This document shows positions 1-29,111 of a stretch of DNA of 29,111 nt, one piece after another (the first letter of the stretch is position 1; each line of letters starts with the position of its first letter). The stretch covers positions 1 to 29,111 of IMG/VR virus record IMGVR_UViG_3300025652_000363, one strand, 5' to 3'. Made by a program: the position numbers and the translations under genes. The notes below the pieces were generated by a model, which saw nothing but the letters and a program-made list of their open reading frames with translations, made no database searches and was not told where the DNA came from. The stretch is from a virus.

Positions 1-768
1 TGAGCCATCGCTTACCGCTGTAGGAGTTACACCATCACCAGAACTTCCCGCATTCCACCCAGTCATATCACCAGTTGCGAAATCTCCGTTTGTAATAATC
101 TCCGCACCAGTATCCGTAAAATTTGGATTGTCTACAAGGTTGATACCCTCCGCACTAAAATCTCCGTTCGTTACTTCCTCACTTCCTAACGCTTGGGTGC
201 TTGTTGCTTTGCTGTCTCCAATCGTCCATCCTATGCCTTGTGTCCAATCTTCACCTTCTTCTTTGACAGATACGTTAGAAATTGTTGTGGGAGTTGTGTA
301 TGCTCTGAATGTTAATGTAGTGCCTTCAGCAACTGCCGTTATTGTATTTAACCCATCCGTTAAAAGATGAAGAGTAGTTGCGGAAGTCCCAAAATACACT
401 CTACAATTACCACCACTAACTTCAACGGTTATAGTATAAGTCTTTCCTGATTCAAAAACTGAATAAGTAGATAAATTGCTGTATGCAGTTGCATCCGTAT
501 AGGCAGAATTACTATTAATTACCCACTTACTTCCAGTAGTCCAATAAGTTCCCGTGGTACTTTCAGCTTGTGTGCCAGTTAAAGAAAAGTCCCCATCCGC
601 AACTAATTCAGTTACACCAGTAAAACCTCCGTTAGTTATTACATCCGTACCTAATTCATCAAATTCACCATTCTCTACTAAGTCAGTACCCAACTGCGAG
701 AAGTCACCATTCTGCACCAATTCAGGACCAGTCTTAGTTTCGTTGGAGTTGGATATTATTTGTAGCAT
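1..768 (-). CDS. Repeat-rich phage adhesin/tail fibre-like protein, N-terminal part (cut by window edge)
   Basis: An open frame of 256 codons runs from an ATG at 766-768 off the left edge of the window; an in-frame stop lies upstream at 799-801. The first 60 residues hold four back-to-back copies of a short motif (LVQNGDF, LVENGEF, VITNGGF, LVADGDF). Then comes a beta-rich module with GKTYTITVEV and ending ISNVSVKEEGEDWTQGIGW, then more NGDF starts (EEVTNGDF, EIITNGDF). Such NGDF...GKTY...ISVKE modules are typical of carbohydrate-binding-like beta-sandwich repeats in Bacteroidota phage virion proteins, so a receptor-binding role is inferred. The frame is in phase with the 26430-29111 frame across a 29111-to-1 join, so both are probably one gene. 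It starts just after a strong terminator. Confidence 0.75.
   Translation of the reverse strand, partial: MLQIISNSNETKTGPELVQNGDFSQLGTDLVENGEFDELGTDVITNGGFTGVTELVADGDFSLTGTQAESTTGTYWTTGSKWVINSNSAYTDATAYSNLSTYSVFESGKTYTITVEVSGGNCRVYFGTSATTLHLLTDGLNTITAVAEGTTLTFRAYTTPTTISNVSVKEEGEDWTQGIGWTIGDSKATSTQALGSEEVTNGDFSAEGINLVDNPNFTDTGAEIITNGDFATGDMTGWNAGSSGDGVTPTAVSDGS
111..444. repeat. Direct repeat, copy 1 (334 bp, matches 28778-29111)
   Basis: By eye alignment, positions 111-444 match 28778-29111 without gaps and with five mismatches (about 98.5% identity). Weaker similarity continues to about position 75. The repeat encodes the end of one adhesin module and the start of the next, and the missing indels keep it in frame in both places. 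The second copy ends exactly at the last base of the window. Confidence 0.9.
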
Positions 769-805
769 CAATGGTAAGAATAGAAAGTGTAAATCCGTTT
801 ATAAT

Positions 806-837
806 AAAAAAGGGAGGACGGCTTTTGCCACCCTCCC
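806..837 (-). terminator. Rho-independent terminator after the tail-tube-like gene
   Basis: On the minus strand the sequence forms GGGAGGG-T-GGC-AAAA-GCC-GT-CCTCCC followed by six T residues (806-811). It lies 25 bases past the stop of the gene at 862-1461 and 38 bases before the adhesin ATG. It would separate the capsid/tail-tube genes from the adhesin-portal genes. Confidence 0.85.
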
Positions 838-861
838 AGTTTCGTTTCGTTACGTTAGCTT

Positions 862-1461
862 TTAGGCTGCCGTAATAGTTAAGTCTGCTTCGTCTGCTAA
901 TCCATCAAAAGGATACTTAGCAGTAGCAACCCCTGCCGAAGCAGGAAGGATGTATAACGGTGCTTGTTCTTTAGCTGTGAAGCTTAACGTTAAACCATTC
1001 ATATCAGAACGATTTGTACCCGTAGCGATAGAATCACCACCCGTTAAATAACACCCGTCAGTTATACCCATCAAGTACACATTGTCGTTTGAATCTTGCA
1101 CAAAGATTTGCGCACGGTTCTTAGAAATTAGTCCGAGTTGGTATAAATCAGCGGCTACAACTTTTTGAAGTACTACATCTAAAGTCTGATTCCACATAAC
1201 TGATCCCGTTGCTTTATCTGCTTCTACCGCAGATTTAAAAGTTGATAGGTCAGTTACAAGGTCATACTTAAAAACGGTTACCGTTGTATCTACAATATCC
1301 CAATTCGCAAAACCTGCGTCAGTTATAGTATATGAAGATGCGGTTACGGTTGCTTCTGCAAGAATATCAGAACAATAAGAGCTACAAAAATAAATAGCTT
1401 TTAAGCCACCAATAGCGTCACGGCAATCTATACCCCGTGCGGCAGTTATATTACAAGCCAT
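862..1461 (-). CDS. Virion structural protein, probable major tail tube
   Basis: The product has 199 residues. It starts MACNITAARGIDCRDAIGGL, a Cys-rich start that I recognise from a family of structural proteins in Bacteroidota phages, and ends with beta-rich sequence containing GLTLSFTAKEQAPLY. It sits right after the major capsid gene and directly before a strong terminator, as expected for an abundant virion protein. Tail tube is inferred from length, beta content and position; a head protein is the main alternative. No catalytic motif is seen. Confidence 0.6.
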   Translation of the reverse strand: MACNITAARGIDCRDAIGGLKAIYFCSSYCSDILAEATVTASSYTITDAGFANWDIVDTTVTVFKYDLVTDLSTFKSAVEADKATGSVMWNQTLDVVLQKVVAADLYQLGLISKNRAQIFVQDSNDNVYLMGITDGCYLTGGDSIATGTNRSDMNGLTLSFTAKEQAPLYILPASAGVATAKYPFDGLADEADLTITAA

Positions 1462-1474
1462 TTTTATTTAAGTA

Positions 1475-2443
1475 TTAAGTAAAGTTAAATCCTACAACAC
1501 CGTCACCTGCTACAGCAGTTTGAACTCCAACAGCGAAACGCATAGAAGCGCGAACGTTGTCCGAACCATCATACATATAAGTAGGAATCAATTGTGCAGA
1601 AATGTCAGCCGTGTAGCTGTTAGCACCTACAACCAAGTTGTCAGGATAAGTAAATACACAAACATCAACCGTATTCGGGATACCTGCTGTTGGGTAAACT
1701 GGGTAGCCTAAGTAGTTAGCACCTTCTAAAGACTGGTTGTAACCTGGTCCTGTATTCTGAGCAGCTAATGCTTGTAAGAAGAACGCATACGCTTCGTATG
1801 AAACGTAGAATCCACATCCTGGCTTCTGAAGAATACCTGGTATTCCTGCAGCAGCATCAAAGACAATACCTAACTTAGCAAGAATATTTGTAGCATCCCA
1901 CGCAGCACCAGTGTCAGCCTCAACGAAGTCTGCACAAGCAGAAGCGTCAATTCCTGCTTCGTTTATAGTTCCATTGTTAGAAAGGAAACCCGTTCCAAAA
2001 GGAGCAGCACCTGACCAAATTATAGATTCTAAGTTTGAACCAGTTCTTTCAGCAACCGCCCCAAGAAGGAAGTCTGACCACGCTACGGGTAGTTGTCCGT
2101 TACGCTCCATTCTTCCATTAGCAGCAATCCAAGTAGGGTACATAGTACCTCTACAAATTTCTTCCATAACCGCTAAGTCTGATGGGTCTAAAACCTGCTC
2201 AGTTAGTGCTACGTTAGAACCGTCTGCGAAGTCGCAATTAGCTGCTTGAATTGTGTCCGTTGTTGCAAGTCCTGAAATTACGGTCTTACCTACGATACCT
2301 TCTAAAAAGCGGCAACGCCCCTTAGCGATTGTTTCTGCACCGAGAAGTGCAGCAGTTACATAAGGAAGGGCTAACTCCCCTGCATAAGTATTGACAGAAG
2401 GGTCAATATCGAAGTTATACTTCTTGTTTAATGATAAATTCAT
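1475..2443 (-). CDS. Major capsid protein
   Basis: The product has 322 residues, a normal size for an HK97-fold coat protein. It follows the protease (3183-3944) and the acidic scaffold-like gene (2440-3132), the usual protease-scaffold-capsid order, and its ATG overlaps the scaffold stop. The sequence is rich in Ala/Gly and beta structure with long loops, and has several Cys residues. The C-terminal half includes GCGFYVSYEAYAFFLQALAA and a final strand SMRFAVGVQTAVAG. The assignment rests mostly on context and composition rather than on a diagnostic motif. Confidence 0.75.
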   Translation of the reverse strand: MNLSLNKKYNFDIDPSVNTYAGELALPYVTAALLGAETIAKGRCRFLEGIVGKTVISGLATTDTIQAANCDFADGSNVALTEQVLDPSDLAVMEEICRGTMYPTWIAANGRMERNGQLPVAWSDFLLGAVAERTGSNLESIIWSGAAPFGTGFLSNNGTINEAGIDASACADFVEADTGAAWDATNILAKLGIVFDAAAGIPGILQKPGCGFYVSYEAYAFFLQALAAQNTGPGYNQSLEGANYLGYPVYPTAGIPNTVDVCVFTYPDNLVVGANSYTADISAQLIPTYMYDGSDNVRASMRFAVGVQTAVAGDGVVGFNFT

Positions 2444-3132
2444 CGATGAGAATTTTGAATAATGTGTAGCGCACGGTCTACTCCTGATAATTTAGTTAAG
2501 TCTTTCTGCGTGTGCTTTGCCGAAAGGTTAGTTGGTGAAACATTAACGCCTGATTCCGCAGGTACGTTTTCTAATGCTTCAAGTCTTTTGCTTATTGATG
2601 CGAAGGCTTCTTCTAAAAGTTCGCTTAAGTCTTCTTTTACTTCCACTTCTGCTTCCAATTCCACCTCTACTTCGGGTGCGTAAATATCAGAAACAACTTG
2701 TGCGATAGCATCCCTTACCGATTCATCAAGGTCAGGGAAACGCTCTGCTAATACATCACGTACTTTATCGTAATCCATATCTTCACGAACGTCTTCCTTT
2801 TCATCGTCTATTCCATCGCGGTATCCTTCTTCTTCTGCTTCGGGGATCGTTTCCAATTCTACCTCCACTTCAATTTCTTCTTCTTCTTCTACCTCGAAAG
2901 ATTCCATACGAGAATCCCCGTTTACGATAACCTTACGGCCATCTTCTAAAGTGTAAGTTCCTGCATCGAGTTCAACGGTACTACCGCTATCGTCAATTAC
3001 ACGAACATCTACGCCAGGCTCAAAGGCATCGGCTTCAGTTACAAGTACACGCCCATCGTCAATTTTGACTTCGGCGTAGAGATTTGTTTTTGGTAATCCC
3101 ATAATCTCACGGATTTTTTGAATAGTGTTCAT
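2440..3132 (-). CDS. Scaffold-like acidic protein
   Basis: The product has 230 residues and is strongly acidic. Residues about 75-100 and 150-168 are runs of Glu and Val/Leu (EVEEEEEIEVEVELE, EVEVELEAEVEV). The C-terminal third is a likely helix/coiled coil (LSELLEEAFASISKRLEALE) followed by a basic tail, KHTQKDLTKLSGVDRALHII. Low complexity, charge, helical C-terminus and placement between protease and capsid genes fit an internal scaffold that guides capsid assembly and is then degraded. The stop overlaps the capsid start by four bases. Confidence 0.6.
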   Translation of the reverse strand: MNTIQKIREIMGLPKTNLYAEVKIDDGRVLVTEADAFEPGVDVRVIDDSGSTVELDAGTYTLEDGRKVIVNGDSRMESFEVEEEEEIEVEVELETIPEAEEEGYRDGIDDEKEDVREDMDYDKVRDVLAERFPDLDESVRDAIAQVVSDIYAPEVEVELEAEVEVKEDLSELLEEAFASISKRLEALENVPAESGVNVSPTNLSAKHTQKDLTKLSGVDRALHIIQNSHR

Positions 3133-3182
3133 TTGTGTATAGCTTTACAAGGATAAAAACAGTTATTTGAATTACGTTTATT

Positions 3183-3944
3183 TTATACCTTCTCTAATTT
3201 ATAGTTTGCGGTGTATAGCATAACCCCGTTGAGTTTTACTTCTTCATATCCCGATACATCGTGAAACATCTGCCCCCATAGTTCAGCCGTTCTTTTGCTA
3301 TCAAAAAGGGGTTTATCGTTTAAAAATGAACTGGGTTGTAACTCGTCTAAGATTATTGCTTTTAACTTCTCTAAAATCTCTTTGTCTTCGGGGCAATTTT
3401 TACATAGCTTTCCCTTCATCATCTCAACTAACCTATCCGTAAAATATCCTTCCACCGAGAAACCCCGAACGTCCTTTGCTTTTACCTTTTCCCAAATATC
3501 TGCGTTGTTTACTTTTACGGATAGCATCCATGTACCGATAGGGAGTTCAAAACCATATAAAGCAGCCTTATCTTTCTTCTTGTCTTCAATCAACCAAGAT
3601 TCCACTACCGTTACCCCATCTATTTTAGATTCGTGTTCTAAAGTCGATTCGTTGGTTCGTGCTTCTTGCATAAATAACTCCATCGCATGGCGTACCGTTT
3701 CCTTTGAAAAGAACACATCGTATTCTTCATCGTCTTCGTCTAACCGCATAATCAATTTGTCAGGGATCAATGCAGGACCAATCAGCATTCGCTTCTCATC
3801 ATCGGTAGCAAACTGCATCTTCTTGTCTTGGGTTGCACTTAGGTACACCCAATTTTGTTCAATAGCAGGAAACCTTACAAGGCTTACGGCTTCGATTCCA
3901 GTAAGCTCGTCTTCGTCAATTAACAACTCTACTTGTTTTCTCAT
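3183..3944 (-). CDS. XkdF-like prohead serine protease
   Basis: The product has 253 residues. The middle region matches my memory of the XkdF-like phage serine protease family: a His in TLEHESKI (His104), VVESW at 113-117, GTWMLSVKV at 137-145 and GFSVEG at 161-166 (Ser163 the likely nucleophile). It would cleave scaffold and capsid N-termini during head maturation. The last 70 residues contain CKNCPEDKEI and a stretch of no known role. It lies just upstream of the scaffold and capsid genes, which supports the role. Confidence 0.7.
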   Translation of the reverse strand: MRKQVELLIDEDELTGIEAVSLVRFPAIEQNWVYLSATQDKKMQFATDDEKRMLIGPALIPDKLIMRLDEDDEEYDVFFSKETVRHAMELFMQEARTNESTLEHESKIDGVTVVESWLIEDKKKDKAALYGFELPIGTWMLSVKVNNADIWEKVKAKDVRGFSVEGYFTDRLVEMMKGKLCKNCPEDKEILEKLKAIILDELQPSSFLNDKPLFDSKRTAELWGQMFHDVSGYEEVKLNGVMLYTANYKLEKV

Positions 3945-3977
3945 AATGGTAAAAATGTAAATTCTATTTGCGTTTAT

Positions 3978-5636
3978 TTATAGAGATGCCATCGCTTTTA
4001 ATTGAGCTGCTAAAGCACTTTCGTCGGCTAACTGACTTTGCACTACAAAGGCTTTAACGGGCGGCATAGCTTCTTGAACTTGGGTTACGCCTTCTATGTT
4101 AGGTGTTAGTCCTAATTGCATCCCCATACTACTACCCCCTGCCGATGATGTACCTACTGCACCCGATGATGCACCTGCTTGGTTCATTACCCCTTTTATT
4201 GAAGCAAACCCACCTAAGACGATAGCTAACATTTGTGCAGTTAATAAAGGTGACATAACTGGGGCAGCAGGACCAGTTGCGGCTGCTGCTATTTGTGCGC
4301 CTCTTATAGCCTCCGACATTGCGATAGCTTGGTTTACTAAGATTTGTGATATGGCCAACCTCTTTTGTCCTTCTTCGGTTTTTGCCATAGATTTTAGAGC
4401 GTCAAATCCTGCCGCTACTACCCCAAGTCTTGCAGCACGTACCGCTTTTGCAGTAGCTTCTTCTGCATCTTTAATTATCTTTAAATCTTTTAGACGTTGT
4501 AATTTAGCTACTTCTTCCGCTTTAGCCATTTCATTCAACCCATCCAAGAAGGTTTTCATCTCTGCGGCTTTTTCTGCTGCGGTTTGTTGGCGTATGATGT
4601 TTAACTTGTTATTCAAAGTCGTTTGCATCTCAGCCGATTCTGTTCTAATGTTTATTAAAGCAACTTCTAAGTCTACGAGCTTTTGCGTATCTTCTTCTAA
4701 ATTCTTGCTTAGTGCTAAATTAGCCTTTGCAATATCTCTTTCCTCAGTAGCTAACCTTTGACGTTCTGCCATTAAACGCCTTTCTTCGTCTATTGCTTTT
4801 TGTGCAAATTCTAACCTTCTTTCAAGTGTTTCATTTGTGTCTTCTGCTATTAAATTATATTCTTTAATCTTTGCTCTACCTTCGGCAAATTGTATTTGCA
4901 AAGACCTTTGTGCCTCTCTTAATTTAATAGAACGGTCTGCGAGTTTGGTAGCTGAATCAACTGCCTCATTCACCCCATCAATAAATTCACCGAGTACTGG
5001 AACTACATTTTCAACAATAGCACCTACCGTTTCAATGGCAACCCCCAATGGTGTAAGTTCCATAAATAAACCCTTTGCCCCTTGCGTGGCATCTGTTAAT
5101 GCACCTGAAAAGTCACCTTCAAATAACTTAACAAAAGCAGAACCCAATAACCCCACCGACTTTATCACCTCGTTAAACTTATCTACGAAGTATGTTTTAA
5201 TCGTACCCCATAGATCCTTTATAGCTTGTTCGGGTTCGGTAAATACCCATAGAATCTTTTCACCTAAATCAGATGCTACATCCGTTAATTTGGCAAAGAC
5301 TATCTTCACTCCTGCCATAGCAATCTCTAACTTCTCTGCACCCTTTTGGGTTTGGGTAAAGTAAGCAACCAAAGAACCCACCGCTACAACCAAAGCGCCA
5401 ATACCCGTAGAAATCATTACACCCCTAAAGGTCTTCATACCTACTATAGCAGACTTTACCCCATTCGATATTCCCGTAAAGGCAGTTAACGCCCCACCCG
5501 TCATCTTATCTAATGCACCCGAAGCCATATTAACGTTTCCGCTTATGTCTTGGGTTTTGTCATCTATTTTTGTCAGGTCAGAAGAAACCTTCTCCGTTCC
5601 TTTTATCGTTACTCCTACTTCTATTTTCTCAGCCAT
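3978..5636 (-). CDS. Tape measure protein
   Basis: The product has 552 residues. It has a hydrophobic segment near residues 70-95 (ISTGIGALVVAVGSLVAYF), a long charged coiled-coil region (about 230-400) rich in Glu, Lys, Ala and Arg, and a second apolar, Ala/Gly-rich segment near 440-485. This is the usual makeup of a tape measure protein, which sets tail length and enters the host envelope on infection. It is short for the family, suggesting a tail of roughly 80 nm if the common rule of about 1.5 angstrom per residue holds. The ATG overlaps the end of the 59-residue gene upstream. Confidence 0.75.
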   Translation of the reverse strand: MAEKIEVGVTIKGTEKVSSDLTKIDDKTQDISGNVNMASGALDKMTGGALTAFTGISNGVKSAIVGMKTFRGVMISTGIGALVVAVGSLVAYFTQTQKGAEKLEIAMAGVKIVFAKLTDVASDLGEKILWVFTEPEQAIKDLWGTIKTYFVDKFNEVIKSVGLLGSAFVKLFEGDFSGALTDATQGAKGLFMELTPLGVAIETVGAIVENVVPVLGEFIDGVNEAVDSATKLADRSIKLREAQRSLQIQFAEGRAKIKEYNLIAEDTNETLERRLEFAQKAIDEERRLMAERQRLATEERDIAKANLALSKNLEEDTQKLVDLEVALINIRTESAEMQTTLNNKLNIIRQQTAAEKAAEMKTFLDGLNEMAKAEEVAKLQRLKDLKIIKDAEEATAKAVRAARLGVVAAGFDALKSMAKTEEGQKRLAISQILVNQAIAMSEAIRGAQIAAAATGPAAPVMSPLLTAQMLAIVLGGFASIKGVMNQAGASSGAVGTSSAGGSSMGMQLGLTPNIEGVTQVQEAMPPVKAFVVQSQLADESALAAQLKAMASL

Positions 5637-5808
5637 TGTTCCTTGCTTTTATTCCTTGTCTAACCTTCTTAAAAAAACCACGCAATCCCGTGTACTGATA
5701 ATACCCGTAAAGGATTAAAGAGTAGTTATCTTCTATTACCTCCCTTTGTTGGGCAAGTTTTAAAGTGTAGGGCATCGACTTTCCTACATTGTCTATGTAT
5801 TGTTTCAT
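5629..5808 (-). CDS. Small protein of 59 residues upstream of tape measure
   Basis: The frame runs from an ATG at 5806-5808 to a TGA at 5629-5631, overlapping the tape measure start by eight bases. The product begins MKQYIDNVGKSMPYTLKL and ends in a basic stretch (GFFKKVRQGIKARNNG). It fills the gap between two long tail genes and has no competing frame. It may be a small tail assembly protein; I do not recognise a family. Confidence 0.6.
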   Translation of the reverse strand: MKQYIDNVGKSMPYTLKLAQQREVIEDNYSLILYGYYQYTGLRGFFKKVRQGIKARNNG

Positions 5809-5809
5809 T

Positions 5810-8800
5810 TTATACCGTAACCGTTTTTGTGTAACTAAAATCTACATACGTAACTTCGCAGTCTAAGTGCCATGCGATAACACTTTTAGCAGGTCCTGTA
5901 CATTGTATGTCTACACCTCTATTTCCCGCAAATCCTGTCTTACCTGCTGAACCTACCATGCTCAAAGTTCGCGTTCCTGAATCTGTATCTCTTTGCCTGA
6001 ATTGTATTACTTCAGAACTACCTACTACGCTAATTGTTCCTCCTACATTTTTGACTAAGAAAATCCAAACATCAAAAGCCGAAGAACCATAAGACCCACT
6101 TCCACCACTTAGGACATGGGTTTGAACGGTCAACGCCCTAACGATAAATCGAGCCATCGTGTCTAAAGGGATTTGTAAGGCTGACGCTTCCCCCGCTATT
6201 CCATTTGGAGTAGCAGTCTTTACCGTGGTGTGATTTGTTTGAGCATAGTAAACAAAGGTTTTATTTACCGAGTTCGCTATACTTGCTACATTTTGCCCAC
6301 GTGTAGAATGCTCCCCTAAGACGGGGTTAATATTTCCGACTCCCCCACGTTTGCGGGTATGAAAACCGCCCACTCCTTTCAAGTCACTTACACCTCCTAT
6401 TGTGTCATCATTTGGAATGCCGTGTGGATTCCAGCCGCCAAGTCCAGTAGTAGGATCACCACCGCCGCCTCCACCTCCACCGTAGTTCCAAAAGCATTCC
6501 GTTCCATCCCAAAAGTAATTGTAGTCGTTACAACATACTTCGCTTTGTACTACTGCCCCCGTTTGGTCATTTTGAAACTGTACTATCCCACTTGATAATA
6601 ACGCGACAGGAGAAGCTACACAATCAGAAAAATTATCTACTATCTGCAAAGCTCCAATAGAAAACACTTTCTTTAGTAGTTGAACCTTAGTTGGCACATT
6701 TGTATTAGGTTGGTAGTTTTGAATTTTTAGAACCCTATATGCGGTATCTTCTATTACTACTTCGTCGTTAAATTGGAAGTTGTGAATATCGGATGCGGTA
6801 AGGTATAAGGAACAATCAAGCACCCGTGCATCGGTATCATAGTATGAAGCAAGGAACTGCTGCCAGTACCGTTTAAAATACCCCTCAGAACTTGGAGTAG
6901 TTCCATATATTACCCCACCCCATGAATTGGGAGTTTGAAACTGCCACGATAACATCGGGGAATCTTCTGCCATTTGCGCCCCTGCATTATAGTAAGGTAA
7001 ACAAAGGGGGTAACTATATGTAATCGTTGCACCGATGTAAATTCTATCGTCAGGGGATAATGCTTCTAATCCGTTATGATAGAAAAGTTTTGGTTTACAA
7101 CTTGCCAAAGGTCCTTCCGTTCCGTAAGAATAGCTTTGATGGATAACTAAATTGGGTGCATCAGAAGTTGCGCCGAAATTATCCTGTCTTGGTACTGGGT
7201 TAACATGGAAGGGTGAAAAGATAGGATTGTTTTCTAAGTTTCCCGTAATGAAATCCCCGTTAATTTTTTGCTCGAAATTACCGAATACAGAACCGTAAGT
7301 GTTTTGGTTCGATAGATTTCTATTATCATCATCCTCTAAATCCGAAAACCTGATAAACTGCTTTTTAAATTTCGTAGTTGGGGAAATAATGCGTTCTTGT
7401 GAAAGGTCTAATTTTTGTGTCCAATCTTTTCTTTCTCCTAAACTTATGTAATCGCTCCACGGCATAACCGTAAGATTCTTGTTATTGGTTTCATCAGCTA
7501 CAATTGCTAAATTAAACCTTTCAATAATATCCGTTAAGAAATCCTTTTGCGATATGTCGGGCATATTTGCAGGGGTATCACATACTCCCGCTAAAGAAGA
7601 CGCACCAACTATTGTGCAATATGTTCCAACGGCTAACAGATTAACGCTATACCCAGTTGTTGTGTAGGCTAAAGCCTTAACGTCAAGCGTTTCTCCCGCG
7701 ACACCTGTAACGTTAAAGAGTAAAGTGTGGGTAGAGATAATCGCAGACCCTCCATTGTTTCCCGCTAAATCAATATTAGGGGAAAGAAAGGTTGAAGCAG
7801 ACCCTAAAGAACCTTCTACAGCTAATTTAACCGTTGCTCCATTGGTTAGGGAAGCAGGACCAGTATCAAAGGTCGCGGTAAATACACCGTTATAAACGCC
7901 CGTATATGGAAAGACAAAAGTTCCCGTGACATTCCAATCATCGTTGACATCATATAAAGAAGGCGGGTTGCTTGAAGCCCCCGCACCCGATTGAGTAGGA
8001 AATAGAATAGATTGCCATGTATTTAAGCCTACCCCTAAACCTCCCCACGTTTGGATGTTTGTAGATGCGGTGTTGGCTACTTGGCTTTGGTGTAAGGTTG
8101 TTGTAGCCATACTTTCCCGATCCGTTCCTAACGTCATATAAGCTTTTGTAAAAGCATCACTTGTTAGGAAGGCGTTAGAAGTTAGCGTAAACCCTGCTAC
8201 GTTTATTATCTTCTCAAATAACGCCTTCAATTGGATAGCGGGTTTTAAGTCTTGGGGTTGTAGAAAGTTACTTTCAGCTAACCCTTGATTTAAAAACCCG
8301 TTATTTTCTAACCAAATGAAGTTGTAATCACCGACATTTCCATAGTCTATAATAGGAAAGATTATGATACCATTACCCACGCCCCCTTGTGTTACGTCAT
8401 TCGATAATGTCCAAGAGTCGATAACGTTAGCATCACTGACATTTACGTTATAAGACGTATCTAATACACCTCCATCATTAAAAGCGTCTATTAGTTTCTT
8501 CTCTTGTATCGCACGAAATAAACTCGCCTCATTCCCTAAGACGGCTATCTGATAAATCTGTTGTTCTAAGGAGCAACTAATAAGCTGAAGTGTCCCGCTA
8601 ATAACAGGAACGCCGTCAACGTGAATACCGCAGTTTGTTTTGATGTCAGCATCAAATCCCGATTGGGAAGATGCACCTAAAGCTACATCCGTTTGGACAT
8701 TGATATTGTAAAACTGACGAAAGAACTTATTGTTAGAAGAAGAAAAAGGAAGATTGAAAGATTGTGAATAAGGGCTATTCCTTCCAACTAAATCACCCGC

Positions 8801-8899
8801 TTTTCCTACTTCGTAATTTAAAGAAACCGACCCCGCGTTTTCAATATCTAAAAGGTATTGTTTATTGTTTCTTTGGTCGTAGGCAAATAGTTCTATCAT
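5810..8899 (-). CDS. Large tail protein (1029 residues)
   Basis: The N-terminal region starts MIELFAYDQRNNKQYLLDIE and contains SPYSQSFNLPFSSSNNKFF, a pattern I associate with Bacteroidota phage tail/baseplate proteins. The body is beta-rich with many aromatic residues. A run of eight Gly near residue 806 (after CFWNYG) acts as a linker to a C-terminal domain of about 200 residues that starts near GGWNPHGIPNDDTIGG and is also beta-rich. It sits between another tail protein and the tape measure gene. A tail-tip or baseplate hub role is likely, but no enzymatic motif is seen. Confidence 0.6.
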   Translation of the reverse strand: MIELFAYDQRNNKQYLLDIENAGSVSLNYEVGKAGDLVGRNSPYSQSFNLPFSSSNNKFFRQFYNINVQTDVALGASSQSGFDADIKTNCGIHVDGVPVISGTLQLISCSLEQQIYQIAVLGNEASLFRAIQEKKLIDAFNDGGVLDTSYNVNVSDANVIDSWTLSNDVTQGGVGNGIIIFPIIDYGNVGDYNFIWLENNGFLNQGLAESNFLQPQDLKPAIQLKALFEKIINVAGFTLTSNAFLTSDAFTKAYMTLGTDRESMATTTLHQSQVANTASTNIQTWGGLGVGLNTWQSILFPTQSGAGASSNPPSLYDVNDDWNVTGTFVFPYTGVYNGVFTATFDTGPASLTNGATVKLAVEGSLGSASTFLSPNIDLAGNNGGSAIISTHTLLFNVTGVAGETLDVKALAYTTTGYSVNLLAVGTYCTIVGASSLAGVCDTPANMPDISQKDFLTDIIERFNLAIVADETNNKNLTVMPWSDYISLGERKDWTQKLDLSQERIISPTTKFKKQFIRFSDLEDDDNRNLSNQNTYGSVFGNFEQKINGDFITGNLENNPIFSPFHVNPVPRQDNFGATSDAPNLVIHQSYSYGTEGPLASCKPKLFYHNGLEALSPDDRIYIGATITYSYPLCLPYYNAGAQMAEDSPMLSWQFQTPNSWGGVIYGTTPSSEGYFKRYWQQFLASYYDTDARVLDCSLYLTASDIHNFQFNDEVVIEDTAYRVLKIQNYQPNTNVPTKVQLLKKVFSIGALQIVDNFSDCVASPVALLSSGIVQFQNDQTGAVVQSEVCCNDYNYFWDGTECFWNYGGGGGGGGDPTTGLGGWNPHGIPNDDTIGGVSDLKGVGGFHTRKRGGVGNINPVLGEHSTRGQNVASIANSVNKTFVYYAQTNHTTVKTATPNGIAGEASALQIPLDTMARFIVRALTVQTHVLSGGSGSYGSSAFDVWIFLVKNVGGTISVVGSSEVIQFRQRDTDSGTRTLSMVGSAGKTGFAGNRGVDIQCTGPAKSVIAWHLDCEVTYVDFSYTKTVTV

Positions 8900-10389
8900 C
8901 GTACCGTTGGTCTTTGTTTACCATATTCAAAAGATACTTGGTATGTAAACGCTCCCCCTTCGTTCAGGTTATTTTTACGTATCCAATTTTTATCCGTTAA
9001 AGTTATCGGGATAGCTGACCCGTCATAGTTAAGCAGTTGCACTTTTGGGGATAGCCAAAGGTTCTCTAAAAAAGCAACTTCGTCTTCGTTAAACAAATCC
9101 GTATTAGCTACCATCGTTTGCCGTGCTTCTATCTGAGTTGTAGTTACCCCACCTTCATCACCACGATAAGCAAATTGAACGCTTGTATTTGCTGTTTCCC
9201 AATTCCCTGCTACTTGGTCAAAGGTCTTGCGTTCTATATTGCTTGTGCTTCTCTGATGCTTTAAAGCGAACGCCTGGTAATCCCAAGCACCCAAAGAGTT
9301 CTGCCATGCTAAAGTTACATAGTTGTATTTGTTTGATCCGTTAAGGTTTCTATAAATACATGAAGCGGGTTTAACCGTAAAGCGATAGCATAGCGAAGCC
9401 ATATTAGCAGTCGTTGCATTTGCAGGTAGAACACTACTATCCATAAAAAACACTTCGTAGTATGCTACGGTTCCCGCGTTAAAGTGTGTGGCAAATCCTG
9501 CATCTATTGTTTGAGCGGTTAAGTTTCTTGGTCCTATTCCTACGTATTGCAACCTTTCAAAGTCTTGGTCTGAATCAGCAGGAGCAGTTCCCCCGCTTGT
9601 TCCTGCAATAAACCAATTAGCATCGAGGACTGAATCGCTTGAATCAAATAACGATACAAAGCAATTAACCGCATCCGAAGCTACTGGGGAAGTGTCGTCC
9701 ATAAGAACCCCTAAAGTGCGCCACTCAAAATTCGTTACGTCTTGATTTATTACACTAACATCAGATGCTGAAGTAGATGTGTATTCGGTAGATATTGGTC
9801 TATCGCTTAAAGCTTTTTTAGTGGAAGCGGTAGGGCAAAAGTCCGATAGGTAATCGCTACCCGTAGAAGTATAGTTACCACCTTCATCCCAAGTAGGAAT
9901 CATTTGCATCCCTGCACTCATAACACAACTAACATACTCATTAGTGATAACATCAAGATATTCAGTTGGTGCGGTAGTGGCAGTAGTGGAATATTCTTGC
10001 CCGAAGTTTACTTTAATTTTTCGGTAGTTTGTACCGTCATTATTTACCCAAATTTTAGTCGTTGAGTTAGAACCTACAGTATGGATCGTATCGTTCACAA
10101 ACCCTGCTGCCGAAGTAGAAGAATCACCCGTAGTTATAGCAACGTAATCCGCTATGATTTTATCTACTCTAAACACTCCCGCCCCCGCTCCATTTGGTTC
10201 GATTTTAATACGTGCTTGTAAAGTATAGGCATAGGGTGAGGATGTATTCTCTACGTAAATATCCGCTATGTATTTAAACTTAAAAAAAGTTCCCCCTGCT
10301 TGTTCCGTAGATGTTACTACAAAAGTTATCGGTTCAAATGCACCATGTACATAACCCGTACTTGGTCCATATTCTTTTGTCATACTCAT
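8896..10389 (-). CDS. Tail protein (497 residues)
   Basis: The product is beta-rich with many Thr, Ser and Asn and no signal peptide. It starts MSMTKEYGPSTGYVHGAFEP and ends with WLSPKVQLLNYDGSAIPITL and a basic tail. Both start and stop overlap the neighbours by four bases (ATGA), so it is translated together with the tail completion gene and the 1029-residue tail protein. Resemblance to Bacteroidota phage tail/baseplate proteins is from memory; the exact role is unknown. Confidence 0.55.
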   Translation of the reverse strand: MSMTKEYGPSTGYVHGAFEPITFVVTSTEQAGGTFFKFKYIADIYVENTSSPYAYTLQARIKIEPNGAGAGVFRVDKIIADYVAITTGDSSTSAAGFVNDTIHTVGSNSTTKIWVNNDGTNYRKIKVNFGQEYSTTATTAPTEYLDVITNEYVSCVMSAGMQMIPTWDEGGNYTSTGSDYLSDFCPTASTKKALSDRPISTEYTSTSASDVSVINQDVTNFEWRTLGVLMDDTSPVASDAVNCFVSLFDSSDSVLDANWFIAGTSGGTAPADSDQDFERLQYVGIGPRNLTAQTIDAGFATHFNAGTVAYYEVFFMDSSVLPANATTANMASLCYRFTVKPASCIYRNLNGSNKYNYVTLAWQNSLGAWDYQAFALKHQRSTSNIERKTFDQVAGNWETANTSVQFAYRGDEGGVTTTQIEARQTMVANTDLFNEDEVAFLENLWLSPKVQLLNYDGSAIPITLTDKNWIRKNNLNEGGAFTYQVSFEYGKQRPTVR

Positions 10390-10973
10390 TTCGCTTCTAT
10401 ATTTTTATTGAGTGTTAAACTTTCTTTAATCGCGTTGGCTATGTCTTGACCTAACGCTAACCCTAACCATTGCATCGCTTTCGGTTTAAGCCGTTTTAAG
10501 GTATCCGAAATAAAGAAAGAAGGCTTTAACCCTCTATGCCATATTGCGTTCGAAATAGCGTACACTAAGGACTTACGTGGGGTAAATCTACCTTGTGCAT
10601 CGCGTGTTCCTTGTATGCCCTTTTGGATAACCCACTTATCAATCCCACCTCGTAAGCCTCGCGTTTTATTTGCACCAAATTTAAAAGGCGATTCAGACTG
10701 CCTTGCAAAGATATTTCTACTTGCCCCTTGTACTCCCTTATCTACAAACTCCCAGTAATCAACTTGAGGGGTTATGTTTACATAATATTCATTTGCATCT
10801 TCCCCTACAATAACGGGGATAGATTCATACAAAGCACCCGTGTTTACTTTGCCTTGCATACGTAAAGAGATACGCGCGTTCTTGCGCCACATCTTACCTA
10901 TCTTTTCAAGTGTCTTGTTTAGATTAGTCATTGGGTATGTCTTACCCCCTATTTCTATCGTAGGTTTAGACAT
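10386..10973 (-). CDS. HK97 gp10-like head-tail/tail completion protein
   Basis: The product has 195 residues and is basic. It contains NARISLRMQGKVNTGALYES near residues 34-53, the classic start of HK97 gp10-like proteins, and further on YWEFVDKGVQGASR and FISDTLKRLKP. Members of this family join head and tail or close the tail end. It overlaps the upstream gene by eight bases and the downstream gene by four. Confidence 0.65.
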   Translation of the reverse strand: MSKPTIEIGGKTYPMTNLNKTLEKIGKMWRKNARISLRMQGKVNTGALYESIPVIVGEDANEYYVNITPQVDYWEFVDKGVQGASRNIFARQSESPFKFGANKTRGLRGGIDKWVIQKGIQGTRDAQGRFTPRKSLVYAISNAIWHRGLKPSFFISDTLKRLKPKAMQWLGLALGQDIANAIKESLTLNKNIEAK

Positions 10974-11427
10974 ATGGTGCTATGCATAAGTCGTTAGAAT
11001 TAGACACCTCAATAGAAAAAGAACCACTCCATCCCGTAAGCTCGTTATCGAATCGTGCCGTAAAAGGTGTACACGAAGCAGGTAAGTCAAACTTGTAGTC
11101 GTTATCTACCGTTGTGTTGCTATTCGCTAAAGATTGAATAAACTGGTCTAAGACATCGTGAAGTAGTTGAAGGGTATCTGAATACACTTGCGTTCTATTC
11201 TTTAGGTCGGGTAGGATCATATCCGCCACCAACAATTCAAGGTCGTATGTAAGCGTTCCGTTATCTATCGTTACCCCCATTATCTCGCAGTACAAAAGTG
11301 GATAATCGGGTTGTCCGAGTTTTGCAATATCAACCTGGTCTAAAGGTCCTGCATGAAACGATTGAAGGATTAAGTGCTTCTCTTCTATGTTTTCTAAAAG
11401 TTCTACTATCTGTTTGTATGATTTCAT
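10966..11427 (-). CDS. Probable tail completion/minor tail protein
   Basis: The product has 153 residues: an N-terminal helix (SYKQIVELLENIEEKHLILQ), then a beta-rich part with YPLLYCEIMGVTIDNGTLTY and a helix (TLQLLHDVLDQFIQSLA). Size and neighbours (chaperone upstream, gp10-like downstream) fit a tail terminator/completion protein. The ATG overlaps the TGA of the -1 frame extension of the chaperone. Confidence 0.5.
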   Translation of the reverse strand: MKSYKQIVELLENIEEKHLILQSFHAGPLDQVDIAKLGQPDYPLLYCEIMGVTIDNGTLTYDLELLVADMILPDLKNRTQVYSDTLQLLHDVLDQFIQSLANSNTTVDNDYKFDLPASCTPFTARFDNELTGWSGSFSIEVSNSNDLCIAPYV

Positions 11428-11661
11428 CGGTATTGGCTTACGTCAGGTGCTTTGTCTTTACGACTGTTATCTTGTTCATAAGATAAAAACGTAAAAGCCG
11501 ATTCTATTTCAATTTCAGTTGCCGCCTCTATTTTCAACGGGTCACCCCCTGCAAGAAAATGGATCGTAGAATACCACCCCCACTTCTCAGCAATCAAATT
11601 ACCTTCTCCTCCTCCACTAAAGAGTTGGCTAAATCTTTCGTTAATATCACGCCTATAGACA
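11424..11661 (-). CDS. T-like C-terminal extension of the tail chaperone, reached by -1 frameshift
   Basis: This frame is -1 relative to the chaperone gene and is open from a stop at 11703-11705 to a TGA at 11424-11426. There is no ATG in it; only TTG at 11595-11597 could serve as an independent start. The part past the chaperone stop reads KWGWYSTIHFLAGGDPLKIE and then ESAFTFLSYEQDNSRKD, a helical protein resembling small frames found after tail chaperones in related phages (from memory). A slip at the T9 run would give a product of 164 + 79 = 243 residues. The stop overlaps the next ATG, so the 3' end of this frame is tied into the operon. Confidence 0.75.
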
Positions 11662-12154
11662 AAAAAAAATTGATTGCACCCATTACTACATCCATCTTTA
11701 AATCATCCCAGTAGGTGGGGTTGCCGTCACCTTTGTAGTCTTCTATCGTGTAGAAATCCCCTGCTTCGGTTTTAATAGGTCGGTAAAGGATGCTTATTAT
11801 GTAACCTAAGTTCTCAAATAAACCTTGTGAGCAATACGTTTCTAAATCTGCAAACTCTCCTACCGTGAGCTTAGAAAGGTTCGGGTGAAAGCCATACCGC
11901 TTCCCTTTGTAATCTAATTTCGATACTAACTTTTCGTCTTGCCCGTCTGCGTCATTTATGCGGCTTATGATGCTGCTTATCTTTTCCATTTCAGGAATAG
12001 TCAGTTGGTTGGTTTCTTCTTTGGATAGGTTGCACATTATACAAATCGCCTCTACTATCCACTCGGTAGATTTCTCATCCAAGTTAAGTTCGGCTAAAAG
12101 TTTGTATTGCTTAACGGTTATGTCGGCAAGTGAATCGGGTACGGTTATTTTCAT
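11594..12154 (-). CDS. Tail assembly chaperone (G-like)
   Basis: The product has 186 residues, starts MKITVPDSLADITVKQYKLL and is mostly helical and acidic. The early ITVKQY.LL motif and the length are typical of chaperones that bind the tape measure protein before tail tube assembly. Codons 162-165 read AAT TTT TTT TTG, part of a T9 run, and lead to a -1 frame extension as in lambda gpG/gpGT. The zero-frame end is an acidic tail (SLVEEEKVI). It lies directly after the large terminase gene. Confidence 0.65.
   Translation of the reverse strand: MKITVPDSLADITVKQYKLLAELNLDEKSTEWIVEAICIMCNLSKEETNQLTIPEMEKISSIISRINDADGQDEKLVSKLDYKGKRYGFHPNLSKLTVGEFADLETYCSQGLFENLGYIISILYRPIKTEAGDFYTIEDYKGDGNPTYWDDLKMDVVMGAINFFLSIGVILTKDLANSLVEEEKVI
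11661..11669 (-). other. Candidate -1 ribosomal slippery site (T9)
   Basis: On the minus strand the sequence is AAT TTT TTT TTG, with nine T residues in a row. In the zero frame the heptamer T TTT TTT permits tandem slippage of both tRNAs by one base. The -1 frame is then open for 79 codons. No clear stimulatory hairpin was found at the usual distance; a weak one begins about 34 bases downstream. Confidence 0.65.
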
Positions 12155-12210
12155 TTTGCGGTTTTTAAGGTGGTATTTACGGGTTTTACGGGGTTGTCAG
12201 TAAACACTGG

Positions 12211-13365
12211 TTATGCGATAAAGTATTTGCCTGAGTAAGAAGTTCCGATGCGGTTGATACATACATACCTGACTGCATCGATAATATGGTTGTTGTGGTC
12301 TATTGGTTTATTTAACTGCACCCCATTTCGGTCTACCTCCCATCGGTAATTGCGGAACTCCTTTTGTGCGTTTAAGGAATCCTTCAATACAAATATCTTG
12401 TGACGTTTCATTATGTCAATACCTAACCGAATTGAATCAGGTCCTTTCTTGGACGGTTTAACGTTATGCCCTAAGCGGTGCAGTTCTTCAATACTTTTAG
12501 GTTCGGCACTATCGCAAATGATGGGCGTTCTTTCTAAGTATAATTTGTCTAACTCTAAACTAATATCTCGGTTCGTTAATCCCGTCTTGTAAAGGTGTTC
12601 TTGAATGTATAAAGAATAGTCCTCACGCCATACCGAAACGATAGCGGTAGGATCGTTGGTAAACCCCCAGTCGCATCCGTATGCTACGAGCTTGGCACGT
12701 TCAGGGATAGCATCAGCGACTTGCCATTGTGGGAATATAGCTGACACGTTTACCCCTCGTTCACCAAGACCGTATATGCGCCAAAAGTTCTCATCCGTTT
12801 CTTTAAAGCGTTCTATCTCGTCTATAACGGATTGTTCTAAAAAAGGGTTATCTAAGTATGTGGTTTGAAAGAAGTCTACGTCTTCGCGTTCTAAGATATG
12901 GTCATAGATCCAATGATGCTCGTCCGATGGATTGTAGTCTATAAATATCCTTCCCGTTGTTCTAAGTAGTAATTGCCTCCAATCCTCCAGGCTGATTTCG
13001 TTACACTCGTTTACGTACAAAAGATTTCTTTTACGGCCTCTCAATTTGGAAGGCTGGTCGCAAGAAATGAATTCGATAAGGTTTCCAAATAGGTTATAGG
13101 TAGCATTGCTTTTATTGTGGTGTTCTTCATAGTAGTTCCCCCCTTCGGTAAGTATCTGCATAAAGTCACGCATAACCGATGAACGTAAAGCAGGGAAGGT
13201 TTTACGTACTATTGTAATGACAATACCTGCACCCCTATTCCTAAAACAAAGCTGAATTATCACCTGACAAAGTGAGAAGGTCTTTCCGCTACGCGAACCC
13301 CCTTGATGGACTTGTATTTTAGCCTTAGACTTTTTAGCTTGGTAGTATGTCGTAGGTTGCTTCAC
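12211..13365 (-). CDS. terL: Terminase large subunit
   Basis: The product has 384 residues. It is the DNA-packaging motor ATPase and nuclease that loads phage DNA through the portal. Walker A is GGSRSGKT at 22-29; Walker B is LLYVNE at 115-120 with Glu120 catalytic. The nuclease domain has acidic residues at CDWGF (Asp232), ICDSAEPK (Asp285) and DHNNHIIDAVRY (Asp363). This is a PBSX/SPP1-type (Terminase_3) layout. The start overlaps the small terminase stop by four bases. About 56 bases without a gene follow it. Confidence 0.95.
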   Translation of the reverse strand: MKQPTTYYQAKKSKAKIQVHQGGSRSGKTFSLCQVIIQLCFRNRGAGIVITIVRKTFPALRSSVMRDFMQILTEGGNYYEEHHNKSNATYNLFGNLIEFISCDQPSKLRGRKRNLLYVNECNEISLEDWRQLLLRTTGRIFIDYNPSDEHHWIYDHILEREDVDFFQTTYLDNPFLEQSVIDEIERFKETDENFWRIYGLGERGVNVSAIFPQWQVADAIPERAKLVAYGCDWGFTNDPTAIVSVWREDYSLYIQEHLYKTGLTNRDISLELDKLYLERTPIICDSAEPKSIEELHRLGHNVKPSKKGPDSIRLGIDIMKRHKIFVLKDSLNAQKEFRNYRWEVDRNGVQLNKPIDHNNHIIDAVRYVCINRIGTSYSGKYFIA

Positions 13366-13706
13366 TCGTCATCGAACCACTTAAACGGCTTCGGTTCGTT
13401 TATCTCTATTTGTTGTTTCTCTACATAGCCCCTCCCTTTTCCTTTATTCTTCAAATAGAACTGCGAAGCCTTAATCTGAATCTTTTCGTCCTGGCTCATC
13501 ATTAGATTATGATGTACTTCTTCGGCTACGTCTAAGTTTTCTTCTACTATGTCGTTTAATTGGTCTAAGTCTTTTTCTGCCCTATGCTTTACCGCTTGTC
13601 TTGTGTACGTAATATTGTACTTTAATTCTAACGCCCTTGCCGTCCTTGAATAAAGTGCTTTATTCTTTCTTAGTTCACTCCAAAACTCTGCATCCGATAC
13701 TTTCAT
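13362..13706 (-). CDS. terS: Terminase small subunit
   Basis: The product has 114 residues. Residues about 15-45 form a helix-turn-helix (SRTARALELKYNITYTRQAV), a helical middle part follows, and the end has KASQFYLKNKGKGRGYVEKQ, a C-terminal pattern common in small terminases. It would recognise the packaging site and recruit the large subunit, whose gene overlaps its stop by four bases. Confidence 0.8.
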   Translation of the reverse strand: MKVSDAEFWSELRKNKALYSRTARALELKYNITYTRQAVKHRAEKDLDQLNDIVEENLDVAEEVHHNLMMSQDEKIQIKASQFYLKNKGKGRGYVEKQQIEINEPKPFKWFDDE

Positions 13707-13725
13707 TTTGTCAAGTTTTGTAAAG

Positions 13726-14280
13726 TTATTTAAACTGCTTTCTTAGTGCCTCTAATACTATTGCGCCTATGTAAGTATCTGATTTCTTTAAGGATTCTAA
13801 AAGCTCTTTAGCAACATCATAATCTTCCATAATAAAGTCGATATTAATTCCCCTTAAAAAAGTGGGGGGTGCTTCTTCTTTTAATTCTTCTATTTCGGGT
13901 TCCCATACATCCAAACCCCAATCGGTAAGAGGTAACGTTTCCCATTCGTTTGCTAAGGCATCGTAATCCCAAGTTCCGTAGTGCGTGTTATCTTTAATCA
14001 TAAACTCATCGCGCTTCGCTTGTGACCATTCTGACACATCTAAAACATGAAGCTCACGGTATCCCAAATCTTTATAAGCCAGTAACCGCATATTACCTGC
14101 AAGGGCATATCCATCAGCTACCACCAAAGGTTTAACCGATTGCATTTCGGGAAAGTCCGTTATGCTTTTCTTTAGTCTTTCAAAGGCTTCCTTCGTTATA
14201 GAACGTGGGTTGCTTGGATCTAACTTTATGGTTTCAATCTGAACCTTTTGCGTCTTCATCTTCTTGGTTTTTAATGGCAC
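13726..14280 (-). CDS. ParB/Srx-like domain protein
   Basis: The product has 184 residues. The N-terminal 75 residues are ParB/sulfiredoxin-fold: LDPSNPRSITKEAFERL at 20-36, PLVVADGYALAGNMRLLAYK at 51-70. Such proteins are common just before terminase genes, and some bind DNA or have CTPase or nuclease activity; which applies here is unknown. The C-terminal half contains WDYDALANEWETLPLTDWGL, a segment often found after ParB domains in phages. Met8 (14259) is an alternative start with less overlap of the upstream gene. Confidence 0.75.
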   Translation of the reverse strand: MPLKTKKMKTQKVQIETIKLDPSNPRSITKEAFERLKKSITDFPEMQSVKPLVVADGYALAGNMRLLAYKDLGYRELHVLDVSEWSQAKRDEFMIKDNTHYGTWDYDALANEWETLPLTDWGLDVWEPEIEELKEEAPPTFLRGINIDFIMEDYDVAKELLESLKKSDTYIGAIVLEALRKQFK

Positions 14281-14485
14281 GTAAAACTTCTTCGAGGTAG
14301 TTGGCGAAGTCTTTATTCGCTACTGCTAAATCTCCTATGATATTCAAAGACGAATTGTTTTGGTAGTCCACAAATATCTTATCTTTTACTACCGTGAAAA
14401 TTAGGTAGTCTTGCGCATTGGTTAAATGCTTCTTTGCTTCGCGCATATCTTTTCTATTACTCATACCCTTGTAAATTCTTGCCAC
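14234..14485 (-). CDS. Hypothetical protein (83 residues)
   Basis: The product is a small, charged, probably alpha/beta protein containing MREAKKHLTNAQDYLIFTVV and an acidic end. It overlaps the genes on both sides, which supports real translation in the early operon. I do not recognise a family. A short regulatory role is possible but not shown. Confidence 0.5.
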   Translation of the reverse strand: MARIYKGMSNRKDMREAKKHLTNAQDYLIFTVVKDKIFVDYQNNSSLNIIGDLAVANKDFANYLEEVLRAIKNQEDEDAKGSD

Positions 14486-14811
14486 GTATGACGAAAGTCT
14501 GCATCGTATTCGAGTAGCGTTTTACACTTTTGTTTCTGATACACCACCGTAGAATAGTGTCTATTCATTTGTTCCCCTGCTGCTTCCGTAGTCCACCCGT
14601 GAGCAACTAAATATTTCGTAACACACTTTCGCGCATCGGATAACCTCCTTTTACGGTCTTTAGATTTTATTTCTTCCCACGTGCATCCGATTTTCTCAAC
14701 CGATTCTTGGCAAAAGATTAAGGCTTTAACCTTTGGGGATTTGATTTTGATGGCAGGGGTTTCCCTTTCCAACATCCATTCATATACATTATTCATCGCA
14801 ACTTGATTCAT
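14461..14811 (-). CDS. DnaA domain IV-like DNA-binding protein
   Basis: The product has 116 residues. The segment LSDARKCVTKYLVAHGW followed by GEQMNRHYSTVVYQKQKC resembles the C-terminal DNA-binding domain of DnaA, in which RDHSTV contacts the DnaA box; RHYSTV occupies that place here. There is no ATPase domain. It may bind a phage origin or act as a transcription regulator. Met6 is an alternative start with less overlap of the gene upstream. Confidence 0.6.
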   Translation of the reverse strand: MNQVAMNNVYEWMLERETPAIKIKSPKVKALIFCQESVEKIGCTWEEIKSKDRKRRLSDARKCVTKYLVAHGWTTEAAGEQMNRHYSTVVYQKQKCKTLLEYDADFRHTWQEFTRV

Positions 14812-15154
14812 AGATTTTTAAAAGTTCAATGTACATATTTTTATTACAAGATGTGCATGTAGTTCTTTTTTTCTTCTTGTTCAATAATTCTTCATAGAGT
14901 TTGTAGAACTCATCCCCGATATGCTTGGTTAAGTTTTGACCGCTTTTGTAGCGTGTCATTATTTCGTCTTCAAAGAATTTCCGTTGTTCTTCGTCCATCA
15001 TTTTTACGGGTCGGCTAAACATCTTATTTAAGCGTTCGCGCCTTTCATCGCATCCGCAATCTTCCCCGAAGAAAGTCTTTACTATCTTCTCGATCCCCGT
15101 TGCCTTTGTTACGGCTGCAACTTTATCGCCTAAACCTTGAGCTTTCGATTTCAT
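14789..15154 (-). CDS. Hypothetical protein with CxC and CxxC motifs
   Basis: I chose the ATG at 15154 because it leaves about 30 bases of overlap with the sigma-like gene rather than 65, and because MKSKAQGLGDKVAAVTKATG looks like a typical start. The product is 121 residues with EDCGCDERRERLNKMF, a motif I recall from other Bacteroidota phages, and near the C-terminus TCTSCNKNMYIELLKIYESS. Metal binding is possible. The function is unknown. Confidence 0.6.
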   Translation of the reverse strand: MKSKAQGLGDKVAAVTKATGIEKIVKTFFGEDCGCDERRERLNKMFSRPVKMMDEEQRKFFEDEIMTRYKSGQNLTKHIGDEFYKLYEELLNKKKKRTTCTSCNKNMYIELLKIYESSCDE

Positions 15155-15665
15155 CTTGTATGTAGTTTCTTGTGTCACGGATCGCACGGTATAAAGTGTT
15201 GCGACTTATCCCAGTTAGTTCACTCATAGAATCCAAAGTTAATTCATCCCCGTAGTAAATTGCAAAGCAATTCTTTTCGAACCACTCCACATCGTTTAAC
15301 TTCTCGTCTATAAACTGTAACACTTCTTCGTTGTGGTTCTTACTATAGGTTAAATCTAAATTCTTTAGGTGCGTTAAGTGTTCCGTTAGTGAAGATGTTT
15401 GTTTGCGAATTGCGGTAGATTCTTTTCGGTATTTTTTAAAGTATCGGCTTGAAGAACTGCGGTACTGGTTTATAGTTGCACGAACTATGTAAAATTTTAT
15501 CTTCTTATTTTTTACTAAGCTGTTCATCTTCTCACGGTTGCCCGTTAATAAGATAACCATAATCTCGTGTGCTAAATCTTCGTAGTCGGGCTTCCTTCCT
15601 TTCGTGATTACTTTAGCTATCTCAAGGATAGATTCGTAGTTATCGCGTATGTACCTTTGAATCAT
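15123..15665 (-). CDS. Sigma-70-like/transcription regulator protein
   Basis: The product has 180 residues and is basic. The N-terminal half has a region-2-like pattern (DYEDLAHEIMVILLTG ... KKIKFYIVRATINQYRS). The C-terminal part ends with a helix-turn-helix, LTLDSMSELTGISRNTLYRA, resembling sigma region 4. Such proteins in Bacteroidota phages are thought to direct late transcription or bind RNA polymerase. A real promoter-recognition activity is inferred, not shown. Confidence 0.6.
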   Translation of the reverse strand: MIQRYIRDNYESILEIAKVITKGRKPDYEDLAHEIMVILLTGNREKMNSLVKNKKIKFYIVRATINQYRSSSSRYFKKYRKESTAIRKQTSSLTEHLTHLKNLDLTYSKNHNEEVLQFIDEKLNDVEWFEKNCFAIYYGDELTLDSMSELTGISRNTLYRAIRDTRNYIQDEIESSRFRR

Positions 15666-15690
15666 ATAGGTAAGAACGTATTTGCGGAAT

Positions 15691-16077
15691 CTATTTCAAA
15701 GATTTCACTAACTCAGTATAGTGTTTTATTTTTACTAACAACTCATCGTTCGTAAATCGTGCGGATTGATTGCTTTCAAACTCTAACCATTCAGCAGTTC
15801 CTTCACCATATAAGGCGTTTAAGTTTTTTGCAAACCTATACTGTTCACCCCCTCTAAACCCATTACACCGTTTACATTGGGGCTTTACATTTTGTTCATT
15901 CCATCGGGTTTCGTACTTACCACGCGATTGAAAATGCCCTGCGTCTATTTCGTACTTCCAATTCTTAGTTACTCCGCATGTAAAACAATCGACCATCCCT
16001 GCATGGTCTGCATCTTTAGACCTGATCCATATACTAAATATCTTATCGAGCTTCTTTACTAAGGTGCTTCGCTTCAT
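15691..16077 (-). CDS. NinG-like zinc/HNH-type nuclease
   Basis: The product has 128 residues. It contains two CxxC pairs (C31FTC34 and C68KRC71NGFRGG) and DAGHF with His48 between them, as in lambda NinG/Rap-type recombination nucleases. The pairs would bind zinc and the region resembles an HNH-like core. It probably resolves branched DNA during phage recombination or replication. The ATG overlaps the TGA of a small membrane-protein gene upstream. Confidence 0.8.
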   Translation of the reverse strand: MKRSTLVKKLDKIFSIWIRSKDADHAGMVDCFTCGVTKNWKYEIDAGHFQSRGKYETRWNEQNVKPQCKRCNGFRGGEQYRFAKNLNALYGEGTAEWLEFESNQSARFTNDELLVKIKHYTELVKSLK

Positions 16078-16208
16078 AGAAACATACCTAAAAGAGAAAA
16101 GACGATAGACATAATCGGGTACACTCGTATTTGTGAGTTTACAAAATACTCTACCCCTATGTCAAAAAAAGAAATTACTATAACGGAAACAAAAAACGGT
16201 GCAGCCAT
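16074..16208 (-). CDS. Small membrane protein (44 residues)
   Basis: A minus-strand frame runs from ATG at 16206-16208 to TGA at 16074-16076, sharing ATGA with the NinG-like gene. The peptide starts MAAPFFVSVIVISFFDIGVE and ends YPIMSIVFSLLGMFL, giving two likely membrane segments. The 168-base gap between its neighbours has no other leftward gene. Coupling to NinG supports translation. The function is unknown. Confidence 0.5.
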   Translation of the reverse strand: MAAPFFVSVIVISFFDIGVEYFVNSQIRVYPIMSIVFSLLGMFL

Positions 16209-16246
16209 TCCGCTATTTACGACAATAAAATTAATTTACCAAATCA

Positions 16247-16894
16247 CTAAAACATTGTCAGTTGTGCTTGGTGTCTTTTTAATCTCTTACAAGCTGCTTC
16301 GTAGTACTCTTTATCTAATTCACACCCCGTTAATTCAAAGCCTAAATTATGACACGCTAAAGCTATTGAACCACTCCCTAAGTGTGTGTCAAGTATCTTG
16401 TCTCCTTCTTTGGCGTAGTTCATTAATAGCCATTCATAAAGCTTAACTGGTTTTTGTGTTGGGTGTATGCGTATTTCTTTGTTTTTCATATCTCCTTGCA
16501 GCATTCCGTTCCATCTCCACTTGAAATTTCTTACAGCAGTCTTAAAACTTGCATAAGCTAATTCACTATCAGCAAAATCTCCCGTATTGTCTTTATCCCA
16601 AACAACCCAGCAAGAACTATTTGCATTTGCTATGTTTTCAATAAAGTGATTTGCTCCCCATATAATTTGATTAATGCTTACCCTTTTTAACTCTGTAAAA
16701 TATTCTTTATTTGGTGCAACATCCCATTCTCTATGGTTGTGTTTATCACATCTAAATTTAGCCTTAGCCTTGCTTTCACTTCCATAAGTGTTTTTAATCA
16801 TTCCATAAGGAGGGTCAACAATCGCTAAATCAAAGTAGTTGTCAGGGTAGCGACCCATTAACTTCATGTTGTCCTCATTCGTTAAAGTTATCAT
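16247..16894 (-). CDS. DNA methyltransferase (N6-adenine or N4-cytosine type)
   Basis: The start at 16894 was chosen because its ATG overlaps the upstream stop as ATGA. The product has 215 residues. Motif IV is DPPY at 27-30 and comes before the SAM-binding motif I (ILDTHLGSGSIALA near 167-180), the beta-class order. HPTQKPVKLYEWLLMNYAK precedes motif I. It would methylate phage DNA. No restriction endonuclease lies nearby, so protection from host restriction or a regulatory role is more likely than a restriction system. Confidence 0.85.
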   Translation of the reverse strand: MITLTNEDNMKLMGRYPDNYFDLAIVDPPYGMIKNTYGSESKAKAKFRCDKHNHREWDVAPNKEYFTELKRVSINQIIWGANHFIENIANANSSCWVVWDKDNTGDFADSELAYASFKTAVRNFKWRWNGMLQGDMKNKEIRIHPTQKPVKLYEWLLMNYAKEGDKILDTHLGSGSIALACHNLGFELTGCELDKEYYEAACKRLKRHQAQLTMF

Positions 16895-17373
16895 TCGGGT
16901 GTGTTTGGGTGTGGTATAAACTCCCAACGTCCTTTTGCATCGGTGTCGGGTTCAGGTAAAGCCAAGTCTTTAGATAACTTCTTTAAAAGTTCGGGATCTA
17001 TATTTGGTAATGGTGGTACGTCCTTATCCCTTCGCATTTGTTTCTCACGCATTTCAGCACGTTCACCTTCATATTGTTGAAATATCTCTATTAGTTCGGG
17101 TAGCTTTAAGCGTTCGTACATCTTGCCGTATTTACCTGCCTTTAGATTTATGCAGATAATTCTCCATTCTTCTATCTTCATAACTGGAAACTCTTTTATC
17201 AGATAGTCGATAGCTTCGATGTAATCGCCTTCGTGACGGAACGACTTGTTAAAATCTAAGTATTCTACCGCATCCTTTAATATAGCCATAAGAGAAACGT
17301 GAACCATCTTAGGTTCGTACTTGAACGCCTCCCTTACGTTGCTTCCATATTCCCACGCTTGAGCAGGTGTCAT
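16891..17373 (-). CDS. Hypothetical protein (160 residues)
   Basis: The ATG at 17373 lies one base after the stop of the replication gene; a longer start at 17508 would overlap that gene by 134 bases and is less likely. The product begins MTPAQAWEYGSNVREAFKYE and is mostly helical, with KLPELIEIFQQYEGERAEMR and a charged linker near the end. It lies between the replication initiator and the methyltransferase, so a role in replication, such as helicase loading, is possible but only inferred. Confidence 0.6.
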   Translation of the reverse strand: MTPAQAWEYGSNVREAFKYEPKMVHVSLMAILKDAVEYLDFNKSFRHEGDYIEAIDYLIKEFPVMKIEEWRIICINLKAGKYGKMYERLKLPELIEIFQQYEGERAEMREKQMRRDKDVPPLPNIDPELLKKLSKDLALPEPDTDAKGRWEFIPHPNTPE

Positions 17374-17374
17374 T

Positions 17375-18064
17375 TCAAAGCGTGTCGAGATGCGCGAGAT
17401 ACTTGTCGTTATCAAATCCCTTTTTTGCTTTAGCTTTTTTATCTGCGTAAAGTCCTGACCACCCTTGTGCGATGGCATTGTGGATGATTGTAATGGCTTC
17501 TTGTTCATTTTGGTTAGATATTTTTTGTAAATTTAATAAAGCTGCTTGTTCAGATATTGAAGATTTGTACATAAAACCTTTTTCTACCTTCTTGTATTGC
17601 TTCCACATCTGCCACGCTTCTGAAAATTTAGATCCTTCAAATGGCAAAATTACCTTTATGGGTGTATTCTGAGTAGTACTTTGGTTGTGTTTTGGTATAG
17701 GTTCGACAATTTCGGTAACTCCATTTACCGTTTTTGTCAAATGGATGTTACCCGATTCGGTAATTGCATTTACCAAAGTAAACCACTTAGTACGGTCATA
17801 TCTTTTACCGTTAAAATTACCCGATATTATAGCACCATCGTCTTCTAATTTGGTAAGAATTCTACCAATTTTTCTCGCTGAGTAAAACGGAAACAACTGG
17901 GCAAAGGCTTTTGTGCTATTATAAGTCCAGTACTTGTCTTCGTGGTAGTTGTTTTCGTTGGCTTCGTTCTTAGCTACCCAATAGCGGATGTGGTGAAGCA
18001 TTACTGCCCCATCCACTCCGTATTGTTCTGCATCGTCTTTAGAGAAACAAAAGTACTCAATCAC
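17375..18064 (-). CDS. Replication initiator (replisome organiser-like)
   Basis: The product has 229 residues. The first 100 residues resemble a winged helix of phage replication initiators: MLHHIRYWVAKNEANENNYH, then WTYNSTKAFAQLFPFYSARK and LTKLEDDGAI. The C-terminal part has FSEAWQMWKQYKKVEKGFMY and EAITIIHNAIAQGWSGLY, a DnaD-like C-terminal pattern. Such proteins bind the origin and recruit host helicase. No polymerase, primase or helicase gene is present here, so the phage would depend on host replication enzymes. Confidence 0.7.
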   Translation of the reverse strand: MIEYFCFSKDDAEQYGVDGAVMLHHIRYWVAKNEANENNYHEDKYWTYNSTKAFAQLFPFYSARKIGRILTKLEDDGAIISGNFNGKRYDRTKWFTLVNAITESGNIHLTKTVNGVTEIVEPIPKHNQSTTQNTPIKVILPFEGSKFSEAWQMWKQYKKVEKGFMYKSSISEQAALLNLQKISNQNEQEAITIIHNAIAQGWSGLYADKKAKAKKGFDNDKYLAHLDTL

Positions 18065-18266
18065 GACAAATTTCTTTTTCGTGAAACATAACTTCCCAAA
18101 CCACTTCGCGTTCGGTTGTGTCTGCGGAAGACACTATTTCGGGAAGGTATTTAAGCATCCCACGTGGGTTTGTTTTCATCCAATTTGTTATGGTCTGATT
18201 TGATATGCCTAACTTCTCAGACATCCTTAATTGTGAACCATAATGCTTTTTAATAAACTGCCTCAT
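18057..18266 (-). CDS. Small helix-turn-helix protein
   Basis: The product has 69 residues. Residues about 10-32 read GSQLRMSEKLGISNQTITNW, a classic Cro/CI-type helix-turn-helix. It overlaps the initiator gene by eight bases and the upstream gene by one. It may regulate the divergent promoters at 18731-18868 or bind the origin. Confidence 0.65.
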   Translation of the reverse strand: MRQFIKKHYGSQLRMSEKLGISNQTITNWMKTNPRGMLKYLPEIVSSADTTEREVVWEVMFHEKEICRD

Positions 18267-18730
18267 TAGAATGTTGAATTAGTGTTACTTTCTTCTAAAG
18301 TTTTTTCAAAAGAAATATTGTCTAAATCTAAAGCATATTTCTTTAACTGCTTCGCTAAAGCAATAGCTTCTTTAATACTCGCTTCGTGTGGGTGTGACTT
18401 ATTCATCTCCCATTCTAACGCCCTACCTATAGACCACTCGTTTAAGATAATGTCTTGACGGTCTTGAAACTTATCTACGCTTGTAGGCTTAGAAGAATAG
18501 GCCAGGTTTTCAGGGCGTTTAACTTGCCCCCAACTAAACCCATCACGCGACCCCCTTATAATAACGTCCACTTCATCACCTACACTAAAGGGTGGTGCGG
18601 TTGTTTTGTGGTTTGCACGTATAGTAGTTTCATCATCGAAACTATAATCGAAAGAATAAAGGATACCGTGTTGCCCTTCATACGTTCCTGCGCCTTGTAT
18701 AGAAGCGACTTTTTTTGTTTGGTTTTCCAT
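18266..18730 (-). CDS. First gene of the leftward operon, possible OB-fold protein
   Basis: The product has 154 residues. The N-terminal 75 residues are beta-rich (VASIQGAGTYEGQHGILYSF ... FSVGDEVDVIIRGSRDGFSW), which could be a small OB-like barrel. The C-terminal half is helical with an acidic tail (SFEKTLEESNTNSTF), as in many single-strand DNA-binding proteins. As the first leftward gene, a replication role is plausible. The family was not securely recognised. Confidence 0.5.
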   Translation of the reverse strand: MENQTKKVASIQGAGTYEGQHGILYSFDYSFDDETTIRANHKTTAPPFSVGDEVDVIIRGSRDGFSWGQVKRPENLAYSSKPTSVDKFQDRQDIILNEWSIGRALEWEMNKSHPHEASIKEAIALAKQLKKYALDLDNISFEKTLEESNTNSTF

Positions 18731-18868
18731 AATATAATGTTTTGGAATTAATAGTGCCGCGAAGGTAATACAAATAAACTATAAAAAAAAATAAAAAAAA
18801 GTTGCTTTTTATTTGGTGGTTATAAAAAGAAGTTTGTATATTGCGCTATAATTAAAAACCAAAACAAA
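18731..18868. promoter_or_regulatory. Divergent control region
   Basis: These 138 bases separate the leftward and rightward operons and hold no gene. They are very AT-rich, with A8-type runs at 18783-18800. On the plus strand GAAGTTTG at 18829-18836 is one base from the Bacteroidota -7 element TAnnTTTG. On the minus strand TTTATTTG, just left of the A-tracts, is also one base off. The -33 elements are not clear. An origin here is possible because the initiator gene is close. Confidence 0.5.
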
Positions 18869-19006
18869 ATGAATTTAGACAACTTAATAGAGAAAGCGAT
18901 AATAGACGTAAAGTATTATCAAGACCGTTTAAGAGAAGCAGAAACAAAGTTAGATGCGTTTTACATCGCACGTGATACCAAAGCCGATAATCCTTACAAC
19001 AAATGA
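18869..19006 (+). CDS. Hypothetical protein (45 residues), first rightward gene
   Basis: The frame starts at an ATG after an AT-rich leader. The product begins MNLDNLIEKAIIDVKYYQDR and is a probable single helix with a charged surface. Its stop shares ATGA with the next gene. The function is unknown; position suggests early expression. Confidence 0.55.
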   Translation: MNLDNLIEKAIIDVKYYQDRLREAETKLDAFYIARDTKADNPYNK

Positions 19007-19161
19007 AAACAACACTACCTACCGAACCAATCAAAGACTATAACGAGTGGAGGAAGTTTATCGCTTCCGAAGTTATGACACCCGAAGAAATCTTCGAAGC
19101 AGAATTTATGAAGGCATGGACGAAGTTTAAAGATTCAGTAATTAAAGCAAGAACCAAATGA
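19003..19161 (+). CDS. Hypothetical protein (52 residues)
   Basis: The frame starts at the ATGA that ends the 45-residue gene and ends at the ATGA that starts the 143-residue gene. The product begins MKTTLPTEPIKDYNEWRKFI and is helical and charged. Coupling at both ends supports real translation. The function is unknown. Confidence 0.55.
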   Translation: MKTTLPTEPIKDYNEWRKFIASEVMTPEEIFEAEFMKAWTKFKDSVIKARTK

Positions 19162-19589
19162 AGACAATAGACGGTAACGGGCGTGAGGTCGTTTATACGG
19201 GCTTATCTTTTGATAGAAGTAGTACAGCATTAACTTTCAAAGATAGTACCGCAGAAGACCTCGCAAGGACGTATAACAAGATGGTAACGGCTAAGGTCGA
19301 TGGCAAGTATGTTGGGTGGGGTGATAGCCCCTCATTTATACACTTTAAAAAGAACCGAGAAGATAAAATGGTTATAGAAGAAATAACATACTGGAATGAA
19401 AGAAGTACTGGTGAATTTTGCCGCTACCATTGTATGCTTCTTATTGCGTGTGGTGGAATAGATAAAGAAGAATTTTACACCGATAGACTAACTAAGGAAC
19501 AAAACCTAACATATTTCACACGCTATCGTGGAACTTGGTTGCCTAAATCTAAAACACATGAAGTCCAGTTTAAATTTTTATACCGATAA
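19158..19589 (+). CDS. Hypothetical protein (143 residues)
   Basis: The product is a mixed alpha/beta protein starting MKTIDGNGREVVYTGLSFDR, with Cys residues in EFCRYHCMLLIACGG. The start is coupled to the preceding gene. I do not recognise a family, and there are no membrane segments or clear catalytic motifs. Its place in the early rightward operon fits a host-interaction or counter-defence role, which is inference. Confidence 0.6.
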   Translation: MKTIDGNGREVVYTGLSFDRSSTALTFKDSTAEDLARTYNKMVTAKVDGKYVGWGDSPSFIHFKKNREDKMVIEEITYWNERSTGEFCRYHCMLLIACGGIDKEEFYTDRLTKEQNLTYFTRYRGTWLPKSKTHEVQFKFLYR

Positions 19590-19633
19590 ATAAATCAAAA
19601 ACTTCTGGGAGGAGTTATAAAACCCACAATCAA

Positions 19634-20377
19634 ATGTTTAATAATACAAAAGAACCAATGGTAAAACACCAAGTTCACACAACAACGGACTACTTTCTAT
19701 TTAGATCCATAGAAGGAAACCGAAACAAAAACCTTATGCACATAAATAGGCTGAGAGATTCGATGAATGAAAATTATCTTTTTACCATCATCATCGTAAA
19801 CGAGAACTATGAGATTATAGACGGCCAACATAGGTTCGAAGTAATCAAAGAACTAAATCTACCGATGCATTATATTATTTGCGAAGGGTACGGGTTGAAT
19901 GAAGTCCACGTTTTAAATCAAAATTCTAAGACTTGGAAATCTGACGATTATTTAGAAGCATACTGCAACCTAAACTATCCCCATTATGTAAACTATAACG
20001 TATTTAAGAATCGCTATCAAATGGGGCATAAATTATGTATGGCTATACTTGGAGGAACATCATGCGGTCCAGGCGCAAATCAAATAAAAGAATTTCACAA
20101 AGGGGAATTTGTCCTTAAGGATTTTAAAAAGGCTTGTGGTCTTGCAGAAAAGATTGAAATTATAGGGCAGTATTACGAAGGCAATAAGCGCAACGGTTTT
20201 GTTTTTGCGATGCTAAAACTCTTTAAAAATGACAACTTTGAGTTTACCGAGTTTTTGCAGAAGTTAAAAAACCAACCGACTGCATTAGTAGATTGTGCGA
20301 ATACTGACCAGTATCTTTCTTTGATTGAAGAAATTTACAACTACCGAAGAAGGTTAAAAGTTAATCTAAGATACTAA
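19634..20377 (+). CDS. DGQHR/ParB-like protein
   Basis: The product has 247 residues. The first 90 residues contain LMHINRLRDSMNENYLFTII and IIDGQHRFEVIKELNLPMHY (DGQHR at 63-67), the signature of a ParB/Srx-like or DGQHR domain. The rest is helical with VHVLNQNSKTWKSDDYLEAY, which links the domain to a C-terminal part of unknown role. Related proteins occur in phages and plasmids and may bind or modify DNA. It is distinct from the ParB-like gene at 13726-14280. Confidence 0.7.
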   Translation: MFNNTKEPMVKHQVHTTTDYFLFRSIEGNRNKNLMHINRLRDSMNENYLFTIIIVNENYEIIDGQHRFEVIKELNLPMHYIICEGYGLNEVHVLNQNSKTWKSDDYLEAYCNLNYPHYVNYNVFKNRYQMGHKLCMAILGGTSCGPGANQIKEFHKGEFVLKDFKKACGLAEKIEIIGQYYEGNKRNGFVFAMLKLFKNDNFEFTEFLQKLKNQPTALVDCANTDQYLSLIEEIYNYRRRLKVNLRY

Positions 20378-20382
20378 TAAGG

Positions 20383-20413
20383 TTGCAGGATGCTCAAAGG
20401 GGGTGTCCTGCAA
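20383..20413 (+). terminator. Hairpin after the DGQHR gene
   Basis: TTGCAGGA (20383-20390) pairs perfectly with TCCTGCAA (20406-20413) around a 15-base loop. It begins six bases past the DGQHR stop. There is no clear T-run after it, so it may be an RNA stabiliser, processing site or partial terminator rather than a full terminator. Confidence 0.4.
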
Positions 20414-20446
20414 TACTTTAAAAACATATCATAAAACGAGATAAAA

Positions 20447-20557
20447 ATGGAAGACGAATTAGTAAGCGATTGTTGTGGGGCTTCTTGCTTTATGACTGAA
20501 TACGGAATATGCCCCGACTGCTTAGAGCATTGCGAATTTATTACCGAAGAAGAATGA
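20447..20557 (+). CDS. Zinc-ribbon miniprotein (36 residues)
   Basis: The frame codes for MEDELVSDCCGASCFMTEYG followed by ICPDCLEHC and an acidic end. Cys9, Cys10, Cys14, Cys22, Cys25 and Cys29 include a CxxC pair, as in small phage zinc ribbons. Its stop shares ATGA with the next tiny gene. It could bind a host protein or nucleic acid; no target is known. Confidence 0.65.
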   Translation: MEDELVSDCCGASCFMTEYGICPDCLEHCEFITEEE

Positions 20558-20646
20558 TGTACAATCCATCTTCACTAAAGCACAAACGAATAACTATATT
20601 AATTTGGTTACTCGCTTTGTGTCTTTTTTTTCTAATTAAATCTTAA
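20554..20646 (+). CDS. Single-pass membrane peptide (30 residues)
   Basis: The frame starts at the ATGA that ends the zinc-ribbon gene. The peptide begins MMYNPSSLKHKR and then has one hydrophobic segment (ITILIWLLALCLFFLI) with a Lys-Ser end. Basic residues before the segment suggest a cytoplasmic N-terminus. The function is unknown. Confidence 0.5.
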   Translation: MMYNPSSLKHKRITILIWLLALCLFFLIKS

Positions 20647-20650
20647 AACA

Positions 20651-21010
20651 ATGATAACAAACTTCGAAAGGGAAACCCACGAACTAAACCACTACGAACT
20701 ACATACGCTGTTGCCTATTGTCGTGCATGGTTTATCTACCAAATTAGGCAAAGGCAAAGCCATCACTAATAAGGATATTTGTAAAGCTCTAAAAGAAGGA
20801 GGGTGTAAGATAACCGATACCAGGCTAAGAAAGATTGTGCATCACATACGCACACAACACCTTGTGCCTTTGCTTATCGCTACGTCTAAAGGTTACTACA
20901 TAGCCACTAACAAAGACGAAGTAGAAAGCTACATACTTTCTTTATCTGAGCGCATCAACTCAATTAGTAGCGTTAAGTCGGCATTAATAAAACAACTATC
21001 TAATGCTTAG
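20651..21010 (+). CDS. Winged-helix-like protein
   Basis: The product has 119 residues, with HYELHTLLPIVVHGLSTKLG, AITNKDICKALKEGGCKITD and RLRKIVHHIRTQHLVPLLIA followed by TSKGYYIAT. This is a winged-helix-type layout that I recall from Bacteroidota phages, where it often lies just before a methyltransferase gene. It overlaps the methyltransferase start by eight bases. It may be a regulator or replication accessory protein. Confidence 0.65.
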   Translation: MITNFERETHELNHYELHTLLPIVVHGLSTKLGKGKAITNKDICKALKEGGCKITDTRLRKIVHHIRTQHLVPLLIATSKGYYIATNKDEVESYILSLSERINSISSVKSALIKQLSNA

Positions 21011-21818
21011 GCACGGATCACTATTTAGCGGAATAGGTGGGTTTGACCTGGCAGCCGAATGGATGGGGTGGGAAAACGTCTTTCATTGTGAGTACGATCC
21101 ATTCTGCCAAAAGATTCTTAAACACCACTTTCCAAATTCAAAACTATACAAAGATGTCAAAACCTTTAACGCATCAAACTACGCTGGAAGAATTGATATT
21201 ATCTCAGGAGGATTCCCATGTCAACCTTTTTCAAACGCAGGACTTAGAAAAGGAACGGAAGACGAACGCAACTTATGGGGCGAGATGCTTAGAGTCATTC
21301 GGGAAGTTTCCCCGCGCTACGTTGTGGGCGAAAACGTTCGCGGCTTACTTAATTGGTCAGGGGGAGTTCAGTTCGAGCAGGTGTGCGCTGACTTGGAAAA
21401 TGAAGGCTACGAAGTCACACCGTATTTACTTCCAGCTTGCGGTAAAAACGCACCCCACCGAAGGGATAGAATTTGGTTTGTTGCCTACCGTAACGAGCCA
21501 AGTACGGGAACGGACGTTAGAAGAATGTCAGGATCGTCAGAAGAAATACGGGGGAGAAAAGAGAGCTTTGTACCTCGACCACTTTGCAGCGATGGGGATG
21601 CTCCCGACACCATTAGCGAATCAAACGACTGGGAAAACTTCCCAACTCAACCCCCTCTTTGTGGAGGAAATGATGGGATTCCCAAAGAACTGGACGGCAT
21701 TACCTTTTCAAAGTGGCGAAAAGAAAGCATCAAAGCATACGGAAACGCGATAGTTCCACAAGTCGCACACGAAATCTTCAAAGCTATTCAGAAAATGGAA
21801 GATACTTTTGTACCTTAG
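21003..21818 (+). CDS. C5-cytosine DNA methyltransferase
   Basis: The product has 271 residues and looks complete. Motif I is LFSGIGGFD at 7-15, motif IV is GGFPCQPFS at 69-77 with catalytic Cys73, motif VI is ENVRG at 110-114, motif VIII is PHRRDRIWFV at 151-160, and motif X is YGNAIVPQV at 246-254. The target-recognition region between VIII and X is short (about 85 residues). It transfers a methyl group to cytosine C5, probably to hide phage DNA. Almost its whole length overlaps another frame (21154-21753) that also looks coding. Confidence 0.93.
   Translation: MLRHGSLFSGIGGFDLAAEWMGWENVFHCEYDPFCQKILKHHFPNSKLYKDVKTFNASNYAGRIDIISGGFPCQPFSNAGLRKGTEDERNLWGEMLRVIREVSPRYVVGENVRGLLNWSGGVQFEQVCADLENEGYEVTPYLLPACGKNAPHRRDRIWFVAYRNEPSTGTDVRRMSGSSEEIRGRKESFVPRPLCSDGDAPDTISESNDWENFPTQPPLCGGNDGIPKELDGITFSKWRKESIKAYGNAIVPQVAHEIFKAIQKMEDTFVP
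21154..21753 (+). CDS. Overlapping +1 frame protein within the methyltransferase gene
   Basis: A 199-residue frame from ATG at 21154 lies +1 to the methyltransferase; the frame is open from 21037 but that earlier ATG is less likely. It contains YGARCLESFGKFPRATLWAK, SSRCALTWKMKATKSHRIYF, TEGIEFGLLPTVTSQ, LPTPLANQTTGKTSQLNPLF and VEEMMGFPKNWTALPF. I recall nearly the same order of motifs (STRCYLTWK, LLPTP, LNPxFVExMMGFPxxWT) in proteins annotated beside or as phage methyltransferases. It may be a partner or specificity protein. No independent proof of expression is visible. Confidence 0.7.
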   Translation: MSKPLTHQTTLEELILSQEDSHVNLFQTQDLEKERKTNATYGARCLESFGKFPRATLWAKTFAAYLIGQGEFSSSRCALTWKMKATKSHRIYFQLAVKTHPTEGIEFGLLPTVTSQVRERTLEECQDRQKKYGGEKRALYLDHFAAMGMLPTPLANQTTGKTSQLNPLFVEEMMGFPKNWTALPFQSGEKKASKHTETR

Positions 21819-21843
21819 CAACGTTGTTTATATTTGGTGAACG

Positions 21844-21874
21844 CCCCTCGCTTTTTCTCATAGGGAAGTAGGGG
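21844..21874. terminator. Possible convergent terminator region
   Basis: The 116-base gap between the convergent blocks contains CCCCT (21844-21848) that can pair with AGGGG (21870-21874), followed by GGTTTTC on the plus strand. The loop is long and the stem short, so this is a weak candidate. Nothing else is seen in the gap. Confidence 0.3.
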
Positions 21875-21934
21875 GTTTTCTATTGCAAAAAACGTGAAAG
21901 GTAATGAAAGAACGTGAAACTTTTAAAAAGAAAG

Positions 21935-22729
21935 TTATAAAACCGTCCCCTTCTTTGGCTTAGGTTTACCCAAAGGCATCAGCACGTTTATGGCTGTATG
22001 TCCTCCGAGTACAATCCCACATCCTATTGCTTGTTTCTTAAAGTTCTTAGCATAGGCAGCAGCGTAAGTTGAAGCATCAACACCGCATCCCACCTGCATC
22101 CCAAACACCCGATATTTTTTACCCACGAACCACTCAACGCCACAAGCTGTATGAGTGTGACCGCAAACACTTGACATCATATTATTCTTTGCTTTAGTCT
22201 TAGCCTGACCACCTTCCCCGTGTTCATAAAGCACATCGTCATAAACGATACTTTCTACCCAGTTCCAATCCGTACCGAGAACTTCGTTATATGATTTAAT
22301 CCACCTGGCAGGAATATCCGAATCGAACGCCCTGCGCATTATTATTCTATCGTGATTGCCCGTGCAAATATCTATTTTTTTATCGCATATTTCTGCAAAT
22401 GCATCGCGGTATTTTGATAGTCGTTTAATTGCCATATCAAGTTCTTTACCCCCTCCATAACCATCTGCATCCGTCTGATGAAAGCTCGAATAATGGTTAT
22501 CGATGGCATCGCCAATCATCAAAATTTGGTTACAATTCCACTTCGCATAAGTGTCTAAAAGGAACTTTAAATACCCATCTAAATCAAACGGGCAATGCAA
22601 ATCACCAACGACAAGAATACGCCTCTCCTTTTTAGTGAGGTGTTGGAACGCTTTTAGCTTATTCCCTTTTAGTCTTGGTCTAACGTCTTTCAAAAAATGA
22701 TAGGCATAGTGGAACAATACCCACGACAC
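21935..22729 (-). CDS. Calcineurin-like metallophosphatase
   Basis: The product has 264 residues. The metal-binding motifs are in order: GDLH at 42-45, GDAID at 73-77, GNHD at 124-127, His170 in LYEHGEGG and GHTH at 190-193. This is a full metallophosphoesterase core, able to act on phosphate esters or nucleic-acid ends; the substrate is unknown. The ATG start overlaps the upstream gene by 50 bases; TTG at 22693 is an alternative. It is the last gene of the leftward block. Confidence 0.8.
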   Translation of the reverse strand: MSWVLFHYAYHFLKDVRPRLKGNKLKAFQHLTKKERRILVVGDLHCPFDLDGYLKFLLDTYAKWNCNQILMIGDAIDNHYSSFHQTDADGYGGGKELDMAIKRLSKYRDAFAEICDKKIDICTGNHDRIIMRRAFDSDIPARWIKSYNEVLGTDWNWVESIVYDDVLYEHGEGGQAKTKAKNNMMSSVCGHTHTACGVEWFVGKKYRVFGMQVGCGVDASTYAAAYAKNFKKQAIGCGIVLGGHTAINVLMPLGKPKPKKGTVL

Positions 22730-22895
22730 ACAACACCACCCCCTTCCATTCTATCTCCCCGTCCATTGATGTTAGAGCATAGGCTACGATTAAACCCCCG
22801 ATGGTTCTTTTAGCTGACCACTTCCTGAGCTTTCCTTTGTCACGAAATACTTCCGTCAGGTCTAACTTCGATAAAAGTGCTAAGACCGTTTTCAT
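22680..22895 (-). CDS. Small membrane protein, holin-like candidate
   Basis: The product has 71 residues with a basic first half (FRDKGKLRKWSAKR) and two apolar stretches (TIGGLIVAYALTS and VVLCVVGIVPLCLSFF). It is coupled by ATGA to another tiny membrane gene and lies two genes after the amidase. Two short membrane segments and this context fit a class II holin. No biochemical motif can prove it. Confidence 0.5.
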   Translation of the reverse strand: MKTVLALLSKLDLTEVFRDKGKLRKWSAKRTIGGLIVAYALTSMDGEIEWKGVVLCVVGIVPLCLSFFERR

Positions 22896-23047
22896 CGATT
22901 TCTTCCAAGAATAACAGCATTGAGTATTCGTCTAACAATATCCAGTAGTTTATCATCCTTCGTGGTTTCCGTTAAAGCTGTATACGTACCTAAAAATGTA
23001 ATCGCTGCGAGTAGTAACTCTACCCAGTTAGTTGTAAAAAATTCCAT
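22892..23047 (-). CDS. Small membrane protein (51 residues), holin-like candidate
   Basis: The ATG at 23045-23047 overlaps the amidase stop as TAATG, and its TGA overlaps the next ATG. The peptide starts MEFFTTNWVELLLAAITFLG, with one membrane segment (residues 9-27), and then a charged helix (TTKDDKLLDIVRRILNAVIL). Coupling on both sides supports translation. It may be a holin or holin regulator. Confidence 0.6.
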   Translation of the reverse strand: MEFFTTNWVELLLAAITFLGTYTALTETTKDDKLLDIVRRILNAVILGRNR

Positions 23048-23514
23048 TATCTATTTATTAAATCGCCAAACTTATCCCGCATATTAAACGCAGGACAATC
23101 CTTAGCTTTGTTATGGTCGTTATGACCGCTTAATTTCAATTCACCAAACATCACTTCCAACATCTCAAAGAGATTCCTAAACGAAGATTCTTGTTCTTTC
23201 GTCATAGTGTCCTTTGATACTATCGTAGTCTTTGACTTTGGTTTTTCTTTATCTAAAGATTTCTTAACTTTTTTTGCTACCCCTCCGCAATATGCCACAC
23301 CAACACTTCCGTAGTTATTTCCCCAAGTATGCGCCCCGACTTTGCCGATATGTCTTCCACGCTCTATTGTGCCGTCTTGATGGATTATAAAATGGTATCC
23401 AATGTCTGCCCATCCCCTTTCTTGTACGTGCCATTTGCGGATCTCTTTAACCGTTAAAACCCTATCGGCAGGGGTAGCGGTACAATGTAGAATTACTGAT
23501 TTGATTTCTCTCAT
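23047..23514 (-). CDS. N-acetylmuramoyl-L-alanine amidase (endolysin)
   Basis: The product has 155 residues and an Amidase_2/T7-lysozyme-like fold. Likely zinc ligands are His10 (SVILHCTATP), His131 (SGHNDHNKAKDCPAF) and Cys140, with GYHF at 39-42 and GRHIGKVGAHTWGNNYGSVG at 53-72 around the active site; Lys138 matches the catalytic Lys near the final Cys. It cleaves the bond between MurNAc and the peptide stem to lyse the host. No signal peptide is present, so a holin is needed. Confidence 0.9.
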   Translation of the reverse strand: MREIKSVILHCTATPADRVLTVKEIRKWHVQERGWADIGYHFIIHQDGTIERGRHIGKVGAHTWGNNYGSVGVAYCGGVAKKVKKSLDKEKPKSKTTIVSKDTMTKEQESSFRNLFEMLEVMFGELKLSGHNDHNKAKDCPAFNMRDKFGDLINR

Positions 23515-23672
23515 TTTCTATTCTTTCGGTGAGTAATGATCCCTTCTATATTAAGCCATATTAAAGTAATACCACCTATTATTCCAAGTGTTAAAGTTAA
23601 ATTCTCGCTAATCATTCCGTAAGCCCATCCCGTCCATAAAAAGTTTATACTCCAAAGTTTTCCGTTTTCCAT
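23511..23672 (-). CDS. Small membrane protein (53 residues) before amidase
   Basis: The frame starts at ATG 23670-23672 and ends with ATGA overlapping the amidase start. The peptide starts MENGKLWSINFLWTGWAYGM and has one or two membrane segments (LTLGIIGGITLIWLNIEG) and a basic end (THRKNRK). It is a candidate holin or other lysis accessory. The coupling to the amidase is the strongest evidence. Confidence 0.6.
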   Translation of the reverse strand: MENGKLWSINFLWTGWAYGMISENLTLTLGIIGGITLIWLNIEGIITHRKNRK

Positions 23673-23681
23673 TTTACTATT

Positions 23682-23834
23682 CTAAGTTCCGTCTTTCTTG
23701 CACCCACCGCATCCGCAGTTATTTGGACACCCCTTGCGGTAAAGATTCGTTCGGTTGTTTTCTTGTTTGCTAATAAAGTTTTTTAATTTCTCTTCGTTTT
23801 GTAAACTCGGAGCATATCGTTTTCTATTTACCAT
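23682..23834 (-). CDS. Cys-rich small basic protein (50 residues)
   Basis: The frame starts within the last codons of the connector gene (ATGGTAA) and ends at TAG just before the next gene. The product starts MVNRKRYAPSLQNEEKLKNF and ends with RKGCPNNCGCGGCKKDGT, with Cys36, Cys40, Cys42 and Cys45 able to bind a metal. The function is unknown; its place between connector and lysis genes gives little clue. Confidence 0.55.
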   Translation of the reverse strand: MVNRKRYAPSLQNEEKLKNFISKQENNRTNLYRKGCPNNCGCGGCKKDGT

Positions 23835-24388
23835 CTAATTCCTGCACCCGTTAAGAACGCTTCGTATCGTAAATCTAAACCTCCATAGTCTAAATTCATA
23901 CCCTGCGTATAGTTGTTTTGTGTAGGTGAAAGGTCTGCACCCGTATTCGTGTTATATTCAGGAAACAAAGTTGAGTTATTGCAGATGTAATCTATCAACC
24001 TTTCACGGTAGAAAGTAGCCATATCTAACGCTTGATCCATTAACGGTTTTAAATCGTCATAGGTAGCAGCAGAGCTTTGTTCTGAGTTCATAACTACTAC
24101 CGCATTATTAACGAATCTAAGACGTAGGAAAGGCACTAACTGAACGAAGGAATACTGAACCGTAGAAGGTATTATGTAGTCGTTTAAGAGTGTTTCATAA
24201 TCCCCCGTTACCGTTCCTGCATCTATGTCGGCAGAAATTTTATCGTACAACTTTGTTCCCAATACGGGAAGTATCCAACGTTGCTGCGCCATATAAACAT
24301 ACGGGCGTATTAAATCATCATCTACGCTACCACCTATTGCGGTATCACGTTTTAATCTATTTGCTGAAACGAAAAGTGCTTGGCTCAT
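23828..24388 (-). CDS. Head-tail connector/adaptor protein
   Basis: The product has 186 residues and starts MSQALFVSANRLKRDTAIGG. It is helical, with RPYVYMAQQRWILPVLGTKL and NDYIIPSTVQYSFVQLVPFL, a pattern of Bacteroidota phage proteins located after the portal and thought to be gp6-like adaptors (from memory). Its ATG overlaps the portal stop. It would sit between portal and tail. Confidence 0.6.
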   Translation of the reverse strand: MSQALFVSANRLKRDTAIGGSVDDDLIRPYVYMAQQRWILPVLGTKLYDKISADIDAGTVTGDYETLLNDYIIPSTVQYSFVQLVPFLRLRFVNNAVVVMNSEQSSAATYDDLKPLMDQALDMATFYRERLIDYICNNSTLFPEYNTNTGADLSPTQNNYTQGMNLDYGGLDLRYEAFLTGAGIRW

Positions 24389-26433
24389 TTGTATTCTTCT
24401 ATTAATTTAGGGTTTACGAATCCCTTATCTTTCCACGTTCTTGGTGCTTGTGCTACCCTTGTGTCGTTAATTTCTAAATCCGTTCCGCTATTAGTTCGGA
24501 TAATCCTTTTAGCTTCGTTTACGGTTATTCTTTTATTGTTCTTCTTCAAATATGTTTGACGTTCCCACCAATGACGGCACAATGCACCACCTTTGAAAAG
24601 CCATATAGAGTATTTGTTAGCACCGTATTCCCCCCAACCTGGATTCACCGCCCTATCCCCTGCAAACATAATGTCTTCTTTTCGATAGACCTTACCTGCT
24701 GCCATCATCTTATCGCAAAACTCCCTTGACTTCCCGATGTTTTTAAAGTTACCTTGCTTATAAACATAACGCACCTTTATTAATTCGGTATCTTGACCGT
24801 GTTTTGGGTTGTCGCTTTTTGATGTTGGTTGTGAACTGGGAACGGTTGCAAAAGTCCACATAGCATCTAACTTTTCTTCTTCATCGTAATCTACTTTCCT
24901 TGAATCTATTAGAGCATAATCACTAAGTAAATCCTTTTCTTCTTCCCCTAATTCTATCAACTCTTTTGCTACCTTTAATTGAATCTTTTTCGGTAGCTTA
25001 GAAAACTTTGACGCTTCGACTTTCTCGATAGCATCTTGCCCCTCAGTAAATAACGCTTCCGCTACCGATGGTTCGAATTGTAACATCTGAATAAGGAACA
25101 CTATCGCTTGTTCAGGGGTTAATAAACCTTCACCTACTTTAACGATAATATCCAGTGCGGAAGAAATTTGTGCGCCATTGTAAGACGCTTCGTTATCGGC
25201 TGATATTACTGGCATCCCTTCTTCTATTGGTTCATCTACTACTACTTCACCTTCTTCTTGTGGGTTTTCTATCCCCTCTTTTTCTTGTTCGCCTTCGTCT
25301 AAAGTTTCTATAACGTCCAAGTCTAAGAAGTCGGCAGGTTTTGCCGTAATAAAGTAAATATCTAACTCAATGTCGTTAATAGCAAACAAGCCCCCTAAAG
25401 CCTTTAATAGAATATCTTGGAAGGGTGCTATGACCGTGTTGTTAAATAGGCTGTATGAATCGCGTAACTCGTCTGCGTTATTCCCAAAACCTCCACCCTC
25501 AGACCTTACACCAAACATTAAAGGACTAACGACACGATGTGAAGTAAGTATCTTTTCGCTTACCGTTTTAGAAAGGAACTCATACATAGTGTCTGCCCCG
25601 TTAGTGTCGATAGGTGTAAACTCAGGTGCAGTATCATCACCGTCATTAAACGTAATTAAGATACGCCCTGCATTATCTGCTCCCGTAAATTTCTCTATTA
25701 CTTTACGTTCTATGTTTACCCTTTCTTGTTCCGTTGGCACTCCATTTTTAAACGACAATAACATAGAAGGAAAGAATCCCCTGCGGATATTGTTCAAATG
25801 GAAAGTAGATACCTCACGATCCAATTCAATGTAATTTGTTCCCCCTACATAATCAGGTACAGCGTAGTAATGTTGTGCGACTGAGTAACGTTTGATTTGA
25901 TAGCATGTAGAAGCCTCCGTTCTGTCATCCATAGAGAAGGCGTTTAAGGGACGTTCTAACTCTCTGCTATCCTTCCAGTCGTATTTGTAATAATAATGGC
26001 TTACGTACCCATCAGAATCAGCGACACCGCTACGCATCGTGTGAACGGGTAAGTGCTTTATTGCACCTATGCGAGTTCTTGCCCGATTCCAAATAACATT
26101 CAAGTAAACCATACCGTACAACTTGATGTCGAAAGCTATCTTTTGAAGTAGTCCATCATCGCTATTGTTAAGCAGTTCTTGAAGGCGTATCCATTGTTCT
26201 TTCTTTTGGTCGTTATCTTCCCTATCGGTAGCGTCTAAACCGCCTCCGTAAATCATATCGGCAACCCCGTTTACGATTGCCCCGTGAGTACTGGATGAAA
26301 GGAATAGATCCCGTAAGTAATCACCGTATAAATTATCTATGCCATAATCAACCCATTCTTGTCCTTGCTTTTCAGCAAATAACGGTATCTCGGTTGAGCC
26401 GTAATTTAATACGGAAAAGTTTTGTTTCTTCAT
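24385..26433 (-). CDS. Portal protein with C-terminal extension
   Basis: The product has 682 residues. The first 400 residues look like a portal: STHGAIVNGVADMIYGGGLD near 48-67, a helical stem, and FGNNADELRDSYSLFNNTVI. A middle acidic part follows. The last 150 residues form another domain (VYKQGNFKNIGKSREFCDKM, VNPGWGEYGANKYSIWLFKG, CRHWWERQTYLK), similar to head-maturation tails I recall from Bacteroidota phages. The portal forms the dodecameric DNA channel at one capsid vertex. The start overlaps the adhesin stop. Confidence 0.8.
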   Translation of the reverse strand: MKKQNFSVLNYGSTEIPLFAEKQGQEWVDYGIDNLYGDYLRDLFLSSSTHGAIVNGVADMIYGGGLDATDREDNDQKKEQWIRLQELLNNSDDGLLQKIAFDIKLYGMVYLNVIWNRARTRIGAIKHLPVHTMRSGVADSDGYVSHYYYKYDWKDSRELERPLNAFSMDDRTEASTCYQIKRYSVAQHYYAVPDYVGGTNYIELDREVSTFHLNNIRRGFFPSMLLSFKNGVPTEQERVNIERKVIEKFTGADNAGRILITFNDGDDTAPEFTPIDTNGADTMYEFLSKTVSEKILTSHRVVSPLMFGVRSEGGGFGNNADELRDSYSLFNNTVIAPFQDILLKALGGLFAINDIELDIYFITAKPADFLDLDVIETLDEGEQEKEGIENPQEEGEVVVDEPIEEGMPVISADNEASYNGAQISSALDIIVKVGEGLLTPEQAIVFLIQMLQFEPSVAEALFTEGQDAIEKVEASKFSKLPKKIQLKVAKELIELGEEEKDLLSDYALIDSRKVDYDEEEKLDAMWTFATVPSSQPTSKSDNPKHGQDTELIKVRYVYKQGNFKNIGKSREFCDKMMAAGKVYRKEDIMFAGDRAVNPGWGEYGANKYSIWLFKGGALCRHWWERQTYLKKNNKRITVNEAKRIIRTNSGTDLEINDTRVAQAPRTWKDKGFVNPKLIEEYK

Positions 26434-29111
26434 TTTGAGTAAACGTATTGAGTAAGCGTAGGGTTATATTCTTTAAACCCGTCAGTAAGTTCTTGCATAT
26501 TACCACTAAAATCACGAACGAAGGCAAACCCCTTCTCTAAAAGTCCAGTAGCTAACAACGGGTCTAAGTTTGTGGAGGATGTTTGCTCGTATATTTTAAA
26601 CTCATAAAAACCCATAGGGTAGGTATCAAACCCACCCGCCGAATCGTAGAAAGATATTATTCCTACCGTTGGTTGTGTGAGTGCATCTTTACTTACTACC
26701 GTAAAATTCAATTTAGTATAACGTCCATTATTGGGTACTACCGAAGATGGAATGAAATATATGCTATTCTTCGAAGCCATAGAAGTTAATTCTACCAAGT
26801 AATACACACTCGCTTGTGGAAGAGTTTGAACGTCTGCGGCGGTAACGTAAATACTTTGGTCTTCGTATGACCCTAAAAGTTTTGCTGATACCGAAGAAAC
26901 CGCCCCATCAAAAGTTCCAAGTTTACTACGTATAGAGAAATCCGTTCCCGTTGTAGTTAAGTCTTCGGTGTATGTTTCTATAGCTACGGCATCCGCACCC
27001 GCAGAACCTGTTACTACGGCTTGAGCCGTTCCCGCATCATAGTCAACGATTTCGTAAACCGTGCGGTATGTTTTCCCTGCGGTAAGTATGCTTTGCGTTA
27101 TGTCTGAATTTGAACCCGTAACGGTAGAAATAGCTTTATCCGTACCTATCGACCAACCCGTTCCTAATGTCCAGTAATCGTTCGGGTCAACTTGTTCAAC
27201 TGAGATGTTTGTTACAGAACCATTAAATAGACTGCCTACTTTTGGATAAAATCTTAATACACTATTTGTGCTTGTGCTTTTTAAATAGATACTAAATGTA
27301 CCATCTGAACTTCCCACATCAATAGTAGCACCTAAACCAAGTCTTACTTGCAATGTCCCACTATTATAGTTAGATATTGTCCCTTTAATTAAATATGATT
27401 TATCTTGTTGTAAACCAACATCTTGGTTTAAATTTCCCGTATTGACTCCATCATTAGAAGCTTTATCTTCTCCAAATACCCAACCATTAAGTGTCCAATA
27501 TCCGTTCGGATCTACAAGTTCCGCAGAGATACCCGTTACCGCCCCTTCAAAGTATCCGTCTATATTTACCATGCGAAAATCAGAAACTGCCCCGATTTGT
27601 ACGTACTCAGTTATCCCGACTGCGTTTGCCGTAGTCACCACACCATAATCCGTAGCACTTACCGAACCCGCTATGTAATCCGATACGCTGTATATTATCT
27701 TCCACGTTTTAGCGGAAAGGGAAACGCCTTGTGTTAGGTATGATGTCGCTATCTCTTTGACTGAGATGTTTGTGATAGTAGCATTAAGAACCCCTCCGCC
27801 TCTTTTAATTTCCAGATAAGTCCCTGCTGCTGTGACGTAACCTGTTTTTGTTCCAACAGTTGAAAAAATATCTGAAACTCCCCCAATAACTAAACCCAAA
27901 TTACCACTTATAGATTTTATCTCTAAACTATATTTATATGTTTTTCCTGAGATAGTTACATTAGATTGTGATATTCCTGCATAGCTACCGTCAGGACTTA
28001 CAATAGTTGCCTCATCTTCTCCTATTGTTGCGGCAGTAAGTGTCCACCCCTCTCCGAGTTCTTGGACTGAGACGCTGTGGAAAGTTAAATCTACATTTGA
28101 ACTTGAACGAAGAAATTGAAGGTAAATATTAGATGTTGGTGTAATATACCTCGTGTTATTCGTTCCTGAAGTGGTGGCATTAAAAATCTCAGTTATCCCT
28201 CCTCCCTCAAGTTTTACCCCACCACTAACACGAGTTAAATCTACCGTTAATTTATAAGATTTATTTGCGAGTAATGTAGTTGGCTGATTTAAATATACAG
28301 CGGGGGAAGTAGTTGCAAAAACAAATCTCGCTCCCGTTTCTATAAATTCAACGTAGTGAGTAGCGTCTGCATTTAAAACAGTCCAATCCGCACCGAGTTC
28401 TTTAACGGATACGTTGTCTATTTCTTGTAAATCGCTACTTCCAGCGTAAAACATAAGTGCGCCTCCACTATGGTCTGACGAAGATATATAATATTCATAT
28501 CCTAAGTTTTCGCCAGTTGGTAATTTTGGAGATAACGCTGTACCACCTACATAAACGGTTATGTTATCAGCAGACTGTAAAATATCTATAGTTAATTTGT
28601 AATCTTTGCTACCATCTAAACTAAGACTTGATGTAAGGTTTCTATTTTTAGTAGCAGCACTTGTATCACATATCGCTCTACCATCAGCTATTCTCCAACC
28701 ATTACTTCCACCTATATTACTAAAAGTCCAATCACTATCTGTAGCAAAATCTCCATTAGTAACTAACTCACTTCCTGTATCCGTAAAATTTGGATTGTCT
28801 ACAAGGTTGATACCCGCAGCACTAAAGTCTCCGTTCGTTACTTCCTCACTTCCTAATGCTTGGGTGCTTGTTGCTTTGCTGTCTCCAATCGTCCATCCTA
28901 TGCCTTGTGTCCAATCTTCACCTTCTTCTTTGACAGATACGTTAGAAATTGTTGTGGGAGTTGTGTATGCTCTGAATGTTAATTTAGTGCCTTCAGCAAC
29001 TGCCGTTATTGTATTTAACCCATCCGTTAAAAGATGAAGAGTAGTTGCGGAAGTCCCAAAATACACTCTACAATTACCACCACTAACTTCAACGGTTATA
29101 GTATAAGTCTT
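26430..29111 (-). CDS. Repeat-rich phage adhesin/tail fibre-like protein, main part (cut by window edge)
   Basis: The frame is open up to the last base; the GTG at 29066 is only an internal Val codon, since upstream codons continue the module KTYTITVEVSGGNCRV. The 893 residues carry about six beta-rich modules marked by GWxxGxDKA, AGKTY and ISVKE motifs (for example GWTIGDSKA, GWVFGEDKA, GWSIGTDKA). The last 130 residues form a distinct end with DTYPMGFYEFKIYEQTSSTN and LLEKGFAFVRDFSGN. A receptor-binding or capsid-decoration role is likely. The stop overlaps the portal start by four bases, so the two are expressed together. Confidence 0.8.
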   Translation of the reverse strand, partial: KTYTITVEVSGGNCRVYFGTSATTLHLLTDGLNTITAVAEGTKLTFRAYTTPTTISNVSVKEEGEDWTQGIGWTIGDSKATSTQALGSEEVTNGDFSAAGINLVDNPNFTDTGSELVTNGDFATDSDWTFSNIGGSNGWRIADGRAICDTSAATKNRNLTSSLSLDGSKDYKLTIDILQSADNITVYVGGTALSPKLPTGENLGYEYYISSSDHSGGALMFYAGSSDLQEIDNVSVKELGADWTVLNADATHYVEFIETGARFVFATTSPAVYLNQPTTLLANKSYKLTVDLTRVSGGVKLEGGGITEIFNATTSGTNNTRYITPTSNIYLQFLRSSSNVDLTFHSVSVQELGEGWTLTAATIGEDEATIVSPDGSYAGISQSNVTISGKTYKYSLEIKSISGNLGLVIGGVSDIFSTVGTKTGYVTAAGTYLEIKRGGGVLNATITNISVKEIATSYLTQGVSLSAKTWKIIYSVSDYIAGSVSATDYGVVTTANAVGITEYVQIGAVSDFRMVNIDGYFEGAVTGISAELVDPNGYWTLNGWVFGEDKASNDGVNTGNLNQDVGLQQDKSYLIKGTISNYNSGTLQVRLGLGATIDVGSSDGTFSIYLKSTSTNSVLRFYPKVGSLFNGSVTNISVEQVDPNDYWTLGTGWSIGTDKAISTVTGSNSDITQSILTAGKTYRTVYEIVDYDAGTAQAVVTGSAGADAVAIETYTEDLTTTGTDFSIRSKLGTFDGAVSSVSAKLLGSYEDQSIYVTAADVQTLPQASVYYLVELTSMASKNSIYFIPSSVVPNNGRYTKLNFTVVSKDALTQPTVGIISFYDSAGGFDTYPMGFYEFKIYEQTSSTNLDPLLATGLLEKGFAFVRDFSGNMQELTDGFKEYNPTLTQYVYSK
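28778..29111. repeat. Direct repeat, copy 2 (matches 111-444)
   Basis: This copy differs from 111-444 at five positions, three of them within a stretch of about 16 bases near 28815-28830. The repeat reaches the last base of the window, suggesting the sequence was broken here because of the repeat. Confidence 0.9.

Follow-up and report, generated by a model that had tools for sequence, protein, structure and literature searches.

The G and GT tail assembly chaperones of phage lambda are the textbook example of ribosomal frameshifting that sets tail assembly, with the shift occurring at the site G GGA AAG, and chaperone genes of the lambda type typically have the tape measure gene as their immediate downstream neighbor. 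Conserved frameshifts in tail chaperones were reportedly described by Xu et al. in 2004. The locus described here resembles lambda G/GT in that an upstream tail gene is predicted to give both a short product and a C-terminal fusion that continues in the -1 frame, with the T part lacking an ATG of its own. It differs in that a T9 homopolymer of fixed length takes the place of G GGA AAG, in that the gene is located behind the terminase and ~5.8 kb before the tape measure gene rather than in the typical position, and in that we find no sequence family common to the two.

A second set of precedents is provided by Thermus dnaX (an A9 run), IS elements (a conserved run of 9A), and Shigella mxiE and spa13, for which programmed transcriptional slippage has been described (PMC1088944, PMC5009743). 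These genes and the locus examined here are alike in having an A/T homopolymer of about nine bases and an alternative C-terminus encoded by mRNAs of altered run length, but the former are replication, transposase and secretion genes, whereas the latter is a phage tail gene in which slippage is predicted.

Organization of the locus

The DNA analysed here, referred to as the window, is the 29,111-base IMG/VR virus record IMGVR_UViG_3300025652_000363, and the chaperone locus and the neighboring genes named below are on its minus strand. The G-like open reading frame (12154-11594) encodes a 186-residue member of PHROG 32199, a group of unknown function, and is a putative short tail-assembly-chaperone product. 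A first-pass annotation had drawn attention to a T9 run within the codons AAT TTT TTT TTG at residues 162-165 of this frame, to an overlapping -1 frame that is open without an ATG and whose stop codon shares bases with the following gene's ATG, and to a potential fusion of 243 residues, and each of these is borne out by the sequence. The run, which is the candidate slippage site, lies exactly at 11669-11661, spanning codons 162-165. The T-like -1 frame (11702-11424) is preceded by a stop codon at 11705-11703, is open from 11702 to 11427 and contains no ATG; it ends with a TGA (11426-11424) that forms part of an ATGA overlap (11427-11424) with the start of the following gene. The predicted fusion would join 164 residues read in the 0 frame to 79 residues read in the -1 frame, the translation of which contains ...KWGWYSTIHFLAGGDPLKIE..., and alignment identifies a KWGWY motif in the T-like domain at 11585-11571, 84 bases past the start of the run. 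A TTG codon in the -1 frame (11597-11595) overlaps the 0-frame stop and is a possible, non-conserved internal start.

The gene whose ATG overlaps the T stop (11427-10966) encodes a 153-residue protein of unknown function, and is followed by a gene for an HK97 gp10-like tail completion or neck protein (10973-10386; Pfam PF04883, E 2.2e-4), which places the locus in the context of a tail module. The terminase large subunit gene (13365-12211; Pfam Terminase_3, E 1e-23), rather than a tail tube gene, is immediately upstream of the G-like gene, and four other genes separate the latter from that of the probable tape measure protein (5636-3978), which matches PHROG tape measure profiles with E-values of 4.8e-6 and 4.3e-5. 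Near-identical open reading frames are also present close to either end of the window (128-370 and 28606-29037), suggesting that the contig contains a repeat or is terminally redundant.

Conservation of the T9 run

A T9 run is not in itself unexpected in this DNA; there are two matches on the two strands of the window, compared with 4.03 expected from dinucleotide shuffles, and the other (18783-18791) falls between the main open reading frames of its region. Judged from sequence comparisons, it is the conservation of the T9 run, and not its presence in an AT-rich window, that far exceeds chance. Relatives of the locus come from marine viral contigs, from the genome of Nonlabens phage P12024L and from prophages of Bacteroidota. 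When the G protein was used for scanning, 79 loci were obtained, and the run is exactly T9 in all 76 that were examined, the partial matches L057-L059 having been omitted. Scans that used the T domain alone, and so took no account of the run, found T9 in 25 of 26 chosen loci (the remaining one is incomplete) and then in 80 of 80, and 102 further loci from scans of this type enter the census described below.

For the census, HMMs of the T domain were applied to all loaded loci with an E-value cut of 1e-3; two weak matches (L365 and L380) had been excluded by hand before this stricter cut. Among the 465 T-domain open reading frames identified, 463 have the run, as T9 in 459 and as T10 in four; the other two are L193, whose contig starts past the run, and the divergent L419, which is a single open reading frame. 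Within the 302 loci recovered blind to the run the corresponding counts are 298 with T9, two with T10 and two with none. When reduced to 218 unique contexts, there are 215 with T9 and T in the -1 frame, one with T10 and T in the -1 frame (L346), and two with T10 and a single frame for G and T (L352/L415 and L529). Because several contigs were retrieved by more than one scan the loci are not independent, and clusters provide a fairer count: grouping at 70% T-domain identity gives 45 clusters, of which 44 have T9 and one T10, and at 50% identity T9 is present in all 18. The other coding open reading frames of the same loci (140,472 bases) contain T7 ten times, and a run of T8 or longer not once.

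Bacterial genomes were also scanned with a pattern of T7 ahead of KWGW[YF], which gave many chance matches; 24 pairs among the 80 matches listed were judged to be real by their frame and T domain, and of these 22 have T9 and two T10. They derive from records of Dysgonomonas, Prevotella, Bacteroides, Winogradskyella, Galbibacter and other Bacteroidota. Since the pattern demanded T7 plus KWGW, loci L291-L410 are conditioned on a run of at least T7. A run-blind scan of bacterial genome contigs with the T alignment, using one strict pattern only, gave no match, and a tblastn search of T domains against a phage collection gave only chance matches beyond the Nonlabens phages. In genome searches a match was found in 3 of 397 and 5 of 395 genomes, compared with 20 of 25 in the Dysgonomonas genus group, and we note that this last frequency is unusually high for a prophage. 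One Dysgonomonas genome carries the T10 allele L352/L415 beside a sister prophage (L345/L418) that has T9 with T in the -1 frame.

A predicted G-T fusion

The pattern of sequence variation across the run is informative as to how the two frames are used. In the clade to which the window belongs, represented by 34 unique sequences, the mean pairwise differences at the three codon positions of the 0 frame are 0.156, 0.13 and 0.497 before the run, while in the overlap past the run they are 0.21, 0.125 and 0.362 when counted by positions of the -1 frame. The T domain in the -1 frame is retained in every relative read. Because constraint passes from the 0 frame to the -1 frame at the run, as was anticipated by the earlier suggestion of a protein-like continuation joined there, it is very likely that a 243-residue fusion of the G-T type is made from this locus. 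The upstream open reading frame, toward whose 3' end the shift site is conserved, together with the overlapping -1 frame without a start, presents the lambda-type G/GT architecture.

The T part could instead be a separate protein, initiated internally at the TTG at 11597-11595 and coupled to the 0-frame stop that this codon overlaps. Some relatives have an ATG nearby, and two separate proteins are annotated in the isolate Nonlabens phage P12024L, whose G protein has 30.7% identity to that of the window. Its G and T (the latter with KWGWY) are linked by exactly T9 in the -1 relation, and the pair P12024L_40/_41 of phages P12024L and P12024S is homologous to the window locus in G and in T, but it is annotated as two hypothetical proteins rather than as the fusion proposed here. 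An ATG is found between the run and the KWGWY motif in 4 of 44 clusters and is absent from there in most, and protein-level conservation of the -1 frame begins at the run itself, upstream of any such start, so that we consider internal initiation very improbable. The first-pass annotation had named, as an observation that would count against a fusion, relatives with an ATG-started second gene and no slippery run; these were looked for among the relatives and none was found.

It had likewise named reads with 8 or 10 T that would bring both parts into a single frame; among the relatives, single-frame forms do occur, namely the T10 alleles L352/L415 and L529, and L419. The last of these is in a Galbibacter genome (minus strand, ~1041-1668) and is divergent, with G-like and T-like parts in one open reading frame that has no run. 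Homopolymers are prone to error, and the two T10 alleles with one open frame might reflect an assembly or sequencing error, or a run whose phase varies at the DNA level. The T9 run is, however, found in 459 of the 463 loci, which come from independent assemblies that include isolates, with the -1 relation kept in 216 of 218 unique contexts, and we find this explanation hardly credible.

RNA polymerase or ribosome

There are two ways in which the run could give rise to the fusion. The first-pass annotation favored -1 slippage of the ribosome on T TTT TTT, with transcriptional slippage as a further possibility, and our analysis reverses this emphasis. In programmed -1 ribosomal frameshifting, tandem slippage of tRNA-Phe on T TTT TTT would yield the same G-T fusion, with the two extra T residues of the run being held by the amino acid constraints of the overlapping frames. 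This is possible because every T9 locus that was read codon by codon has T TTT TTT, a valid heptamer of the X XXY YYZ type, in the 0 frame. The -1 relation of nearly all T frames (216 of 218 unique contexts) is predicted by ribosomal slippage as well, and there is precedent in the tail chaperones of lambda and many other tailed phages (PMC5009743).

Several features of the run nonetheless argue against the ribosome as the main agent. Slippage of the ribosome would require no more than T TTT TTY, yet the run occurs in two codon phases, NTT TTT TTT TNN (27 clusters) and NNT TTT TTT TTN (17 clusters), and its length is exactly nine in both. In the first phase, a C in the wobble position of the second Phe codon would be silent in both frames and would give U UUU UUC, which is one of the efficient -1 heptamers in E. 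coli (PMC4066793). TTC at this position is seen in 0 of the 27 clusters (P 3.3e-4, calculated from each locus's own use of TTC and taking the 70% clusters as independent). In the second phase, in which the change is silent in the 0 frame only, it is seen in 0 of 17 clusters (P 7e-4), such that neither T TTT TTC nor any other heptamer replaces T TTT TTT in any of the 44 clusters. The clean test is mainly that of this single wobble base, since the flanking T residues may be held by hydrophobic residues in either frame. We also find no signal of a stimulatory RNA structure downstream of the run (mean z -0.11 for 41 sequences), with the proviso that minimum free energy folding is blind to pseudoknots and that lambda-type sites may need no such structure, and we find no covariation downstream of the run.

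An A/T homopolymer of about nine bases or more, of conserved length and situated at the frame switch, is the sequence pattern expected of transcriptional slippage, and it is present here. Bacterial RNA polymerase slips more on poly-T, with insertion favored, and the E. coli enzyme slips already on T7 (PMC6260861), so that nine should not be regarded as a hard threshold. Many bacteria avoid A/T runs of nine within genes (PMC1088944). Taken together, the length of exactly nine in two phases, the invariant wobble base and the absence of any structure found favor programmed transcriptional slippage, and on this comparative evidence we regard a U9 to U10 change in the mRNA as more likely, short of proof, than ribosomal slippage alone. 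Of the earlier proposal, the heptamer itself stands, but its role as the main mechanism is weakened by the conservation of nine T residues and of the wobble base, while the transcriptional slippage that was then offered with a 'perhaps' is now preferred for the same reasons. Ribosomal frameshifting as the sole source of the fusion is the main rival, and seems to us somewhat unlikely. A combination of ribosomal and transcriptional slippage on the same run, a reading that overlaps with both of the single-mechanism ones, we regard as unlikely; the run satisfies each process and no computation separates a mixture from either one alone, but the transcriptional component suffices to account for the conservation of exactly nine.

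Our preferred reading, which we hold with moderate confidence, is that two nested tail-assembly proteins are produced from one locus, with the fusion arising chiefly through slippage of RNA polymerase on the T9 run. Faithful U9 mRNA would be translated into the 186-residue G-like chaperone, and slippage on the T9 template would add one U in a minority of the mRNA; normal translation of this U10 mRNA would then pass into the -1 frame and give the 243-residue G-T fusion with its KWGWY-type C-terminal domain. By analogy with lambda, the G part may coat the tape measure protein and the T part may recruit tail-tube subunits. Transcriptional slippage also accommodates the T10 alleles that read G and T in a single frame (L352/L415 and L529), because these still permit both products to be made.

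Relationships of the G-like and T-like proteins

The designation 'tail chaperone' in the first-pass annotation stands on the architecture of the locus, its neighborhood and weak fold and profile matches, but not on a clear match to a family. Searching curated families with the window protein identified no named chaperone family, and one of 30 homologues has a Phage_TAC_7 match (E 0.0081). An AlphaFold model of G (pLDDT 83) compared with BFVD using Foldseek matches many unnamed phage proteins, including one of Nonlabens phage P12024S, and weakly matches one named tail assembly chaperone (E 8.6e-4, TM 0.40). A relative of the G model among solved structures was also sought, but none was credible (Foldseek against PDB; best VIA-align Z 2.9). 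The model of T is poor (pLDDT 65.6) and its structural matches serve as leads only. We therefore suggest that the G/T pair may work like lambda G/GT, and make no claim of common descent. The tail-chaperone identity, production of the fusion and the dominance of polymerase over ribosome are all inferred.

Homopolymers in other Bacteroidota phages

Other isolates show varied junctions. Flavobacterium phage 11b has an A9 run near the end of its annotated gene 38 (L556, 17864-18535); the -1 frame continues across gene 39, immediately after which comes an open reading frame of 1.8 kb. Phage phi10:1, a weak homologue, has A8. The G-like gp10 of Flavobacterium phage 6H weakly resembles the G of the window, and its junction has no homopolymer of the T9 or A9 kind; an unannotated open frame (10047-10352 of L553) follows gp10. 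Homopolymers at the G/T junction of Bacteroidota phage chaperones are thus common, but not universal.

A second, unrelated family is typified by Bacteroides phage B40-8, in which a single 250-residue open reading frame (L554, 2248-3000) with an A10 run in its middle adjoins the tape measure gene upstream. There are 77 records of homologues of this type, some of them annotated in GenBank as 'tail assembly chaperone', and 11 (L554 and L558-L567), two of which are near-identical, were examined for the tail assembly chaperone with a run in a single G-T open reading frame. The run is A10 in nine, A9 in one and A11 in one, and in 9 of the 11 a stop codon lies directly past the run in the frame reached with one base fewer. 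HMMs of the window's family do not match B40-8. Both families are of Bacteroidota phages and have a homopolymer within the gene; they differ in that the B40-8 family has one G-T open reading frame at the DNA level and a run of A rather than T, and in that the tape measure gene immediately follows in B40-8, VA7 and P2559Y, unlike in the window. In the B40-8-like family it would be the short G that is made when slippage alters the length of the A9-A11 run. It is possible, although we advance this only tentatively, that the chaperones of Bacteroidota siphophages have for the most part moved the G/GT switch from the ribosome to the polymerase, convergently across the class, by T9 (with gain of a U) in one family and by B40-8-like A9-A11 runs in another.

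Implications

A frameshifted G-T fusion is of a known kind, but its production through slippage of RNA polymerase would be a new form of it, and searches of an open-access library turned up no description of a tail chaperone that uses transcriptional slippage. The length of the run is fixed at nine over a very large sequence distance, and recognizing it provides an annotation of the fusion frame in hundreds of viral contigs and prophages. If the interpretation is correct, predictors built around ribosomal heptamers would give these genes the wrong names, the switch would be readable directly from RNA and the ratio of the two products would be open to control through the polymerase, and across an entire bacterial class the G/GT ratio of the phages may be set at transcription.

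Follow-up and report, generated by a model that had tools for sequence, protein, structure and literature searches.

The virus record IMGVR_UViG_3300025652_000363, analysed over its full length of 29,111 bases (hereafter the window), contains a C5-cytosine DNA methyltransferase (MTase) gene with a second gene nested in another frame of the same strand. The two products probably form one two-subunit enzyme, in which the product of the larger frame (frame A) provides the catalytic part and motif X, and that of the inner frame (frame B) provides target recognition and motif IX. Comparison of homologous sequences indicates that frame B is coding and under selection, that the recognition stretch of frame A is unconstrained, and that motif IX does not occur in both frames of the same locus. 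The window also encodes a portal protein, a tape-measure-like protein, an amidase and a ParB-like protein, which identifies it as a fragment of a tailed phage genome.

Frame A (21003-21818, plus strand) encodes the putative catalytic subunit of 271 aa, which matches PF00145 (9e-48) and phrog_363 (5e-73), with M.HhaI and M.HaeIII as the closest PDB profile matches. Motifs I, IV (PCQ), VI (ENV), VIII and X were identified in this order from the translation and from invariant alignment columns, in agreement with the C5-methyltransferase initially recognised in this frame. Motif IV (GGFPCQPFS; 21207-21233, plus strand) includes the catalytic Cys, and its columns are invariant in the frame A alignment. 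Motif X (YGNAIVPQVAHEIF; 21738-21779, plus strand), the first part of which is shared with the tail of frame B, was assigned from the translation and from an hhalign comparison with other MTases; in the in-frame actinophage enzymes, motif X is the only part to which the frame A C-terminus aligned. Neither pattern search nor profile alignment detected motif IX in the frame A chain of the window's family.

Frame B is located at +1 of frame A and, as originally noted, is free of stops from 21037 to 21753. In 130 non-redundant homologous loci, stops often occur upstream in the +1 frame, the first ATG is usually found about 130-190 nt into frame A, and the stop-free stretch, typically of about 190-340 codons, usually opens shortly 5' of this ATG. 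The conserved inner ATG corresponds to position 21154 of the window, and thus, judging from these homologues, the true frame B gene most likely extends from 21154 to 21753 (plus strand, 199 aa). The GTG at 21037, from which the gene had initially been drawn, is an unlikely start. No Shine-Dalgarno-like signal precedes the frame B start in the window's family.

Frame B of the window matches phrog_1008 (3.4e-16, best stretch residues 9-163), as do 54/54 diverse members of the frame-B family (best 6e-72), which means that this family has already been clustered from phage proteins. PHROG_1008 carries the title 'DNA methyltransferase'; its member protein lacks MTase catalytic motifs and represents the frame-B partner of an MTase. 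Profile searches of Pfam, NCBIfam and PDB identified no relatives of frame B, and four weak Hanta_nucleocap matches in Pfam were taken as chance. The separate database searches that had been proposed for the two translations thus succeeded with a Pfam family for frame A and, for frame B, with phrog_1008 alone. No function was recognised for the N-terminal half of frame B in Pfam and NCBIfam searches. A beta-hairpin is predicted in the ALTWKMKATKSHRIYFQLAVKT region (21385-21450, plus strand), opposite the part of frame A just before motif VIII; it contains W81, which is invariant across 135 sequences, and has a local AF2 pLDDT of 80-88 in an otherwise weak model. As AF2 models of frame B alone were weak (two runs, pTM 0.31-0.32) and a Foldseek search of the first model against the PDB returned nothing at E <= 0.001, no structural claim is made for frame B. 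Such a weak model of the lone chain might be expected if the subunit acquires its fold on the partner chain.

Both frames are present in 169/169 homologous loci, comprising 80 viral loci fetched with frame A alone, 80 fetched with frame B alone and nine from phage records. Frame B is at +1 of frame A in all of them except one mycobacteriophage locus with a split A gene (Mycobacterium phage Llama gp74/gp75; L008, 1489-2248), in which a frame change divides the MTase into two overlapping ORFs. The second half of A in this locus occupies the frame that B would use in the first half. A single locus (L062) among the 130 non-redundant ones has an interrupted frame B; disruption of B by stops in most homologous loci, which would have refuted the original prediction, was therefore not observed, and the frame is open in nearly all of them. 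Frame A also underlies frame B in 80/80 loci from bacterial genomes (mostly Bacteroidota) that were fetched with the B profile alone. As the MMGFPx(N/D/G)W motif was a condition of this B-only retrieval, these loci are selected for its presence, unlike the A-fetched loci. The K1G-type phages share the layout, with B open in 85/85 loci; 79 of these carry an MGFP-type motif in B, and none carries one in A. In the marine phage KM23-C739 (L005, 1393-2229), frame A is interrupted N-terminally and frame B is intact and separately annotated as 'putative cytosine-specific methyltransferase'.

Hundreds of phages and prophages carry the A/B pairing, of which databases usually list one gene only. Both frames are annotated in Paenibacillus phage Bloom (BLOOM_56/57), many phage records list A only, the record of Pseudomonas phage PMG1 lists only the ORF described as similar to Mte8-like protein, and one MTase gene is listed for the prophage locus of E. 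coli strain E21. Very long same-strand overlaps had been considered rare; in the window's MTase family they are the rule.

When the codons of frame A were shuffled among synonyms within each gene, 5.7 stops per locus were expected in the B stretch (127 loci), and the chance of B staying open had a median of 0 and a maximum of 6.5%; frame +2 of the same stretch contains 15.5 stops on average. Alignment scores between B proteins exceeded the similarity imposed by A, estimated from shuffled pairs, by z = 5-15, and this excess persists even where the A proteins of two phages are only about 40% alike. Furthermore, the ratio of changes at third to first codon positions of frame A falls from 4.9 before the ATG of B to 0.88 in the overlap and to 0.51 in the putative target-recognition stretch (21501-21617, plus strand, including the second LPTP of B), which identifies the fast position in the latter as the third position of B.

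Overlap-aware substitution counts were obtained from 44 disjoint pairs and also from a larger pair set. These counts are approximate, since transitions were given a fixed weight of 2.5 and only six-base contexts differing at no more than one site were used; the contrast between the frames is many-fold. Before the ATG of B, A NN/SN is 0.04 and B NN/NS 0.76 (0.42-1.47), and across motifs I-VIII the values are 0.08 and 0.24 (0.17-0.33), respectively (44 disjoint pairs). In the recognition stretch the order reverses, with A NN/SN at 1.01 (0.43-3.17) and B NN/NS at 0.08 (0.05-0.13), and in the motif IX region both are low (0.16 and 0.13). The rate of A-synonymous substitutions per 1000 weighted sites drops in the recognition stretch, from 51 to 2.8, and that of B-synonymous substitutions remains at 37.5. 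Frame A behaves as an unconstrained spacer, as if neutral, at the place where the recognition domain of an MTase is expected, and frame B is tightly conserved there. The same reversal occurs among closer pairs of proteobacterial K1G-type phages. The per-frame analysis of synonymous constraint that had been proposed thus revealed strong constraint on B, and the suspected overlapping gene pair is upheld, since conservation of B lies far above the shadow cast by A. Frame B is, on these comparative grounds, a protein-coding frame under purifying selection.

The C-terminus of frame B contains a motif-IX-like sequence, LNPxFVExMMGFPxxW (SQLNPLFVEEMMGFPKNWT; 21640-21696, plus strand), in which M174, G175, P177 and W180 are invariant in 135 sequences. 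The ArcusAngelus-type actinophage MTases carry a motif-IX-like sequence (FPEWMMGWPAGWV) in frame A, with motif X directly after it, and hhalign aligned the C-terminus of B to this in-frame region at 96.7%, compared with 0.2% for a reversed control. The profile match of B to the canonical motif IX, LTPRECxRLQGFPDW (LTPRECWRLQGFPDW), is weak (21.6%), and the firm link between B and motif IX therefore appears to run via the actinophage form and not the canonical form. By pattern-based assignment, 232 loci carry motif IX exclusively in B, 65 exclusively in A, none in both, and 33 in neither. The K1G loci, which were missed by the PCQ pattern, are not included in these numbers and were counted separately. 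Where motif IX is in A, the third codon position of A is fast in that region, and where it is in B, the first position of A is fast; this swap provides a natural control on which frame carries the function.

We hypothesize that the product of frame A acts as the catalytic subunit, contributing SAM binding, the PCQ catalytic loop and motifs VI, VIII and X. Frame B, translated from its own ATG at 21154, would yield a 199-aa subunit with the target-recognition stretch and the motif-IX helix that is missing in A, and the two chains may together form the equivalent of a single conventional MTase. Selection of the DNA target would then fall to the LPTP-bounded part of B, and methylation by the A-B enzyme could protect phage DNA from host restriction. 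In the absence of expression, binding or specificity data, the translation of B, the A-B complex, the B-determined specificity and the anti-restriction role of methylation are inferred. As the recognition stretch of A is neutral, A would have no recognition domain unless one is supplied by B, and the substitution pattern argues that recognition resides in B in this phage family. Of the roles originally considered for the second protein, that of a partner or specificity factor is favoured by the evidence, and nothing points to an anti-restriction protein.

M.EcoHK31I, an isoschizomer of M.EaeI, is a C5 MTase for YGGCCR composed of two polypeptides; the coding region of the smaller one lies within the gene for the larger one in a different frame, an organisation shared by M.EaeI. 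M.EcoHK31I is described in PMC3404938 as two polypeptides with motif IX only on the smaller one and with a recognition domain predicted in the large subunit; the title of Lee et al. (1995), cited there, gives an in vitro requirement for two proteins. Judged by sequence motifs, the window locus shares the placement of motifs I-VIII and X on the large chain and of motif IX on the small one. It also has a small polypeptide encoded in another frame inside the large gene. By analogy, this enzyme is a biochemical precedent for a two-subunit interpretation of the window locus. In contrast to the recognition domain predicted in its large subunit, it is frame B that is under constraint over the corresponding stretch in the window's family, and frame A is neutral there. 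Moreover, M.EcoHK31I is part of a restriction-modification system, whereas the surroundings of the MTase gene of the window showed no recognisable restriction enzyme. For an MTase of a Bacillus anthracis prophage, a specificity like that of M.EaeI or M.EagI has reportedly been predicted (PMC4722110), which fits an M.EaeI-type link without proving one.

Among the K1-type coliphages, ORF30 of K1G ('Mte8-like protein') is nested at +1 inside ORF31 (C-specific methylase) in the same way as in the window, and both are annotated; the 'Mte8-like protein' annotation gives neither a function nor a relation to the methylase, and the origin of its name could not be traced in the papers searched. In M.AquI, the catalytic and recognition parts of an MTase are likewise naturally divided between two chains (alpha and beta), but its beta subunit contains half of the recognition region together with motifs IX and X, whereas the window retains motif X in A and has nested frames. 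No earlier report of a phage-wide A/B overlap was found among open-licence papers, which does not prove novelty; what is new here is the breadth of the arrangement and the evidence that places recognition in B.

An out-of-frame product within a phage methylase gene is also known in the case of the ShiLan domain, an HNH endonuclease (PMC11855218). In contrast to this homing insertion, both frames of the window cover the MTase body and no insertion is present. Many ArcusAngelus-type MTase genes of actinophages (L280-L294) appear broken near the middle of A, with A ORFs of about 185-230 codons, which could reflect ShiLan-like insertions, real splits or sequencing errors.

Bacillota-type MTases, represented by Lactococcus phage CHPC148 and its relatives (L344-L401), possess a recognition domain as well as motifs IX and X within frame A. 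Even so, these complete-motif enzymes, together with L261, bear a +1 ORF of about 150 aa that is under constraint. This ORF spans motifs IV-VIII, ends near CSLSDILEENVxEKYFLS and is open against an expectation of 7.0 stops. The A-synonymous rate inside it is less than half of that outside, and a Shine-Dalgarno-like sequence precedes its start at a frequency of 0.59, compared with 0.38 in shuffles. A constrained +1 ORF in MTases that have their own motif IX means that supplying this motif cannot be the sole role of B, and the N-terminal part of B probably does more, such as stabilising A or performing a role of its own.

These shorter ORFs, and the lack of a recognised function for the N-terminal half of B, lend some support to the view that B is a real overlapping protein with an independent job, such as a regulator, an anti-restriction factor, a nuclease or a host-factor binder, instead of an MTase subunit. 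We consider this improbable though still viable, since B was never found without an MTase and carries the motif IX that is absent from A, the constrained frame at motif IX swaps between lineages, and the neutral recognition stretch would leave A incomplete. We favour a wider form of the two-subunit interpretation with somewhat less confidence than the assignment for the window itself: phage C5 MTases would commonly hold a recognition subunit in their own +1 frame, with the former recognition stretch of A persisting as a neutral spacer that serves B, motif IX having moved between the frames, and the N-terminal part of B conserved for an additional role, also in loci with a complete A.

A programmed frameshift joining the catalytic half of A to the C-terminal half of B, instead of or besides a free B, would restore the canonical motif order up to IX, since A could be read through motif VIII and then continue in B as in the in-frame actinophage enzymes. 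This appears very unlikely in the light of the conserved ATG of B and of the constraint on B over the whole IV-VIII overlap (NN/NS 0.24), which a late shift would not need. B also ends before motif X is complete, so that a second shift would be required. Finally, although A motifs determine some B residues, such as those facing motif VIII, and no B was seen in the absence of A, the notion of a shadow ORF that is open and similar only through the conservation and codon bias of A is rejected with near certainty by the stops and the far lower B similarity obtained in A-synonymous shuffles and by the collapse of the A-synonymous but not the B-synonymous rate in the recognition stretch, for which the region before the ATG of B provides a clean internal control.

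If the two-subunit interpretation holds, M.EcoHK31I, a single odd enzyme of 1995, would stand for a widespread gene architecture of phages and prophages, which annotation usually shrinks to one gene. The specificity determinant of many phage MTases would move to an overlooked protein, which would explain the difficulty of predicting phage MTase sites from the annotated gene. The loci would also constitute a very large and clean set for studying the evolution of two proteins in one stretch of DNA, including the frame swap of a motif.

Elsewhere in the window, a small phrog_2113 protein of unknown function (20651-21010, plus strand) overlaps the MTase start by 8 bases and could be co-translated with it. 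Three long plus-strand ORFs of 175-221 aa (3295-3960, 4096-4761 and 4837-5364) run antisense to genes of the minus strand, which in two cases is the tape-measure-like gene; they have possibly arisen by chance.
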